Assembly: GCA_026004795.1 (NCBI GenBank)
Contig: BPJV01000002.1
Span: 372,001 to 436,000, forward strand
DNA length: 64,000 nucleotides
Direction of reading: 5' to 3'
From: Pirellulaceae bacterium
GTDB taxonomy: Bacteria > Planctomycetota > Planctomycetia > Pirellulales > Pirellulaceae
The notes beneath the pieces were generated by a model. The model was not told where the DNA came from and did no database searches. It saw nothing but the letters and a program-made list of their open reading frames with translations. The position numbers and the translations under genes are program-made. This document shows positions 1 to 64,000 of the stretch, piece after piece. Numbering within the stretch: position 1 is the stretch's first letter; the number at the start of each line of letters is the position of its first letter.

Positions 1-6
1 AAGACG

Positions 7-921
7 ATGGAACTCGACCAACTACGTTACTTTTTGAAGATCGCCGAGCTGGAAAACATTACCCGTGCGGCCGAAGCGCTAGGGGTCTCGCAATCAGCGC
101 TCAGCCGATCGGTGCAACGCTTGGAAGAGGAACTAGGACGACCGCTGCTTGAACGCAAGACTCGGCGCGTCGTGGTTACCGAGGCGGGAAACCTGTTGCG
201 ACGACGTGCCAAGGAGATTTTGGCGCTGTTGGACGACACCAAGACGGAGATCATGGACGACGGCAGCCATGGTCGTTTGCGCATCGGTGCCATCCCCACC
301 ATCGCCCCCTACTTCCTGCCACCCGTTTTACAAGACTTTGCGGCCGACCATCCCGAGGCAACGCTCATGGTGCAGGAGATGACGACCGATGCCTTGATCA
401 AGCAATGCAAGGAAGGAGACATCGATGTGGCCGTCGTCTCTTTACCCATCGACGTGCGGTACCTGGACGTCGAGCCCCTGTTCGAGGAAGAATTGTTGCT
501 GGCCGTGTCTCCGCAGCATCCATTGGCAAAAAAGCGACGCATCGAGCCGACGGACTTGATGGACCAGCCCTTCATCCTGCTGGATGAATTGCATTGCTTG
601 TCCGATCAAGTGTTGACCTACTGCCATCAACAGTTGTTGCAACCGGTGGTCGTGGAGCGCACCAGTCAGTTGGCCATGGTGCAAGAGCTTGTCGCCATGG
701 GCCATGGAGTTTCCTTGGTCCCGGCCATGGCGGTGCGTTGCGATGCATCGAAACGCCGACTGTACCGCCGCATCGTCAATCCCACGCCGCGGCGCACCAT
801 TGCTGCCATGTGGAACCCCTATCGCTTCGTCAGTCGGTTGCAGACGCAGTTTCGACAAACACTGATGCGTTATGGAAAACAGGCGGCTGCCGACACGGCG
901 GAAGGCAGCCCCCCTGGCTGA
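7..921 (+). CDS. oxyR: LysR-family regulator, OxyR-like
   Basis: A 304-residue LysR-type transcriptional regulator. Residues 1-60 form the winged helix-turn-helix (SQSALSRSVQRLEEELG), and about 90-295 the periplasmic-binding-like effector domain. In the effector domain C197 and C206 sit in HCLSDQVLTYC, the same C-x8-C arrangement as the peroxide-sensing cysteine pair of OxyR. This is why I call it OxyR-like rather than a generic LysR. Known OxyR proteins form a disulfide on H2O2 exposure and activate catalase and peroxidase genes. The ATG lies 6 bases from the window edge, so the promoter and any divergent target gene are out of view. The downstream gene is a sigma factor, not an obvious peroxide defence gene. 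Another thiol-dependent LysR role is possible. Confidence 0.82.
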   Translation: MELDQLRYFLKIAELENITRAAEALGVSQSALSRSVQRLEEELGRPLLERKTRRVVVTEAGNLLRRRAKEILALLDDTKTEIMDDGSHGRLRIGAIPTIAPYFLPPVLQDFAADHPEATLMVQEMTTDALIKQCKEGDIDVAVVSLPIDVRYLDVEPLFEEELLLAVSPQHPLAKKRRIEPTDLMDQPFILLDELHCLSDQVLTYCHQQLLQPVVVERTSQLAMVQELVAMGHGVSLVPAMAVRCDASKRRLYRRIVNPTPRRTIAAMWNPYRFVSRLQTQFRQTLMRYGKQAAADTAEGSPPG

Positions 922-1406
922 TGGCTGGCGTGCCGCCACCGCGTTTCAGGAAGTTTCCTGCTAAGCCAACGGTGACCGGATGAGAGGCCGGCAGGTCATC
1001 GATCGGCGCACGGACCTGGCTTGTCTTACCGGTCGCGTGCTAGGCAAATGGTCGAGACGCCGCAGCCCAGGCTGCCACTCATTCTGTTTCCCGCAACCAT
1101 CCTCCATTTTTCCGTACCCATCATCCTTCCGTGGACCGCGCACCGCCATGGACAGCGGCACTGCACCGGGGGAAGACGGAGCAAGGAAACGACCACGGAA
1201 AACGACGGATGACTTGAATAATACGCATCCGCCACCTACCATAAACATTCTGGACAGGTCTTGCGGACGACCGCGTAGTGGAGCCAGTCAGTGGTCGGCG
1301 CCGGTACGTTCTCGCACGAACTTGTTCAGAACGCCCCAGATCTGGACGGAGTCGACTTGGCGTGCCCCGGCTTTTCCCAGACGCTCTTTTGAGACTTATT
1401 CACGAC
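922..1406. other. Intergenic stretch, no gene recognised
   Basis: About 485 bases between the OxyR-like gene and the sigma factor. Open frames across it have no recognisable protein character. The only signal I can point to is a weak promoter-like pair listed separately. Confidence 0.5.
1214..1242 (+). promoter_or_regulatory. Candidate sigma-70-type promoter
   Basis: TTGAAT (1214-1219) and TACCAT (1237-1242) are separated by 17 bases, each matching four of six consensus positions. It would drive the sigma factor gene with a leader of about 160 bases. The match is weak and unsupported by other evidence. Confidence 0.25.
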
Positions 1407-1982
1407 ATGGCTCTATCCGAAGCGGATCAGCTGTTGATCGACCGATGCCTGTCCGGCGCCGAGGGTGCATGGAACGCCTTCGTCGATCGCTATCTCCCTC
1501 TGCTGACTCATGTCGTAGTGGCCACGGCGGATATGAAATCTGTCGCCTTGCCTGCCGAGTTGCGTGACGACATGGTGGCCGAAATCTTGATGACGCTGGT
1601 CGACGATGACTTCGCCATCTTGCGTCGTTTCAAAGGCGAAAGCTCCTTGGGAACCTACTTGGTCGTCGTCGCTCGTCGGATAGCCGCGCGGAGGTTAACG
1701 AAGCTCAGTCGAATACCGCACACCACCTTGTCACCGCAGGCGGCTGAAGCGCTGGCAGGTTCGGCGCCTGCCAGCGACGCCGAGGCGGTGGAAAGCGAAG
1801 AGGAGGTGGTGGAACTATTGGCCAAGTTACCCAGCGATGAGGCCACAGCGATTCGCATGTTTCATCTCGAACACCGAAGTTACGACGACATCGGGATCCA
1901 CATCGGCATCCCGAAGAACTCGGTCGGTCCTCTTCTCTCGCGTGCGCGCAAGCGAATGCGCGAGCTGAAGCAAGAGCAATAG
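1407..1982 (+). CDS. RNA polymerase sigma factor, ECF/sigma-70 type
   Basis: A 191-residue protein with the two-domain plan of small sigma-70 factors. An N-terminal region 2 (about residues 8-95, LIDRCLSGAEGAWNAFVDRY) is joined by an acidic linker to a C-terminal region 4 helix-turn-helix (about 130-190), ending in LLSRARKRMRELK. It would direct RNA polymerase to a specific promoter set. I start at ATG 1407 because the 43 residues upstream in the open frame are unlike a sigma factor. No anti-sigma factor is adjacent. The next gene is convergent, so the gene appears monocistronic. Confidence 0.82.
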   Translation: MALSEADQLLIDRCLSGAEGAWNAFVDRYLPLLTHVVVATADMKSVALPAELRDDMVAEILMTLVDDDFAILRRFKGESSLGTYLVVVARRIAARRLTKLSRIPHTTLSPQAAEALAGSAPASDAEAVESEEEVVELLAKLPSDEATAIRMFHLEHRSYDDIGIHIGIPKNSVGPLLSRARKRMRELKQEQ

Positions 1983-2023
1983 TGCTGGTGGGGAAAGGTC
2001 CCGCCAGTGCTGGGGCAGCGGTT

Positions 2024-2380
2024 TCAGCCGAGCACTTGGTCGTACATTTCCTCGTTGAACCCGACCAGCAGCGTCTTCCCGCGGCGAATGGTGGGAGCTC
2101 GCAAGTTGCCCGTGGGACCGATGATCAACTTGCGAAGTTCTTCCGCATCGGGTGGCGACTTCTTCAGATCGACCTGGACGTACTTTTTGCCTTTGGCAAC
2201 GAACAACTTGGAAGCCTCCGCCACCAACGCCTGCGCCTCATCCCATCCCACAGGCTCTTTGCGGGCATCTCGTATAGCCCGCCCTGCGATCCCGTGATCG
2301 GCCAGAAAACTATCGGCCCGTTTACAGCTCACGCAACCGTTCCGTCGATAGACCCAATCCACTTTCTTCGTAGCAGGCAT
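2024..2380 (-). CDS. ArsC/Spx-like thioredoxin-fold protein
   Basis: A 118-residue protein beginning with a beta strand and a C16-V-S-C19 motif, followed by a helix, then LRAPTIRRGKTLLVGFNEE near the end. That is the layout of the ArsC/Spx family, where a cis-proline and a conserved region follow the CxxC helix. True ArsC enzymes reduce arsenate, whereas Spx proteins sense thiol stress on RNA polymerase; nothing here separates the two. A good GAGGGAG ribosome site lies about 8 bases upstream of the ATG. It is the last gene of a minus-strand cluster, 27 bases after the membrane protein. Confidence 0.7.
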   Translation of the reverse strand: MPATKKVDWVYRRNGCVSCKRADSFLADHGIAGRAIRDARKEPVGWDEAQALVAEASKLFVAKGKKYVQVDLKKSPPDAEELRKLIIGPTGNLRAPTIRRGKTLLVGFNEEMYDQVLG

Positions 2381-2407
2381 GTTTAACTCCCTCTTCGTTA
2401 TCAGAGA

Positions 2408-3058
2408 TCAACGATTAATCAGTTCGCGCAATTGCGTTAAAGCGGCGCGCGGATCGTTCAACAGTGGCAACAGAGCGAAGGCCAACAGCAGGCAACCGCA
2501 AATCACCAACGACCACCCTGCGGCCGAACGTCGGCACGTCATCTGCTGCGCTGCACGAACCGCCTGCCGCTCCAATTGAATCCACGCATCGATGTTACGT
2601 ATCGGCCCCATGTGTTGCACCTGGCAGATGCGCGGCGTTCCTGTCGCCTCTTGAGCCAACTGCATGGAAATCGTCGGCAAATTTAGCACATTGCCGGCCC
2701 AATGGGCGGCCGGATCCACCTGCCGGGCCACTCGCAGGAGCATTTCCCGGAACTGGCTATCATCCAAACCGTAGGCGATGAGCCGTGGTTTGCTGGCCAT
2801 CAAGATCAGGAGGACCAACAAGACGTACAGCATGAACAAGGGCAGCCAGACCCAACTTTGCCAAATCGCGGCCGCTCGCGTGGGAAAGAACAACTGCATC
2901 GGGCCGATGACCACCAGCCCACTACAGGCGATAGCCAACGTCAACAGATCCCTCCATCCCGATGTAACCAGGGGGCGACGCCGCAATCGCAACGCCCCGA
3001 TCAGTATCAGGTAGATCGCCAAGGGAATCGTGGCGATGGCTAGGTGAACTGCCTGCAT
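2408..3058 (-). CDS. Membrane protein of unknown function
   Basis: A 216-residue protein I do not recognise. Hydrophobic segments are visible at about residues 5-24, 40-58 and 70-91. A soluble loop of roughly 90 residues follows, then a final segment near 180-200 (SLVICGCLLLAFALLPLL). The loop contains a cysteine (CQVQHMG) and may be cytoplasmic. It lies between the CPA antiporter (68 bases upstream) and the ArsC-like gene (27 bases downstream) on the same strand, so the three probably share a transcript. No catalytic motif is visible. Confidence 0.65.
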   Translation of the reverse strand: MQAVHLAIATIPLAIYLILIGALRLRRRPLVTSGWRDLLTLAIACSGLVVIGPMQLFFPTRAAAIWQSWVWLPLFMLYVLLVLLILMASKPRLIAYGLDDSQFREMLLRVARQVDPAAHWAGNVLNLPTISMQLAQEATGTPRICQVQHMGPIRNIDAWIQLERQAVRAAQQMTCRRSAAGWSLVICGCLLLAFALLPLLNDPRAALTQLRELINR

Positions 3059-3126
3059 GATGATTTCAGTTTCACTTCGTCCATTAGAAACGGTTTGGTC
3101 CTACCATTGGCCTGCGCCGCGCCAGC

Positions 3127-5109
3127 CTACCCTTGCTGTTCCGGCGATGCAGAACCATCGGCTTCGGTCGCCTGCTGTGCCACGTCGGGAGGGGCATGTT
3201 CGGGTGAGGAACCAACCGAAGTCGCACGGTTTTCCTCATCGGCTGGAGGCAGACGGTGGTCGACTGGCGGCGGCGCAATCACCAGCACGGTGTCCCCCGG
3301 CTCTACCTTCAGTGGATCGTTGGCCGCCGCGATACGAAGGTTGCCCGCCGCGGTTTTGCGCATCAACACCAAAGTTTGCTGGCCATGGGTGGCCAGCAAC
3401 TCCCCCATTCCATAGGCTTCCGTAATGCGCACCAGTTTCACCTTCGCGCCTGTCTCAAACAGTTCCGCAAGCCGCCAGTAGGTCAACTCGCCGTCCCCCA
3501 ACATCCGCCCTTTGCGCGTGGCCGGGACCCCCGCCCATCGCGTCCCCTCCTTCGCCTCGGGAGCAAGTTGATAAACCCCTTGGCGCGTGAACACATGAAT
3601 ATACTCGAACGCCGCCAACGTATTGACTTCGTCACTGGGGGTTGCCGCGATGAAGTACCCGATGCCCGACAGATCGAACTCTTCCTGGACGTGCTCCGAG
3701 AGGACGTTCATGCAGTAGGCCTCTAGGCCCATCATCCGCGCCGCGACGATGTTCCTGTAGTTCAAGTCGACAAGGACGACGCGAAACCCCAGTTCACGGA
3801 CCTTCGCCGCGATTTCGCGGATCGGATAGGAGGCCCCGGCAAAGAGAATGCCCTGCGGATTGGCATCGGCCAACTTGAGCCATCGAGCCAGCGGTGCCGC
3901 GCCGATCCCACAGAGGAATACCGTACCCAAAATGACGCAGAAGGTGACCGGTGCCAACAACCGGGCTTGCTCGAAAACGGCCGAGGAGTCGGGCGCCGAT
4001 CCCGCAATGTCGATCAATCGCAGGCCGAAAATGCTGGCTACCGACGCCGCGACGATTCCTCGCGGTGCGACCAACCCCACGAACAGCTTCTCTCGCCAGT
4101 TCCATTTGCTCCCCAACGTCGCCAACCACACCGACACCGGCCGCACGAGGAAGACCAACACCAACACGAACGGGATAGCGTCCATCCCGATTTCCTGCAA
4201 CGTCGACAACTGCAATCGGGAACCGAGGACGATGAACAGCGTGCTTATCAGCAGCACCCGCAGGTGCTCTTTGAACTCCAGCACATGCTCGACGTCCACC
4301 TTATGTTGGTTGGCTAAAGCGATTCCCATCACGGTCACGGCCACCAATCCACCTTCTTCTGCCAGCACGTTGCTCATCCAAAACGCCGCCAGGCTGATCA
4401 CCAGAAAGAAAGCTCCGTGCAGGAAGTCGGGCAACCAATATCGCCGCAGAATCCACACCAAAAACCCGCTGGCCAAGAGACCGATACCTGCCCCCACCAG
4501 CAACGTGCGTAACATCAGCACCATCGACGCGAACCAGCCTACTTCCGGATGGGCGATGACTTCGAACACCAACACGGCCGCCACGGCTCCCAGCGGATCG
4601 ATGAGGATCCCTTCCCATTGCAGCACCGTACTGACGCTTTGCGTCGGCCGAATCTGCCGCAACAATGGACCGACCACGGTGGGACCGGTAACGATTAGAA
4701 TTGCCCCCAACAGCGTAGCCAGTTGCCAACTGAACCCAAGAATCCACCGCGCTGCGATGGCGATGAGCACCCAGGCCACTACGGCGGCAACGATGATCAG
4801 CCGGGCGACGATAAACCCTCGATCCCCCAAGCGATTCCACTTCAGCGTCAACCCGCCTTCGAACAGGATGACGGCTACAGCGAGAGACACCAGAGGAAAC
4901 AACAAAGTCGGCGCATGCTCGGCATCCATCCCCGTGACATGCGCAATCACCTCATCGGGCCGTTGCCATACGCCCAGCGCCATTCCCAACAGTAGCAGCA
5001 ACAGAATACTGGGAATCCGGAATTTCCAAGCGAACCACTGGGCCAAGATGCCCAACAGCGGAACAATTACCAGATAAAAGGATAAGAAATGTTCTTCCAA
5101 GGATACCAC
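3127..5109 (-). CDS. CPA-family cation:proton antiporter with TrkA-N domain
   Basis: An integral membrane antiporter of about 660 residues. The first roughly 400 residues hold about a dozen hydrophobic segments, including LSFYLVIVPLLGILAQ, the typical opening of NhaP/KefB-like proteins. A TrkA-N Rossmann domain follows (GILFAGASYPIREIAAKV, then LVDLNYRNIVAARMMG), then a TrkA-C-like domain and a charged tail. The family exchanges Na+ or K+ for H+, and the TrkA domain usually binds nucleotide to gate transport. I chose GTG 5109, directly before the first membrane segment. The frame stays open to another GTG at 5241, which would add 44 polar residues. Neither start has a convincing ribosome site. 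The ion carried cannot be read from the sequence. Confidence 0.85.
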   Translation of the reverse strand: MVSLEEHFLSFYLVIVPLLGILAQWFAWKFRIPSILLLLLLGMALGVWQRPDEVIAHVTGMDAEHAPTLLFPLVSLAVAVILFEGGLTLKWNRLGDRGFIVARLIIVAAVVAWVLIAIAARWILGFSWQLATLLGAILIVTGPTVVGPLLRQIRPTQSVSTVLQWEGILIDPLGAVAAVLVFEVIAHPEVGWFASMVLMLRTLLVGAGIGLLASGFLVWILRRYWLPDFLHGAFFLVISLAAFWMSNVLAEEGGLVAVTVMGIALANQHKVDVEHVLEFKEHLRVLLISTLFIVLGSRLQLSTLQEIGMDAIPFVLVLVFLVRPVSVWLATLGSKWNWREKLFVGLVAPRGIVAASVASIFGLRLIDIAGSAPDSSAVFEQARLLAPVTFCVILGTVFLCGIGAAPLARWLKLADANPQGILFAGASYPIREIAAKVRELGFRVVLVDLNYRNIVAARMMGLEAYCMNVLSEHVQEEFDLSGIGYFIAATPSDEVNTLAAFEYIHVFTRQGVYQLAPEAKEGTRWAGVPATRKGRMLGDGELTYWRLAELFETGAKVKLVRITEAYGMGELLATHGQQTLVLMRKTAAGNLRIAAANDPLKVEPGDTVLVIAPPPVDHRLPPADEENRATSVGSSPEHAPPDVAQQATEADGSASPEQQG

Positions 5110-5252
5110 CCTTCGATCGAATGCCTGCGCGCCGCCCGGAGCAGGGATGGTTGCCCTTTGGCCGGCGGAGTCTATGTTGTACGGGATGGTTGGTACTTTT
5201 GACAACGCAGGGTCCTTTTTTCGCTCACCCCAACGATCCACCTAGGCGCGCC

Positions 5253-5259
5253 AGGAGGT
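5253..5259 (+). promoter_or_regulatory. Strong Shine-Dalgarno fixing a GTG start
   Basis: AGGAGGT lies five bases before GTG 5265 and decides the start of the alcohol dehydrogenase gene, which has no suitable ATG. Confidence 0.75.
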
Positions 5260-5264
5260 GCTGA

Positions 5265-6479
5265 GTGACACGTCGCTATTGGGAGTTTCGCTGTCCGCCG
5301 CAGATTTTGTTCGGGCGCGGAGCGGTCGAAGCGTTGCCGTCGGTCGTGCAAGCTCGCGGCGCCCGACGCATTTTTTTGATCACCGATTCGGTGTTGCAGG
5401 AGTGTGGGCACGTCGAGCGCGTAGCGCAAGCCCTCCGCTCGGCCGGATGCTCGGTGGAGGTATTCGCCGCAGGAAAACCCGAACCATGCACGCGGCTGGC
5501 CCAGGATGCTGCCGACCAGGCGGCCGATTTTCAACCCGATGCATGGGCAGCATTGGGAGGAGGGAGTAACATCGACCTGGCCAAGCTGGCGTGCACGCTG
5601 ACCACCTATCCCGCTGAGCCGAACAGCTATTTCGGTTTCAACACCATCAGTGGACCTTTGCCCACCTTCATCGCCATTCCCACCACGGCAGGAACCGGGA
5701 GTGAGGTGAGCCATGCGGCGGTGGTGAAACATGCCGTCACGGGCCAAAAAGGAGGGATCGTCAGCGAGTATTTGCGGCCTGATGTCGCTTGCGTCGACCC
5801 GTCGCTGACCGATTCCTGTCCACGCCAACTGCGCGCGGTGGCGGGGTTCGATGCGCTGACGCACGCCGTCGAAGCACTGTTGGCCGCTCCCTTTCATCGG
5901 TTCGACGCCAGCGCCGACCGACCGCTGGCCTATCAGGGAGCGCATCCGCTGGGGACGATGTTCGCCGAGCGGGCGATCGCCTTGATCGGGAGCAGCTTTC
6001 GCCGTGCGCTGACCGATGTCGATGACCAGCAGGCGTGCGACGACATGGCGCTTGCCGCTACCTACGCGGGGCTGGCCTTTTCTTCTTGCGGCGTTTCCCT
6101 GGTGCACGCCTTGGAATATTGGCTGGGGTCGAAGTACGCTTGTCCGCACGGCGCCGGCAATGCTCTGCTGCTGCCGGCCGTGCTGCGGTACTACCTGCCC
6201 GATGCCACGGAGCAAGTGGCACGTGTCGGAGCCTTGCTCGGGGTTGGCAGCACCACCCCAAGTTCTACATCGAGGCAGGCAGCCGAGGCGACGATCGACT
6301 ACATCGAAGAACTGAGAAGGGAGGCGGGCCTGCCTACCCGGTTGCGTGAACTTGGTGCTACGGCCGACGAACTGCCCGGTTTGGCCCGCGCGGCCGGATC
6401 CTTGCACCACTTGGTACAGCTTGCCCCGCGCCCCACATCGCGCAAAGATTTGTTATCCATCCTGGAAACCTGTCTCTGA
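5265..6479 (+). CDS. Iron-containing alcohol dehydrogenase
   Basis: A 404-residue group III (iron-dependent) alcohol dehydrogenase, which oxidises or reduces an alcohol/aldehyde pair with NAD(P)H. The N-terminal dinucleotide domain carries GGGSNIDLAK (98-107). The metal site is complete: D196 and H200 in GFDALTHAVEA, H281 in LVHALEY, and H295 in CPHGAGNA. The length is normal for the family. Translation starts at GTG with an excellent AGGAGGT site. The aldehyde dehydrogenase 155 bases downstream suggests a two-step alcohol-aldehyde-acid route, but the substrate cannot be deduced. The loop around residues 209-230 is longer than in textbook members. Confidence 0.9.
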   Translation: MTRRYWEFRCPPQILFGRGAVEALPSVVQARGARRIFLITDSVLQECGHVERVAQALRSAGCSVEVFAAGKPEPCTRLAQDAADQAADFQPDAWAALGGGSNIDLAKLACTLTTYPAEPNSYFGFNTISGPLPTFIAIPTTAGTGSEVSHAAVVKHAVTGQKGGIVSEYLRPDVACVDPSLTDSCPRQLRAVAGFDALTHAVEALLAAPFHRFDASADRPLAYQGAHPLGTMFAERAIALIGSSFRRALTDVDDQQACDDMALAATYAGLAFSSCGVSLVHALEYWLGSKYACPHGAGNALLLPAVLRYYLPDATEQVARVGALLGVGSTTPSSTSRQAAEATIDYIEELRREAGLPTRLRELGATADELPGLARAAGSLHHLVQLAPRPTSRKDLLSILETCL

Positions 6480-6634
6480 TGCCACCCCTCGTGGTCCGGT
6501 AGACTTCGCCGCCGGCGCCTTCCCCGGCACCGGCCAGCCATGGCATACTACCAGGAGCAAATGGCGTGAGGCGATGGCTCGGTGGCCAAGATTCCGTTCC
6601 TGCTTTGCCCCTCCTGCAGCATTGCGAGTGAGTC

Positions 6635-8053
6635 ATGAGATTCTACAGCGAAGGCCAATGGCAAGACCGTCCCCAGCGAGTCGAAGTGATCGATCCGGCC
6701 AGCGGAGAGGTGATCGATACCGTCCCCCAAGCCAGTCGCGAGGATGTCGAAAGGGCCATCGCGGCGGCGGTCGACGGAGCGACTCCAATGCGGCAGTTGA
6801 CCGCTTTTGAACGGTTCGAGATCTTGGCACGGGCGGTCGATTTATTGCACCAGCGTCGTGAAGACATGGCGCGAACGATTTCTCAGGAGGAAGGAAAAAC
6901 GCTGGCCGAAGCCCGAGCGGAGGTGCACCGCAGTATCCAAACTTTGCAATTGAGCGCCGAGGAAGCGAAACGGATCTTTGGTGAAGTTGTCCCACTGGAT
7001 GCCGGAGCAGGGGTGCGCCAGAAATTCGGCTTCACTCTCCGCGTCCCGTGTGGCGTGGTGGTAGCCATCACCCCGTTCAATTTTCCCTTGAACCTCGTGT
7101 GCCACAAAGTCGGCCCCGGATTGGCGGCGGGCAACAGCGTGATCTTGAAACCGGCCAGCGATACGCCGTTGTCCGCCTTACGATTGGTGGAAATCTTGTT
7201 GGAGGCCGGATTGCCGCCGCTGGCCATCACCTGCCTCACTGGCCGCGGCAGCGAGATCGGCGAAGCGTTGTGCACCGACCGGCGGGTGCGCAAGATCAGC
7301 TTCACCGGCAGTCGCGAAGTGGGCGAGCGCATCTGCCGCATGGCCGGCCTGAAACGGGTGACGATGGAGCTGGGTTCCAACTCCCCGTTGATTATCCTGC
7401 CGGATGCGGACGTCGATAAGGTCGTCGAAGCGACGGTCATTTGCGGATACGCCAACGCCGGTCAAGTGTGCATCTCGGCGCAACGCATTATCGCCACGCC
7501 GGAGATCGAAGCGGAGTATTTGCAGAAGTTGATCCCCCGCGTGGAACAATTGCGCGTGGGCAACCCGCTGGATGAGCGAACGGAGATGGGGCCGATGGTA
7601 CGGCAAGCCGATGCCGAACGGGTGGAACAATGGTTGCGTGAAGCAGCCGCTGGGGGAGCCCGGTTGGCATGCGGCGGCACACGCGACGGGGCCTTCCTAC
7701 ACCCTGCCGTGCTCACCAACGTACGCACCGACATGCGCGTCTGGCGTGAAGAATTGTTCGGCCCGGCAGTGGCAGTAATGCGCGCCGATTCGGTCGAGCA
7801 GGCCATCGAACTGGCCAACGATACGGCCTATGGCCTCAGTGCGGGCGTGTTCACCCAGGACATCGACCGCGTGATCCAGTTGGCACAACGCATCGAAGCC
7901 GGCAACATCCACATCAACTGGGGCCCCATGTGGCGTACCGATCTGATGCCCTACGGTGGACTGAAGGAAAGCGGGCTGGGACGCGAGGGGCCACGGTACG
8001 CCATGGAGGAGATGACCGAAGTGAAAACTGTCGTCATCCATCTGGGGCAATGA
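6635..8053 (+). CDS. NAD(P)-dependent aldehyde dehydrogenase
   Basis: A 472-residue member of the aldehyde dehydrogenase superfamily, oxidising an aldehyde to an acid with NAD(P)+. All core residues are present: N149 in TPFNFP, K172 in LKPASDTP, E245 in MELGSNSP, and the catalytic C279 in GQVCISAQR. The overall style (short N-terminus, AITPFNFPLNLVCHK) resembles the GapN, lactaldehyde and phosphonoacetaldehyde dehydrogenase branch rather than betaine-aldehyde enzymes. I cannot name the substrate. It probably works with the preceding iron-dependent alcohol dehydrogenase. The gene ends convergently with cimA, 61 bases away. Confidence 0.9.
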   Translation: MRFYSEGQWQDRPQRVEVIDPASGEVIDTVPQASREDVERAIAAAVDGATPMRQLTAFERFEILARAVDLLHQRREDMARTISQEEGKTLAEARAEVHRSIQTLQLSAEEAKRIFGEVVPLDAGAGVRQKFGFTLRVPCGVVVAITPFNFPLNLVCHKVGPGLAAGNSVILKPASDTPLSALRLVEILLEAGLPPLAITCLTGRGSEIGEALCTDRRVRKISFTGSREVGERICRMAGLKRVTMELGSNSPLIILPDADVDKVVEATVICGYANAGQVCISAQRIIATPEIEAEYLQKLIPRVEQLRVGNPLDERTEMGPMVRQADAERVEQWLREAAAGGARLACGGTRDGAFLHPAVLTNVRTDMRVWREELFGPAVAVMRADSVEQAIELANDTAYGLSAGVFTQDIDRVIQLAQRIEAGNIHINWGPMWRTDLMPYGGLKESGLGREGPRYAMEEMTEVKTVVIHLGQ

Positions 8054-8114
8054 GCGCACCTATTGGTCGCATCTTCAAGGGGAACCGGGTCGCCGCAGCC
8101 CTCGCGGCAAGCGG

Positions 8115-9734
8115 TTACAGCGCGGCGATAGCCGTGCGCGTGGGAGATGGCTTCAGTTCTCCTTCTTCGAGCAATAACTTGTATTCGACGGCATCGACCA
8201 GCGCCAACCAACTGGCCTCGATAATATTCTCACTCACGCCAATCGTGCCCCATACGTGGTGATGGTCCGAACTTTCGATGTTCACACGGATCCGTGCGGC
8301 AGTTCCGGCTTCGCAGTTGACCACGCGCACTTTGTAGTCCACCAAATGCATGGAGTCCAGCGCTGGGTAGATGTTGCCCAAACATTTGCGCAGGGCCGCG
8401 TCGAGCGCGTTGACCGGACCGTGCCCCTCGGCGGCTTCGAAAATCTCCTGTTCCCCCACGCGCAATTTGATGATGGCTTCGGCAAAAGCGTGATGCAGCG
8501 CCGCGTTGCGGTCGCCGGCGACTACACGGTACTTGATCGTTTCGAAGTGAGGTTGAAACGTGCCCGCGACGCGTTTGACCAGCAGGTCGAAGGAGGCTTC
8601 GGCCGCTTCGTATTGATAGCCCTGGTTCTCGCGACGCACCACTTCGGCCAGGATAGCATCCATTAGCTCGCGATCCTTGGCGATGTTGTGCTTGGTGGTC
8701 AGCGCGATAATGTTCGAGCGGCCCGACAATTCGCTCACCAATATGCGCCGCTCATTGCCGACCAGCGCCGGGTCGAGGTGCTCGTAGGTGTGCGCTGCCT
8801 TATTGACCGCGTGGACGTGCATTCCACCTTTATGGGCAAAGGCGCTGGAGCCGACGAACGGCTGGTTATTGCGCAGTTGCAAATTGGCCGTTTCGTAGAC
8901 GTAGCGCGACAGCTCGGTGAGGTGGTCCAGGGATCGTCCACCGAGAATCTCGTAACCGGGCATTTTCAATTGCAGGTTTGCCATCACCGCCACCAGGTCG
9001 GCGTTGCCGCAGCGTTCACCGATGCCGTTGATCGTCCCCTGCACCTGATCGCATCCCGCCTCGACAGCCGCCAACGAATTGGCGGTGGCCAGATCGCCGT
9101 CGTTGTGACAATGGATCGCCAAGCGGACAGGGTACTCGGCCAGCGCTTGGCGCACCTGAACCACGATCTCGCGGATCTCACCGGGCAGCGAGCCACCGTT
9201 GGTGTCGCACAGGGCAATCCACTGGGCGCCGGCCGATGCCGCCGTCCGCACCGTTTCCAGCGCGTACTGGGGATTCGCCTTGAAGCCGTCAAAGAAATGC
9301 TCGGCGTCGTACACGATCTCGGCCCCCCGCCCCAAGAACTCAACGCTATCGCCGATCATCGCCAGGTTTTCCTCCAAGCTAGCCCCCAGCACCTCGGTGA
9401 CGTGGAAGTCCCAGCTCTTGCCCACGATGGTACACACCGGCGTATCAGCACGCTGCATCGCCAGCATGCCGGGATCCTGATCCACCGCCAGGCCTCGGCG
9501 ACGTGTCATTCCAAAAGCCGCGATTTTGCTGTTTCCCAACGGCAACGTTTTGACGCGCTGGAAAAACGCCACATCCTTTTCATTGGACAGCGGATACCCG
9601 CCTTCGATGTAATCGATACCGAATTCGGCCAGCCGTTGGCACACGTTGAGCTTGTCCTGAAGGGAAAAACTGACGCCTTCTCCCTGCGTTCCATCACGTA
9701 AAGTGGTGTCGTAGATGGCGATTGATCGTGTCAT
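8115..9734 (-). CDS. cimA: (R)-citramalate synthase
   Basis: A 539-residue enzyme condensing pyruvate and acetyl-CoA to citramalate, the entry to the threonine-independent route to 2-oxobutyrate and isoleucine. The HMGL-like TIM barrel opens with IYDTTLRDGTQ (R13, D14), and the metal ligands H208 and H210 lie in IHCHNDGDLA. A LeuA-type regulatory domain, where isoleucine or leucine binds in relatives, occupies roughly residues 400-530. The EGVSFS signature and the long linker fit CimA better than 2-isopropylmalate synthase. A GGAAGG ribosome site is 5 bases before the ATG. The leader contains an attenuator described separately, which fits an isoleucine-pathway enzyme. Which amino acid feeds back on the protein itself is not visible. 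Confidence 0.93.
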   Translation of the reverse strand: MTRSIAIYDTTLRDGTQGEGVSFSLQDKLNVCQRLAEFGIDYIEGGYPLSNEKDVAFFQRVKTLPLGNSKIAAFGMTRRRGLAVDQDPGMLAMQRADTPVCTIVGKSWDFHVTEVLGASLEENLAMIGDSVEFLGRGAEIVYDAEHFFDGFKANPQYALETVRTAASAGAQWIALCDTNGGSLPGEIREIVVQVRQALAEYPVRLAIHCHNDGDLATANSLAAVEAGCDQVQGTINGIGERCGNADLVAVMANLQLKMPGYEILGGRSLDHLTELSRYVYETANLQLRNNQPFVGSSAFAHKGGMHVHAVNKAAHTYEHLDPALVGNERRILVSELSGRSNIIALTTKHNIAKDRELMDAILAEVVRRENQGYQYEAAEASFDLLVKRVAGTFQPHFETIKYRVVAGDRNAALHHAFAEAIIKLRVGEQEIFEAAEGHGPVNALDAALRKCLGNIYPALDSMHLVDYKVRVVNCEAGTAARIRVNIESSDHHHVWGTIGVSENIIEASWLALVDAVEYKLLLEEGELKPSPTRTAIAAL

Positions 9735-9754
9735 GGTTACCTTCCGCTGCCGAT

Positions 9755-9789
9755 AAAAAAAACCCCTGAAGCGAAGGGCCTCAGGGGTT
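9755..9789 (-). terminator. Rho-independent terminator in the cimA leader
   Basis: On the minus strand AACCCCTGA (9789-9781) and TCAGGGGTT (9769-9761) form a perfect 9-bp stem with an 11-base loop, followed by eight T residues (9762-9755). It lies just 20 bases upstream of the cimA ATG, not after a gene, so it can only act as an attenuator for cimA. The sequence is close to an ideal intrinsic terminator. Confidence 0.88.
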
Positions 9790-9837
9790 AGTAAAACGTC
9801 CGTTGATTGACTGCAGTTCTACCTCGCCCCGCCCTTC
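9773..9837 (-). promoter_or_regulatory. Antiterminator pairing of the cimA attenuator
   Basis: GAAGGGCGGGG (9837-9827) lies inside the leader-peptide coding region. It can pair with CCCC (9787-9784) plus GCCCTTC (9779-9773), leaving a 4-base bulge. This uses the left arm and loop of the terminator, so the two folds exclude each other. A ribosome stalled on the Ile codons leaves the segment free to pair. A ribosome that reaches the stop codon covers it and lets the terminator form. This is inferred from complementarity alone. Confidence 0.65.
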
Positions 9838-9869
9838 CGGCGGCCGATAATGGCGATGCCTATGATCAT
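9819..9869 (-). CDS. Ile-rich leader peptide of cimA
   Basis: A 16-codon open frame encoding MIIGIAIIGRRKGGAR, with Ile at positions 2, 3, 5, 7 and 8. It ends in TAG 29 bases before the terminator stem, and cimA starts 84 bases beyond that stop. Five Ile codons among residues 2-8 upstream of an isoleucine-pathway gene is the hallmark of ribosome-mediated attenuation, as in the ilv leaders of enterobacteria. Low charged tRNA-Ile would stall the ribosome and favour the antiterminator. No strong Shine-Dalgarno precedes the ATG, which is a weakness of the call, though weak sites are common in this window. Confidence 0.75.
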   Translation of the reverse strand: MIIGIAIIGRRKGGAR

Positions 9870-9903
9870 GGTCGAGATAGAGCCGTTGCAGTTCATGCCA
9901 TAG

Positions 9904-9932
9904 AGGGTATACGGCACGGGCCAAACTGTCAA
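9904..9932 (-). promoter_or_regulatory. Candidate promoter of cimA
   Basis: A perfect TTGACA (9932-9927) is followed after 17 bases by TACCCT (9909-9904). TATACC at 15-base spacing is an alternative -10. Transcription would begin near 9897, about 28 bases before the leader peptide, giving a leader of roughly 160 bases to cimA. Confidence 0.55.
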
Positions 9933-10120
9933 CCGAGCGGGAAATTGACGGCATCCCTGCCACAGGACTCGCCAATAGCACGTTGGCGGTTAGAATTTCC
10001 CCATACGCGATCACAGGCACGGTAGTCAAATTCAGGAATTCCACGGCCCAGTGGTGGCAGGCGAAGTTACGCGACCGTTACGGGCCATTCGATACTCGCA
10101 CCGGGAATTGCGTTGATTCT

Positions 10121-11632
10121 ATGTTGTGTGTCACCATCGGGCGAAGTCGTCATAAGGCGGTCATCGCCGAACATGAGTATTTGGCGGAGCAAGGCGCGGA
10201 CCTTGTCGAGTACCGATTGGACTACATCGGTCGCACGGTCGATCTATCCCGGCTGTTGAAGAATCGGCCCACACCGATCGTCATCACCTGCCGTCGCCGA
10301 GAGGATGGCGGACGCTGGGAAAAGACCGAGAAGGAGCGACAGATTCTGTTGCGCGCAGCGATCGCCGACGGTGTCGACTTCGTCGACTTGGAGGAGGATA
10401 CGGCGGCAGCGATTCCCCGTTATGGTCCCACGAAACGGATCGTCAGCTACCATAACTTCGAAGAGACTCCGGCCGACCTGGAGGCGATCCACGAGCGTCT
10501 CAGTAAGCTGGATGCCGATGTGGTGAAGATCGCCACCATGGCCAACTCATTTGCCGACACCATCCGCATGCTCCGTCTGGCCCAATCGGCCACCATTCCC
10601 ACCATCGGACTGTGCATGGGGGATATCGGCATGGTGACGCGCATCCTCGCGCTCCGCTTCGGTGCCCCCTTCACCTACACGGTGGTCACCGGAGGGCGAA
10701 AGATCGCTCCGGGGCAGATTCCGTTCGAAACGATGCGCGACGTTTATCGCCCTCAGGAGATCGATGAGCAGACACGGTTGTTTGGCGTGGTGGCTGATCC
10801 CGTCGGACACTCGCTCAGCCCCCTGATCCACAACATGGCGTTCCAACACCAACAACTCAACTGCCGCTATCTCCCGTTTCGTGTGCCGCCAGAGGACCTG
10901 GCGCTTTTCTTGAGGTGGTGTGTGGACTTCGGCATCCACGGGCTCAGCGTGACGATCCCTCACAAGGAAGCGGCTTTGGAATACCTGTCGGAAGTCGAGG
11001 CGGCGGCGACCGGAATTGGCGCCATCAACACCATTGCCATTCGCGGTCAGAGCCTGGTGGGATTCAATACCGACTATCGCGCGGCGATGGATTGCCTGGA
11101 GGAAGGGCTGCGGACGCAGCGAACGTTGAACAACCAACCCGATGTACCGCGGGAGGAACTGTTCCGCGGGCGCGGCGTCCTGATTCTCGGCGCCGGGGGA
11201 GTTGCCCGAGCCATCGGGTATGGCCTGCGGCAACGAGGCGCCATCCTGGCGATCTCGAGCCGGACGTTCGATCGCGCCAAGAGACTGGCGGACGACCTCG
11301 GTGCACGCGCCTTACCCTGGGAAGCTCGCCACGACATCAAGGCCGGTATCCTGGTCAACTGCACCCCCATCGGCATGCATCCCGATGTGGCCAGCAGTCC
11401 TTATGCCAAGGAGAAGCTGCACGTGGACATGATCGTCTTCGATACGGTATACAACCCGGAGAACACATTGTTGGTCAAGCAAGCGCGGGAAGCCGGCTGT
11501 TTCGTCATCAATGGGCTGGATATGTTCGTCCGTCAGGCAGCCTATCAATACAAGCTGTTCACCGGTGTTGAGCCTCCGGTCGATGTGATGCGCAAGACGG
11601 TCAAAAGGGCAACCTCGCCGGTCAAGTTTTGA
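10121..11632 (+). CDS. aroDE: Fused 3-dehydroquinate dehydratase / shikimate dehydrogenase
   Basis: A bifunctional 503-residue protein covering steps 3 and 4 of the shikimate pathway. Residues 1-215 are a type I dehydroquinate dehydratase: catalytic H111 in SYHNFEETP and the Schiff-base lysine K136 in DVVKIATM. Residues 219-503 are shikimate dehydrogenase: SLSP in the substrate loop, K282 in TIPHKEAA, D318 in FNTDYRAAM, and the NADPH-binding GAGGVARAIGYGL. This fusion order is known from plants and from planctomycetes and chlamydiae. I start at ATG 10121, where the dehydratase fold begins; the 46 residues upstream in frame overlap the cimA promoter region. The gene is divergent from cimA. Confidence 0.93.
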   Translation: MLCVTIGRSRHKAVIAEHEYLAEQGADLVEYRLDYIGRTVDLSRLLKNRPTPIVITCRRREDGGRWEKTEKERQILLRAAIADGVDFVDLEEDTAAAIPRYGPTKRIVSYHNFEETPADLEAIHERLSKLDADVVKIATMANSFADTIRMLRLAQSATIPTIGLCMGDIGMVTRILALRFGAPFTYTVVTGGRKIAPGQIPFETMRDVYRPQEIDEQTRLFGVVADPVGHSLSPLIHNMAFQHQQLNCRYLPFRVPPEDLALFLRWCVDFGIHGLSVTIPHKEAALEYLSEVEAAATGIGAINTIAIRGQSLVGFNTDYRAAMDCLEEGLRTQRTLNNQPDVPREELFRGRGVLILGAGGVARAIGYGLRQRGAILAISSRTFDRAKRLADDLGARALPWEARHDIKAGILVNCTPIGMHPDVASSPYAKEKLHVDMIVFDTVYNPENTLLVKQAREAGCFVINGLDMFVRQAAYQYKLFTGVEPPVDVMRKTVKRATSPVKF

Positions 11633-11951
11633 CCGCTCCGGCCGACTGCGTGCTCTTCGGCATTACCGTTTCCACCGATCGGATCACCTTCGCCCCGTAG
11701 TGGTATGGCAAGCAGCATGGTCGCATCACCGTCGCCCACGCTGGCCACCACAGGCTGGTTACCAGAGGCTGGCCACTTGGTCGGCGCAGGGACGTTAGGA
11801 CAACGGGTGCCTTCAACTCTGGCAAGGATGGAGAACAACGTGGCGACGGCCGCGCGTCTGCGCTCCAGCCAACGGCAACGTAGGGGGTATACTAGAGTCG
11901 ACGCGTTAGCCACGAGTTCAGTTCGTTGTTCACCGAAGGGAAAGGACGTTC
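11633..11951. other. Intergenic stretch with a TATACT box
   Basis: About 320 bases without a recognisable gene. TATACT at 11888-11893 is a plausible -10 element for the downstream peptidase gene, with a 5-prime leader near 55 bases. No convincing -35 box is present. Confidence 0.4.
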
Positions 11952-14132
11952 ATGCGCGCCGCAATGTTGATCGTGTTGTTGGGTTGCTGGGCAGTCGCGA
12001 ATTTGATCTACCATCCTGCGGGATGGACGCAGGAGAATTCCACGAGTGCGAGGGAAACGGATAAGAAAATGGAGGCACAAGTGATAACCGAAGATCATCC
12101 ACTGTTGAGGCCCTGGAGCGGTCCCTATGGAGGTGTACCGCCATGGAATGAGGTACATCCCGAGGACTTCGTGCCCGCGTTTCAACGGGCGATCGAAATG
12201 GCCCAAGCGGAGGTCGAGCAGATCGCTGGGCAATCCGCCCCGCCGACTTTCGAAAATACCATCGTGGCCATGGAGAAGTCGGGGCGGGCGCTGACGCGGT
12301 TGGCCAACATGTTTTTCGTTTTTACCTCGAATCTCAACGCGGGACCGATGCCGGCGATCGAACGCCAGGTGATGCCCATGCTGACCGAGTACGAGGACTG
12401 GGTCACGCAGCACGCGGGGCTATTTCGCCGCATCGAGGCGGTGCGTGAAGGTGACGAGTTTCAACGGCTGGATGCGGTACAACAACGCCTGGTGGATCGC
12501 ATTTACAAAGAGTTTGTACGGCAAGGAGCCCGGCTCAGTCCGGAAGACAAGGAACGGTTGTCGGCGATCAATCAACGCCTGGCCAATCTCTTTACCAGCT
12601 TCACGCAGAATGTCCTGGCCGACGAAGAAGGCTGGGTGACCTGGATCGAGGATCCCGCGCGGTTGTCCGGTCTTCCGCAAAGCGTGATCGACTCCATGGC
12701 TGCGGCAGCGGCCGAACGTGGTCAACCGGGCAAGTGGGCCGTGCTCAACACCAGGTCGAGCATGGAGCCGTTCTTGACCTACGCCGATGATCGCGAACTG
12801 CGAAAACAGGTGTGGCACAACTACTACAACCGCGGCGATAACGGTGACGCTCATGATAACAACGGCATTATTGCTGAAATCCTCAAACTGCGCGCCAAAC
12901 GGGCGAAACTGCTCGGCTACCCCACCCATGCGCACTGGCGGCTAGAGTCGCAAATGGCGAAGACTCCCGAAGCGGCAATGGAACTGATGATGAAAGTCTG
13001 GCCCAAAGCGGTGGCTCGCGTCCGTGAGGAAGTGGCCGATATGCAGAAGATCGCCGATGCCGAAGGGAAGGGCGTCACCATCGAGCCATGGGACTATCGC
13101 TACTATGCCGAAAAAGTGCGCAAGGCGAAGTACGATTTGGATTTCAATGAAGTGAAACCCTACCTGCAGATGGAAAAACTGCGAGAGGGAATGATGTGGG
13201 CCGCCGGACAACTGTACGGCTTGCGGTTCCGCGAGATCCATGACGTGCCGGTCTTTCATCCCGATGTGCGCGTCTGGGAAGTTCTGGGGGCCGATGGTCG
13301 CCATGTGGGATTGTGGTACTTCGATCCCTATGCACGACCTGGCAAGCGATCCGGAGCCTGGATGACCGACTACCGCGCTCAAGAAAACATCGACGAATTC
13401 GTCACGCCGATCGTTTCCAATAACTCGAACTTCATCAAACCCTCCGCGGGCCAACCGGTCCTCATCTCTTGGGATGACGCCGATACCATGTTCCACGAGT
13501 TTGGCCACGCGCTGCACGGCCTGTTATCCAACGTCCGTTATCCGACGCAGTCGGGCACCAACGTTCCTCGCGATTACGTCGAGTTTCCATCCCAGTTGAA
13601 CGAACATTGGCTGGAGACCGAAGAGGTTCTGAATCAGTTTGCCGTGCACCATGAAACCGGTGAGCCGATTCCGCAGGAATTGGTCGAAAAGATTCGCCGG
13701 GCCGCCAAGTTCAACCAAGGATTCGCCACCGTCGAGTACCTGGCCAGCGCGCTGGTCGACATGAAACTCCACCTGGCTGGCGATCAGGATATTGATCCCG
13801 ACAAGTTCGAGCGTGAAACGCTTGCCGAGTTAGGCATGCCCAAGGAAATCGTCATGCGACATCGAACCCCGCATTTTCAACACATTTTCGCCGACGACGG
13901 ATACTCGGCCGGCTACTACAGTTACCTGTGGTCCGACGCCCTGACGGCCGATGCGGCGGAAGCCTTTGAGGAAGCCGGGTCTTTCTACGATCCCACACTG
14001 GCCAAGAGTTTGCACGACAACATCATGTCCGTCGGCGATACGATCGATCCGGCCGAGGGATTTCGACGCTTCCGTGGCCGAGATGTGGACACCGCCGCCT
14101 TGCTGCGCAAACGCGGCTTTCCCGTCGACTGA
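11952..14132 (+). CDS. M3-family zinc metallopeptidase (oligopeptidase A / Dcp type)
   Basis: A 726-residue thimet-like peptidase that cleaves oligopeptides. The zinc site HEFGH is at 515-519 (MFHEFGHALHG). Length and the C-terminal block HIFADDGYSAGYYSYLWSD match oligopeptidase A and peptidyl-dipeptidase Dcp. The first 25 or so residues (MRAAMLIVLLGCWAVANLIY) are hydrophobic, so the enzyme is probably exported; the start of the mature protein is unclear. The ATG has an AAAGGA site about 6 bases upstream. The next gene is a secreted sulfatase, but 800 bases of repeats separate them. Whether it removes dipeptides or acts as an endo-oligopeptidase cannot be told. Confidence 0.9.
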   Translation: MRAAMLIVLLGCWAVANLIYHPAGWTQENSTSARETDKKMEAQVITEDHPLLRPWSGPYGGVPPWNEVHPEDFVPAFQRAIEMAQAEVEQIAGQSAPPTFENTIVAMEKSGRALTRLANMFFVFTSNLNAGPMPAIERQVMPMLTEYEDWVTQHAGLFRRIEAVREGDEFQRLDAVQQRLVDRIYKEFVRQGARLSPEDKERLSAINQRLANLFTSFTQNVLADEEGWVTWIEDPARLSGLPQSVIDSMAAAAAERGQPGKWAVLNTRSSMEPFLTYADDRELRKQVWHNYYNRGDNGDAHDNNGIIAEILKLRAKRAKLLGYPTHAHWRLESQMAKTPEAAMELMMKVWPKAVARVREEVADMQKIADAEGKGVTIEPWDYRYYAEKVRKAKYDLDFNEVKPYLQMEKLREGMMWAAGQLYGLRFREIHDVPVFHPDVRVWEVLGADGRHVGLWYFDPYARPGKRSGAWMTDYRAQENIDEFVTPIVSNNSNFIKPSAGQPVLISWDDADTMFHEFGHALHGLLSNVRYPTQSGTNVPRDYVEFPSQLNEHWLETEEVLNQFAVHHETGEPIPQELVEKIRRAAKFNQGFATVEYLASALVDMKLHLAGDQDIDPDKFERETLAELGMPKEIVMRHRTPHFQHIFADDGYSAGYYSYLWSDALTADAAEAFEEAGSFYDPTLAKSLHDNIMSVGDTIDPAEGFRRFRGRDVDTAALLRKRGFPVD

Positions 14133-14951
14133 CAAGTTTTTGTCAGTCAGTCAGTAGCCAGCAGTCCGTCCCGCGGCCCCTCGCGCCTGCCGCCAGGGGC
14201 CGCGCCGGTCCCTCTTCCCCCCCTGCAAGCACCGATCACAGCGTCGCTCCGCGACGCTCCCATTCGACCGGCACCGATCCTCCCGGCATTGAAACACCGG
14301 GCTACCATCACTCGGCGTCCGGGCGTCTTCGACCACTTGGACCGTCTTCGACCTCTCTTCGACCTCTCTGACCACTTCAACCTCTTCGCACGCCAAGTTC
14401 ATCCGACACCACCTGATGGTTGGGGCACCAGGACAGCAAGCTATGGTCGGCGATGCGAAACGCCGTGAAGATCTGGGGCAGTTGGACGCGGTGTGCCAGA
14501 CAAAAGGGCCCGCTACGTCGGCCCAGAGTTTTGTGGCGAAGCAATACAACGAGCCCAGGAGGGGAGCGGAAATTCGTTGATGCCGCCGCGTTTTCTGTCG
14601 CCTGGCGACATGATGACCGTATCCAACCAGTCGCCTAGCGACAAAAGCCCGGTCAGTGATGGCCGGGTACCGATCGATCCCCATAACCCCCATACGTGTC
14701 GCGTTGCGGCGCGGTGAGGATTTTAAGATATTGGATTTCGCCGCCTCGCCCCTCCACTCCGTTCCCGCAGCAATACAATGTAGTGCTTCAGCAGGTGATC
14801 GTTTGCTACGGCGAGGCGACCAAGTATCGCTTCATGTCGCCGAGCGATAGGATCACCGTAACCAACCGGTAGCGCAGCGACAAAGCGATTGCCGCCCGGT
14901 CAGTGATGGCCGGGGACCGATTCCCCCGTATGCGAAGAGGAGCATTGTCCG
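14133..14951. repeat. Palindromic repeat region with two diverged copies
   Basis: No gene is recognisable in these 820 bases. Two diverged copies of one unit lie at about 14540-14682 and 14767-14927. Both run from a GCAATACAA motif through a 'tcgcc..agcgac' palindrome to CAGTGATGGCCGG followed by GACCGATT or TACCGATC. A third element at about 14281-14330 contains ACCGGGCTACCATCAC, which recurs at 26405 and 58050 in longer repeats. A small hairpin (14127-14133 with 14142-14148) overlaps the stop codon of the peptidase gene, without a T-run. Confidence 0.6.
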
Positions 14952-16442
14952 ATGTGGTTCGATCTATCCAGTGCATCTCGATTGTTTTTGCGTTGCCAGC
15001 GGGTGGCTGTGTGGGCCTTATTCCTTGGCGTGAGCGTCTTCGCCGCGATCGGTGTTGCTCAGCCACTGCCGAATTTCGTCATTATCAACATCGATGACCT
15101 GGGCTACGGTGATATCGGGCCCTATGGCAATGCAACCCAAGACACGCCGAACCTCGACCGAATGGCTGCTGAAGGTCGGCGGTTGACCAGCCATTACGCC
15201 GCCCCGGTCTGTTCGCCGTCCCGAGCGGCGTTGATGACGGGATGCTATCCCAAGCGCGTGTTGCCCACGCCCCACGTACTCTTTCCTGCATCGCGCGTCG
15301 GCCTGGCTCCCGAAGAAATCACCATTGCCGAGTTGCTCAAACGAGCCGGTTATGCAACCGCATGCATCGGCAAATGGCACTTAGGGGACCAGCCTCCTTT
15401 CCTCCCTACGCGCCAAGGATTCGATTACTACTATGGTCTTCCCTATTCCAACGACATGGGGCCTCCCGAGGATGGAGCGAAGAGCAATTTCGGCCAGCCG
15501 CTTCCCAAACAGCGTTCGAAACCACCTACTGGGCCGATCCCTGAAGATGGGATTCGAGGAATTGCCCAGCCGCCATTACCGTGGTTGGAAAATGAACGAG
15601 TTATCCAACGCGTGCGAGCGGCTGAGCAGCAGACCTTGGTGCGCCGGTATACGGAAAAAGCGGTCGAGTTCATCGAGCAGCATCGTCACCAGCCGTTTTT
15701 TCTCTACTTGCCGCATTCCGCGGTCCATTTCCCCCTCTATCCCAGCGAATCGTTTCGTGGTCGTTCACGCAACGGACTGTTCGGCGATTGGGTCACCGAG
15801 GTCGACTGGAGTGTGGGGCGGATTCTCAATACCCTGCGCGATTTACAGCTCGATGATCGTACGTTGGTCATTTTCACTTCCGACAACGGCGGCCAACCGC
15901 GACATGGAGCCAACAATGCCCCGTTGCGCGGCGGCAAAGGGTCGACTTGGGAGGGAGGCGTGCGCGTCCCAACCATTTGTTGGTGGCCCGGAAGCATCCC
16001 GGCAGGAACAGAAACTGATGCCATCACGACCATGATGGACTTGCTGCCAACAATCGCCGGGCTAGCCGGCGTGGAACCTCCCGCGGATCGAATAATTGAT
16101 GGGGTGGATATTTGGCCCGTCATGGCGGGAACACTTTCCGAGTCGGACGCCCCACCGCGAAACGAGTTTTTCTATTTCCGCGGCTTGGAATTGGAAGCGG
16201 TCCGCCAAGGGCCATGGAAACTAAGCTTCAAGAACCAGGGCGCTCTCTACAACTTGGAGAAGGATATCGGCGAGACGAAGGACGTAGCCGCTGATCATCC
16301 AGAAGTCGTTGCCCGTTTGACCCAATTGGCGGAACACATCGATCGAGATTTGGGTCGGAAAGGCGTAGGGCCAGGCTGTCGTCCCCTCGGGCGAGTTGAC
16401 AGCGCCAGGCCGTTGCTACCTCATCCCGAAGAAGCAAACTAG
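14952..16442 (+). CDS. Secreted sulfatase (formylglycine type)
   Basis: A 496-residue sulfatase that hydrolyses sulfate esters. The maturation motif C-S-P-S-R is at 87-91, with C87 the residue that becomes formylglycine. Metal-binding D48 and D49 are in IINIDDLGYGD, and further metal ligands are in IFTSDNGG. Residues 15-36 are hydrophobic and end in GVAQ, a likely signal peptide, so it acts outside the cytoplasm. Large sulfatase families are a hallmark of planctomycetes, where they desulfate polysaccharides. Which sugar it acts on is unknown. The maturase that would convert C87 is not in the window. Confidence 0.92.
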   Translation: MWFDLSSASRLFLRCQRVAVWALFLGVSVFAAIGVAQPLPNFVIINIDDLGYGDIGPYGNATQDTPNLDRMAAEGRRLTSHYAAPVCSPSRAALMTGCYPKRVLPTPHVLFPASRVGLAPEEITIAELLKRAGYATACIGKWHLGDQPPFLPTRQGFDYYYGLPYSNDMGPPEDGAKSNFGQPLPKQRSKPPTGPIPEDGIRGIAQPPLPWLENERVIQRVRAAEQQTLVRRYTEKAVEFIEQHRHQPFFLYLPHSAVHFPLYPSESFRGRSRNGLFGDWVTEVDWSVGRILNTLRDLQLDDRTLVIFTSDNGGQPRHGANNAPLRGGKGSTWEGGVRVPTICWWPGSIPAGTETDAITTMMDLLPTIAGLAGVEPPADRIIDGVDIWPVMAGTLSESDAPPRNEFFYFRGLELEAVRQGPWKLSFKNQGALYNLEKDIGETKDVAADHPEVVARLTQLAEHIDRDLGRKGVGPGCRPLGRVDSARPLLPHPEEAN

Positions 16443-16732
16443 CCACAGGATGACGTATGGGACGCCATTCTCACCCGGGTAACCCGGCATAGGGGGCAGT
16501 TGTGGAAATACGGGGCCGGAAGTGGCAGGCAACCGAAAACTGCAAGATGACAAGACGTGCAGGGGGGGCGGATCGGGTGGCGGCGGGCCATCGCCGGCCG
16601 TGCACCTCTCGAAGACTTACCTACTCCTGTTCCCAATCCACCGGTGATGGGACACCGAAGCGACGGAGAAATCATCAACCGAGCGGAAACGATGGCTGCC
16701 CATGCTGACGAGGAGTTCAACGAGGCGTGGCG

Positions 16733-17908
16733 TTAGCTGGCATGCTCCTCGACTTGCACCATCACGGCTTCCCGTAGTTCCCTGGCGGTGATGGCGGCTT
16801 CTGACGAGGTGGCATCGAGAACGGTCACATGCCCCATCTTGCGCCCCGGTCTTGGTTCGGCTTTACCGTACAGGTGCAGATGCACATTGGCATGCGCCAG
16901 AATCGCTTCCCAGTCGGGAGGTCCGTTGTCCCACAAATCGCCCAACAGATTCGCCATGGCGGCCGGCGTCCACTGTTCGGGCTTGACCAGTGGCAAATTG
17001 CACACGGCGCGCACCGCCATCTCGAACTGGCTGCATTGAAACGCTTCGATGGTCAAGTGGCCGGAGTTGTGCGGTCGTGGGGCAATCTCATTGACCAGCA
17101 GATGGCCATCGTTATCGACGAACATCTCCACACACATCAGACCGATGAGGCCCATCTCTTCGGCGAGGCCAGTACAGATGCGGCGCGCCTCCTCTTCCAA
17201 GTCGCGCAGGTCGGCGGACACGGGACACCGAGTCACATCGAGAATGTGGTTGGCGTGCTCATTCTCCAAGAGCGGAAACGTTTGGATCTGGCCGCGCAGG
17301 TTGCGTGCCACCAGCATGGAAACCTCCGCAGTGAAGGGGATCCATTTCTCGGCGATCAATGGCTGATCACCAACAGCCGCCCATGCTGCATCCAATTGTT
17401 CCGCAGCGCGAACGGTGACCTGCCCCTTGCCGTCGTAACCGCTGCGGACGGTTTTCAGCACGAGGGGAAATCCGAGTTCTTCCCCCGCCTGCTGGCACTC
17501 CTCCCAACTGGTAACCGAGCGAAAGGGAGCCGTGGCAAAGCCGGCGGCGCGCACATTGTTCTTCTCCCGCAATCGATCTTGGCAGGTTTCCAAAATCTCG
17601 GGACGAGGATGGATGGGGGCGAATCGCCCAGCTTTTCGCGCCACGTCGACGGCCACGTTTTCGAATTCGAGGGTGACCACGTCGCATCGCCTGGCAAAGG
17701 ACTCGATCAAATCATCGTCGGCCGAATCGTCGGTAGGACACACCACGTGTCGATCGGCCGCTTGGGCCGCCGGGCAATCCTCTTCCGGATCCAAGATAAT
17801 GACATGGTAGCCCATCCGCTGGGCGGCATGCGTGATCATGCGCCCGAGCTGGCCGCCACCAAGGATGCCAATCCAACTGCCCGGAGGTAGCATTCTGCGG
17901 TCGTTCAT
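16733..17908 (-). CDS. purK: 5-(carboxyamino)imidazole ribonucleotide synthase
   Basis: A 391-residue ATP-grasp enzyme that carboxylates aminoimidazole ribonucleotide in purine synthesis. It begins IGILGGGQLGRM, the classic PurK opening, and contains the ATP-grasp core (LVLKTVRSGYDGKGQ, then EKWIPFTAEVSMLVAR and VNEIAPRPHNSGH). It follows purE by 39 bases on the same strand and shares its pathway step, N5-CAIR being the product of PurK and the substrate of PurE. A second in-frame Met at residue 6 is an alternative start. Confidence 0.95.
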   Translation of the reverse strand: MNDRRMLPPGSWIGILGGGQLGRMITHAAQRMGYHVIILDPEEDCPAAQAADRHVVCPTDDSADDDLIESFARRCDVVTLEFENVAVDVARKAGRFAPIHPRPEILETCQDRLREKNNVRAAGFATAPFRSVTSWEECQQAGEELGFPLVLKTVRSGYDGKGQVTVRAAEQLDAAWAAVGDQPLIAEKWIPFTAEVSMLVARNLRGQIQTFPLLENEHANHILDVTRCPVSADLRDLEEEARRICTGLAEEMGLIGLMCVEMFVDNDGHLLVNEIAPRPHNSGHLTIEAFQCSQFEMAVRAVCNLPLVKPEQWTPAAMANLLGDLWDNGPPDWEAILAHANVHLHLYGKAEPRPGRKMGHVTVLDATSSEAAITARELREAVMVQVEEHAS

Positions 17909-17947
17909 CGTAGATCATTTACCTGCGATGGGGAAATGGGTTATCCG

Positions 17948-18442
17948 TCAGCACAATCGCCGCTCATCGAGCACGCGTTGCGTCTGCTCTTGACACCAGC
18001 GGTGCAGTTTTTTCCGCAGCTCGCCATCGTGCAAGGCGAGGATTCGTACGGCGAGCAGCCCGGCGTTCTTCGCCCCGGCGGTACCGATGGCCAAGGTTGC
18101 TACGGGCACACCGCCTGGCATCTGGACGATGGAGAGCAGGGAGTCGAGCCCTTGCAAAGCACGACTTTGCACGGGAACACCTAGTACGGGCAGGGGCGTA
18201 AGACTGGCCACCATACCGGGTAGATGAGCGGCTCCGCCGGCGCCGGCAATGATGACTTGCAAACCTCGTTGTTCGGCCGTTCGGGCATAGTCGACCATCC
18301 ATTCGGGAGTACGGTGCGCCGAGACGACTTGGGCGTCGAAGGGCACGGCAAACTCTTGCAGGATACGAGTCGCTTCCTGCATCGTTTCCCAGTCGGAGCG
18401 GCTGCCCATGATGACACCAACTGCCGCTTGTTGATCATTCAT
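17948..18442 (-). CDS. purE: N5-carboxyaminoimidazole ribonucleotide mutase
   Basis: A 164-residue class I PurE that moves the carboxyl group of N5-CAIR to give CAIR. The substrate loop [13 protein letters not shown] and the SAHRTPEWM signature are intact, and the length is normal. I use ATG 18442, preceded by GAGGA at about ten bases. An in-frame ATG at 18469 would add nine residues with no family counterpart. It sits between lysS (56 bases upstream) and purK (39 bases downstream), forming a probable lysS-purE-purK operon. Confidence 0.94.
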
Positions 18443-18498
18443 CAGCACACGTTCCTCAGCAATCACCAATGAAAGGGAGGTCCCTGCATCCCGCCACT

Positions 18499-20181
18499 TC
18501 AGCCGGTTGGATCGTTAGCATGCTCGCCCAAGGATGTCTCGGCGGAAGCATTGCTCTGGTCGGTAGCAGTCGCTTCATCCTCGGGATGGCCCAACACACT
18601 CGCCTCTCGCTTCGTTCCCCCTGGAGTCGACTGCGCAGGACGCAGAAGCGGAAACAAGATTACCTCGCGGATGTTGCGGGAACCGGTAAGCAGCATGACC
18701 AGCCGATCGATGCCGATTCCCAAGCCGCCCGCCGGGGGCATCCCATGGCGCAGCGCGAGAATGAAGTCATGATCCATTCTCGCCATGGAGTCATCTTCAG
18801 CCAGCCCCTCCAACTGCGTACGGAACAATTCTTCCTGCAATATAGGATCGTTCAATTCGGTATAAGCGTTGGCAATCTCCATGCCTTGGACGAACAACTC
18901 GAAACGCTCGGCGACGCGAGGATTGTCCGCTTTCCGCTTGGTCAACGGGCAGATGCTGGCCGGATAATCGATGACGAAGATCGGTCCCTGCAGCTGACCT
19001 TCGACCTGCTCTTCAAAAATCTCACTCTTGATCACATCAGGATGTTTGCCTTCCGGATCAAGCCCCAGGCGGCGGGCGTGCGCCACGAGCGCTGAGGCAT
19101 CGTCCGGGTCCACACCGGTGATGTCGGCAAAAAGCTCATCGTACGTACGTCGTTGGAAAGGGGGAGTAAAATCGATAACGTTGTCATTCCACTGGACCTG
19201 GAACCCCTTCCCCAGACGCTCCAACGCGTCGACGATAATCCGCTCGGTCAACTCCATCATCACCCGGTAATCGGCAAACGCCTCATACGCCTCGAGCATC
19301 GTGAATTCTGGATTATGACGAGGACTGATTCCTTCATTGCGGTACACTCGCCCCAATTCGTACACCCGTTCCATACCGCCCACCAACAGGCGCTTCAGGT
19401 GCAATTCGAGGGCGATCCTCAGCACCAGTGGCATATCGAGCGCATTGTGATAGGTCTTGAAAGGCCGAGCGGCCGCGCCCCCAGCGATCGTATGCAACGT
19501 GGGCCCTTCCACCTCACAGTAACCGCGGCGGTTCAAGGTATCTCGGATCGATTGCACGATTTGCGTTCGCGCGAGGAAGACGTCCATCACGCCACGGTTG
19601 TAAGTGAGATCGAGATACCGCTGCCGCTGCCGCAGTTCCGGGTCCTGCAATCCCGCATACTTTTCCGGCGGCGGTTCGAGCATCTTTCCTAGAAAGTGCA
19701 ATTTCTCGGCGAACACCGTCAGCTCGCCAGTATTCGTCCGCCCTAAACGCCCATCCACCCCGATCCAATCGCCGAGATCGAACAGCTTGGATAGTTCGAA
19801 ATCGCGGTCCCCGACCTGCGCCTTACCGATCATGATCTGGATGTCACCGGTCCAATCGCGCAACGTGATGAACTTGATCTTTCCTTGGCCACGTTGCAAA
19901 ACGATGCGCCCGGCCACACGGACCTGAGGACCGATTTCTTCTCCGGCACCTTGCTCGGCCTTCCACGCCCGGTAGTCGATCGGCTGCTCCGCCTGCCGCG
20001 CCGCATCAAAATCGGGCAGCGCGATCTCCTGTCCCGATGCAAGCCGATATTTCACCTCCGCTGCCCGTGCGCGAACAGAGTCGATCAACTGCCGATCGTC
20101 GAACCGCGAACCCCACGGGTCGACTCCCATCTGTTGAAGTTTTTCGAGCTTTAGCAGTCGGGCTTCGTGTGGTTCTGTCAT
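18499..20181 (-). CDS. lysS: Lysyl-tRNA synthetase, class II
   Basis: A 560-residue class II LysRS. The N-terminal OB-fold (about 75-175) binds the anticodon. The catalytic domain follows with motif 2 ([22 protein letters not shown] region) and motif 3 ([13 protein letters not shown]). The C-terminus runs about 45 residues past the usual end as a polar, low-complexity tail rich in Ala, Thr, Ser and Glu, which I cannot assign a role. It probably heads an operon with purE and purK. A hairpin-rich leader lies upstream and is listed separately. Confidence 0.94.
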
Positions 20182-20235
20182 CAGGGCTCAACACTGTGAT
20201 CAAGAATCGGGAACGGTAGCGGGACAGTACCCGCA

Positions 20236-20274
20236 GGACTATGCGACCTCGAAGGTCGGAGACGATTCTAGTCC
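20236..20274 (-). promoter_or_regulatory. Nested hairpin in the lysS leader
   Basis: GGACTA (20274-20269) pairs perfectly with TAGTCC (20241-20236), enclosing a second hairpin CGACCT/AGGTCG (20258-20253 with 20249-20244, 3-base loop). It lies 55-93 bases upstream of the lysS ATG. The sequence GGGTGGGAC at its left edge faintly recalls a T-box core, but no T-box fold can be shown. There is no T-run, so it is not an intrinsic terminator. Confidence 0.35.
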
Positions 20275-20712
20275 CACCCAAGCGATTCTTCGAGGTGGGG
20301 TCCACCACGGCATCACCCTGTGGGAATGGGCGGGAATTGGTACATGCAGAAGGATGCTCGCCTGCCGCCATAATCGCGTCAGGGATCGTTCCGTCCCGTT
20401 CTGGATGGGGCGCTACGCACTCCAAGATGGACTGGTAACCACAACCGACGACTGGGAGAAATGAGGCGATCTGAATCCATCGGGCGATTCGCGTGGGACG
20501 TTGCCGTACCACGAGAGCGGTCATTCGAAGATTTTTTCCGGATTGCTCCACCTATTTCTGCGGGACGATGGGTGCACGTAGGGCGTTTGTTCGAACATAA
20601 ACTACATCTGTCCGTTATTGATCCTGCCACAGAAGGAAAACACGGGATAATCCCTCGATTTTCGCCCCCACGAGGGCGGCATTTATCGCTGTTTTCCTCT
20701 AGCCATTTCGCC

Positions 20713-20718
20713 TATAAT
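20713..20718 (+). promoter_or_regulatory. Perfect TATAAT box upstream of rho
   Basis: TATAAT with no good -35 partner (TGTTTT at 17 bases). If used, rho mRNA would carry a leader of about 410 bases, compatible with the long autoregulated leaders known for rho in other bacteria. Confidence 0.35.
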
Positions 20719-21137
20719 GGCAGTAACATTTCTGGAGCTGGGACTCTGGTCCTCCTCATTTTTCCACTGAGCCGCGCACGCGGAATTCCGGTTGCTGATT
20801 TTCCCATTCGAACCTTTACCGTCGCTGCGGCGTCGTTCCCAAGGATCGGTCCAGTGTTTCAGAAACGTGTCCGGAGCATTTCGCTTCCTCCTCATCGACC
20901 ACAGCTTGATCCATCTATTTGGAGTATCATTTCCGGCCACGGCAGGTGGTAATGATTCTTCTGACACTGCTGCCATCCTGGAGCTGATGGCCTTGACAGG
21001 AAAGGAGTTTTTTGTGGTGCTAGAGGAAACGAACTGAGTCCGGTCTTGTCTGGAAAAACATACCTCGAATTCCCACCCCATGTTTCCCGTACGTAGCTGC
21101 GGCGGCGTACCACTTTTCGCCCAGGAGCTGAACACCA

Positions 21138-22628
21138 ATGAATGGAAAGCGACCTTTACGGAGTCGATCGGATCGACCTGTCAACCGCAATCCCGGTTCA
21201 CGTAATCGCTCGGTCCAGTTGGACCCGGAAGTAGAACAGCGCATTCGCGAGCTGGACTCCGAGCGTGAACCGGTGTCACTGGCAGAGGAGATTTCCATCG
21301 AGCAACGTCACGGGGGACAGCAACCGTCGCCATCGGCTGAGGCGTCGCAGAGTGACATCACGTTTGCTCAACTGCAACAAATGTCTCCCGAAGAACTGGC
21401 AGAAGTGGCGCGGCAACAGAACGTGGACCCGACGGGGATGGAGACGCGTCAGTTGATTTTTCAGATTATCAAAGCGCGATTGCGCAACAACGGATTGATG
21501 TTCGGTGAAGGCACGCTCGAAATACTGCCGGACGGATTCGGATTCTTGCGCAGCGCAAAACACCATTACGTCTCCTGCCCGGATGATATTTACGTTTCCC
21601 CCAGTCAAATCCGGCGATTCGGACTGCAAACCGGATCGCACGTTGCCGGGCAAATCCGACCGCCGAAAGAGAACGAACGGTACTTCGCTTTATTGAGAGT
21701 GGAAGCGATTAACTTTCAGGATCCGGAGGCCCGTCATCGCAAGGTGGCGTTCGATGACCTCACTCCCTTGCACCCTGATCAGCGCATTGTTCTGGAAACG
21801 GAGCCCGATGTGCTGGAGACACGGGTCGTCGATCTGATTGCACCCATCGGGTTTGGGCAGCGCGGGCTGATCGTCAGTCCGCCCCGTGCCGGGAAAACGA
21901 TTCTCATGCAGAAAATGGCTCGGGCCGTCCTGAAAAACTATCCTCAAGCCTACGTGATGATGTTGCTCATCGACGAGCGGCCCGAGGAAGTTACCGACAT
22001 GGAGCGGGAGGTGCGTGGTCCCAACTGTGAGGTGATCAGCAGTACCTTCGACGAACCGGCGTCGCGCCATGTACAGGTAGCTCAAATGGTGTTGGAAAAA
22101 GCGAAGCGAATGGTCGAGTACGGCGTCGACGTCGTGATCTTCCTGGATAGTATCACGCGGTTCGCCAGAGCGTGGAACAGCGAATGTCCGCAAAGTGGCA
22201 AACTGTTGACCGGAGGCCTGGATGCCAATGCGCTGCAAAAACCGAAGGCCTTCTTCGGTTCGGCCCGGAAAGTCGAGGAAGGAGGATCGTTGACGATCAT
22301 CGCCACCGCTTTGGTCGACACCGGCAGCCGAATGGACGATGTGATTTTCGAGGAGTTCAAAGGAACGGGGAACATGGAAATCATACTCGACCGATCGCTC
22401 GTCGATCGCCGGGTGTGGCCGGCCATCGATATCAATGCCAGCGGTACGCGTCGTGAGGAGATCCTGATGGACCCCGAGGAATTTCGTCGCGTATCGATGA
22501 TGCGGCGCGTGTTGGGAGAACTCAATCCCGTAGACGCCATGGAACAATTGCTCACGCAATTGCGCAAGACAAAATCGAATGCGGAATTCCTCTTAGGCCT
22601 GCGAGCAGAAGCCCATGGACGACTATAA
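21138..22628 (+). CDS. rho: Transcription termination factor Rho
   Basis: A 496-residue hexameric RNA helicase that ends transcription. After a basic N-terminal extension of about 75 residues comes the Rho N-terminal domain ([16 protein letters not shown]), then the RNA-binding cold-shock fold ([15 protein letters not shown]). The ATPase domain has P-loop SPPRAGKT near residue 248, where most Rho proteins have a Lys instead of the Arg, and [13 protein letters not shown] downstream. The ribH start overlaps the rho end by 14 bases, so the two are translationally linked. Confidence 0.96.
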
Positions 22629-23043
22629 ACCAATCATCGGCGTCGTCGTCTCCACCTACAACGAGAATATCACGGCGCGTCTGCGACAAGGTGCCTTGGA
22701 AACGCTGGCCGCCGGCGGTTACGGCGAAAGTCGGGTCGAAGTGGTATCGGTCCCCGGTGCGTGGGAAATTCCCTTGGCCGCGCAGCGCTTGGCTCAACGA
22801 GACGACGTAGCGGGTGTCGTGTGCTTAGGGGCCGTCATCCGTGGCGAAACCAGCCATGATGAACATATTAATCGTGCGGTAAGCTCTGCTTTGATGCAGT
22901 TGATGCTCCAGTTCCAAAAACCCATTGGCTTCGGGTTGCTAACCTGCCACACCATGGAACAAGCAATTCATCGGGCTGGCGGTAATGTCGGCAACAAAGG
23001 GGTGGAGACGGCGTCGGCCGTCCTGAGCATGCTCGGCCCTTAA
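22615..23043 (+). CDS. ribH: 6,7-dimethyl-8-ribityllumazine synthase
   Basis: A 142-residue lumazine synthase, the penultimate step of riboflavin synthesis. The diagnostic block [18 protein letters not shown] is intact with the catalytic histidine pair at H81 and H84, and [14 protein letters not shown] is the second conserved stretch. It begins inside the last codons of rho (overlap 22615-22628) in a different frame. The rest of the riboflavin pathway is not in the window. After its stop the repeat-rich region begins. Confidence 0.94.
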
Positions 23044-23094
23044 AGAGTATTTCGGTGCCATCCACCACACTTAAATGCCCCCCACCAATTGCAT

Positions 23095-23850
23095 TGCCGC
23101 AAGTGCTTCTGCAATGATAAGTTATGGCCTTCGGGTTGGCGCTCCGTGACTTCGGTATGCTGTCTTTACAGGACTGTTCGGCAGCGTGGTCCGGCCGTCC
23201 CTGTGAGGCTGTGCGGCGGCTGGCCGGGGTGTTCGAGCGGCTGTCGCAATCGGCCTCGCTCGCCAGGCAGGTCTAGGCGAGTGTGTAGTTTGGGCGAAGC
23301 CCTGGCGGCTCCGTAGCCTGGCGGCAACGCCCCGCAGGGGCCAGACCAAACTAGCTGTCTTTACAGGACTGTTCGGCAGCGTGGTCCGACCGTCCCTGTG
23401 AGGCTGTGCGGCGGCTGGCCGGGGTGTTCGAGCGGCTGTCGCAATCGGCCTCGCTCGCCAGGCAGGTCTAGGCGAGTGTGGAGTTTGGGCGAAGCCCTGG
23501 CGGCACCGTAGCCTGGCGGCAACGCCCCGCAGGGGCCAGACCAAACTAGCCCGGGGCAAGGCCGTCAAGCGAGCACCGCTCGCACGCGGCCGTCGCCCTG
23601 GGTGGCAAAAGATCCCCACGATCCCTGATCGCCCTGAAGGGGCGACCTATCGACGTGGCGAAGGCATTTGAATCCCTCGCGCCCATGAGCCACAGCATGA
23701 CCTACCACTCCGTCCCGCAACGACATCGCATCGGCCAGCCTGGCCGCTGATGACAAGTTCACGTGGAAGGGTTCGGCATCCTCCTCGGCCACTTCGTCGG
23801 TCGATTACCAACAGCATTACGATTCGGTCGTCCAGGCCATTGTGTTGCTG
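23095..23850. repeat. Long repeat unit A, copy 1
   Basis: A non-coding unit whose parts recur at 57315-57850 and, more diverged, at 24664-24870. Shared marks are the opening GCAAGTG, the GGCTGGCCG/TTGGCCGA segment, TAGCCTGGCGGCAACGCCCC, the block starting AAGGCCGTCAAGCGAGCACC, and a run ending GATTACCAACAGCATTACGA. Copy 1 is enlarged by an internal tandem duplication. Short open frames through it are probably spurious. Confidence 0.75.
23161..23550. repeat. 195-bp tandem duplication
   Basis: Two head-to-tail copies, 23161-23355 and 23356-23550, differ at only about three positions. Each runs from TGTCTTTACAGGACTG to ACCAAACTAGC. The near identity indicates a recent duplication inside repeat unit A. 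Confidence 0.9.
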
Positions 23851-23905
23851 TGGCAGTTTGGTGCCACCGGCAGTTTGGTGCGGCAGTTTGGTGCCATCGG
23901 CTGTC

Positions 23906-24135
23906 TTAGGGATTGTCAAGAGCGAGTGAGGGCTCACGATAGTTTCGCTCGTTTTTCTTCATGGCGTTGGGGATCAGGAGCAGGTTACGCACGACGGCGA
24001 CCCACGCAACCTTTTTTCTGCTTTCCTTTGGCCAGTAGGCGTTGGTAGAACGCTTTCATGGGTCTCGTGGCGACGCACGGCGACGATGGCCGCCATGTAG
24101 AGGACCTTGCGGATGTCGGCTCGGCCAGCCGATGG
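23906..24135 (-). pseudogene. IS110-family transposase relic (C-terminus)
   Basis: Read on the minus strand, three short blocks match the conserved end of IS110/IS116 transposases: ADIRKVLYMAAIVAVRR, then MKAFYQRLLAKGKQKK, then VAWVAVVRNLLLIPNAMKK, ending at a stop at 23906. They lie in different frames, with one shift near 24062 and another in a run of six A near 24015. The N-terminal catalytic part is missing. It is a dead fragment. Confidence 0.75.
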
Positions 24136-24322
24136 GCTACGGCGACGCTCCCTCGGGGTTCACCAACAAAAGCAACGGTCGCCTTGCCTGTCACCAGTGT
24201 CGGTCGCCAACTCGCTGCGCTCGAACCGGGCGAGCGACCGACGGCTGGCTCCGACGAAGGCAACGGGGAACTCGTCCCCCTAAGACACCATGCGGCAGCC
24301 TGCCAACGGCTCCGGTTCAACC

Positions 24323-24631
24323 TCACCGGATGAACTGCACGGCGCGAGCAAAACGCTCTGGCGTGGGGACGAAGTCGAGGAAGCCAGTGATCTCCGCCAG
24401 TACCTGGCGTGGCTCCCGTCGCAACCGATCGAACTCGACGCGCAGGAAGGGACACCGGGTCGAGCGGAGGAACTCCCCGCGACCGATCAACATCTGCCGA
24501 ATGACCGTCGTACACGTGTCCAACGGCCAGCCCCATCCGCGTTTGGCCAACGAGTTGATGATGTGCTCTTCGTCCCGATCGACGACGAGTAACCTTGGTC
24601 GGTCCCACGCCGTTTCTAGATCTTCCCCCAT
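24323..24631 (-). pseudogene. Truncated sulfotransferase-like fragment
   Basis: An uninterrupted frame of 102 codons from ATG 24631. It reads like the C-terminal part of a bacterial sulfotransferase-family protein: RPRLLVVDRDEEHIINSL, then PFLRVEFDRLRREPRQVL and EITGFLDF, the pattern '(L)RV-E-L--DP--VL-EI--FL' of that family. The N-terminal PAPS-binding half is absent, and repeat unit A sequence lies directly upstream. It may be an intact small gene, but truncation by repeat insertion is more likely. The family call is from memory of the pattern and is moderate. Confidence 0.5.
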
Positions 24632-24663
24632 CAGGCAATTTCGTGCAACCCAGCAATTCTGTT

Positions 24664-24870
24664 GACCCAAGTGGCTTTGCGATAGAAAGTTATGCCCCCA
24701 GGGTGAGCTTCCTATGGCATCGGCAGACCATCCCTGGGAGACTGTTCGGCGGTTGGCCGAGTAGTGCGACCAGCTGTCGCAATTGGAATCGCCCGCCCCA
24801 CAAATCCAGGAGAGTGGGAAGGTTGGGCGAAGCCCTGTCGACACCACAGCCTGGCGGCAACGCCCCAGGA
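24664..24870. repeat. Diverged copy of repeat unit A
   Basis: It shares the order of marks with the copies at 23095 and 57315: CAAGTG, a GGACTGTTCGG-like segment, GGTTGGCCGA, a GCGAAGCCCT segment and CCTGGCGGCAACGCCCC. It then diverges. It abuts the sulfotransferase-like fragment. Confidence 0.6.
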
Positions 24871-25000
24871 ATCGGAATCGCACCAAGTTCGTTTTTGGCC
24901 GAAGGCCAAACTCACCGGCGCTGCAATCGGCTCGACACAAATCCACGGAAGGACCATCGTGCGCCCAACCGCATTGCAAAAAGGACTTTAGTGCCACCCA

Positions 25001-25296
25001 CAAAACGGACTTTGGTGCCACCCATCGGTTGGATTTGCGTAACCTTATTTGTAACAAAGGCTTATGAGATAAAAATCGGATCGCGAAGAGATCTTCGTGT
25101 GGGCCGACGGCCAGGAGGTACTGCGGATTGTCGATTTCGACGCCGAAGCAAAACGGACTTTGGTGCCACCCATCGGTTGGATTTGCGTAACTTTATTTGT
25201 AGCAGAGGCTTATGAGATAAAAACCGGATCGCGAAAAGATCTTCGTGTGGGCTGATGGCCAGGAGGTACTGCGGATCGTCAACGCCGACGCCGAAG
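25001..25296. repeat. 148-bp tandem duplication containing RHS code
   Basis: Two direct copies, 25001-25148 and 25149-25296, start at CAAAACGGACTTTGGTGCC and end at GCCGAAG. A shorter related element AAAAGGACTTTAGTGCC precedes them at about 24979. The right part of each copy encodes an RHS-like peptide (DREEIFVWADGQEVLRIV). The duplication therefore copied the edge of the RHS relic together with the neighbouring repeat. Confidence 0.8.
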
Positions 25297-25384
25297 GTCC
25301 CAGCACGGCCCGGTTGATGAATCGGTACCTGTGGGGCGCGGCGGTCGATCAGTTGTTGGCCGACGAACAGTATATGTCGTGGTG
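25223..25384 (+). pseudogene. RHS gene relic, middle fragment
   Basis: The frame reads FVWADGQEVLRIVNADAEG, then MNRYLWGAAVDQLLADEQ, the segment of RHS-repeat proteins just before the core domain. It has no start and runs into a palindrome-rich insertion at about 25385, after which the core domain resumes at 25705. A partial duplicate of its left edge is at about 25075-25148. Confidence 0.75.
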
Positions 25385-25704
25385 GTCCCCCGACGCGTTC
25401 CACGGCAGTTCCACATGTCGTCCCTTCGGGACTCCCGGGATACTGCGACACGAACTCCGGGCTCCCGCCCGGAGCTAGATTATCTCGCCGCTTCGCGGCT
25501 GGGATGCGACAGCCATGGAGTCCCGGATCGCTGATTTGCAGCGTTTGACAATTCTGGCCGATCTTTGGAGTGCTCCGACTTCGCGGAGATTTCTTTTCCC
25601 TCGTTCCCAGGCTCCGCCTGGGAACGCACTGCCAGTTGAGGCTCCGCCTCTTTCCTCCGAAATGGCCAAGGATTCGTCAGCCAGTCTGACACGCGGAGGC
25701 CGAC
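25385..25704. repeat. Cluster of short GC palindromes splitting the RHS gene
   Basis: No coding signal. The stretch strings together short perfect or near-perfect palindromes such as CTCCGGGCTCCCGCCCGGAG and CCCAGGCTCCGCCTGGG, the latter recurring at 26280. It sits where an RHS protein would continue from the middle fragment to the core domain. Confidence 0.65.
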
Positions 25705-26368
25705 GGCCAGAGATTCCCATTTGGAACTTGGAAATCAGAAAAACCTGGTCCACGAAGCCGACTTCGACGCGGCGGGCAACGCGATTGCGTCCAGCCATCC
25801 AGATGCCGTCGATGCGGTATTCGGTTATACTGGCCGGTCGTGGGATGAGGACGTGGACTTGCAATACAACCGTGCCCGCTGGTACTCCCCCACCCTCGGC
25901 CGCTGGCTCAGCCAAGACCCCATCTCCTTCGCCGCCGGCGATGCGAATTTGTATCGGTATGTGGGCAATGCCCCCGTCGACGCAACCGATCCGAGTGGGT
26001 TGGAAGAGAACGAAGACCTGCGCGCGCGACTAGAAGCACTTCTTAAGAAACTACGACAACAAGAGCATACTGCTAATGCGAGTCTTTCTAATCGAGAACG
26101 CCACCAAAAGGGGCAATCGAGGAAGGCAAGCGACGGACGAAGAAAGATCGACAGAGAGTTGAAAGCTGAAGCTGAGCGAGCAAAAAAGAAGGCGGCTTTG
26201 GAGGCCTCAAAATCAGAAAAGCAGCGATGTCAGGAGGCGTTAAATGAAATTGAAGATATTTTTTTCTGGTTTTCTGGTTCCCAGGCTCCGCCTGGGAATT
26301 CAATGCCTTGCAGGCTCTGCCTGCACATCGCCAGACAGCGCCTCACCGCATCGCTACGCGACGCGTAG
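25705..26368 (+). pseudogene. RHS-repeat core domain relic with C-terminal tail
   Basis: The open frame encodes the RHS-associated core: FGYTGRSWDEDVDLQYNRAR, then GRWLSQDPISFAAGDANLYR, then VGNAPVDATDPSG. In polymorphic toxins this core closes the shell and the variable effector follows. Here about 90 residues follow that are highly charged and helical in character (Lys, Glu, Arg, Ala rich), not a toxin fold I recognise. The reading frame then runs into repeat unit B from 26279, so its last 30 residues are repeat-derived. The upstream shell is missing. I regard it as a broken, displaced C-terminus. Confidence 0.75.
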
Positions 26369-26526
26369 GGAGGGATTGGGGACTCGACGCCCCGGTCATG
26401 AATGACCGGGCTACCATCACGGCGTCGCTACGCGACGACAACCAGGGCCGGCGCCGTGGTGGCTGCTTGTTCGTCCTCTGGCGGCGGCTACGGTTTCTAT
26501 ATACGTCACGGACACAAGGCAGCGTG
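26279..26526. repeat. Repeat unit B, copy 1
   Basis: About 250 bases, repeated with high identity at 57928-58174. It begins at CCCAGGCTCCGCCTGGGAA, contains the perfect palindrome CCCGGTCATGAATGACCGGG followed by CTACCATCACGGCGTCGC, and ends near CGGACACAAGGCAGCG. A short related core is at 14281-14330. Confidence 0.85.
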
Positions 26527-26530
26527 AGAA

Positions 26531-26690
26531 TTGGGTCGCCCTTTCAGGGCTTGCATGGTTGGGCATTCGTGTTCCCAGGGCGGCGCTTCCAGCGGCTTCG
26601 CCGCTGGCGCTCTGCCCTGGGCTTTCATGGCGCTGCCCCTTCGGGGCGAATTGCGGTATTTGGGAATTCTGGCGAATTCCACTACTGATA
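26531..26690. repeat. Repeat unit C, copy 1
   Basis: A 160-base unit from CGCCCTTTCAGGGCTTG through GGCGCTGCCCCTTCGGGGCG to GAATTCTGGCGAATTCCACT. It is rich in hairpins (CAGCGGC..GCCGCTG). Copies are at 26948, 57145 and 58222. Confidence 0.88.
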
Positions 26691-26947
26691 GTGGACCTGG
26701 TCGACGTGTTCCCCGAAGAGACGGAGTATGTGATCCGGCAGCTCAGTCACGTCTACCGCGTGGATGCCGAGGCGCGGCGTAAGGGATTGTCTCCCCAGAA
26801 GTGGCTGGCGTTGCACCGAGCCAAGAGCCAGCGGGTGATGGACGGCCTGCACAAATGGCTGCCCCGGCAATTGGACGACCGGCTGGTGGAGCCGAATTCA
26901 GCGCTGGGGCAAGCGATCAACTACATGCTCAAGCACTGGGAGCAGAA
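26691..26947 (+). pseudogene. IS66-family transposase relic
   Basis: An 85-codon stretch encodes VDLVDVFPEETEYVIRQLSH, then GLSPQKWLALHRAKSQRVMD, then WLPRQLDDRLVEPNSALGQA and INYMLKHWEQN. This is the internal part of the IS66 TnpC transposase just before the C-terminal catalytic segment. Both ends stop exactly at copies of repeat unit C. No start, no complete catalytic domain and no IS ends are present. Confidence 0.75.
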
Positions 26948-27106
26948 TTGGATCGCCCTTTCAGGGCTTGGATGGTTGGGCATTCGTGTTCCCAGGGCGG
27001 CGCTTCCAGCGGCTACGCCGCTGGCGCTCTGCCCTGGGCTTTCATGGCGCTGCCCCTTCGGGGCGAATTGCGGTATTTGGAATTCTGGCGAATTTCACTA
27101 CTGGTA
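26948..27106. repeat. Repeat unit C, copy 2
   Basis: Nearly identical to the copy at 26531-26690 and in the same orientation. The two copies flank the IS66 relic as direct repeats. Confidence 0.88.
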
Positions 27107-27476
27107 GGAGCCCCAGCACCGCGATAGCTCCCTCCATCATCTACCCCACTCAGCCGCCCCCCGCATTCGATCCCAAATTTTTTTCCAGCCCGCACGCCTA
27201 CCGCAAACTCATGGCGTTTGACGCTTTGTTGAGCATGGAATCGGAGATCTATTGCCAGCATCTACGGCCGTCACCACATCGTACGCAGCTACTGCGCTGG
27301 GCATGGTGGTCGCATCCCTAGTCAAGGTGGTAGGAAGCAGCCGAGCTTCAGCCGCGATGAAGCGAAATGCCTGGGCCATCCCAGCTGGGAAAACCGAGAA
27401 AAACGGGAAAACGGAACAAGATAGCGGCTTGGCGATCGACATTTCGGTGGAGGGCCGATGTTGTTAAACTCCTGCC
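27107..27476. other. Intergenic stretch before the LptF/G gene
   Basis: About 370 bases between repeat unit C and the permease gene. I see no gene, no conserved repeat and no clear promoter. Confidence 0.45.
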
Positions 27477-28676
27477 ATGTGGATGCGCCGTTTTAATCGC
27501 TATGTAGTTTGGGAGATAACGAAACTATTTCTCATCACCCTGGTCGGCTTCACTACGGTCGTAACGCTCATCGGCGTTGTGCAACAATTGGTGACGCAGG
27601 GACTGGGGCCGTGGGCCATTGCGCAATTGACGCCCTACATCTTACCGATTTCCTTGCAGTTTGCATTGCCCGGCACGCTGTTGTTTGCGGTGTGCAGCGT
27701 CTATGGTCGAATCGCCGCGGACAACGAGATCATGGCGGTTGCAGCCTCTGGTGTACCACCCATCCGGGTAATCTTACCCGTTCTGGGAATGAGCTTAGTG
27801 CTAAGTTTGGTGGCGGTGTGGTTAAACGACATTGCATTCTCGTGGGGACGGCCGGGAATCAACCGGGTAATCATGCACTCGATCGAACGGGTCGTCTACG
27901 GAGTTCTTTCGACGCAAGGGTCGTACAGCACGGCGCAAGGGTTTTCGATCCACGTGCATGGCATCGCCGAAGACGGTCGCACCTTGATCGCGCCGACGAT
28001 CACGACGACCCCCAGTGATGGTTCGGAACCGATCAGTATTTCAGCACGTGCGGCCAAGTTGATCATGGATCCGGATCGAGAGGTGTTACGTATCGAATTG
28101 GTCGACAGCGTGATTGAGAGCTCCAAGGTATCGAGCGTGATGCCGGGACCGGCGGAGTACGAAATAAGTTTATCGCGAGCTACTAAGAAGGGGACGAGCG
28201 CGGGTCATCCCTCCGAGTATCCCATGCGTGTCATTCGACGCCAGGTGGAACGCGAGCGGGAAAAGATTGTGGAATCGCGGGAGCTGTTGGCGGTCCATTC
28301 CGCTTTCGGATTGGCTATTGGCCGTCCTGATTGGTTGGTCGATGCGGAAAGTTCTCAGCAGCTGGGTGCCATCGGCGGAGCGCGAGCTCTGGCCAATCGT
28401 CTTCAGGCTGAGCCGGCCCGACGCTGGGCCAATGGATTCAGTTGTTTTTTTTTCGCCTTGGTGGGGATTCCGCTGGCGATCCGCATGCGGTCGGCGGATC
28501 ATTGGACTAGCTTTGGGACGTGCTTCGTACCTATTCTTCTGTTGTATTACCCGGTTTTTATGCTGGGGGCGGACCACGCCAAGAATGGGACTTGGCCACC
28601 GGTAGCGATGTGGATGGGCAATGCCGTACTGGCCGTCGTCGGCCTGTGGTTGCTGCGGTCCATCCATCGGCGGTGA
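27477..28676 (+). CDS. LptF/LptG-family permease (YjgP/YjgQ)
   Basis: A 399-residue inner-membrane protein of the lipopolysaccharide export permease family. In Gram-negative bacteria a heterodimer LptFG with ATPase LptB extracts LPS from the inner membrane. The fold is visible: an N-terminal helix pair (YVVWEITKLFLITLVGFTTV), further membrane segments at about 55-75 and 98-120, a periplasmic beta-rich domain (about 145-260), and C-terminal membrane segments (FFFALVGIPLAIRM, then ILLLYYPVFML). No second family member is adjacent, so I cannot say whether it is F or G. Confidence 0.88.
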   Translation: MWMRRFNRYVVWEITKLFLITLVGFTTVVTLIGVVQQLVTQGLGPWAIAQLTPYILPISLQFALPGTLLFAVCSVYGRIAADNEIMAVAASGVPPIRVILPVLGMSLVLSLVAVWLNDIAFSWGRPGINRVIMHSIERVVYGVLSTQGSYSTAQGFSIHVHGIAEDGRTLIAPTITTTPSDGSEPISISARAAKLIMDPDREVLRIELVDSVIESSKVSSVMPGPAEYEISLSRATKKGTSAGHPSEYPMRVIRRQVEREREKIVESRELLAVHSAFGLAIGRPDWLVDAESSQQLGAIGGARALANRLQAEPARRWANGFSCFFFALVGIPLAIRMRSADHWTSFGTCFVPILLLYYPVFMLGADHAKNGTWPPVAMWMGNAVLAVVGLWLLRSIHRR

Positions 28677-28800
28677 GTTGCTGGTTGGCCTCACGTGCTA
28701 AAAGTACCAGTGGCGTGAGCGACTCCGAGGCGGCGCCCATTTCCCATGCCCCGCTGGTAGGTCCCCCTGGCCAAGGCCGGCTACCGACGACTATCCGTTC

Positions 28801-28809
28801 AGGAAAGGA
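28801..28809 (+). promoter_or_regulatory. Shine-Dalgarno fixing a GTG start
   Basis: AGGAAAGGA lies eight bases before GTG 28818 and supports that non-ATG start for the methyltransferase-like gene. Confidence 0.55.
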
Positions 28810-28817
28810 TTCCTACC

Positions 28818-29459
28818 GTGGCGCACTTTCTGCACGACCGCATCTCCTCCGCTTTCCTCGGCGCAATCCCCGAGGATTGGCGAATGCGAGTAGTTCGTCG
28901 CCGTGTCCTTCTGACGCTGGTGGGGATTACTTTCACGTGCACCTTCAACTTAACTATCTTGACGCCTCTAACGATGGACCCGTTCGCATGGACGCAGGCG
29001 CTGGTATGGCCTGGGTGGTTCTTGCTGACGGCCGGTTTATTGCTTCGCTCTTGGGCGGCAGGAACATTGAACAAGGCGCGGGAGGTGACATCGACTGGCC
29101 CTTATGCGCTCTGCCGCAATCCTTTGTACCTCGGCTCGCTTTGCATCTTGTTGGCGTTTTGCTGGTGGTGCCGCGACTGGTTGACGGTACTGCTGGCCGC
29201 CGGACCACTGGGCTATGTTTATGGGCTTCAAGTGCGCTACGAAGAGCAGTTGCTCGATGCCAAATTCGGCCAAGCATGGCGCGATTATGCGGCGACCGTA
29301 CCGCGTCTGCTGCCTAGACAACTTCCGCCCCGCGCCGCCTGGGCAGGATGGACATTCACTCGATGGCGACGCAATCGAGAATACCGGGCGTTGGGTGGTG
29401 TGGCGTTAGGTGTCTTGGCGGTCTGGTTGTGGCAGTGGTTGCATAGCGGCGGGCACTAA
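28818..29459 (+). CDS. Isoprenylcysteine carboxyl methyltransferase-type membrane protein
   Basis: A 213-residue membrane protein with the ICMT/PEMT signature. TSTGPYALCRNPLYLGSL is the conserved cofactor loop, and EEQLLDAKFGQAWRDYAATV with RLLP is the C-terminal motif that closes over S-adenosylmethionine. Hydrophobic helices lie at about 28-48, 62-78, 105-130 and 190-207. Bacterial members methylate varied lipids or small molecules, so the substrate is open. The start is a GTG with a good ribosome site. Confidence 0.78.
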   Translation: MAHFLHDRISSAFLGAIPEDWRMRVVRRRVLLTLVGITFTCTFNLTILTPLTMDPFAWTQALVWPGWFLLTAGLLLRSWAAGTLNKAREVTSTGPYALCRNPLYLGSLCILLAFCWWCRDWLTVLLAAGPLGYVYGLQVRYEEQLLDAKFGQAWRDYAATVPRLLPRQLPPRAAWAGWTFTRWRRNREYRALGGVALGVLAVWLWQWLHSGGH

Positions 29460-29509
29460 GCCTGAGCGGTGGATCGCGTGCATGGAGTTCGATCCGTCTG
29501 GAGCTGACA

Positions 29510-31192
29510 ATGTTTCGCAATATGCTGATTCGTAAGAAAACGCTGTACATCACCGTCGCCCTGACCGTGACGTTGATGCTATTGATGCTGTGCAGCCTCC
29601 GCGGCGTCTACAAATACCGCGATCTGGCGCGGAACATCGGTACGTTGTCAGCGGAGGTCAAAGAAATCTGGCGCTTGAACAACTATGTCAATGAGATGCG
29701 CAGTTACCTGCGGCCAGTGGAGACGTTTTCTACTCCGTCGTTGGGAGACCACTCGTTGCATCGGTCGTCCGAGACGCGTACACGTTTGCTCGCCATGCTG
29801 GACTTCGTGCGCCGAGAGCTGAAGCATCACGAAGCACGCATCCGCGCGCACCTCGTGGCCTCCGATCCGTTGTTGGCCACCAATCGGCACGAGCTGCAAC
29901 GGATCAAGGAGATTCAGCGGCGTATCGATTTGATCGAAAAGGCGGCCTACGATGCTCAACTCGATCGCACCGGCCAGATTGATGAGCATTTGGAGGAACT
30001 GGGATTCGATCTCAACGAGCTGTTCGGCTACTTGACCGATCGCATGGCCGGGTTTCGTGAGGAGATGCGTTCGCGTTACCGGACGTGGATCGGGATGATC
30101 GTGGCCACGACCCTTATTTGTCTGGTGATCGTGGGCGGATCATTCTTGTTCTTTCGCCGCGGCGTGGTACACCCCTTCAAGATTCTGTTGGAGGATTCAC
30201 GGCGCATCGCCGGTGGAGATTTTCATCATCGCATTCGCCTGCAGTCTGGCGATGAGCTGGGAGAACTGGCCAAAGCGATGAATGAAATGACCGAGCGATT
30301 CGTGGCGATCGAGCGGGATTTGAACGAAAAGGTCGAACAACGGACTCGCGAGGTGGTGCGCAGCGAACAGTTGGCCAGCGTAGGATATCTTGCCGCCGGT
30401 CTGGCCCATGAGATCAACAATCCGTTGGGAGCGATTGCCTGGAGCGTCGACGCGTTGGAGAGCCGCTTGTTCCATCTGTTGCGTGACCAGGGAGCCTCAG
30501 CAGGCGGCGAAGCAGAGGCCACCGCTACCGCGCCGAGCGCCGGGCAGGGAGAAGAGGGTGTGGTGGGGGGCGAGACGAACACGGAACGGGCGGCGCAGTT
30601 GAAAATTATCCAAGACTACCTGACCCGCATCCAGGATGCCGCCTTCCGTTGCCGTGAGATCCTGTCGCGGTTGTTGGATTTCGCCCGTCTGGGTGAGACG
30701 TCCGAACCGGAAGAGACGGACATCCACACGGCGGTCATGGACATCATCGATCTGGTGCGGCCGGTACCGCAGTATCGGCATCGCCCCATTCGTTTCGCGG
30801 GCATCCCCGGTTTGAAGGCCTGGGTGCGGCCGGCAGAGTTCAAGCAGGTGGTGATGAATCTGCTCACCAATGCCTTGGATGCGTGCGATGACGGGCAATC
30901 GGTCTATGTCACGCTGGAAGCCCATCATGACCATTTCGTGGTGCGGGTGAGCGATGAAGGGTGCGGCATGACGGACGAAGTGTTGCGGCATCTGTTTCGT
31001 CCGTTCTTCACGCGACGTCGTGACGGACGCGGCACGGGATTGGGGTTGTCGATTAGTCACCAAATTGTGCAAGATCACGGGGGCGAACTGACGGCCGACA
31101 GCCCCGGGCCGGGCAAAGGATCGACTTTGTTGATGAAGTTACCGTATCGCATGGAAGGGAAACGGACTGATGGCGGGAAGCGCGCAGCCTGA
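29510..31192 (+). CDS. Sensor histidine kinase (NtrB-like, HAMP)
   Basis: A 560-residue membrane sensor kinase. The plan is a transmembrane helix at about 12-31, a periplasmic helical domain to about 198, a second helix (about 202-222), HAMP (to about 275), HisKA with phospho-acceptor H300 in LAHEINNPLGAIAW, and a HATPase domain with N-box (VMNLLTNALDAC) and G-boxes (SDEGCGM, GTGLGLSI). The HisKA domain is interrupted between its two helices by a low-complexity Ala/Gly/Glu insert (about residues 325-365). The response regulator gene overlaps the end by 23 bases, so the two are co-translated partners. Confidence 0.93.
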   Translation: MFRNMLIRKKTLYITVALTVTLMLLMLCSLRGVYKYRDLARNIGTLSAEVKEIWRLNNYVNEMRSYLRPVETFSTPSLGDHSLHRSSETRTRLLAMLDFVRRELKHHEARIRAHLVASDPLLATNRHELQRIKEIQRRIDLIEKAAYDAQLDRTGQIDEHLEELGFDLNELFGYLTDRMAGFREEMRSRYRTWIGMIVATTLICLVIVGGSFLFFRRGVVHPFKILLEDSRRIAGGDFHHRIRLQSGDELGELAKAMNEMTERFVAIERDLNEKVEQRTREVVRSEQLASVGYLAAGLAHEINNPLGAIAWSVDALESRLFHLLRDQGASAGGEAEATATAPSAGQGEEGVVGGETNTERAAQLKIIQDYLTRIQDAAFRCREILSRLLDFARLGETSEPEETDIHTAVMDIIDLVRPVPQYRHRPIRFAGIPGLKAWVRPAEFKQVVMNLLTNALDACDDGQSVYVTLEAHHDHFVVRVSDEGCGMTDEVLRHLFRPFFTRRRDGRGTGLGLSISHQIVQDHGGELTADSPGPGKGSTLLMKLPYRMEGKRTDGGKRAA

Positions 31193-32546
31193 AGGATTGA
31201 ACATACTCTTCGTCGACGATGAAGAACTGCTGCAGGAGACGATTCGCCTGGAGTTGCCGGCGGAGGGACATCGCGTCACTGTCTGCCCTGACGGTTTTAC
31301 GGCCATCGAAGCGGCGAAGCAAAACAGTTTCGATTGCATGATCGTTGATCTGCGGATGCCCGGCATGGACGGCACGGAGGTCATTCGCCGGATCAAGGAG
31401 TTTTCTCCAGAGACGGCCGCCATCGTGTTGACCGGGAACGGTTCCTTCGAAACGGCGGTAGCAGCGATGCGGTACGGGGCATGCGACTACCTGAGCAAGC
31501 CGTGTCGGTTGGAGCACTTGAAGGAATTGCTGCGAGGCGTCCAACAGCGCCGCGAAGCCGTTCGCCAAGTGCACGAAGCGCGCCGCCGTCGTGCCCCGGC
31601 GGATGGCCAAGTGCAACTGATCGGTCAACATCCGGCCATGGAACAGGTGAAGCGGATGATTGCCAAAGTGGCTCCCACCCAGTCCACGGTGTTGATTCGA
31701 GGGGAGACAGGCTGTGGCAAGGAATTGGTGGCCCGCAGTCTTCATCAGCACAGTTCGCGCAGCGACCAGCCGTTCGTCGCCATCAACTGCGGTGCGCTGC
31801 CTGAAAACCTGATCGAAAGCGAGCTGTTCGGCCACAAGAAGGGGGCTTTCACGGGCGCCGACAGCGATCGTCAGGGATTGTTCGCTGCGGCGGCCGGCGG
31901 AACGCTGTTTCTCGATGAAATCGGTGAACTGCCGCTGGGCATGCAAGCCAAACTATTGCGGGTGTTAGAAAGTGGGGAGATTCGGCCCATCGGCAGCAAT
32001 ACCCCAGTCCGTGTCGACGTGCGCATCGTTTGCGCCACGCACCGAGACATCGAGCAGATGGTCCAGGACGGCCGTTTCCGCGAGGACTTGATGTTCCGTA
32101 TCAACACCTTTGAAATCCATGTGCCTGCCTTGCGCCAGCGCCGCGAAGATATCCCTTTGCTGGCAGAATTCTTGCTTCGCCAGTTTCGTGAGGATGTTCC
32201 CGCCAGTGGACGATTGTTCAGCGATGAAGTGTTGCAGGAATTGCAGCAGCACGTGTGGCCGGGGAACGTCCGAGAGTTGGCCAATGTGATCGAACACGCT
32301 TGCATCCTGTGCGAATCGTTGCCGATTGAGAAGGAGCATCTGCCGCGTCAATTCACCGACCGACGGTTGCGAAAGGAATTGCGCACTTTCGGTCCCATGT
32401 CGCTGAAGGAACTTGAATTGGCGGCCATCCTCGAGGCCGTCGAACGACATCAGGGAAACAAGCAGGCAGCGGCCGCCGAATTGGGAATCAGCCTGAAAAC
32501 GTTATACAACAAGATCAATCAAGCCAATGCGGAGAAAGCGGCCTAG
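31170..32546 (+). CDS. Sigma-54-dependent response regulator (NtrC family)
   Basis: A 458-residue transcription activator. The receiver domain (1-125) has phospho-acceptor D60 in MIVDLRMPGMDG and K109 region YLSKPC. The AAA+ domain (about 147-385) carries Walker A GETGCGKE, the sigma-54 contact loop GAFTGA and Walker B GGTLFLDEIGEL. The Fis-type helix-turn-helix is at the C-terminus (NKQAAAAELGISLKTLYNKI). Phosphorylated by the overlapping kinase, it would activate sigma-54 promoters. Its targets and the signal are not evident from the neighbours. Confidence 0.95.
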   Translation: MAGSAQPEGLNILFVDDEELLQETIRLELPAEGHRVTVCPDGFTAIEAAKQNSFDCMIVDLRMPGMDGTEVIRRIKEFSPETAAIVLTGNGSFETAVAAMRYGACDYLSKPCRLEHLKELLRGVQQRREAVRQVHEARRRRAPADGQVQLIGQHPAMEQVKRMIAKVAPTQSTVLIRGETGCGKELVARSLHQHSSRSDQPFVAINCGALPENLIESELFGHKKGAFTGADSDRQGLFAAAAGGTLFLDEIGELPLGMQAKLLRVLESGEIRPIGSNTPVRVDVRIVCATHRDIEQMVQDGRFREDLMFRINTFEIHVPALRQRREDIPLLAEFLLRQFREDVPASGRLFSDEVLQELQQHVWPGNVRELANVIEHACILCESLPIEKEHLPRQFTDRRLRKELRTFGPMSLKELELAAILEAVERHQGNKQAAAAELGISLKTLYNKINQANAEKAA

Positions 32547-32578
32547 TCGCGCCCCGACTTCCTTTTCCCCCTCACGGC

Positions 32579-34057
32579 TCACGATTCCATTCGCCGTTTG
32601 ATCTCTACCAATTGTTCCCGCTCCGGGCGCTCTTTGTAGAACGGGTCCAACGGATAACAACCACTGGGCAAACCGTTGCGCGGGGCGGTGGTACAATCAC
32701 TGAAAGTGCGACAGATCAGCTTACGCGCCAAGGGATTTCCTGCCAACGTATCCCGCGGCAGTTCCGGATAGGATAGAACCATGCGCCCCAACCCCACGAT
32801 ATCGACCATACGGCGATGGACTGCTTCCTGAGCCACCCGGGGCAAGTGATCCTGCAAGTAGGTGTAACCGGAACCGACGATGGCCAACTGGGGAAAGCGC
32901 TGCTTGACCTCCGCGGTGATCTGCACATGGCGGGCAACTCCCACCAATGGATCTTCCGGCGGCGGATAGCCATCGCTGGGTGGGAAGATGGCCGGTCGCT
33001 GGATATGCGGCGTATAGTAAGGACTGGAAAAGGTGACGTTCAGCAATTCGACACCATGGTCGACCAACCAGCCGATCAATTGCAGCGGTTCATCCAAATC
33101 GGGTTGAGACGGATCCATCGGATCGACGCCAAACCCACAATCGTAGGGTTGGCCCTCCGGCCACGGAGCCGGACATCCTTTCCCATCGATCGCTTCATAG
33201 GGCAAGGTGTCGATAACGCTCAACCGCACACCGATAGTCAGTTCAGGACAGACATCGCGCACGCGGTCGATAATGGTCAACAGTAGTCGCGCACGTCCCT
33301 TCAGGTCGCCTCCAAACGGCCCGGGCCGTCGGCGTGCGCTGAGGAATTCATGCAAGAGGTAGCCATGGCAAGCTTTGATGTCGACGAACTGGAACCCCAC
33401 CCGCTGCGCCGTCTGCGCCGCGGCGACATAGTCGTCGATCAGACGCTCGATCTGCTCATCGGTAATCACCACGCTGTCGTCCTTGGCGTCGATACCGAAT
33501 CGTCGGTCGAGAATCGGGTGGTGGTAGGCAATCACCGGTTCGAGGCGATGATGGTCGGTCGGCTTACAGAACCGCCCCGAGTGCGTTAGTTGGAGACCGA
33601 CGGCGAGTCCCTCCAGGTCACCGAAGGCGTCTTGGTGCGCCGATTGCAACGTCTGTAGCAACTGCCGCAACCCGCGTTCATTTTCCGGCGTGGCCAACGT
33701 CTGGTTGGGATTGGCCCGACCGCGAGGTTGCACCGCCGCTGCTTCTCCGCCCCAAATCAACTTCGCACCGCTGATACCGAACCGCCGCCACCGTCGTAGA
33801 GTCAGCTCCGACGGAGAGCCGTCACGATTGGCATCCCAGCCTTCCATCGGGTGGATGCACCAGCGGTTACCAATGGTCAGGCGTCCAACCTGCAAGGGCT
33901 TGGCTAACGGGGAGCCTTCGGCAGCGGTAAGCACCTGGTCGGCGATCGGCAGGTCAACACCGAGCTGGTGTAGACGTTCGCGCAGAGCTTGCGGCGTACG
34001 CAGCTGAGCAATCTTGGGATAGTTTCCCGTAGAAGTCGAACTCATAAGACTAGTCAT
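32579..34057 (-). CDS. NADH:flavin oxidoreductase, old yellow enzyme family
   Basis: A 492-residue FMN-dependent TIM-barrel oxidoreductase. Recognisable parts are the LQVGRLTIGNRWCIHPMEGW entry strand, LQLTHSGR, the HGYLLHEFLSARRRP motif that is characteristic of the family, and the C-terminal FMN phosphate region (VGLGRMVLSYPELP). It has a longer N-terminus and lacks the iron-sulfur and second flavin domains of 2,4-dienoyl-CoA reductase. Cysteines near the C-terminus (ICRTFSDCTTAPRNGLPSGC) may bind metal; that is a guess. It starts 6 bases after the uvrD stop, so the genes are co-transcribed. Confidence 0.85.
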   Translation of the reverse strand: MTSLMSSTSTGNYPKIAQLRTPQALRERLHQLGVDLPIADQVLTAAEGSPLAKPLQVGRLTIGNRWCIHPMEGWDANRDGSPSELTLRRWRRFGISGAKLIWGGEAAAVQPRGRANPNQTLATPENERGLRQLLQTLQSAHQDAFGDLEGLAVGLQLTHSGRFCKPTDHHRLEPVIAYHHPILDRRFGIDAKDDSVVITDEQIERLIDDYVAAAQTAQRVGFQFVDIKACHGYLLHEFLSARRRPGPFGGDLKGRARLLLTIIDRVRDVCPELTIGVRLSVIDTLPYEAIDGKGCPAPWPEGQPYDCGFGVDPMDPSQPDLDEPLQLIGWLVDHGVELLNVTFSSPYYTPHIQRPAIFPPSDGYPPPEDPLVGVARHVQITAEVKQRFPQLAIVGSGYTYLQDHLPRVAQEAVHRRMVDIVGLGRMVLSYPELPRDTLAGNPLARKLICRTFSDCTTAPRNGLPSGCYPLDPFYKERPEREQLVEIKRRMES

Positions 34058-34063
34058 CCCAAA

Positions 34064-36400
34064 TCATTGAAAATCATCGGCCGCCGCTTCGATGGTCAGC
34101 GGAGAAAAAGCAAGTAGAAAAGTACGGTGGGTTCCGTCGGCTAGAAAATCTACCGTGACCGAGCGGCGTTGACCATGCCCGGAGACGGCAATTACTCTTC
34201 CACTGCCGTACTCGTCATGGTAGACGCGAATGCCCACTCGGATGGCGGTTCTCGCCAATGAGGGCAGATTGGCGGCCGTGCGGGAAGGATGCTCAGCCGA
34301 TGAACCACGCTTCCGCTGACGCTGCTGCCTTTCCTCCTCGGGCAGCTGGCAGTAATCCCAGTCATTGGCCTGCTCGGAGGGCTCCTCGGAGTGGTCGAAC
34401 ACTTGGGAGTACTCATCCCACGTGGAGTCGGCGTACGACTGGTGCTCCGCATCCCATTCGGAGATTGGCACGCTCAGATCGCGAAACGCCATCTCCTGAC
34501 GCGGTAGTTCCATAAGAAAGGAACTGGGCACGCCGCCGTTGCCGCCAAAACCGCGACTACGAGCATAACTGATCTGCAGCGCATCTTGAGCACGCGTCAT
34601 GCCCACAAACAACAGACGGCGTTCTTCCTCGATCCCGAGGGGATCGTCCTTCGAGCGAGCATGCGGAAGGATGTTCTCCTCGACCGCGGCGATGAACACG
34701 TGGCGAAACTCCAATCCTTTGGCCGCGTGAAGCGTCATCAGTGTGACTCGATCGCTGCCCAGATCTAATTTGTCCACATCGCTTTGCAGGGCGAACCCCT
34801 CGAGAAGCCGCTCCAGCGGCATGACCTCCTCGTCGGCGATGTCGTCCAGTTCACGGGCCTCCTCCAACAGTTCATCGAGGATCTCACCCCCATCGTGTTC
34901 GTCCGGCGAGCTCCGACCTTCCAAGTACTCGCGATAACCAATCCGTTCGATGGTCGTGTCCAACAGGTCAAAGACGGGACCATGCACCATCGACGCCAGC
35001 GTGTCGAAGGTGGCGAGAAACTCTTGCAAGGACTTCCGCGCACGACCGGCGATCAACTTCTCTGCCACCGCTTGGCGGCAGGCTTCCAGCAGGGGACAGC
35101 GTCTTTGGGCTGCCAGCTGCCGTAGTTTGCCCAGCGTCTTGGGACCGATTCCGCGTGGAGGGACGTTGATCGCCCGCTCCAAGGCCAGGTTGTCGTCCGG
35201 GTTATAGAGGAGCAGCAAGTAGGCCATCAGATCTTTGACCTCCTGGCGTTGATAAAACCGAAACCCGCCAATGATTTGAAAGGGGATTCCGCGGCGTGCC
35301 AGGGATTGCTCGAACAAACGCGACTGGGCATTGGTACGATAGAGCACGGCGAAATCGCTGAAGTTCAACCCCTGTTGCTCGACCGCTTCAGCAATCTGTT
35401 GCGCAATATCCTCCGCCTCTTGTCGCCCTGAGGCATAGACGGTCAGCCGCACGGCCGTCCCTTCGCCGCGAGTCGAAAACAACTGTTTCGGCTTGCGCAT
35501 GGTGTTGTGCGATATCAAGTAGTCCGCTGCGGCCAAGATCGGCGACGTACTGCGATAGTTTTCTTCCAGGCGCACGATCCGCAACTGGGGATAATCTCGC
35601 TCCAGGTAGGCCACATTCTTCACATTGGCTCCCCGCCAACCGTAGATCGCCTGGTCGGGATCCCCGGTGGCCGTCAGGTGCGGGTGATCAACCTTCAGAT
35701 GCCGCACGATCACGTACTGGGCGAGGTTGGTGTCTTGATATTCGTCAACCAGGAGGAATGGCCAGCGGGCATCGAGCTGCTGACGCAACTCTTGATGGTC
35801 TTTCAGTAACGTGGCGACGTGCATCAAGATGTCGTCGAAATCGACTGCTCCGTGGGAGAGCAACATTTGTTGATAGGCGGGATAGACTTCGGCGACCAAA
35901 TGATCATGGGCACCGTGGGCGTGTTCTTGAAGCACTTCCGGTGTGACCAGTCGACTCTTGAAAAAGCTGATGCGCTGGGCCAATTGTGCCGGCGAGACAT
36001 GGGTCAGTTCCAATTGGGCGTCTTTCACCACCTGCTTGAGCACCGCCATGGCATCATCGGCGTCGTAGATCGTGAAGTTTTCGGGCAAGCCTACCAGTCG
36101 TGCATATTGCCGCAACAAGCGCACGCAAAAACCATGGAAGGTCCCTAACCACACACGAGTCGGCCCGACCAATGCCTCCAGGCGCCGTTGCATCTCCTGC
36201 GCGGCCTTGTTGGTAAAGGTGAGTCCCACGATCTGCGTATCGGCCACACCGGTGGCCATCAGATGGGCAATGCGATGGGTGATCACTCGCGTCTTCCCAC
36301 TACCGGGACCGGCCAATACGAGCAATGGCCCCTCCAGATGCGTTACCGCATCGCGCTGCGCCGCGTTCAAACCGTCCAATAACCGTTCGGTATCGATCAT
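34064..36400 (-). CDS. UvrD/PcrA-type superfamily 1 DNA helicase
   Basis: A 778-residue 3-prime to 5-prime DNA helicase. Walker A is LAGPGSGKTRV (30-40), followed by LTFTNKAAQEM (motif Ia), LLVDEYQDTN (motif II), GDPDQAIYGWRGA (motif III), VRLEENYRS (motif IV) and LMTLHAAKGLEF (motif V). The C-terminal tail (GIRVYHDEYGSGRVIAVSG) is the PcrA/UvrD-type tudor-like domain that contacts RNA polymerase. The start is ATG 36400, where the family begins; the frame extends 29 residues further without homology. The role is repair and removal of stalled complexes. Confidence 0.93.
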   Translation of the reverse strand: MIDTERLLDGLNAAQRDAVTHLEGPLLVLAGPGSGKTRVITHRIAHLMATGVADTQIVGLTFTNKAAQEMQRRLEALVGPTRVWLGTFHGFCVRLLRQYARLVGLPENFTIYDADDAMAVLKQVVKDAQLELTHVSPAQLAQRISFFKSRLVTPEVLQEHAHGAHDHLVAEVYPAYQQMLLSHGAVDFDDILMHVATLLKDHQELRQQLDARWPFLLVDEYQDTNLAQYVIVRHLKVDHPHLTATGDPDQAIYGWRGANVKNVAYLERDYPQLRIVRLEENYRSTSPILAAADYLISHNTMRKPKQLFSTRGEGTAVRLTVYASGRQEAEDIAQQIAEAVEQQGLNFSDFAVLYRTNAQSRLFEQSLARRGIPFQIIGGFRFYQRQEVKDLMAYLLLLYNPDDNLALERAINVPPRGIGPKTLGKLRQLAAQRRCPLLEACRQAVAEKLIAGRARKSLQEFLATFDTLASMVHGPVFDLLDTTIERIGYREYLEGRSSPDEHDGGEILDELLEEARELDDIADEEVMPLERLLEGFALQSDVDKLDLGSDRVTLMTLHAAKGLEFRHVFIAAVEENILPHARSKDDPLGIEEERRLLFVGMTRAQDALQISYARSRGFGGNGGVPSSFLMELPRQEMAFRDLSVPISEWDAEHQSYADSTWDEYSQVFDHSEEPSEQANDWDYCQLPEEERQQRQRKRGSSAEHPSRTAANLPSLARTAIRVGIRVYHDEYGSGRVIAVSGHGQRRSVTVDFLADGTHRTFLLAFSPLTIEAAADDFQ

Positions 36401-36468
36401 TGCTTTGCTAGCATCCGCCGGAACAATTCGATTCGCTTGTAAAAACAGCCGACGCCTAGGAAACCGCG

Positions 36469-36497
36469 TTGGACTTGCGCCCGGCAACGGCTATACT
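36469..36497 (+). promoter_or_regulatory. Candidate promoter of the alpha-CTD gene
   Basis: TTGGAC (36469-36474) and TATACT (36492-36497) are separated by 17 bases, giving a leader of about 80 bases before the ATG at 36586. Confidence 0.42.
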
Positions 36498-36585
36498 ACC
36501 GACCTGCCAGACGACGCACTTTCCTGGTGGCAAGGGTGCCACGTCCGTCGTCTAACCAGCATACGGTCAGGAGGGATTCTTCACC

Positions 36586-36867
36586 ATGGCGCGAACACGC
36601 ATTCCTATCAGCAAGGCGGAAGAGGAAGCACGTTTGTTGCGTGAACGGTTGGACTTGAGCACTGCGGAGATCGGTCTCAGCGTTCGCACAACGAATTGTC
36701 TAGAGGAAAAGGGGATCTTCACGGTGCGAGATTTGCTCAACGCGACACCGGAGGACCTGTTGAGCATTTCGAACTTTGGCGAAAAAACGCTGGAGGAAGT
36801 CTATCTGGCACTGGAATCCATCGGCTACTATCGTCCCCACCGTCGCCCCTCATCCCGTGATGCCTGA
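36586..36867 (+). CDS. Free-standing RNA polymerase alpha C-terminal domain
   Basis: A 93-residue protein that is essentially one RpoA C-terminal domain. The alpha-CTD helix-hairpin-helix fold is visible in LDLSTAEIGLSVRTTNCLEE, then GIFTVRDLLNATPEDLLSIS, then NFGEKTLEEVYLALESIGY. The N-terminal assembly domain of alpha is absent, and the length shows this is not a truncated rpoA at a contig edge. In full alpha subunits this domain binds UP-element DNA and activators. A stand-alone copy could bind DNA or compete for activators; that is inference. It is divergent from uvrD and apparently monocistronic. Confidence 0.88.
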   Translation: MARTRIPISKAEEEARLLRERLDLSTAEIGLSVRTTNCLEEKGIFTVRDLLNATPEDLLSISNFGEKTLEEVYLALESIGYYRPHRRPSSRDA

Positions 36868-37204
36868 ACGGGCGACGGCCACACCGTCCTTCGATAGCGA
36901 CACATGGGACGGGCGTTGGTTACTGCGCGCCCGTCCTCGGGGAACCACCGGCCAGGCCGGTAGGTGCGGGTCATTGAGGCGCGCGCGGGGGGAGAGAAGC
37001 CGAAAAGCGGAAACCTCGTGCCCGGCAGATGGTCCAGGCACCCGCTCGCTGGCTCCCGCCGAAGCCTTGGCAACAGCCCACGAAAGAGCGTCCATCCTCC
37101 CACGGACCAAGGGACTGGAATCGAGGTGCAGCGCCATGACCTAGCGATCGACGCGCTCTGCCCCGCCGGACGCCAATCAATCGACCACTTGCCCCAGCAC
37201 GTTC
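36868..37204. other. Intergenic stretch, nothing recognised
   Basis: About 335 bases between the convergent alpha-CTD gene and lpd. I see no gene, terminator with T-run, or repeat. Confidence 0.45.
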
Positions 37205-38602
37205 TCAAACCGTGTGAATGGCGCGTTTGGTGACGGCCAACGCGGCTTCGTGCAGTACCTCCGAGAGGGTAGGATGCGGATGGCAGCAGTGAGCCAGATC
37301 TTCGCTGGTAGCCCCGAACTCGATTGCCGCGACCGCCTCGGAGATGAGATCACCGGCATGGGCACCGATGATATGCACGCCCAGGATTCGGTCGGTCTCC
37401 GCATGAGCCAGCACCTTGACCCTCCCGGTCGTATCTCCGATCGCCAAGGCACGACCGCTGGCACCATAGGGACAGATCCCTTTGTTGTACGGTATCCCCT
37501 GCTCTTTCAACTGTTCCTCGGTCGCTCCGACGCTGGCGATTTCCGGGTAGGTATAGACAACGGCGGGGATGGCATCGTAGTTCACGTGGCTGGCGATCCC
37601 CTGGATACGTTCGACACAAACGACTCCTTCCTCGCTGGCCTTGTGAGCCAACATGGCGCCGCCGATGACGTCGCCCACTGCGTAGACGCCCGGCACGTTC
37701 GTCTGGTAATGACCATCGACTTGAATAAACCCTCGTTTGTCGGTCAACACTCCCACCTGCTCCAGCCCAATCCCGTCGGAACATGGGGCGCGGCCCGTAC
37801 TGACCAGCACGCGATCACAGGAAATCGGTTCGGCGTCGGCGCAGTGCACCAAGCACCTCCCGTCGCTCACCTCGACCTTTTCCACTTTCATTCCCGTACG
37901 AATGTCCAAACCTTGTTTCGTCAGGGCGCGGTGCGCCAACTGACCAATCTCACGATCCAACCCCGGGAGAATGCGGTCGAGGTACTCGAGAATGATGACC
38001 TGGCTACCCAACCGTGACCAGACACTCCCCAGTTCGACTCCGATATAGCCACCACCGATTACCACCAACTTTCCCGGAACCTCTGGGTAGCTCAAGGCTG
38101 CCGTGCTGTCCCCCACCAGATCCCCGTCCAATTCGACACCGGGAAGCGTCGCTGGACGGCTGCCAGTAGCAATCAAAATGCTATTACAACGAATCTCCGT
38201 CGTTTTCTCCCCATCTCGGAGATGCACCAGCCCTGGTGCGGCCAGACTGCCGCGTCCGCGGTAAGGAGTGACGCCATGGCGTTTGAAGAGCATGGCGATT
38301 CCACCGGTCAATTGCTCGACGATCTTGTCCTTTCTGCCCAGCATGGCCGCCAAGTCGAGATCCACGTTGCCCAGGGAGATACCATGCTGCTGCAAATCAT
38401 TGAGCGCTTGGGCGTAGAGATGGCTCGACTCCAACAGCGCTTTGCTGGGGATGCACCCCACGCGCAAACAGGTGCCGCCGAATTGCGGATTCTCATCGAT
38501 GCAGGCGACATTCATCCCCAATTGGGCAGCACGGATCGCTGCCACATAGCCACCAGGACCTCCGCCGATGATTACTAGCTCGTGTTCTACCGAATCCTTC
38601 AT
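37205..38602 (-). CDS. lpdA: Dihydrolipoyl dehydrogenase (E3)
   Basis: A 465-residue FAD-dependent E3 subunit that re-oxidises lipoamide in 2-oxoacid dehydrogenase complexes. The FAD site is IIGGGPGGYVAA. The redox disulfide C45/C50 sits in GGTCLRVGCIPSK. The NAD site is VVIGGGYIGVELGSV, and the catalytic H443 is in HCCHPHPTLSE at the C-terminal interface. It probably serves pyruvate and 2-oxoglutarate dehydrogenases; an E2 gene is found at the far end of this window. It follows the TPR membrane protein by 48 bases on the same strand. Confidence 0.94.
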   Translation of the reverse strand: MKDSVEHELVIIGGGPGGYVAAIRAAQLGMNVACIDENPQFGGTCLRVGCIPSKALLESSHLYAQALNDLQQHGISLGNVDLDLAAMLGRKDKIVEQLTGGIAMLFKRHGVTPYRGRGSLAAPGLVHLRDGEKTTEIRCNSILIATGSRPATLPGVELDGDLVGDSTAALSYPEVPGKLVVIGGGYIGVELGSVWSRLGSQVIILEYLDRILPGLDREIGQLAHRALTKQGLDIRTGMKVEKVEVSDGRCLVHCADAEPISCDRVLVSTGRAPCSDGIGLEQVGVLTDKRGFIQVDGHYQTNVPGVYAVGDVIGGAMLAHKASEEGVVCVERIQGIASHVNYDAIPAVVYTYPEIASVGATEEQLKEQGIPYNKGICPYGASGRALAIGDTTGRVKVLAHAETDRILGVHIIGAHAGDLISEAVAAIEFGATSEDLAHCCHPHPTLSEVLHEAALAVTKRAIHTV

Positions 38603-38650
38603 GGTGCTGCGAATCTTTCCCGGTTAAAGATAATTCCGTACGAAGAGGCG

Positions 38651-40447
38651 TTAAAAGGACGAATCATCCCTGTGGACAGCATCGGCCGAAGGGAGGTCCG
38701 ATTCGGTTTCCACAGTGTCTTTGGTGGGCGAGGGATTGGTGGGCGAGGGATCGGCCACGGGCAAGCTGGCGGCGGCGCGGTGGAGATGAGCCAAGCGCTC
38801 ATTGCCTACCTGTGCATACAATTCAGCCAACCGCTCATGAAAATCCCGCCGCTGGGGCGCCAGTTCGAGAGCCGTTTCGTAGGCAGTGATGGCCTCCGTA
38901 TGGTTCCCCTGCTTGACGAGAATCATGCCCAGTGTGTCGTAGTACTCGGGGTTGGGCCGATGCTTTGCGGCACGGATGGCCCGCCGCGCGAACTCTGCCG
39001 CTTCATCCAGCCGCCGAGGATCCACGGTGGCCATCACCCAAGCGTAGTTATTCAGCGCTCCGATCGCATTGGGCATCCGCGTCACCACTTGTTCCAGGTG
39101 CGGTAGCGCCCCTTCGTAATCCTCTTGCAAGAGCAAGTTCTCGGCCAATAGCAGATGGGTACTGGCCGTCGCCTGCCCGCTGACCAAGATCTTTTCCAAC
39201 TCTTGCTGCAGGCGTTCTGGAGGTGTCTTTCCCAGACGGATCATGGCGGCCACCTCTTCGTACACCCGCACATTGGTTGGATCATGCCGTAGAGCCATCT
39301 CCAGCAGGCGAAGATCGATGCCGGTGGCAGATCGCAGTGACTGGTGGAACCGTCGGCGGAACAATTCACTGAGGCTGCGCCGCAGTACGGGCGAGTCCTG
39401 CAAGTCGAGTCCTTGCTCTAGTACCTGTTGGGCCTCCTCTTCTCGCTGGGCCAACAGCAGCGTTTCAGCCAATCGAGCACGGGCATCGGCGTCACGCGGG
39501 TTGCTATCCAGTCGTTGTCGCCAATGTGCTTCGGCCAGCGGTAGATGCTGATCGTAGGTCAAGCGATCCTCGATCGCCAAGGCGCGTTTGCACAGTTCCA
39601 ACAGCGCGTCGCGGTCCGTGACCACAGCTTGCTCGAGCAGCTTCACCGCCATCTCCATCTCTTCACGCGCGGTCGCTCGCCCCTGTTCGCGGGCCTGCAT
39701 GCCGCGCAACCAATGGATATCGCTGGCCGCCCACAGGACCGAACTGGGAGCCCACGTTTCGGCGTGCTCAACATGGTGCAAGAATGCCTCAACGGCCGAT
39801 GCCGCAGCCGGGGGCTGGCGGATCTGCGCCAGATAGACGATGGCCGCAAAGGCATGGGCCGGTTTGTACCCGGGACGATCGGCCGGGGCCACCTTTTCCA
39901 ACAGACGCAATCCCTGCTCGACGGCTCCATGTTGGACCATGCTGGCGCCGAGCAAATAATGGCTGCAGTCACTAGGTGCGATCAATTGCACACGTCGCAC
40001 CATCGCTTCGGCAAAGCGAGACAGCTTCCCAGCCACCGCCCCCGCATCCGTTGATGCCGAACCATCAGTAGCCGAACCATTGGCAGAATCCGACCGTGGC
40101 GCGGCATCAGCAGCAGCGCCGGCCCCTTTCTCGCTTGCTTCCTTCTCGACCGACTCGGCAGCAGCCACACCGGCATCGGGCAAGGTCCGTTGCGAAGATG
40201 AGGCGCCCGCTCCCGCCCAACCTCGTTCCCATCTTTCAAATTCCTCTTCGACGCGCGCCATGTAACGAGCCGCCAATTGCGATCGGCTCGTCGTCGCTCC
40301 CCACCACACGAGAACCAGGCTTGAGGCCGCGATAGCCACAGGGACACATCCCGCCAATATCCGCAACCAGCTGCGGGAAATGATCCAATCGTAGACAAAT
40401 CCGGCAAATGAGACCAACCACCGCGATGGGTCGAGCTGTATGGCCAT
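38651..40447 (-). CDS. Membrane-anchored TPR protein
   Basis: A 598-residue protein with one transmembrane helix at about 26-47 (LRILAGCVPVAIAASSLVLVWW). A disordered Ala/Ser/Asp/Glu-rich linker (about 80-135) follows, then helical repeats of the tetratricopeptide type to near residue 565 (for example NAIGALNNYAWVMATVDPRR, then YYDTLGMILVKQGNHTEAIT). The last 30 residues are polar and repeat the word NPSPT. TPR scaffolds hold protein partners together. With a short N-terminal cytoplasmic part the repeats would lie in the periplasm. The partner is unknown. It probably shares a transcript with lpdA. Confidence 0.8.
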   Translation of the reverse strand: MAIQLDPSRWLVSFAGFVYDWIISRSWLRILAGCVPVAIAASSLVLVWWGATTSRSQLAARYMARVEEEFERWERGWAGAGASSSQRTLPDAGVAAAESVEKEASEKGAGAAADAAPRSDSANGSATDGSASTDAGAVAGKLSRFAEAMVRRVQLIAPSDCSHYLLGASMVQHGAVEQGLRLLEKVAPADRPGYKPAHAFAAIVYLAQIRQPPAAASAVEAFLHHVEHAETWAPSSVLWAASDIHWLRGMQAREQGRATAREEMEMAVKLLEQAVVTDRDALLELCKRALAIEDRLTYDQHLPLAEAHWRQRLDSNPRDADARARLAETLLLAQREEEAQQVLEQGLDLQDSPVLRRSLSELFRRRFHQSLRSATGIDLRLLEMALRHDPTNVRVYEEVAAMIRLGKTPPERLQQELEKILVSGQATASTHLLLAENLLLQEDYEGALPHLEQVVTRMPNAIGALNNYAWVMATVDPRRLDEAAEFARRAIRAAKHRPNPEYYDTLGMILVKQGNHTEAITAYETALELAPQRRDFHERLAELYAQVGNERLAHLHRAAASLPVADPSPTNPSPTKDTVETESDLPSADAVHRDDSSF

Positions 40448-40827
40448 CTTTCTCCCACGTCGAAATGTTCTGCTCTTCGGTCCTTACCCGACCCATTGCC
40501 CCACGTCGGCTGGAACCTTGTCGAAAGTATACCCGGACGTTCGTTCGCGATAAGGGCGAATCGGGCCTGAAGATCGGGCTTGAAGGCAACAGGATAGCGC
40601 GGATTGCCCGCGGACCTTCGCCTATCATAAACAGCGCCCTCACCAACGGCTATAATCGACATGGCCTCCCACTGCTGAATTTCTCGACAGTCGGCCTTCG
40701 TGGCCATCGAATCGGCGCGGCAGCAGCGGCGGGCCTGATAACGGAGCGATGGGGAACGACCGACACCCTGCTCGGCCCCCCCAACGTCAACTACCCCACA
40801 GGCAACCTAACAACAAGGCGACCTGCC
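40448..40827. other. Divergent intergenic region with a promoter candidate
   Basis: About 380 bases between the divergent TPR gene and msrA. No gene is visible. The promoter candidate is listed separately. Confidence 0.5.
40628..40656 (+). promoter_or_regulatory. Candidate promoter of msrA
   Basis: A perfect TATAAT (40651-40656) lies 17 bases after TAAACA (40628-40633, four of six consensus bases). It would give msrA a leader of about 165 bases. Confidence 0.42.
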
Positions 40828-41505
40828 ATGAAACTGCGACAACAATTTGCTGGCGGAGGACTCTGCTGGCTAGTGACCAGCGTGTGGCTATGCCTGGCCG
40901 CCAGCGGCCAACAGGAGAAAGTAACGGTGAGTGACGAACAACCATCGACGCCCCAAGAAACACAAGTGGCGACGTTTGGCGGCGGATGCTTCTGGTGTGT
41001 CGAAGCCGTCTTCGAGCGTCTCGAAGGAGTGACGGACGTCGTCTCCGGTTACGCCGGCGGACGGATGCCCAACCCCACCTACGAGCAGGTTTGCACAGGG
41101 CTGACCGGGCATGCCGAAGTATGCCAGATCCATTACGATCCTAAGAAAATCCGCTACGAAGAGCTGCTCGAAGTATTCTTCAAAACACACGATCCCACCA
41201 CCTTGAATCGGCAAGGGCCGGATGTAGGAACACAGTACCGTTCGATTATTCTCTACCACGATGATGCCCAAAAAGAAGCGGCGGAGAAAATGATCGACCG
41301 GTTGAACAAGAGTGGCGCCTACCCATCGCGGATCGTCACCGAGGTGCGGAAGTTTACCAAGTTCTATCCGGCGGAACCCTACCACCAAGATTACTTCCGC
41401 AACCATCCGGAGAACCGATACTGCGCCTTGGTCGTCCAGCCGAAGGTGCAAAAGGCGGAGAAGGAATTCAAGGAGAAGCTGAAAAAGCTGGACGAGAGCA
41501 AGTAG
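40828..41505 (+). CDS. msrA: Exported peptide-methionine (S)-S-oxide reductase
   Basis: A 225-residue MsrA, which repairs oxidised methionine in proteins. Catalytic C54 is in the canonical GGGCFWCVEAVF. Other family blocks are GYAGG, HAEVCQIHYDP and DVGTQYRSIILYH. Residues 1-28 form a basic start and hydrophobic core (LCWLVTSVWLCLAASG), so the enzyme is probably exported to the periplasm, unlike most MsrA. The open frame extends far upstream of ATG 40828, but the extension has no homologous character. The NRAMP-like gene starts one base after its stop. Confidence 0.93.
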   Translation: MKLRQQFAGGGLCWLVTSVWLCLAASGQQEKVTVSDEQPSTPQETQVATFGGGCFWCVEAVFERLEGVTDVVSGYAGGRMPNPTYEQVCTGLTGHAEVCQIHYDPKKIRYEELLEVFFKTHDPTTLNRQGPDVGTQYRSIILYHDDAQKEAAEKMIDRLNKSGAYPSRIVTEVRKFTKFYPAEPYHQDYFRNHPENRYCALVVQPKVQKAEKEFKEKLKKLDESK

Positions 41506-41506
41506 C

Positions 41507-42826
41507 GTGCTGGGAACGTCGACCTCGCGCCGCCCTTGGTACCGCCGCATCGGCCCGAGTCTGATCACCGCCTGCGTGGTGATCGGTCCGGGCAGTATCA
41601 TGACCAGTTCGCAGATCGGCGCCACCGCAGAATATTCTTTATTGTGGGTGGTCGCCCTGGCGATGGCCCTGATGCTGCTCTTTATGACGATGGGTGCCCG
41701 CTTGGGGGTCAGCGCCGATGCTTCACCGGCTGAACTGATTCGCCGCAAAGCCGGACGGCCGCTGGCGATTCTCGTTGGCTGTGGCGTGTTCTTCATCGCC
41801 GCGGCCTTCCAATCGGGCAACAACATCGGCGTCGCTTCGGCTTTGGCGGCCTGGTTGCCGTCGACCACGTGGGTCGTCGTCGCCCTGTTGGTGCTCAACG
41901 GGCTGGCCATCGCCTTCTTATTCACCTTCGATCACTTGTACCGTGCCCTGGAGCGGGTGATGGCTACGTTCGTCGGGGCGATGTTGATCGCCTTCGCCTA
42001 CAACCTGCTGCGGTTAAAGCCCGATTGGAGAGTCATGGTGCACGGGTTTGTCCCCCGTCTGCCAGCCGAGCAAGACATGATGACCGTACTCGGTTTGATC
42101 GGGACAAGCTTCGTCATCACGGCGGCCTTCTACCAGGCCTACCTGGTGCGGCAAAAGGGGTGGCAGGAGTCCGATTTGCCCGACGGCCTGCTGGACACCC
42201 GCATCGGCACCTTGGTGATGTTCTTGATCACCGTGATGCTGATGAGCACGGCGGCAGCAGGCCTGTACGGAAAAGGCGTGGCGTTGGACGACCCACTGGA
42301 TGTAGCCATCGCCCTGGAAGGCTCGTTCGGCCCCTCGGCAAAGGCCCTGTTTTGCATCGGATTGTTCTGTGCGGCCTACTCTTCCTTCCTTATCAACTCC
42401 ATGATCGGAGGTTTTATGGCGGCCGATGCGCTCGGATGGGGAGCCCGGCCACAGGACCTGGCACCACGGCTGCTCACGACGGCGGCCTTGGTAAGCGGAA
42501 TGCTGATCGGGATTGCCGTTCTGATCGCGGGCTTCGACCGCACTCCAACGATCATCATGGCCCAAGCGGCGACGATCATCGTGGCTCCCCTGATCGCAGC
42601 TACCCTGCTGTGGCTGACCAGTTCGCCCGATGTGATGGGAGAACGCGTCAACGGGTGGACTTCACGGTGCATCGGAGTGCTCGGCGTGCTCCTGTTGGTG
42701 GCCATGGCAGGAAAAACGGCCATCGTCGATTTGCCCCCCAAGGTGCGTGCCTACTGGGAAGCCCACGTGCGCCACGCCGTCCCGGGAGCCAACGAGCCCC
42801 AGGAACAGAACCGGCCGCCCGGCTGA
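41507..42826 (+). CDS. NRAMP-fold transporter without canonical metal ligands
   Basis: A 439-residue membrane protein with about eleven hydrophobic helices and overall NRAMP (SLC11) similarity (IGPSLITACVVIGPGSIMTS at the start of helix 1). The metal-binding DPGN of helix 1 is replaced by GPGS (27-30). The MPH of helix 6 is replaced by residues within IGTSFVITAAFYQ (198-210), so the Asp and Met that coordinate Mn2+ or Fe2+ are absent. It may carry another substrate or ion. It starts at GTG one base after msrA, so both are translated from one mRNA. The direction of transport cannot be inferred. Confidence 0.8.
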   Translation: MLGTSTSRRPWYRRIGPSLITACVVIGPGSIMTSSQIGATAEYSLLWVVALAMALMLLFMTMGARLGVSADASPAELIRRKAGRPLAILVGCGVFFIAAAFQSGNNIGVASALAAWLPSTTWVVVALLVLNGLAIAFLFTFDHLYRALERVMATFVGAMLIAFAYNLLRLKPDWRVMVHGFVPRLPAEQDMMTVLGLIGTSFVITAAFYQAYLVRQKGWQESDLPDGLLDTRIGTLVMFLITVMLMSTAAAGLYGKGVALDDPLDVAIALEGSFGPSAKALFCIGLFCAAYSSFLINSMIGGFMAADALGWGARPQDLAPRLLTTAALVSGMLIGIAVLIAGFDRTPTIIMAQAATIIVAPLIAATLLWLTSSPDVMGERVNGWTSRCIGVLGVLLLVAMAGKTAIVDLPPKVRAYWEAHVRHAVPGANEPQEQNRPPG

Positions 42827-43093
42827 TGCCCGATCTTCCTCGACGAGCGTGCCACGACGTGATGCTCCTCCCGACCAAGGCCACCAAGTAGCATCACCGC
42901 GTCTGCGTCCCAGAAAGCCTGATGTCCCTGCCGGCCGATGGTTGCCACGGCGACGCGGCGCCGTGATAGGGAATGCCGAATTCCTCTCCCAGACGATCGA
43001 TGTTACGCTGGCGGAATTCGCATCGACGGAAAAAACAATCGGCACGGCGAATTACATTCCCATGAATCACGAAACGGCAAGGTGGTGCGAGGT

Positions 43094-44488
43094 ATGCGAA
43101 CTCTGTACTTGGATACATGGAGCGGTATTGCGGGTGACATGACCTTGGCGGCTCTGGTCGATCTGGGAGTCGAGCCGCGCCGACTAGCGGACGCCATCGC
43201 CTCGCTGGGCATTCCCGCAATCCACCTGAGTTTCTCCCCGACAATGCGGTGCGGCTTCCGCTGCTTGCGGCTGGACGTCGAACATCCACCTGAACATGTC
43301 CACCGGCATCTGAGTGATATTCAAGCGATGCTGGATCGTAGCTCGCTCAGTTCAATCGCGCGGTCGACCGCCCTGCGAATATTCGACAAGCTGGCCGAGG
43401 CAGAGGCTCGCGTGCACGGGACCAGCGTCGACAGCGTGCACTTCCATGAGGTGGGGGCCATCGACTCGGTCGTCGACATCGTGGGAGTCGCAGTGGCACT
43501 GGAGGAACTCCAGGTTGGTCGCCTCGTGGCGGCGCCACCGGCGCTGGGGAGTGGAACGGTGCAGATCGCGCACGGACTTGTTTCGGTGCCCGCCCCGGCC
43601 ACCGCGGAGTTGTTGCGGGGGATTCCCGTGCGACACAGTGAAATAGAAGCCGAACTGACGACGCCGACCGGTGCCGCCATTCTGGCCGCCCTGGCCGATG
43701 ATTACGGTGCCGTCCCCGACATGACGATCCATGCGATCGGTTATGGTGCCGGCCATCGCGATCTGCCCCGGCAAGCGAATATGCTGCGGGCGATCCTTGG
43801 CGAATCCCCATCCGCATCAGCGGAGCACGTGTGGTTGCTGGAAGCCAATATCGACGACGCCACGGGTGAGCAGTTGGGCTTTGCCATCGAACGGATGTGG
43901 GAAGGCGGGGCGCTGGATGTGTTCACCACGCCTATCACCATGAAAAAAAATCGCCCGGCGGTGATGCTCAGTGTGCTGGCCACCAGCGCGCGGCGCGACG
44001 CCTTGGAACAAGCCATCTTCTTGCATACGGGTACGTTGGGAGTGCGCAGCCGGCCGATCGAGCGCCGGACACTCCCCCGTTGCCAGGCGCGCGTGGAAAC
44101 CGATTGGGGCCCCGTGGAGGTGAAGTTGGCCTGGATGGCCCCTCCCGCCACACCCGCCGATGTTCGCCTTGCACCGGAGTATGAATCGCTGCGCCGTATT
44201 GCCATCGAGAACGACCTCCCGTTGCCGGTGGTCTATCGAAGGGTTCTTGCCTGTGCCGAGCTGCAGATCGAACGCTTGCTGCAGACCGTCCGGCAGTCCG
44301 CGCTCGCGGTGCCAACCGCGGCGACCCCGCAATGGCTCGGCCAGCAGCGGTCCCCAGCAACCAGCCCCCATGCCACCCCACCGGACATGGCTCACCACGA
44401 CCATCACCACGACCATCATCACGACCATCATCACGACCATCATCACGATCACGACTCGCACGACGGCCATGACCATCATCATGGATAA
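43094..44488 (+). CDS. larC: Nickel-pincer cofactor biosynthesis protein LarC
   Basis: A 464-residue LarC, the CTP-dependent cyclometallase that inserts nickel into the pincer cofactor of lactate racemase and related enzymes. It starts MRTLYLDTWSGIAGDMTLAA, continues with VHFHEVGAIDSVVDIVG and has the C-terminal half with EANIDDATGEQLGF and FTTPITMKKNRPAVML, all in one frame. The last 33 residues are a His/Asp tail built from repeats of Asp-His-His-His, a likely nickel store. In Lactobacillus the gene needs a programmed frameshift (larC1/larC2); here it is continuous. No larA, larB or larE is in the window. Confidence 0.92.
   Translation: MRTLYLDTWSGIAGDMTLAALVDLGVEPRRLADAIASLGIPAIHLSFSPTMRCGFRCLRLDVEHPPEHVHRHLSDIQAMLDRSSLSSIARSTALRIFDKLAEAEARVHGTSVDSVHFHEVGAIDSVVDIVGVAVALEELQVGRLVAAPPALGSGTVQIAHGLVSVPAPATAELLRGIPVRHSEIEAELTTPTGAAILAALADDYGAVPDMTIHAIGYGAGHRDLPRQANMLRAILGESPSASAEHVWLLEANIDDATGEQLGFAIERMWEGGALDVFTTPITMKKNRPAVMLSVLATSARRDALEQAIFLHTGTLGVRSRPIERRTLPRCQARVETDWGPVEVKLAWMAPPATPADVRLAPEYESLRRIAIENDLPLPVVYRRVLACAELQIERLLQTVRQSALAVPTAATPQWLGQQRSPATSPHATPPDMAHHDHHHDHHHDHHHDHHHDHDSHDGHDHHHG
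44399..44446 (+). repeat. 12-bp tandem repeat encoding the His tail of LarC
   Basis: Four units of a 12-base repeat (consensus GACCATCATCAC) encode the Asp-His-His-His repeats. Copy number could vary by slippage without a frameshift, because the unit is a multiple of three. Confidence 0.8.
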
Positions 44489-44795
44489 AACACGATCAAA
44501 AGTCATGGTCGCTGGGATGGGAATGGGCTGAGCAAGTAGGCGGCGGCGGCCATTGGTTTGGCTGTGGCAGCCGCGCCGAGGCGACGATATGTAGAGGATG
44601 GCCGAAAGCCTGACCTCGGGCAACGGACGAGGTCGACGCCCTGACGGCTCGATAGCGAGCGTGGCGCGGTCTGTGGGCGTGCTGAGATGGCTGTGGCGGC
44701 TAGCGGTCGCGGTGGCGGGGGGTTGGTCGAGGGGCCACGTGGGGATGCGGACGACTCCTTCATGGGACAAGCCGTAGGGCAGTGCGAGGCACCGG
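44489..44795. other. Intergenic stretch, nothing recognised
   Basis: About 305 bases between larC and the coiled-coil protein gene. No gene, promoter or repeat is evident. Confidence 0.45.
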
Positions 44796-45332
44796 ATGAA
44801 CGAACAGGCAGTACAACCGTTAATGCTCATGGCCGGCATCGCCTTGCTGTGTTGGGTCATGCTCCGCAACCGCCTCCTGCGTCGTCAGCGGCGAATCGAA
44901 GGGCTTTCGGTTCCGACTTCATTGCGGCATAACGGGTCGGCCAAGCGTCAGTATGATCAGTTCACGGGCGTCCATTCGACCGGTGCCCCCACCGAGGTGC
45001 TGCAATGGCAAGTGGAACTGCATGATCTGAGTCGCCAGTTGCAGGCGGAATTGGATTCGAAGATGGCAGCCGTTAGCGTGCTGAGTCGTCAATTCGATGC
45101 CGCCAGTCGTCGGCTGTCGGACCTTATCGAGCAAGCGAGAGGGCAATCGGCCATCCGAACGAACAAGTCGTTGTTCGAGCGGATTGGGCAGTTGGCCGAC
45201 AAGGGATGGGAACCGGACAAGATCGCGCGCTTTCTCGACGTTTCCGAGGACGACGTGCGCGTCGTGCTGGAAGTGGCCAGCGGCTCGTCGTCCACTGCCT
45301 CATCCCCCCCGATCGTCCCGCGGCGTGCCTGA
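44796..45332 (+). CDS. Membrane-anchored coiled-coil protein with C-terminal HTH-like motif
   Basis: A 178-residue protein I cannot name. A single hydrophobic helix lies at about 5-24, then a basic stretch, then a coiled-coil-like segment at about 68-115 (LQWQVELHDLSRQLQAELDS). A C-terminal helix-turn-helix-like unit follows at about 128-160 (GQLADKGWEPDKIARFLDVS, then EDDVRVVLEV). This layout resembles small DUF2802-type proteins that sit next to motility or division genes in other phyla; the resemblance is uncertain. No operon partner gives a hint. Confidence 0.6.
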   Translation: MNEQAVQPLMLMAGIALLCWVMLRNRLLRRQRRIEGLSVPTSLRHNGSAKRQYDQFTGVHSTGAPTEVLQWQVELHDLSRQLQAELDSKMAAVSVLSRQFDAASRRLSDLIEQARGQSAIRTNKSLFERIGQLADKGWEPDKIARFLDVSEDDVRVVLEVASGSSSTASSPPIVPRRA

Positions 45333-45431
45333 GCCTCGAGCGACCTGTACTTCAGCATTTCGTCCGGGCGTGCTAAAGTGCCATCAGTTCGATCGAGCAG
45401 TCTGAACTCGCAATGATTGAGGGCACGAACG

Positions 45432-46175
45432 ATGGGTATGCAAGCAGATGGCAAAGTGGTCCTGGTTACCGGCGCCAACCGGGGCATCGGTTTGGCGATT
45501 GTGGAGGAAGCGCTGCGGCGAGGTGCGAAGAAGGTGTATGCGGCCGTGCGGCGGATCGAGACGGCCAGGCCGCTGGTCGAACAACATGGTAACGTGGTAG
45601 TGCCACTGCACGTCGATTTGCAGCAACCGGAAACGATTGCTTCCGCTGCGGAGCATGCCAGCGATGTCGACATTGTCGTTAACAATGCGGGCGTGCTGAA
45701 GCCCAAGTCGGCATTGGAAGCGGACGCGGTGGACACGCTCGAGTTCGAAATGTCGGTAAACGTCTACGGCCTGATGCGGGTGGCGCGGGCTTTCGCGCCG
45801 ATTTTGAAAGCCAACGGTGGCGGAGCGTTAGTCCAACTGAACAGCGTCGCCTCGCTGCTATCCTTTCCGGATTTCGCTACCTACTGTGCCTCGAAGGCGG
45901 CCAGCTACTCCATCACTCAAGCACTGTATCACACGCTGAAGAATCAGCAGACGCAGGTGTTGAGCGTCCATCCGGGCCCGATTGCCACGGACATGGCGCG
46001 AGAAGCGGGATTCGAGCAAACCAGTGCCGGTCCGGAAGTGGTCGCCAAGGCCCTGTTCGACGCCTTGGCTGAGGGGCAATTCCTGCTGTTCCCCGATCCG
46101 TTCGCCCAGCAGATTGGTGCCGCCTACGAAGGATTCGCCCACAACGTGGTCATTCCCGGTGTAGGCGAAGGCTGA
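45432..46175 (+). CDS. Short-chain dehydrogenase/reductase
   Basis: A 247-residue classical SDR oxidoreductase using NAD(P)H. The cofactor loop is TGANRGIG, NNAG stabilises the fold, and the catalytic Tyr and Lys sit in YCASKAA with the Ser in NSVAS. The following HPGPIATDM is also typical. I chose ATG 45432 because GAGGG lies eight bases upstream; the frame is open to a TTG at 45417. The substrate cannot be inferred. Confidence 0.88.
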   Translation: MGMQADGKVVLVTGANRGIGLAIVEEALRRGAKKVYAAVRRIETARPLVEQHGNVVVPLHVDLQQPETIASAAEHASDVDIVVNNAGVLKPKSALEADAVDTLEFEMSVNVYGLMRVARAFAPILKANGGGALVQLNSVASLLSFPDFATYCASKAASYSITQALYHTLKNQQTQVLSVHPGPIATDMAREAGFEQTSAGPEVVAKALFDALAEGQFLLFPDPFAQQIGAAYEGFAHNVVIPGVGEG

Positions 46176-46247
46176 ACCGACGGCTGGTTCCGATTCTCAA
46201 GCGGTGTTGAGGAGCAGCACGAACGATTGCCGGCGCTGAGGAGAACT

Positions 46248-47216
46248 ATGGCTTGGGGTCCGACCGCCTCACTGGACATGTTGCGACGTCGCAGTGAATT
46301 GACGCATCGCATCCGGACTTTCTTCCATCGGCAGGGGTTCGATGAAGTGCACACGCCGATCCTTTCCCGGGATACGGTGGTTGATATCCACATCGACCCG
46401 ATCGTCGTTCCGGGTGCGGCGATCGGATTGTCCGATGTCGGGGACGACGCCTATTATTTGCAAACGTCTCCCGAGTTCGCGATGAAGCGATTGGTGGCGG
46501 CGGGAATGAAGGCCATTTACCAGATCACGCCGGCGCTGCGTGCCGGGGAGCGGGGAGCCATGCACAACCCGGAGTTCACCATGGTCGAGTGGTACCGCAC
46601 CGACGATTCCTTGGACGACGCGGTGCGTCTGCTCAGTGATTTGGTGGGTTATGCCCTCGAGGGTGAGGCGGCCGAGATTGCCACCTATCAAGAGGTGTTC
46701 GGCGCGGCGGTTGGTCTGGACCCGCTTCGCGCCGAGCTGGATGAACTGAGAAGCCGGCTCGCCGCGTGCCTGCCTGGTGTCAATCCGCACCAATTTGACC
46801 GAGACGAGTGCCTGGATGCGTTGTTTGCGGAGTGCGTCCAGCCGCGACTGGGGCACCGGCGGCCGACGATCGTCACGCATTATCCGGCCAGCCAGGCGGC
46901 GCTGGCCTGCCTCAGCCCATCCGACCCGCGGGTGGCAGAGCGTTTCGAGTTGTTCTATCGCGGCATCGAGCTGGCCAACGGGTACCACGAACTGCTCGAT
47001 CCAGAAGTTTTGCAGCAGCGCGCCGAAGCGGCCAACCAGCGCCGCATCGCGCTTGGTCGTGCCCCCCTACCGACCAGCAGCCGCTTACGGGAAGCCATGG
47101 TGGCGGGATTGCCCGAGTGCAGTGGATGCGCACTGGGCCTCGACCGGCTCGTCCTTGCCACCAGTGCCGCGCAGAGCATTGATCAGGTCGTGGCGTTTCC
47201 TATCGAGCTGGCTTAG
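46248..47216 (+). CDS. epmA: Elongation factor P-lysine ligase (EpmA/GenX type)
   Basis: A 322-residue paralogue of the lysyl-tRNA synthetase catalytic domain without the anticodon-binding OB-fold. Class II motifs are present: RIRTFFHRQGFDEVHTPIL, then GERGAMHNPEFTMVEWYR (motif 2), and GCALGLDRLVLA (motif 3). In Escherichia coli the family attaches (R)-beta-lysine to EF-P. EF-P and the aminomutase EpmB are not in this window. I use ATG 46248, preceded by GAGGAG; the open frame begins at a TTG seven codons earlier. Confidence 0.88.
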   Translation: MAWGPTASLDMLRRRSELTHRIRTFFHRQGFDEVHTPILSRDTVVDIHIDPIVVPGAAIGLSDVGDDAYYLQTSPEFAMKRLVAAGMKAIYQITPALRAGERGAMHNPEFTMVEWYRTDDSLDDAVRLLSDLVGYALEGEAAEIATYQEVFGAAVGLDPLRAELDELRSRLAACLPGVNPHQFDRDECLDALFAECVQPRLGHRRPTIVTHYPASQAALACLSPSDPRVAERFELFYRGIELANGYHELLDPEVLQQRAEAANQRRIALGRAPLPTSSRLREAMVAGLPECSGCALGLDRLVLATSAAQSIDQVVAFPIELA

Positions 47217-47233
47217 GCGTAAAGGAATGACGG

Positions 47234-49462
47234 ATGAGCAGTGATCGTCCTGGGGCGCGCACCGTGCGAAAATTCGGCACGTTTGGCGGCGTATTCACCC
47301 CCTGCACGCTCACGATCCTGGGCGTGATCATGTTCCTGCGGTTGGGACAAGTCGTCGGGCAAGCCGGGCTGGCCCACGCGCTGTTGATCGTCCTGGTCGC
47401 CAAGACGATCACGACGCTGACCACCTTATCACTCTCCAGCATCGCCACCAACACCCGACTACAAGGAGGTGGCGCCTACTACCTGATCAGCCGCTCGTTG
47501 GGGGTCGAGTTTGGTGGAGCGATCGGTGTCGTATTCTATTTAGCGCAAGCCGTGTCGGTGGCCATGTACGTCATCGGCTTCACCGAGGCGTTGGTCGCCA
47601 CCGTACCATCGCTGCAATCCCATTTCACGGCCGTGGCCAGTCTAGTCAACCTGGCTTGCTTCCTCTGCGTCTACATCGGCGCCGGATGGACGATCAAGGT
47701 GCAGTACGGCATTTTGGCCGTCTTGGCAACCAGTCTGGCGTCATTCTACTGGGGAGCCTTCCAGGAGCTGCGTCTGCCCATTCTGTACGAGAATCTTCAT
47801 CCGCATTACCAGCCGGGCCAATCGATCTTCACCATGTTCGCGCTGTTTTTTCCGGCGGTAACAGGCATCATGGCCGGGGCGAACATGTCGGGCGACTTGG
47901 CCAACCCCAGCCGTGCCATTCCCCGGGGAACGCTCGCCGCGGTAGGGATTACGGGAGTCATCTATCTATCGCTTGTGGTCGTGCTGGCTGCCGTCCGCCC
48001 GGCGGAAGAGTTGATCGCCAATCCCTTGGTCATGCGCGATGTGGCCGCCGTTCCGGCATTGATCGCCGCCGGCGTCTTTGCCGCGACCCTCTCGTCGGCG
48101 CTCGGCTCGATGATGGGAGCCCCGCGCATTTTGCAACAGTTTGCCCGTGATGAGATCTTGAAGTCATTGGAGTTTTTCAGTGGCGGCAGTGGCCCGTCGA
48201 ATGAACCGCGCCGAGCGACCGTGTTGACCTTCGCCATCGCCCAGATCGGCGTAGTGATCGGCGATTTGAACGCCATCGCGCCGATCATCACCATGTTCTT
48301 CATGATCACCTACGGGTTGCTGAACCTGGCAACCTTCTACGAAGCCATCACGAAGAACCCCAGCTACCGACCCACCTTCCGCTATTGCAATTGGGTCACC
48401 TCGCTATTGGGGGCGTTGGGGTGCCTGGTGGTCATGCTACTGATCAATTGGTTTTGGGCGGTGTCTTGTTTGATACTGATCGCCGGATTGCACTGGTATA
48501 TTCACAACAGCGAGGTGGAACGGCGTTGGGGAGATTTGAAAAGTGGAGTGGCGTTCGAGCGGGCGCGCAAGGCCTTGTTGCGCTTGGAAGACGAAGCGTT
48601 TCATCCCAAGAACTGGCGTCCCATCGTCATGGCACTCAGCGGCTCAGGGTGGACGCGGCCCTACATTCCCATTTATGGCCATTGGCTCACCTCGGGTCAT
48701 GGCATCCTCGCCTTGGCCCAGGTGGTGGCCGGAGAAATCGATGTCGATGCCCGGCGGCGGGATCGCTACGAAGCGGCGCTGCGCAAGTTTATCGAGCAGG
48801 AAGAGCTGGAGGCATTTCCCATCGTCACGATTCATCCCAGTTTAGCGCAAGGGATCGAAGCGCTGATCCAATGCCACGGGATCGGTCGTCTGCGTCCTAA
48901 TACCGTCCTTTTTGGTTGGCCGCGCGACGCCGAGCGAGCCGAGGATTTCGGCATGTTTACACGCATCGCGGCGCGGACGGGGAAAAGCGTGTTGGCGGCG
49001 AGGTTTCTCTTTGCCCGCGACGAGGATGGCCCCGACTCGGTCGCCGAACACTGGATCGCCCCCAAGGGGACCATTGATGTATGGTGGCGGGGCAAGACCA
49101 ACGGGGCACTGATGCTGACGCTCGCTCATCTACTGCACCAGAACCCCGAGTGGCGTGGCAATCGGATCCGGCTGCTGCGTGTGGTATCGTCGGCGGAAGG
49201 TCAGCAGCAGGTACGAGAGCATCTCACCGAGTTGGCCACGACGGCGCGGATCGCCTGCGATCAACGAGTCATCGTGGCCAGTGCGTCGGTCGAGGAGACG
49301 ATCCAAGCGGTATCCTCCCAGGCAGCCGTCGTCTTGATGGGCTTTGAGCCGCCAGGGGAGGGCGAGGAGATCGATTTTTTCCATCGCATGGAGCAGTTGG
49401 CCGGGAACCTGCGGGCGGTCATTTTTGTCCACAGTGCCGGAGACGTCAGCTTGGAAGCGTAG
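47234..49462 (+). CDS. Cation-chloride cotransporter family permease (SLC12-like)
   Basis: A 742-residue APC-superfamily transporter of the SLC12 branch. The opening FGGVFTPCTLTILGVIMFLR is the diagnostic helix 1 of Na-K-Cl and K-Cl cotransporters, followed by about twelve membrane helices to residue 430. The C-terminal third (450-742) is soluble and resembles the cytoplasmic domain of SLC12 proteins, with VNGALMLTLAHLL-like segments (KTNGALMLTLAHLLHQNPEW). Eukaryotic members move Cl- with Na+ or K+; bacterial ones are less studied, and amino acid transport is possible. It starts 17 bases after epmA with an AAAGGA site. Confidence 0.87.
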   Translation: MSSDRPGARTVRKFGTFGGVFTPCTLTILGVIMFLRLGQVVGQAGLAHALLIVLVAKTITTLTTLSLSSIATNTRLQGGGAYYLISRSLGVEFGGAIGVVFYLAQAVSVAMYVIGFTEALVATVPSLQSHFTAVASLVNLACFLCVYIGAGWTIKVQYGILAVLATSLASFYWGAFQELRLPILYENLHPHYQPGQSIFTMFALFFPAVTGIMAGANMSGDLANPSRAIPRGTLAAVGITGVIYLSLVVVLAAVRPAEELIANPLVMRDVAAVPALIAAGVFAATLSSALGSMMGAPRILQQFARDEILKSLEFFSGGSGPSNEPRRATVLTFAIAQIGVVIGDLNAIAPIITMFFMITYGLLNLATFYEAITKNPSYRPTFRYCNWVTSLLGALGCLVVMLLINWFWAVSCLILIAGLHWYIHNSEVERRWGDLKSGVAFERARKALLRLEDEAFHPKNWRPIVMALSGSGWTRPYIPIYGHWLTSGHGILALAQVVAGEIDVDARRRDRYEAALRKFIEQEELEAFPIVTIHPSLAQGIEALIQCHGIGRLRPNTVLFGWPRDAERAEDFGMFTRIAARTGKSVLAARFLFARDEDGPDSVAEHWIAPKGTIDVWWRGKTNGALMLTLAHLLHQNPEWRGNRIRLLRVVSSAEGQQQVREHLTELATTARIACDQRVIVASASVEETIQAVSSQAAVVLMGFEPPGEGEEIDFFHRMEQLAGNLRAVIFVHSAGDVSLEA

Positions 49463-49659
49463 GAGCCTGGCCACGACCGGGTCGACCGTCGATTGGCCAG
49501 TGGCGGAACAACCAGTGGCGGCCAGGAGCGACCACTGCCGCTAGGCCGCCAGGTGCCCGCCCCGCCGCATCAACGACGGCTGGCCCCTGCCGGGCGCGGG
49601 AAACAGTCGGTGGGGATTCAATCCTTGAGCACGCACTGCAAGGAAACTAGGCGGGGGGA

Positions 49660-49665
49660 TATACT
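49660..49665 (+). promoter_or_regulatory. TATACT box upstream of the sigma-kinase pair
   Basis: TATACT preceded by a G-rich run, like the box at 11888. No good -35 box is present. It lies about 67 bases before the sigma factor ATG. Confidence 0.3.
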
Positions 49666-49731
49666 GGGCTCATAGACCGCGTCCCAAGCGGACAGGGATT
49701 TGACGTCCGTGCCTCGGAAAGCAACACCGCC

Positions 49732-50301
49732 ATGACGAGCCCCAGCCAGCAAGACAGGGTCGCTACGCAGGATCCGGCAGAGTGGGTCGACGCCTATGCC
49801 GATCGTTTGTACCGCTATGCCATGGTCCGCTTGGGCGATCCGCATGCCGCCGAGGAAGTGGTGCAGGAGACCTTTTTGGCCGCTGTCGAGAGTCAGGATC
49901 AGTTTCGAGGGGATGGGCCTGTGGCGGGATGGCTGATGACCATCCTTCGCCGTAAGATCATCGACTGGTTCCGTCAACGGCAGCGGCAACCGCGGCAGGC
50001 CGATGCATCGCAGGACTTCGATCAATGGCTGGACGCAGCGGGGCAATTGCGTGGGGGCAAATGGACGCAGGTCGATCCGGCCGGCAAAATTGAATTGCGC
50101 GAACTGTGGCAGATCGTGCAACAATGTCTTCAGCGTCTTCCCGCAACCTTGGCCAGCGTCTTCGTACTCCACGCGCTGGAACATATGGACAGCCAACAGA
50201 TTTGTAAGGAACTGGAGATTTCCCCGTCCAACTATTGGGTGCGGATGCATCGCGCGCGACTGCAGCTCGCCCAATGCGTGGCCGAGAAATGGGAGGAGTA
50301 G
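49732..50301 (+). CDS. ECF RNA polymerase sigma factor
   Basis: A 189-residue ECF sigma factor. Region 2 (about 20-90) contains YRYAMVRLGDPHAAEEVVQE and WLMTILRRKIIDWFR. Region 4 (about 120-180) is a helix-turn-helix that begins at LQRLPATLASVFVLHALEHM. Its stop is followed after four bases by the GTG of a Ser/Thr kinase, and the kinase ribosome site lies inside its last codons. ECF factors paired with Ser/Thr kinases are known from Planctomycetes, where phosphorylation is thought to replace a classic anti-sigma switch. Confidence 0.92.
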   Translation: MTSPSQQDRVATQDPAEWVDAYADRLYRYAMVRLGDPHAAEEVVQETFLAAVESQDQFRGDGPVAGWLMTILRRKIIDWFRQRQRQPRQADASQDFDQWLDAAGQLRGGKWTQVDPAGKIELRELWQIVQQCLQRLPATLASVFVLHALEHMDSQQICKELEISPSNYWVRMHRARLQLAQCVAEKWEE

Positions 50302-50305
50302 GCAG

Positions 50306-52522
50306 GTGAATAGTGATCGCGAGGCGATTGAGTTGATATCGCGGTCCCTCAGTGGCGAGTTATCGGCCGAGGAGCGGACGAGGCTGCGCAGTTATCAGTC
50401 GGAGCACGAGGGAGCGCGGATTTTGCACCAATGGATGGCGGCCATCGAGCATGCGGCGGAGGTGGGTGCCGAACAGACGATGGAGGACAACGCCGCCGGG
50501 ATGAGCCAGTTGTCCAAAGAGCGGTTGAAGCGGTTGTTGCGCGAGCGGGAAGAGGCGCGTCGCAGCGCGTCGACGTCTACGGCTTCGTCGATGCCTGCCA
50601 ACGCGGCAGCCGAGGCGTTGGGACGAGTCGCCGAGCTGGAGACCACTTACTATACGGGCTATGCGACTGGCGCGACGGAGAAGGCGGAGGGGGACGGGGA
50701 ACAGCCACACGAGTCACGGCGCTGTGACGGAAGATTCACGTTGCTGCAAGAGATCGGCCGTGGGGGTTTGGGGACCGTCTACTTGGCCCGGGATGAAGTG
50801 CTCGGTCGCAAGGTGGCGTTGAAGGAGATGAATCCCGCGGCGGCCAAATCCCCGCGCCTGTGGAGGCGGTTTTATCGGGAGGCACAGATCACGGGGCATC
50901 TCGAGCACCCTCATGTGGTCCCGGTGTATGCTAGTGGAACCGATCCGCAGACCGGCCTGCCGTTCTATGCGATGCGTTTTTTGGGCAAGCAGACGTTGGC
51001 TGATGCAATCCGCGAATACCATGCGCGGCGCGAGGCGGGGGTGGCCAGCAAGCTCGACCTGCACCGCCTGCTCAACGGGTTTCTCGACGTCTGCGAGGCG
51101 ATCGCTTACGCCCATCAGCGCGGAGTGTTGCATCGAGATCTGAAGCCGGAAAATGTGGCGCTGGATCGATTTGGTCAAGTCGTCGTGCTCGATTGGGGGC
51201 TGGCCAAACTGGAGGCCGATGGGGAGCTGCTGGCGCGACTGGCTCTCAGCGGCGAAGATATCGAGGTGTTAGCCGACGATCGAACGCTGCAAGGAGACTA
51301 CCTGGGCACGCCATTGTACATGGCCCCTGAGCAAGCGGCTGGGGACTTGGACGCTGTCGATGTGCGCACCGACGTCTATGGATTGGGTGCCATTCTGTAC
51401 ACCGTCTTGACTGGACGGGCTCCCCATCACCAAACGGTCACGGCGGATCAGATGCGCAGCGATGTTCGTCAAGTGATGCAGTCGATTGTCAGTACGCCCC
51501 CGCCCCCGCCTCGGCAGATCAATGCACAGGTGTCGCGGGACCTGGAGGCGATTTGCCTGCGGGCGCTGTCGGTGGAAAAGGCGGCACGACAACGGTCGGC
51601 GGTCGAGTTGGCGGCGGAGGTCGAGGCATGGATCGCTGGCCGCAAAGAGCGCGCATCGAACTATGAGGCGGTGCGGATGGCAGGTCATGATCTGAAGTCC
51701 CGCCTGTGCGTCCAATCACGTCAACTGGGCGCCACCACGCGATTTCTGACTGAGCTGCCTCCAGTACAGGAGTTGTTGGTGGCCTTCGATCGAGGGGACC
51801 CCACACCGTCAGAAGACGCATCCGCCGGGAACAACCAACAGCGTCTCCGGGCTCAGGATGTCGCTAGCCCTCTGCCGATGCATCTGATAGAAAACGGCTG
51901 GGAACAGCACCGGCAGCGCGTGGCAGCGATCCTCATGGCGGCAATTCGCAATCGCCCCAGCCTGGCCTCCGTTCGCTTCGTCCTGTGCGAAAAGGAGCAT
52001 GTGCGGGAACTGATCCATGTGCGCCGCGGCAAGCTCGATCACGGAAATATCCGTCCTCTCCCCCCTAGTCAACTCTACTATGGCGTCCCCGGTACCTTCC
52101 ACCAAGACGTGCTGGCGCAGTTTCCTGGGGAACCCTATCTGCAACTGGCTGACTCTCCGGTGTTTGCCGCTGTCTTGCAATGTGGCGTGGCGGTGGTCGA
52201 CGAGCGGAATGAGGAAGTTCGCGGCATGATCATTGCCGAAGCCGAATTGCGATCGATTGCCGGAGCGGAAACCGAGCGTTTGCAATACAATGCAACGATT
52301 CATTTGTTCGACCTGGACGGCCACCTGCTATATTCGACTGGTTCCCGCGAGGTGCCCGATGAACAGATGGCGAGCATGATCGAGCAGCGCTGGGAGGATA
52401 TCAGTAGCCAATTGGAGGAATCGTCGGAATTCTTGGATCCGGCCGAGCGGATCTATGCTACGCGTCTCGTCTTCCCGAACCAAAACTCGGGTATTACCAT
52501 CGTCGTCTCCAACCAGCGGTAG
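50306..52522 (+). CDS. Ser/Thr protein kinase with anti-sigma-like head and sensor-like tail
   Basis: A 738-residue Hanks-type kinase. Residues 1-55 (ISRSLSGELSAEERTRLRSY) resemble the N-terminal helices of anti-sigma factors but lack the zinc ligands. The kinase domain (about 143-410) has GRGGLGTVYLARD, VALKEM, catalytic HRDLKPENV with D278, DWG in place of DFG, and GTPLYMAPEQ. Residues 500-738 look like a Cache-type sensor, but no transmembrane helix precedes it, so the whole protein should be cytoplasmic. The start is GTG 50306, with GGAGGAG inside the end of the sigma gene. It most likely regulates that sigma factor. Confidence 0.87.
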   Translation: MNSDREAIELISRSLSGELSAEERTRLRSYQSEHEGARILHQWMAAIEHAAEVGAEQTMEDNAAGMSQLSKERLKRLLREREEARRSASTSTASSMPANAAAEALGRVAELETTYYTGYATGATEKAEGDGEQPHESRRCDGRFTLLQEIGRGGLGTVYLARDEVLGRKVALKEMNPAAAKSPRLWRRFYREAQITGHLEHPHVVPVYASGTDPQTGLPFYAMRFLGKQTLADAIREYHARREAGVASKLDLHRLLNGFLDVCEAIAYAHQRGVLHRDLKPENVALDRFGQVVVLDWGLAKLEADGELLARLALSGEDIEVLADDRTLQGDYLGTPLYMAPEQAAGDLDAVDVRTDVYGLGAILYTVLTGRAPHHQTVTADQMRSDVRQVMQSIVSTPPPPPRQINAQVSRDLEAICLRALSVEKAARQRSAVELAAEVEAWIAGRKERASNYEAVRMAGHDLKSRLCVQSRQLGATTRFLTELPPVQELLVAFDRGDPTPSEDASAGNNQQRLRAQDVASPLPMHLIENGWEQHRQRVAAILMAAIRNRPSLASVRFVLCEKEHVRELIHVRRGKLDHGNIRPLPPSQLYYGVPGTFHQDVLAQFPGEPYLQLADSPVFAAVLQCGVAVVDERNEEVRGMIIAEAELRSIAGAETERLQYNATIHLFDLDGHLLYSTGSREVPDEQMASMIEQRWEDISSQLEESSEFLDPAERIYATRLVFPNQNSGITIVVSNQR

Positions 52523-52570
52523 TTCTGTCACGGCGTCCAGTTTTTCCCCTGCATCGCATCCGATCGGATT

Positions 52571-53566
52571 ATGCCCGCCAATCTCACTGCTCAGTACCAC
52601 AAAGCGGAAGCCGCGTATCGCCAGGCCGAAACGCCCGCGGAAGAGCTGGAATGCTTGCAGTGGATGTTGCGAGAGATCCCCAAGCACAAAGGGACCGACA
52701 AGCTTCAGGCCGAGTTGAAAGCCAAGATCGCGCGGCTGAAGGCGGATCTTGCTCGCGCATCGAAGACTGCTGCCACACGTCCCACGCATCGTATTCCCAA
52801 GCAAGGAGCGGGCAGACTGGTGCTCATCGGAGCACCGAATGTGGGCAAGAGTTCCTTGTTGGCGGCACTGACGCGGGCCAAGCCAGAGATCGCTCCCTAC
52901 CCCTTCACCACGCAACACCCCCAGCCGGGAATGATGCTGTATGAGGATTGTCCACTGCAACTTGTTGATCTACCACCGATCACTGCTGATTTCATCGATC
53001 CCCATGCCATCGGCTTGGTGCGCGGTGCCGATTTGGCCCTGCTGGTGATCGACCTGGCCAGCGACACTTTGGTGGAGGATACCCAAGCCGTGTTGAGGCG
53101 GTTCGAGTATGGAAAGACGCGTTTGGCCAACGAGACAGGACTCGACGAACAGGACTTGGGCGTCAGTTACACGCAAACCCTCGTATTGCTGAACAAATGC
53201 GACGTCGCGGATGCCCAGGAACGCCTACAGTTGCTCGACGAGTTTCTCCCTCTCCCGTTCGATCGGCTGCTGGTCAGCGCCACCGCGGGCAGTGGTCTGG
53301 ATGCGCTGCGTCAGGAGGCATTCCAGCGGTTGCACGTCGTGCGCGTCTATACCAAGCATCCGAAGGAAAAAGAGCCGGATCGCAGCAAACCGTTCACCAT
53401 CCGTCGCGGAGAAACACTGATGGAAGTTGCCGAACAGGTACATCGTGATATGGCCAAGAATTTGAAATCGGCACGTGTGTGGGGGGAGCATGTTCACCCC
53501 GGTACCGTGGTGAAGCCGGATTATCAACCCAGCGATGGTGACGTGGTCGAGCTGCATACGAGTTGA
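52571..53566 (+). CDS. DRG/OBG-type GTPase with TGS domain
   Basis: A 331-residue GTPase of the DRG (developmentally regulated GTP-binding protein) branch of the OBG family. A helical N-terminus (about 1-65) leads to G1 (GAPNVGKSS), the G2 region (YPFTTQHPQPGMM), G3 (LVDLPPI where most have DxPG), and G4 (LNKCDV). A C-terminal TGS domain (about 270-331) ends GDVVELHTS. DRG proteins act with translating ribosomes. The G3 variation DLPP is odd and may change GTP hydrolysis. polX starts 2 bases after its stop. Confidence 0.85.
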   Translation: MPANLTAQYHKAEAAYRQAETPAEELECLQWMLREIPKHKGTDKLQAELKAKIARLKADLARASKTAATRPTHRIPKQGAGRLVLIGAPNVGKSSLLAALTRAKPEIAPYPFTTQHPQPGMMLYEDCPLQLVDLPPITADFIDPHAIGLVRGADLALLVIDLASDTLVEDTQAVLRRFEYGKTRLANETGLDEQDLGVSYTQTLVLLNKCDVADAQERLQLLDEFLPLPFDRLLVSATAGSGLDALRQEAFQRLHVVRVYTKHPKEKEPDRSKPFTIRRGETLMEVAEQVHRDMAKNLKSARVWGEHVHPGTVVKPDYQPSDGDVVELHTS

Positions 53567-53568
53567 CG

Positions 53569-55299
53569 ATGAAGAATTCAGAAATCGCTCATGCCTTTGA
53601 GGAGATGGCTGATCTGCTCGAATTGCGCGGGGAAAACCCTTTCCGCGTGCGTGCCTATCGCCAGGCGGCGCGGGTAATCGCCGACTTGCCGGAATCGGTA
53701 GAGGAGATCCTCCAAGATGCAGACCGCGACTTGACACAGATTGCCGGGATCGGTGAAACGATTGCGGAAAAGTGCCGGACACTCGTGGAAACCGGCACGC
53801 TTCCGCAACTGGAGAAACTACGCCGGGAAACGCCACCCGTTCTCCGGCAAATGACGCGTATCCCAGGCGTCGGCGTGAAGAAGGCCTTGGTGCTCCAACA
53901 GCAGCTCGATATCCAATCGTTGGAGGACTTGCGCCGCGCGTGTCAGGAGCACCGTGTCCGCCAATTGAAAGGCTTCGGTGCCAAGACCGAAGCGGAAATA
54001 TTAAGAGGGCTGGAGATCGCTCAAGCGGCGCAGCAACGGCTGCGGATCGATCAGGCGGAGGAACTGGTTGCCCGCTTGCGCGAACATATGGCTGCCTGCC
54101 GGGAGATCCAAACCTTGGAGTTCGCCGGCAGCTACCGGCGTGGCAAGGAAACCGTCGGCGACATCGACATGCTGGTGGTGAGCGATCATGGCGCCGCAGT
54201 GATGGATCGCTTGGCCCAGTTTCCGGGCTTGGTGGTAGTTACCGCACGTGGCGACACGAAAATGTCATGCCGCGTCGACGATCACTTCCAAGTGGATTTG
54301 CGCGTCGTGGCAGCAGAGAGTTTCGGTGCCGCGCTGCAGTACTTCACCGGTTCCAAAGAACACAATGTCCAGGTTCGTGGTCGTGCTCGCAAAATGGGAC
54401 TGACGATCAACGAATACGGCGTGTACCGCCTGGGCGAGAATCAACAGCGCATCGCGGGAGCGACAGAGGAAGAAGTATATACGGCTCTAGAGCTAGGTTG
54501 GATTCCTCCGGAGTTGCGAGAAGGCCGAAAAGAATTGCAGTGGTACGAAGACGTCGATCACCTACCACCGTTGATCGAAGACGGTGACCTGGTGGCAGAT
54601 CTCCACATGCATACGTCGGCAACCGATGGAACGGAAACCATCGAAGCGATGGCCGAGGCGGCGAGAAAGCTGGGACGTCGGTATATCGCAATTACCGACC
54701 ATAGCCAACGGGTGTCGATGGCGCATGGTTTGGACGCAGAGCGGTTGCTGGCGCAGTGGGAACAGATCGATGCACTGAACAACAAACTGGGAAACCGCAT
54801 TACGGTGCTCAAGGGTATTGAATGCGACATCCTCGAGTCCGGACAACTCGATCTTGCCGACGACGTGCTCGCTCAAGCCGATTGGGTAATTGCCAGCGTC
54901 CACTACGGTCAAAAGCAGTCTCGCGAAAAGATTACGCAACGCATCGTCGGTGCCTTGGAAAATCCGCACGTTGACGCCATTGCCCATCCGACCGGCCGTC
55001 TGCTTGGTTCCCGCCCACCGTACGAAGTGGATATCGAGGCCGTATTCGTGGCAGCCGCTGAGAACAAGAAGATCTTGGAACTCAATGCCAATCCACGTCG
55101 GTTGGACCTTAGTGAGGAACATTTGATGCGCGCCGCCGCCATGGGAATCCCTATCTGTATCAATTCCGATGCCCACAGTATCGAAGGGATGCACGTCCTG
55201 CGCTACGGTATCATTCAGGCCCGACGCGCCGGTTTGTTACGCGACCAGGTAGTCAATACTTGGAAGCTGGCAACCCTCCGTCGTTGGTTGCAACGGTAG
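53569..55299 (+). CDS. polX: DNA polymerase/3-prime exonuclease PolX
   Basis: A 576-residue bacterial family X polymerase. Helix-hairpin-helix segments (IAGIGETIAEKCR, then IPGVGVKKALVL) are in the first 150 residues. The nucleotidyltransferase site GSYRRGKETVGDIDMLV carries the catalytic Asp pair. The C-terminal PHP domain (about 340-576) has DLHMHTSATDG, EHP-like IAHPTGR and INSDAH, the metal ligands for exonuclease activity. The enzyme fills short gaps in base excision repair. ATG 53569 follows the GTPase stop by 2 bases, so translation is coupled. Confidence 0.94.
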   Translation: MKNSEIAHAFEEMADLLELRGENPFRVRAYRQAARVIADLPESVEEILQDADRDLTQIAGIGETIAEKCRTLVETGTLPQLEKLRRETPPVLRQMTRIPGVGVKKALVLQQQLDIQSLEDLRRACQEHRVRQLKGFGAKTEAEILRGLEIAQAAQQRLRIDQAEELVARLREHMAACREIQTLEFAGSYRRGKETVGDIDMLVVSDHGAAVMDRLAQFPGLVVVTARGDTKMSCRVDDHFQVDLRVVAAESFGAALQYFTGSKEHNVQVRGRARKMGLTINEYGVYRLGENQQRIAGATEEEVYTALELGWIPPELREGRKELQWYEDVDHLPPLIEDGDLVADLHMHTSATDGTETIEAMAEAARKLGRRYIAITDHSQRVSMAHGLDAERLLAQWEQIDALNNKLGNRITVLKGIECDILESGQLDLADDVLAQADWVIASVHYGQKQSREKITQRIVGALENPHVDAIAHPTGRLLGSRPPYEVDIEAVFVAAAENKKILELNANPRRLDLSEEHLMRAAAMGIPICINSDAHSIEGMHVLRYGIIQARRAGLLRDQVVNTWKLATLRRWLQR

Positions 55300-55699
55300 C
55301 GTTGGCGGGATCATCCGCTTGCGCCATACAGGACGCCGGCAGTGCGGGCCGAATAGAGGCGGTGGCATCGTCGAGGCGCTCGCGTTCCGTGTCGTAGCGC
55401 AGCAAGCAGCCGATTTGAGGTGGAAGCGAAATACCGCATCACGTGGCTGACCAGAATGCACGACACCAGGCGGCAGAAGCATTACCCTCACCGATTCTCG
55501 GCACACCGTCGTCACCGCCACGACCGGTCGACGGACCGCAACGCTAGCTACTGTACCGCTACCGCCGCCGCTGCTCGACAGTGTCGTGGTGCTCATCACG
55601 CCGCGTCCTTCGGTAACCACGGCCCATTCGCTACTGCGTCCACGGCGTGAAAGAGCACCTGTCTTCCTGCAACCTTGGCCATCCGTAGAGGTCGAAAAC
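55300..55699. other. Intergenic stretch between convergent genes
   Basis: About 400 bases between polX and the PQQ-propeller gene, which converge. I see no gene, hairpin with T-run, or repeat from the families in this window. Confidence 0.45.
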
Positions 55700-57052
55700 T
55701 CAGTTGCCGGCCTCGGATGCTTCATCCCCTTGTGCCGCGATGTCGTAGCAGAGCAACAAATCCTGATCGCGGAGATACAATTTTCCATTGGCGATCACCG
55801 GATGTGTCCACGCCGGTTCCTCGCTACGATCGGGTTGTTCGAAACGTCCGCGCTCGATGTATTGCTCCCTGTTCGGCTCGATCAAAATCATGGTGCCCCC
55901 TTCCGCCCGCAGGTACAACCGCCCATCTGCAAAGGCCAGGGAACCTTTCGGAGCCCGCCGTTCTCGCCACAGGATGTCGCCCGTCAGGAAGTCCATAGTG
56001 ACGAGAAATCCACCTTCGTTACCTCCCGCGGCACCATACACACAACCATCGTGGAGAATGAGCCCGCCATGATGATTCCGCATGTACGTCGTGAAGTAGA
56101 CCTCGTCGGCTTCCACATGGCCGTTGGCATTGGTTGAGAGTTTGACCAAGCCGCCACCTCCATCGTAGGCCGAGGAAGCGAACACGTAACCATCGTGATA
56201 AATCGGCGTCGAACAGCTAATCTGAGCCGCGACCGGATCGTATCGCCATAGCAGTGTTCCGTCCTCGGCAGAAAACCCTGCCAGGGTCGTGGCGGTGAGC
56301 TGCACATATTGGCGGTGATTCGCAAAGTCGACGACAATAGCGGACGAGTAACTTGCCCCCGACTCTTGACCTCGGCCAACATTCCCTCGGCGACGCCTTC
56401 GGCCAAAATCACCCTGTTGGCTACTTCGCTCGACGGCTGCCGGAACATCGCTTTTCCATATCGTCTGGCCCGTCATCTTGTTTACTGCCAGCAGCGTCCC
56501 ATCTGGAGCCCCCGGAGTGCAGATCAACTTCTCGCCATCGACAAGTGGCGATTCGGAGTAACCCCACGTGGGAACAATTCCACCATGATCCTGGACTAGA
56601 TTGATACGCCAAACTTCCTGTCCGTCCGTGGAAAAACAGACGAGGTCCCCGTGCTGGCTGAGTATGTAAACTCGGTCCTCATCGACCGTGGGAGTGGCCC
56701 GTGGTCCTGCCGGCGTGAAGATTCGCCCCACTTCGCCGCCACGACCAATCTTGGCTTGCCAGATCAGTTCACCGTTGGCCTCATTCAGCGCGAACAGCCA
56801 GGCGGTACCATCGATATCACCGGTCGTGTAGATGCGTCCGTCCGCAACAGCCACCCCTCCCATGCCGCGTCCTATCCCCGTGGCTCTCCACGCTTCCGGT
56901 GGGCCGTTGTCCGGCCATTGCTGAAGAAGCCCCTCCTCTCTGGAAATCGCGTTACGTTCCGGTCCTTGCCATTGCGGCCAATCGATTGCCTGCGAGTACC
57001 GAGGGGCTGCCACCAGCATCGCCAAGGTGACCAACATGCTTGCGTGTCGCAT
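55700..57052 (-). CDS. Secreted PQQ-type beta-propeller protein
   Basis: A 450-residue protein with a signal peptide (MRHASMLVTLAMLVAAPRYS, cleavage near SQA). At least six propeller blades of the PQQ/quinoprotein-alcohol-dehydrogenase-like type follow, each with a 'G-L-A-D-G-G--LW' pattern (for example ANGELIWQAKI, EDGTLLWRYD, LTGDILWRE). The dehydrogenase cofactor and metal ligands are not obvious, so it is probably a binding or scaffold propeller. Such proteins are abundant in planctomycetes. I start at ATG 57052; the frame is open to 57100 but the extra 16 residues precede the signal peptide. Confidence 0.85.
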   Translation of the reverse strand: MRHASMLVTLAMLVAAPRYSQAIDWPQWQGPERNAISREEGLLQQWPDNGPPEAWRATGIGRGMGGVAVADGRIYTTGDIDGTAWLFALNEANGELIWQAKIGRGGEVGRIFTPAGPRATPTVDEDRVYILSQHGDLVCFSTDGQEVWRINLVQDHGGIVPTWGYSESPLVDGEKLICTPGAPDGTLLAVNKMTGQTIWKSDVPAAVERSSQQGDFGRRRRRGNVGRGQESGASYSSAIVVDFANHRQYVQLTATTLAGFSAEDGTLLWRYDPVAAQISCSTPIYHDGYVFASSAYDGGGGLVKLSTNANGHVEADEVYFTTYMRNHHGGLILHDGCVYGAAGGNEGGFLVTMDFLTGDILWRERRAPKGSLAFADGRLYLRAEGGTMILIEPNREQYIERGRFEQPDRSEEPAWTHPVIANGKLYLRDQDLLLCYDIAAQGDEASEAGN

Positions 57053-57144
57053 CAACGTTTCTCCCACGAAAAGATGAAGCCAAATCCTAAGGTCATCCAA
57101 GATGAGAAACCGCCCCCATCAATTGGACGGCAAGACGACAAGAA

Positions 57145-57261
57145 GTGTTCCCAGGGCGGCGCTTTTGGCGGCTACGCCGCTGTCACTTTGCCCTGGGCTT
57201 TCATGGCGCTGCCCCTTCGGGGCGAACTGTGGCATTTGGGAATTCTGGCGAATTCCACTAA
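57145..57261. repeat. Repeat unit C, copy 3 (left end missing)
   Basis: It starts within the unit at GTGTTCCCAGGGCGGCGC and runs to GAATTCTGGCGAATTCCACT. It is like the copies at 26531 and 26948 but lacks the first 30 bases. Confidence 0.85.
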
Positions 57262-57314
57262 TGGAAGGCGCACGCATGCCGTCCCTACGCACCGGTGGTA
57301 GTTTGGTGCCACCC

Positions 57315-57850
57315 ATCCATTGAGTTTCCGCAAGTGCCTCTGCTTGAGGAACTTAGGATCCTCGGGTCGGCGAGTCGTGGCTACGGCATGCTGTCGCTGC
57401 GGGACTGTTGGGTGGTTGGCCGAATTGTTCAAGCGGCGGTCGGAATCGCTCTCCACACAGGTCCAGGCGAGTGTGAAGTTTGGCCGAATTCCTGGCGGCA
57501 CCATAGCCTGTCGTCACCGTAGCCTGGTGGCAACGCCCCGAAGGGGCCAGACCAACCTAGCCCAGGGCAAGGCCGTCAAGCGAGCACCGCTCGCACGCGG
57601 CCGACGCCCTGGGTGGCAAAAGATCCCCACGATCCCTGATCGCCCTGAAGGGGCAAACTATCGATGCGGCGAAGGTATTTGAATCCGACGAGCCGGTGAG
57701 CCGCAGCAACACGTATTGCTCCGTCCCGCAACGGCATCGCATCGGCCAGTCGCACGGATGATAACACGTTCACGTGGAACGGTTCGGCATCCTCCTCGGC
57801 CACTTCGTCGGTCGATTACCAACAGCATTACGATTTGGTCGGTCAAGCAA
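57315..57850. repeat. Long repeat unit A, copy 2
   Basis: Homologous to 23095-23850 in the same order without the 195-bp tandem duplication. The stretch from AAGGCCGTCAAGCGAGCACC to GGTCGATTACCAACAGCATT (about 57570-57832) is nearly identical between copies. Confidence 0.85.
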
Positions 57851-57927
57851 TTGTCCTGTTGGGCGAGATGGTTTGGGATTATCAATCGCTGCGCGATGCG
57901 TCGTTCCAGCGATCGTTTCTGGGTCCC

Positions 57928-58174
57928 AGGATCCGCCTGGAAACTTAATGCCTTGCACGCTCTACCTGCCCATGGCCAGACTGAACCTCACCGCGTCGCT
58001 ACGCGACGCGTTGGGAGGGATAGGGGGCCCCGACGCCCCGGTCATGAATGACCGGGCTACCATCACGGCGTCGCTACGCGACGACAACCAGGGCCGGCGC
58101 GGTGGCGGCTGCTTGATCGTCCTGTGGCGGCGGCTACGGTTTCTACGTACGTCCCGGACGCAAGGCAGCGCGAG
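57928..58174. repeat. Repeat unit B, copy 2
   Basis: Highly similar to 26279-26526, including the palindrome CCCGGTCATGAATGACCGGG. Order A-B-C on this locus parallels the arrangement at 23-27 kb. Confidence 0.85.
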
Positions 58175-58221
58175 GCAGTTTGGTGCGGCAGTTTATTGCC
58201 ACCTATTGGGTCGCCGCTAGA

Positions 58222-58456
58222 ATTGGTTCGCCCTTTCAGGGCTTGGATGGATGGGCATTCGTGTTCCCAGGGCGGCGCTTTTGGCGGCTACGCCGCTGTC
58301 GCTTTGCCCTTGTATGTTGGAATTCGTACTGGAATGGCTGCTATACCCAACCGGCCTGGGGCATGGGAGACTAGACGGTTGTGGAAGTTGCGAGGAGACG
58401 CTGGCTTGGGCCCTGGGCTTTCATGGCGCTGCCCCTTCGGGGCGAATTGCCGCCCC
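58222..58456. repeat. Repeat unit C, copy 4, interrupted
   Basis: The unit is split by a 104-base insertion (58311-58414). Left part CGCCCTTTCAGGGCTTGG to GCCCT, right part GGGCTTTCATGGCGCTGCCC onward. It ends early, at about GGGGCGAATTGC. Confidence 0.85.
58311..58414. mobile_element. 104-bp insertion with possible 5-bp target duplication
   Basis: Compared with the intact unit C copies, 104 extra bases interrupt this copy. GCCCT stands on the left (58306-58310) and again at the end of the extra sequence (58410-58414), as expected for a 5-bp target-site duplication. No clear terminal inverted repeats are seen, so the mobile nature is unproven. Confidence 0.4.
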
Positions 58457-58665
58457 GAAGATTGTGGGGCGTCCAGAGAAGCGGCCATGCAGTCAGGTAG
58501 CCCGCGTGTCGCGAGATCGATCTTGTTGGTGGGAAGTGAGCCACTTTATCCCCACCGTTCCCTCCATCTTCAGTGGAAGTACGTCCTCGCTCCGATCAGC
58601 AAACTCTCCGCTATCGTGGGGAGCGAGCAAGATTGCAAATACCGTCTGCAGGAAAGAGGCTGATC

Positions 58666-59670
58666 ATGAAATACGATCCTCGTGGTGAGAACAACACGAG
58701 TGGCGCCGACAGCGGGGTAACGGGCAGCCAACTCGCTGGACCGCTGGGCAGACGCAGGCGCGTTGGTGACCGAATGATGATCCCCACCGAGGACGAGACG
58801 CTCCACTGGTTGATTACCGACGATGGCAGTCGCACACTCATCGACGACGCGGTCGATCAGTCGTATCACAGTGCTAGCGGAGCCATCGCGGAATCGCTGC
58901 ACGTTTACTTGCGCAACAGCCAGGCTCTCCGTCGTCTCGGCAATGGTCAACCAACGCGCTTGTTGGAGGTCGGATTCGGCACGGGCACCAATATGATCTT
59001 GACGGCGGCTATGGCCCGGGCCCGATCTACTCCGCTAGAGTACGTGGGGCTAGACCAACGATGGCTGCCCCCTTCCTTGTTATCTCAACTGGATTGGGGC
59101 CAGGCTACTGATAAAGCGTTGGCGATGCATCCCGAATTGGCCGCTGATCTGCCACCTCATTTTCCCCTAGAGGTTGCCCGCGTGCAGGAGCAATTCCTAC
59201 GGCACTGGTCGGCCGGCTGGTCACACTCCGTAGCAGAGAACCGCCGAGAACTGGGGGTTCGCCCGGGGCTCCCAGCCGCAGCGACGGCGTTGCTGGCAGG
59301 CGATTCCCTGCCTGAAGCTTCCTCGGTAGTGTCGCTGCACATTCCTGTATCGCATCGGGTGCAGGTTACCGTGTTGCGGATGGATGTGGCCACACTGGGA
59401 GCATCGCGCAATCTACCGTCCGAGCTGTTCGATGGCATCTATTTCGATCCGTTTTCTCCGGATAAGAATCCCGACGTGTGGACAACGGATGTGTTGCGCG
59501 CCATGCGCCGATTGGTGACCTCAACTGGGCGGCTAACCAGCTATTGCGTGCGCCGCACGGTCCGAGATGCGCTCCGCGATGTGGGCTTCTCCCCTCAATG
59601 CGTCCCCGGGCCGCCGGGAGGAAAGCGACAGGTGTTGCTGGCAATACCGACGATTGGTTTGCTTCCGTAG
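58666..59670 (+). CDS. MnmD-like tRNA-modification methyltransferase
   Basis: A 334-residue SAM-dependent methyltransferase of the MnmC N-terminal (MnmD) type, which makes mnm5s2U at the tRNA wobble position. Evidence: SAYHSASGAIAES-like entry (DQSYHSASGAIAESLHVYL), SAM motif LLEVGFGTGTN, and the signature YFDPFSPDKNPDVWT followed by LTSYCVRRTVRDAL. The FAD oxidoreductase half of MnmC is absent. I choose ATG 58666, which has AGAGG six bases upstream; ATG 58774 or 58777 would start nearer to the conserved fold. The central part (about 165-225) is longer than in typical MnmD. Confidence 0.8.
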   Translation: MKYDPRGENNTSGADSGVTGSQLAGPLGRRRRVGDRMMIPTEDETLHWLITDDGSRTLIDDAVDQSYHSASGAIAESLHVYLRNSQALRRLGNGQPTRLLEVGFGTGTNMILTAAMARARSTPLEYVGLDQRWLPPSLLSQLDWGQATDKALAMHPELAADLPPHFPLEVARVQEQFLRHWSAGWSHSVAENRRELGVRPGLPAAATALLAGDSLPEASSVVSLHIPVSHRVQVTVLRMDVATLGASRNLPSELFDGIYFDPFSPDKNPDVWTTDVLRAMRRLVTSTGRLTSYCVRRTVRDALRDVGFSPQCVPGPPGGKRQVLLAIPTIGLLP

Positions 59671-60040
59671 AGCGACACCGTCCCCGCGCGTCCTGGCTTG
59701 CTGCTGGCCACATCGCACGCTTCTCCGCGACGGCGTAACATTGTGTTCAGCCTCGGCCGTCCGCCAGGGACAGTATGGGATCGCTGCCGCCCATCACCCA
59801 TGTGCGGATTCCCAGGGAAGGAAGCCTGGAACAGCTTGATGGCATCGAGGAGGTTCACGCCGAGCGTTCCTCATAGGATTGCCATCGCCCAGTGCCAAAG
59901 TGGCCCACCAGGGACGCGGAATCGCAGGATCGCCAGAAGCGCAGGCAAGTTAGATGCTGTTGACACGGGACACCGGGACGCTGTAGTGGGAATAGAGGGA
60001 TGCGAATGCTGGTGCATCACAGGAGCCGGAATGGAGAAGA
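59671..60040. other. Intergenic stretch, nothing recognised
   Basis: About 370 bases between the MnmD-like gene and the Tat-signal protein. No gene, promoter pair or repeat is evident. Confidence 0.45.
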
Positions 60041-60409
60041 ATGTTTAATCGACGCACATGGTTGAAACGCGCATTTCGCGGTTGGGGCATTTTAGCCGCC
60101 ACGTCCTTACATTCCTGGGGACGCTTGTGGGCACAAGAGGGCAACAGCTTGAATTCTGCCGAACAACTAACAGATCGAAACGTGGTGTCCCTGGAGGACC
60201 AGTTGGTTAAGGGCCTGCGCGTCGTGCGCCCGGACCAGAAACTATGGCTCAAGCGGGTCGTGCTCTTGGTGGACCAAAAGAAATTGCCGCGAGCCATGGT
60301 CAATGTCGTATTCAAATGGGCCAGACAGCGTAATCCGGATGTGCCGTTCCCCTATTTTCAGTTCGCCATGCGCGAACTGGCTAAACGTCGCGGTATCCAG
60401 CTTCCTTGA
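60041..60409 (+). CDS. Conserved hypothetical protein with Tat-like signal
   Basis: A 122-residue protein of unknown function. It opens MFNRRTWLKRAFRGWG, a twin-arginine motif (RRTWLK) followed by a short hydrophobic stretch and an Ala-rich cleavage region near LWAQEG. The mature part has a helical pattern and a distinctive end (LPRAMVNVVFKWARQRNPDV, PFPYFQFAMRELAKRRGI). I recall similar small proteins from other planctomycetes, but no function. Export through Tat would imply folding or a cofactor before export. A GGAGAAG site precedes the ATG. Confidence 0.7.
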   Translation: MFNRRTWLKRAFRGWGILAATSLHSWGRLWAQEGNSLNSAEQLTDRNVVSLEDQLVKGLRVVRPDQKLWLKRVVLLVDQKKLPRAMVNVVFKWARQRNPDVPFPYFQFAMRELAKRRGIQLP

Positions 60410-60515
60410 CCATCGTCGCACTCCAGCCGTGCCGGGACGTCGTTCGGGACACGGCCGCTGGTCGCCCTTCTCCTCTCAGTCGGTCGACAATCCGCAACGA
60501 GTCAACAGTTGGCGT

Positions 60516-61151
60516 TTATCCGGTGCTCAGGGGCCGAGCCAGTTGGTCGAAGAGGAACAGCATTTCACGGCCGATCGTATCTCGGCACTCGTCGTAGGCA
60601 GTGACCGCCTCTGCTGTCCCGTCGGCCCACTTAGGGTCGCGATAGGACAACGAAATGCGTTGGAGAGTGCCGGGAATAACGGGACAAGCCTCGGCCGCTT
60701 CATCGCAACACATCAGGGCGAACAGGGGGGAGGATGCTTCCGGCAATCCGTCAAATCTCTTGGAATAAAGGATGACCGGCGGGACATCGTCGGCAAAGGA
60801 CACTTCGTAGCGAGGATTCGGAGGCGGCGTAGTCGTTTTGACAACCATCCCGCAGCGCTGCAATGATTGAATCACATGGGGATGGCAGGCGGTTACTTCA
60901 GTGCCAGCACTGACCACGGCCACCCTGTCGATACCGTACAAGCTCGCCGCCACGGTCGCCCATACCTGAGCAAACTGACTGCGGCGGGAATTGTGGGTGC
61001 AAATGAAAGCCAGGCGCAACGACGCATGGGAGAGGTGGGGCCGAATCGTCCGGGCAGCGTCCGTCAGCAATCGGCGTCGCGGCTGGGGAAGATCGACCAA
61101 CTGCTGGCGCCACTGGTCGATCTTCTGGAGCACATCTGCGTTCCCTCGCAT
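60516..61151 (-). CDS. Low-molecular-weight phosphatase/arsenate reductase-like protein
   Basis: A 211-residue protein with the LMW-PTP fold. The P-loop is C51-THNSR-R57 in FICTHNSRRSQ, a C-x5-R motif with the following Ser, and the general-acid Asp is likely the one in SYRDPKWADG. The N-terminal 45 residues are an extra helical segment. Family members are either protein-tyrosine phosphatases or thioredoxin-type arsenate reductases; the THNSRRSQ loop and C100, C148 and C156 leave both open. An AGGAG site lies nine bases before the ATG. The gene is 61 bases from the NhaD gene, transcribed in the same direction. Confidence 0.82.
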   Translation of the reverse strand: MRGNADVLQKIDQWRQQLVDLPQPRRRLLTDAARTIRPHLSHASLRLAFICTHNSRRSQFAQVWATVAASLYGIDRVAVVSAGTEVTACHPHVIQSLQRCGMVVKTTTPPPNPRYEVSFADDVPPVILYSKRFDGLPEASSPLFALMCCDEAAEACPVIPGTLQRISLSYRDPKWADGTAEAVTAYDECRDTIGREMLFLFDQLARPLSTG

Positions 61152-61211
61152 ACTACGGTTCTCCTGCGTCGACGACGATGCGTGTGGAAGTAATCGCCGC
61201 TACGGATAGGG

Positions 61212-62678
61212 TCAATGGCTACCGACGTCCGCCGAGTGCGTGTCTAGCAACGAGTCAACCAGTCCCTCTCCATGCTGATCGACCATTGCCGGACGATCTT
61301 CCTGCCCAGCATTGGAATGGGGGAAGATCTTTTCTTGCACCACGAACACGCCTGCCCCGCCGAGATATCCGACCAAGGCCCACAGGGAAATGCGTTTTAC
61401 GTACCACACGAAATCGATCTTTTCCAATCCCATTGCCGCCACCCCAGCAGCGGAACCGATGATCAAGCAGCTACCTCCCGTCCCGGCACAGTAGGCCAAG
61501 AACAACCAGAACGTGTCGTCTTTGGGGAACTCGTACATACCGATTCCCGCCGCCACCAGGGGAACGTTGTCGACGATGGCTGACAACAGACCGATGGTCA
61601 ACGCCACGAATTGCATATTGGGAACATTGTCCGACAACCAGGCGGCAAGCGTTCGCAGCACCCCCGAAGACTGAAGCGTGCCCACCGCAAGCAAGATACC
61701 GAGGAAGAAGAGAATGCTGGCCGTGTCGATCTTCTTCAACACCGTCAGCACATTGGTACTCGAACGCGTCGCCTCATCGAGGTCATGCTTGATGATCTCC
61801 GATATGATCCAGATCACACTCAGGCTGAACATCATGCCCATGAACGGGGGAAGGTGGGTAACGGCCTTGAAGATCGGCACGAACACCAGTCCGCAAAAGC
61901 CCAGAGCGAGGAACAGGGCCGAATGCCACGGCTTGAGCGTCTTGTTCGCCTTCTCATCCGAAACGGGCGGCCGTTCAATCTCTCCCTTAAGGAACATGGA
62001 GGCAATGGTCAGCGGGATGATCATGCAGCACAGACTGGGGATGATGAGCGAGCGCATCACTTCCACCGTGGAGATCTTGTTACCGATCCACAACATCGTC
62101 GTCGTGACGTCACCGATCACCGTCCAGGCGCCACCGGCGTTGGCTGCCACAACGATCATGCCGCAGAAGAACAGTCGCGTCTGTCGATCCTTGATCAGCT
62201 TCTTCATCAAAGAAACCATGACGATGGTCGTCGTCAGGTTATCCAACACGGCGGAGAGGAAGAACGTCAAGAAGCACACCGTCCACAGCAGCTTGACCTT
62301 GTTCCGCGTACGGATCCGATCGGTAATCACCGAAAAGCCCTCGTAGGCATCGACCAGTTCGACAATGGTCATCGCCCCGAGCAGGAAGAACAAGATGTAC
62401 GAGATTTCAGCGATTAGGTGAAGGAACTGACCGTGCACCGCATAATGAACCAGCAATTCATGCGGTTCCATCGCCGCACCATGAGCTGCCGCGTCCATCT
62501 TGAACGTCTCGGGAATCTTGTCCGGTGCGAGGATCGAGTCGATTCCCAAGAGATAGAGCGCCCAGCACGCGGCGCCGATGAACAGCGCGGTTGCCGCTTT
62601 GTCGATATGCAATGGATGCTCGAGGGCGATCACGATGTAACCGACGACGAACAGCAGGATGATAGTTGTTAGTAGCAT
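61212..62678 (-). CDS. nhaD: Na+/H+ antiporter NhaD-type
   Basis: A 488-residue member of the ion transporter superfamily with about twelve membrane helices. The helix pair with FFLSAVLDNLTTTIVMVSL, then NAGGAWTVIGDVTTTMLWIG, and the second inverted half with AIVDNVPLVAAGIGMY and GTGGSCLIIGSAAGVAAMG are the NhaD signature. It exports Na+ or Li+ for H+. The stretch near residues 58-76 is an insertion rich in Ala and His (MDAAAHGAAMEPHELLVHY) between the first helices. It is the third cation transporter in the window. Confidence 0.92.
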   Translation of the reverse strand: MLLTTIILLFVVGYIVIALEHPLHIDKAATALFIGAACWALYLLGIDSILAPDKIPETFKMDAAAHGAAMEPHELLVHYAVHGQFLHLIAEISYILFFLLGAMTIVELVDAYEGFSVITDRIRTRNKVKLLWTVCFLTFFLSAVLDNLTTTIVMVSLMKKLIKDRQTRLFFCGMIVVAANAGGAWTVIGDVTTTMLWIGNKISTVEVMRSLIIPSLCCMIIPLTIASMFLKGEIERPPVSDEKANKTLKPWHSALFLALGFCGLVFVPIFKAVTHLPPFMGMMFSLSVIWIISEIIKHDLDEATRSSTNVLTVLKKIDTASILFFLGILLAVGTLQSSGVLRTLAAWLSDNVPNMQFVALTIGLLSAIVDNVPLVAAGIGMYEFPKDDTFWLFLAYCAGTGGSCLIIGSAAGVAAMGLEKIDFVWYVKRISLWALVGYLGGAGVFVVQEKIFPHSNAGQEDRPAMVDQHGEGLVDSLLDTHSADVGSH

Positions 62679-62991
62679 GGATTCTCTCGCTTTTAATACA
62701 CCGTCGCCCGGTGGCCTAATCCTCAGCCGCCGGAGCCTGTCCGACCTCGATCCCTATCGGGCAACCCCACCATCTGAACCTTGCCATGGTGGAACGATTC
62801 CTGCCACAACGGTTCAGTCAGTTGCCCTCCCCCTCCGCGGGGGGCGTCGCCTTCCAGATCGAACGCCGAATAGAAATAGCATACGGCTGGGGAGGGAAAC
62901 CACTTGGGAATCGGTGCGCACTAACCAAATGGGTAAAACTACCCTCAGGTTAATGGTTGCATGGGATAGACCGATTGTGCGCATTAGATGT
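62679..62991. other. Intergenic region between sucB and nhaD
   Basis: About 310 bases. A short hairpin GGGTA-AAAC-TACCC lies at about 62931-62944, after the E2 gene and without a T-run. The region upstream of nhaD is where a cation-sensing riboswitch is found in some bacteria, but I could not recognise such a fold here. Confidence 0.4.
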
Positions 62992-64000
62992 TCAGATTTC
63001 CAAGAACAGGCGCGCTGGATCTTCGCAAATCTCCTTGATGGTTCGCAAAAACGTAACGGCTTCACGTCCATCGATGATCCGGTGATCGTAAGTCAAAGCG
63101 ACATACATCATCGGCAGGATCACCACTTGACCGTCGACCGCCATCGGCCGTTCCTGAATGGCGTGCAATCCCAAGATAGCGCTTTGGGGCGGATTGACGA
63201 TCGGTGTGCTAAGCAACGATCCGTACACGCCTCCGTTGCTGATCGTGAACGTTCCTCCTTCGAGATCTTCTGGCATGAGGCGATTCTCCGCCGCCTTGGC
63301 CGCATAGTCGGCGATAGCCCGTTCGATGTCGGCAAAGGTCATCGATTCGCAATTGCGCAGGACAGGGACGACCAGCCCTTTACCGCCGCCGATGGCTATA
63401 CCGATGTCGTGATAGTATTTGTAAACGATATTATTGCCACGGATTTCCGCATTGACCGCCGGGAACCGTCTGAGCGCTTCCACGCTGGCCTTGACGAAAA
63501 ACGACATGAATCCGAGCTTCACGCCGTGCTTTTTCTGGAAGGCATCGCGGTACTTGTTGCGAATCTCGATAATCGGCTTCATGTTGATTTCATTGAACGT
63601 GGTCAACAAGGCGGCGTTATGCTGTGCCTGGACCAACCTGGCGGCGATCGTGCGCCGAATCATGCTCATCGGGCGCACCTCCTCCATGCGGGAGCCTTCG
63701 GCCAAGGAGCGACTCTCCGGCACCGCCATCCCCGTCTCGAGAACGGGAGGCTGAGCCGGCTTCGCGGCCGGTGCGGCGGACGCGAGCGGCGGTTGAGCAG
63801 CAGACGTAACCGTCGACGTCGGCCCACTGGCGTGAGCAGGCTGGTGTTCCCGAGCGGCGATCGCGGCCTGGACATCCTCCTTCAAGATGCGTCCGCCGGG
63901 TCCGGTGGGAGTGATCTCGGCAGGCGAAACATGATGTTCCTCCATCAGGCGGGAAGCGGCCGGCATCACATGGGGGGCATCCCCCGGTTTCACGCTGCCG
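62992..64000 (-). CDS. sucB: 2-oxoglutarate dehydrogenase E2 subunit, 5-prime truncated by the window
   Basis: Dihydrolipoyl succinyltransferase, cut by the window edge. At least 336 residues are visible. The peripheral subunit-binding domain ([20 protein letters not shown], then [15 protein letters not shown]) is followed by an Ala/Pro linker and the acyltransferase domain ([14 protein letters not shown], then [20 protein letters not shown]), with the catalytic [10 protein letters not shown] near the end ([10 protein letters not shown]). The N-terminal lipoyl domain is off the window. Some features such as [11 protein letters not shown] fit SucB better than the pyruvate E2. With lpdA at 37 kb it forms the expected enzyme chemistry. 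Confidence 0.9.

Follow-up and report, generated by a model that had tools for sequence, protein, structure and literature searches.

The window, that is, the whole 64,000-nt stretch of Pirellulaceae bacterium DNA analyzed here, carries on its minus strand a gene that the first-pass annotation had assigned to citramalate synthase, cimA; its score with TIGR00977 exceeds the cut-off of that family and supports the assignment (Table 1). A fused 3-dehydroquinate dehydratase/shikimate dehydrogenase gene, divergent from cimA, lies at 10121–11629 of the plus strand. The nearest gene upstream of cimA resembles aroDE and runs divergently on the plus strand, so that the terminator in front of cimA ends no upstream minus-strand gene.

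The same annotation had proposed an isoleucine attenuator in front of cimA, consisting of a TTGACA promoter followed by a short frame rich in Ile, one strand of an antiterminator and a terminator with a U8 tract. All of these elements are present between positions 9932 and 9755 of the minus strand (Table 1). The five Ile codons that had been placed within residues 2–8 of a 16-residue frame are indeed there, and the terminator lies where it had been described, with 20 nt separating its U8 tract from the cimA ATG; counting the inner G-U and G-C pairs, its stem comprises 12 pairs. The proposed antiterminator strand within the leader frame is complementary to CCCC (9787–9784) and GCCCTTC (9779–9773) and thus pairs with the left arm and loop of the terminator. 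The sequence GGAAGG just ahead of the cimA ATG resembles a ribosome site. The TTGACA/TACCCT promoter has a poor -10 box and was missed by a consensus promoter scan.

Table 1. Elements located in and in front of cimA (positions are those of the window)
Feature	Position	Strand	Remarks
-35 box TTGACA	9932–9927	−	counterpart at equal distance in L002, L004 and L005
-10 box TACCCT	9909–9904	−	17-nt spacer from -35 box; weak match
Leader peptide frame MNCNGSISTMIIGIAIIGRRKGGAR, then stop	9896–9819	−	25 codons; ATG 7 nt past -10 box
Inner frame MIIGIAIIGRRKGGAR	ATG 9869 to TAG 9819	−	Ile at residues 2, 3, 5, 7 and 8
Control region ATC ATA GGC ATC GCC ATT ATC	9866–9846	−	five Ile codons
Strand 1 CCGCC (putative anti-antiterminator)	9843–9839	−	partner GGCGG 9833–9829, from fold
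Strand 2 GAAGGGCGGGG	9837–9827	−	antiterminator 5′ strand, within the end of the leader frame
Strand 3 CCCC-TGAG-GCCCTTC	9787–9773	−	common to antiterminator and terminator
Terminator hairpin AACCCCTGA/TCAGGGGTT	9789–9781/9769–9761	−	
U8 tract	9762–9755	−	first two T double as stem end
cimA, citramalate synthase	9734–8115	−	TIGR00977 675.4 bits, cut-off 450

When the 220 nt preceding the window terminator were subjected to 10,000 dinucleotide shuffles, a suitable frame with at least five Ile per eight codons arose in 2 of them, and one with at least four in 40. The competing folds, whose computation had been suggested earlier, were predicted at −27.6 kcal/mol for the segment spanning strands 2 and 3 (strand 4 not yet made), −21.1 kcal/mol for the terminator and −13.1 kcal/mol for the 1:2 hairpin; the whole-leader minimum fold (−56.7 kcal/mol) includes both the 1:2 hairpin and the terminator.

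For comparison, up to 700 nt upstream of cimA were collected from relatives, with 94 loci counted as Planctomycetota. A simple finder detected a terminator within the last 450 nt in 70 of these 94 upstream regions and none in the other 24; the finder misses some, as in L009, where a terminator is visible by eye. Frames of 8–60 codons ending within ca. 95 nt before the terminator were then compared with 200 shuffles. Over the 70 loci, Ile codons were enriched with a z-score of 23.2 and Val codons with 10.6, followed by Ser (4.8), Gly (4.4), Met (4.3) and Leu (1.3); these scores, like the shuffle and swap tests below, count related loci as independent, and their significance is therefore inflated. 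At least three Ile per eight codons were found in 56 of the 70 terminator-bearing upstream regions vs. 9 of the 70 reverse complements, and at least four in 32 vs. 1 (shuffle mean 0.36, maximum 3), so that the Ile-rich frame expected in relatives was recovered. Admission of frames longer than 60 codons added L028, L029 and L130 and raised the first count to 59. Homologous leaders lacking the Ile codons, which the first-pass annotation had named as evidence against its proposal, do exist as a minority: 11 of the 70 terminator-bearing loci have fewer than three Ile per eight codons even with longer frames, and the 24 of 94 loci in which the finder saw no terminator count against it as well. Ile is encoded in the cimA leaders by AUU (194 codons), AUC (108) and AUA (17). 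The distance from leader stop to terminator, determined for the 56 leaders with at least three Ile per eight codons, is 24–36 nt in 42 of them, with a mode of 28.

Within the genus of the window, 15 genomes were searched and 13 loci (L001–L013) were read. Eight of them (L001–L006, L009 and L013) carry the Ile leader, and five lack the full leader. L007, L008 and L011 keep the terminator with no Ile run, L008 having a short relic; neither terminator nor Ile run is seen in the last 450 nt of L010 and L012. If the terminator served to shield cimA from stray transcripts and the Ile frame beside it were fortuitous, L007 and L011 would be in keeping with this. However, the Ile enrichment across loci (z of 23), the 2 in 10,000 shuffles in the window, the co-variation of the antiterminator and the Leu frame in front of leuA (both described below) make such an insulator very improbable.

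The pairing of strands 2 and 3 was evaluated by matching the 80 nt before the terminator with the terminator left arm and loop. A MAFFT alignment of leader ends, made from 59 of the 70 terminator-bearing loci, selected because their leader stop is close to the terminator, had too many gaps in strand 2 for pairs to be counted column by column; the strands were compared by shuffling and by swapping partners between loci instead. Complementarity of strands 2 and 3 gave a combined Z of −15.5 over the 70 loci, 36 of which reached z of −2 or lower. The segment from −45 to −8 gave −13.6, and an upstream control segment −0.2. The window's own 2:3 pairing is unremarkable against shuffles (z −0.8). In the partner-swap test, the true pairing was matched by 0 of 5000 permutations over all 70 loci, by 13 of 5000 in the genus alone and by 0 of 5000 outside it, with 507 of 5000 in the negative control. 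The own partner had a mean rank of 0.27 (0.5 expected by chance) and was the very best in 3 of the 70 loci. The antiterminator and terminator strands thus co-evolve, and the alternative helices that were to be checked in relatives are conserved as far as the 2:3 complementarity is concerned. By eye, strand 2 frequently spans the leader stop codon, as in L131, where GGCCUUAGG pairs with CCUGAGGCC; other 2:3 pairings are formed by UGACUUGAGG with CCUCAGGUCA (L038) and GGGCAGGG with CCCUGCCC (L065).

Pairing of strands 1 and 2, evaluated over 62 loci, was at chance level (combined Z 0.0), and a general 1:2 hairpin was rejected on this ground. This result, the frequent position of strand 2 across the leader stop codon and the tight stop-to-terminator spacing are what one would expect of a two-state variant of this attenuator class, one that can do without an anti-antiterminator: a ribosome at the stop codon would block strand 2, while with no translation the antiterminator would form and the gene would be on. 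In the predicted fold of the window, however, GGCGG of strand 2 is paired with CCGCC, which directly follows the run of Ile codons; by eye, L006 has CCACC and GGUGG at the equivalent position, and several other members of the genus look similar. The window locus thus fits the three-hairpin form, and the wider set, with 1:2 pairing at chance level, fits the two-state form. For the window we consider the two-state form rather unlikely, although, as a variant of the preferred explanation, it shares part of the latter's probability. A long helix from the leader start to the spacer past the stop codon was seen in L013 (z −6.0) and L002 (z −3.9); it is not general (combined Z −1.5, n = 70).

The Ile-rich frame of the first-pass annotation stands, but its start probably lies further upstream: translation is more likely to begin at ATG 9896, giving 25 codons, than at ATG 9869. 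An ATG located 6–7 nt after the -10 box is found in L001, L002, L004, L005 and L013, i.e., in five of the eight leader-bearing loci of the genus. The arrangement TTGACA, 17 nt, TAnnnT, 6–7 nt, ATG is shared by the window, L002, L004 and L005, with TATTCT, TAACGT and TAAGTT, respectively, as the -10 boxes of the last three; L013 has the ATG at the same distance but a poor -35 box. The short gap is absent from L003, L006 and L009. An attenuator whose leader starts at 9869 would have its ATG in frame and immediately ahead of the Ile codons, but ATG 9896 has counterparts at a matching distance from the -10 box in L002, L004, L005 and L013, and no ribosome site is visible by eye ahead of 9869, which leaves this variant improbable.

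The proximity of ATG to the -10 box in five of eight loci suggests that in part of the window genus the cimA leader may be translated from a leaderless or near-leaderless transcript. The lack of a strong ribosome site for the leader, noted earlier as the weak point of the proposal, is better read as a sign of leaderless or near-leaderless initiation, which would account for it. Planctomycetes are reported, from one species, to contain few Shine–Dalgarno genes and to show a bias for which leaderless mRNA or protein S1 may be responsible (PMC5397173); leaderless leader peptides could be put to the test in such a phylum. Outside the genus, some leaders (L020, L034 and L035) are preceded by a Shine–Dalgarno-like sequence, as judged by eye.

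T-boxes commonly regulate genes of branched-chain amino acid metabolism in other bacteria, and a T-box or another tRNA- or ligand-sensing RNA could in principle take the place of a leader peptide. No Rfam family matched above its gathering score in positions 7000–13000 of the window or in 11 related loci; in that part of the window, just two sub-threshold matches were obtained, both to other families and none to the T-box model. Together with the strong coding signal of the leader frames, this makes an RNA sensor the least probable of the explanations considered, and we give it hardly any weight.

The gene for 2-isopropylmalate synthase, leuA, served as a matched control. In the genome of the window, leuA is preceded by a Leu-rich leader MARCGLQTLSLTKLLRERIGVGLH (L147, 817–891), a terminator (925–955) and, by eye, an antiterminator that matches the terminator. 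Upstream regions of 41 leuA genes (the own gene and those of 40 relatives from the cimA set), picked before the sequences were seen, were analyzed; all 41 genes exceed the TIGR00973 cut-off, and a terminator was found in 35 of the 41. In the leader frames of these 35 loci, Leu codons were enriched with a z-score of 20.3, the values for Thr, Ile and Val being 3.2, 0.4 and 0.1. At least four Leu per eight codons were present in 33 of the 35 leaders vs. 1 of the 35 reverse complements, and strand 2:3 complementarity gave a combined Z of −11.2. Thus, with Leu before leuA and Ile before cimA, the control codons follow the pathway of each paralogue, save for the extra Val at cimA, where Val codons are enriched although CimA serves Ile alone. 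In the same genome, the 700 nt ahead of the matches for ilvB, ilvC, ilvD, the trpE-like genes, hisG and ileS contained no terminator that the finder recognized. A TrpE-like match in this genome (G000:C2:47394-48789; L189–L192) falls into four pieces, one with an internal TGA, which may be due to a split in the search or to a sequence error.

An even draw of 89 genomes across the phylum contained 27, the own genome included, with a cimA match at an E-value of 1e-120 or better. Among the 26 others, a terminator was found in eight, and seven of these eight had at least three Ile per eight codons; the terminator-bearing loci gave an Ile z-score of 9.3 and a combined Z of −8.0 for strands 2 and 3. 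The element was present in four of four loci of the same class (L202, L203, L204 and L206), although L206 repeats L056 and L203 and L204 come from one genus, so that the independent cases are fewer. It was present in 3 of 22 loci in the rest of the phylum, i.e., it is patchy outside the class. In other phyla, the finder placed a terminator in 6 of 38 cimA upstream regions. Four of these six loci, titled Desulfobacteria or Deltaproteobacteria (L070, L075, L105 and L108), have Ile-rich frames before the cimA terminator, for example MIRNIVSIIRPIIIIIIQDTSG in L105. These frames suggest separate or older cimA attenuators, and the idea of attenuating cimA is then not confined to Planctomycetota.

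The genome of the window (96.8% complete) has four genes of the PALP family. Of the three encoded proteins that were scanned, one is a cysteine synthase, another a threonine synthase, and the third, of 318 residues, is dehydratase-like; the fourth gene is trpB, as judged by eye. The 318-residue protein stayed below the cut-offs among the best 25 of its 39 matched families, and none of the three scanned proteins reached a threonine deaminase cut-off among the families listed. Since no threonine deaminase was found among the scanned proteins, cimA may be the sole route to 2-oxobutyrate; it may then be the only entry to isoleucine, with the attenuator as its control point.

In our reading, the cimA leader is very probably a ribosome-mediated transcription attenuator that senses the supply of Ile-tRNA, and the output of cimA is probably set by the ease with which ribosomes find isoleucine. 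Promoter use, the leaderless start, leader translation, stalling and the response of cimA to Ile are what we infer in the following scheme. RNA polymerase would start at the leader AUG 9896 or a few nucleotides from it, and ribosomes would load near the 5′ end of the leader with no Shine–Dalgarno site. At ample Ile-tRNA, the ribosome would clear the five Ile codons, reach the UAG and cover strand 2 or have passed it; strands 3 and 4 would then form the terminator, and transcription would end at the U8 tract. At scarce Ile-tRNA, the ribosome would wait on the Ile codons with strand 1 covered, strand 2 would pair with strand 3, the terminator would be blocked and cimA would be read.

A broader scenario, which we put forward tentatively and hold to be somewhat short of an even chance, joins the two sets of leaders. 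An old pair of attenuators in Planctomycetia would act on the paralogues CimA (Ile with Val) and LeuA (Leu), with codons tracking the pathway. Most would be two-state, strand 2 lying across the stop codon so that the terminating ribosome is the off-signal and an anti-antiterminator is unneeded, and the cimA leader would since have become leaderless in part of the window genus. If the attenuator reading is true, Planctomycetota employ classical translation-coupled attenuation, and cimA with Ile and leuA with Leu in the same genomes constitute a natural paired experiment.

In the enterobacterial ilv, leu, thr, his and trp leaders, ribosomes that stall at codons for the amino acid made by the pathway decide between antiterminator and terminator; these leaders have Shine–Dalgarno sites and a 1:2 hairpin, whereas the cimA set has no conserved 1:2 pairing over 62 loci. 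The type of attenuator is classic; its occurrence in front of cimA seems to be new to the literature. In line with the first-pass annotation, no description of a cimA attenuator or of a planctomycete leuA attenuator was recognized among the matches listed in a literature search that covered mostly papers outside subscription journals. Short frames upstream of structural genes of Planctomycetes have been counted as leader genes (PMC4833913); according to the accessible part of that paper they concern reinitiation at short leader-to-gene distances, unlike attenuation at cimA, and its accessible main text mentions neither cimA, leuA nor isoleucine. In Actinobacteria, leaders with runs of Ile, Val and Leu codons and terminators precede ilvB, and a Leu run precedes leuA, which there carries a pseudoknot, the LEU element (PMC1262725, whose accessible text contains neither "cimA" nor "Planctomycet"). 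A similar layout is seen in ilvBNC of the actinobacterium Corynebacterium glutamicum, as far as the accessible part of PMC11857589 describes it. That operon controls acetohydroxyacid synthase, whereas the window leader precedes citramalate synthase. Its 15-residue leader has branched-chain codons (Ile, Val and Leu), its transcript starts one nucleotide from the leader start codon, as may also be the case in the window, and its terminator, antiterminator and antiantiterminator recall the hairpins predicted for the window (PMC11857589).
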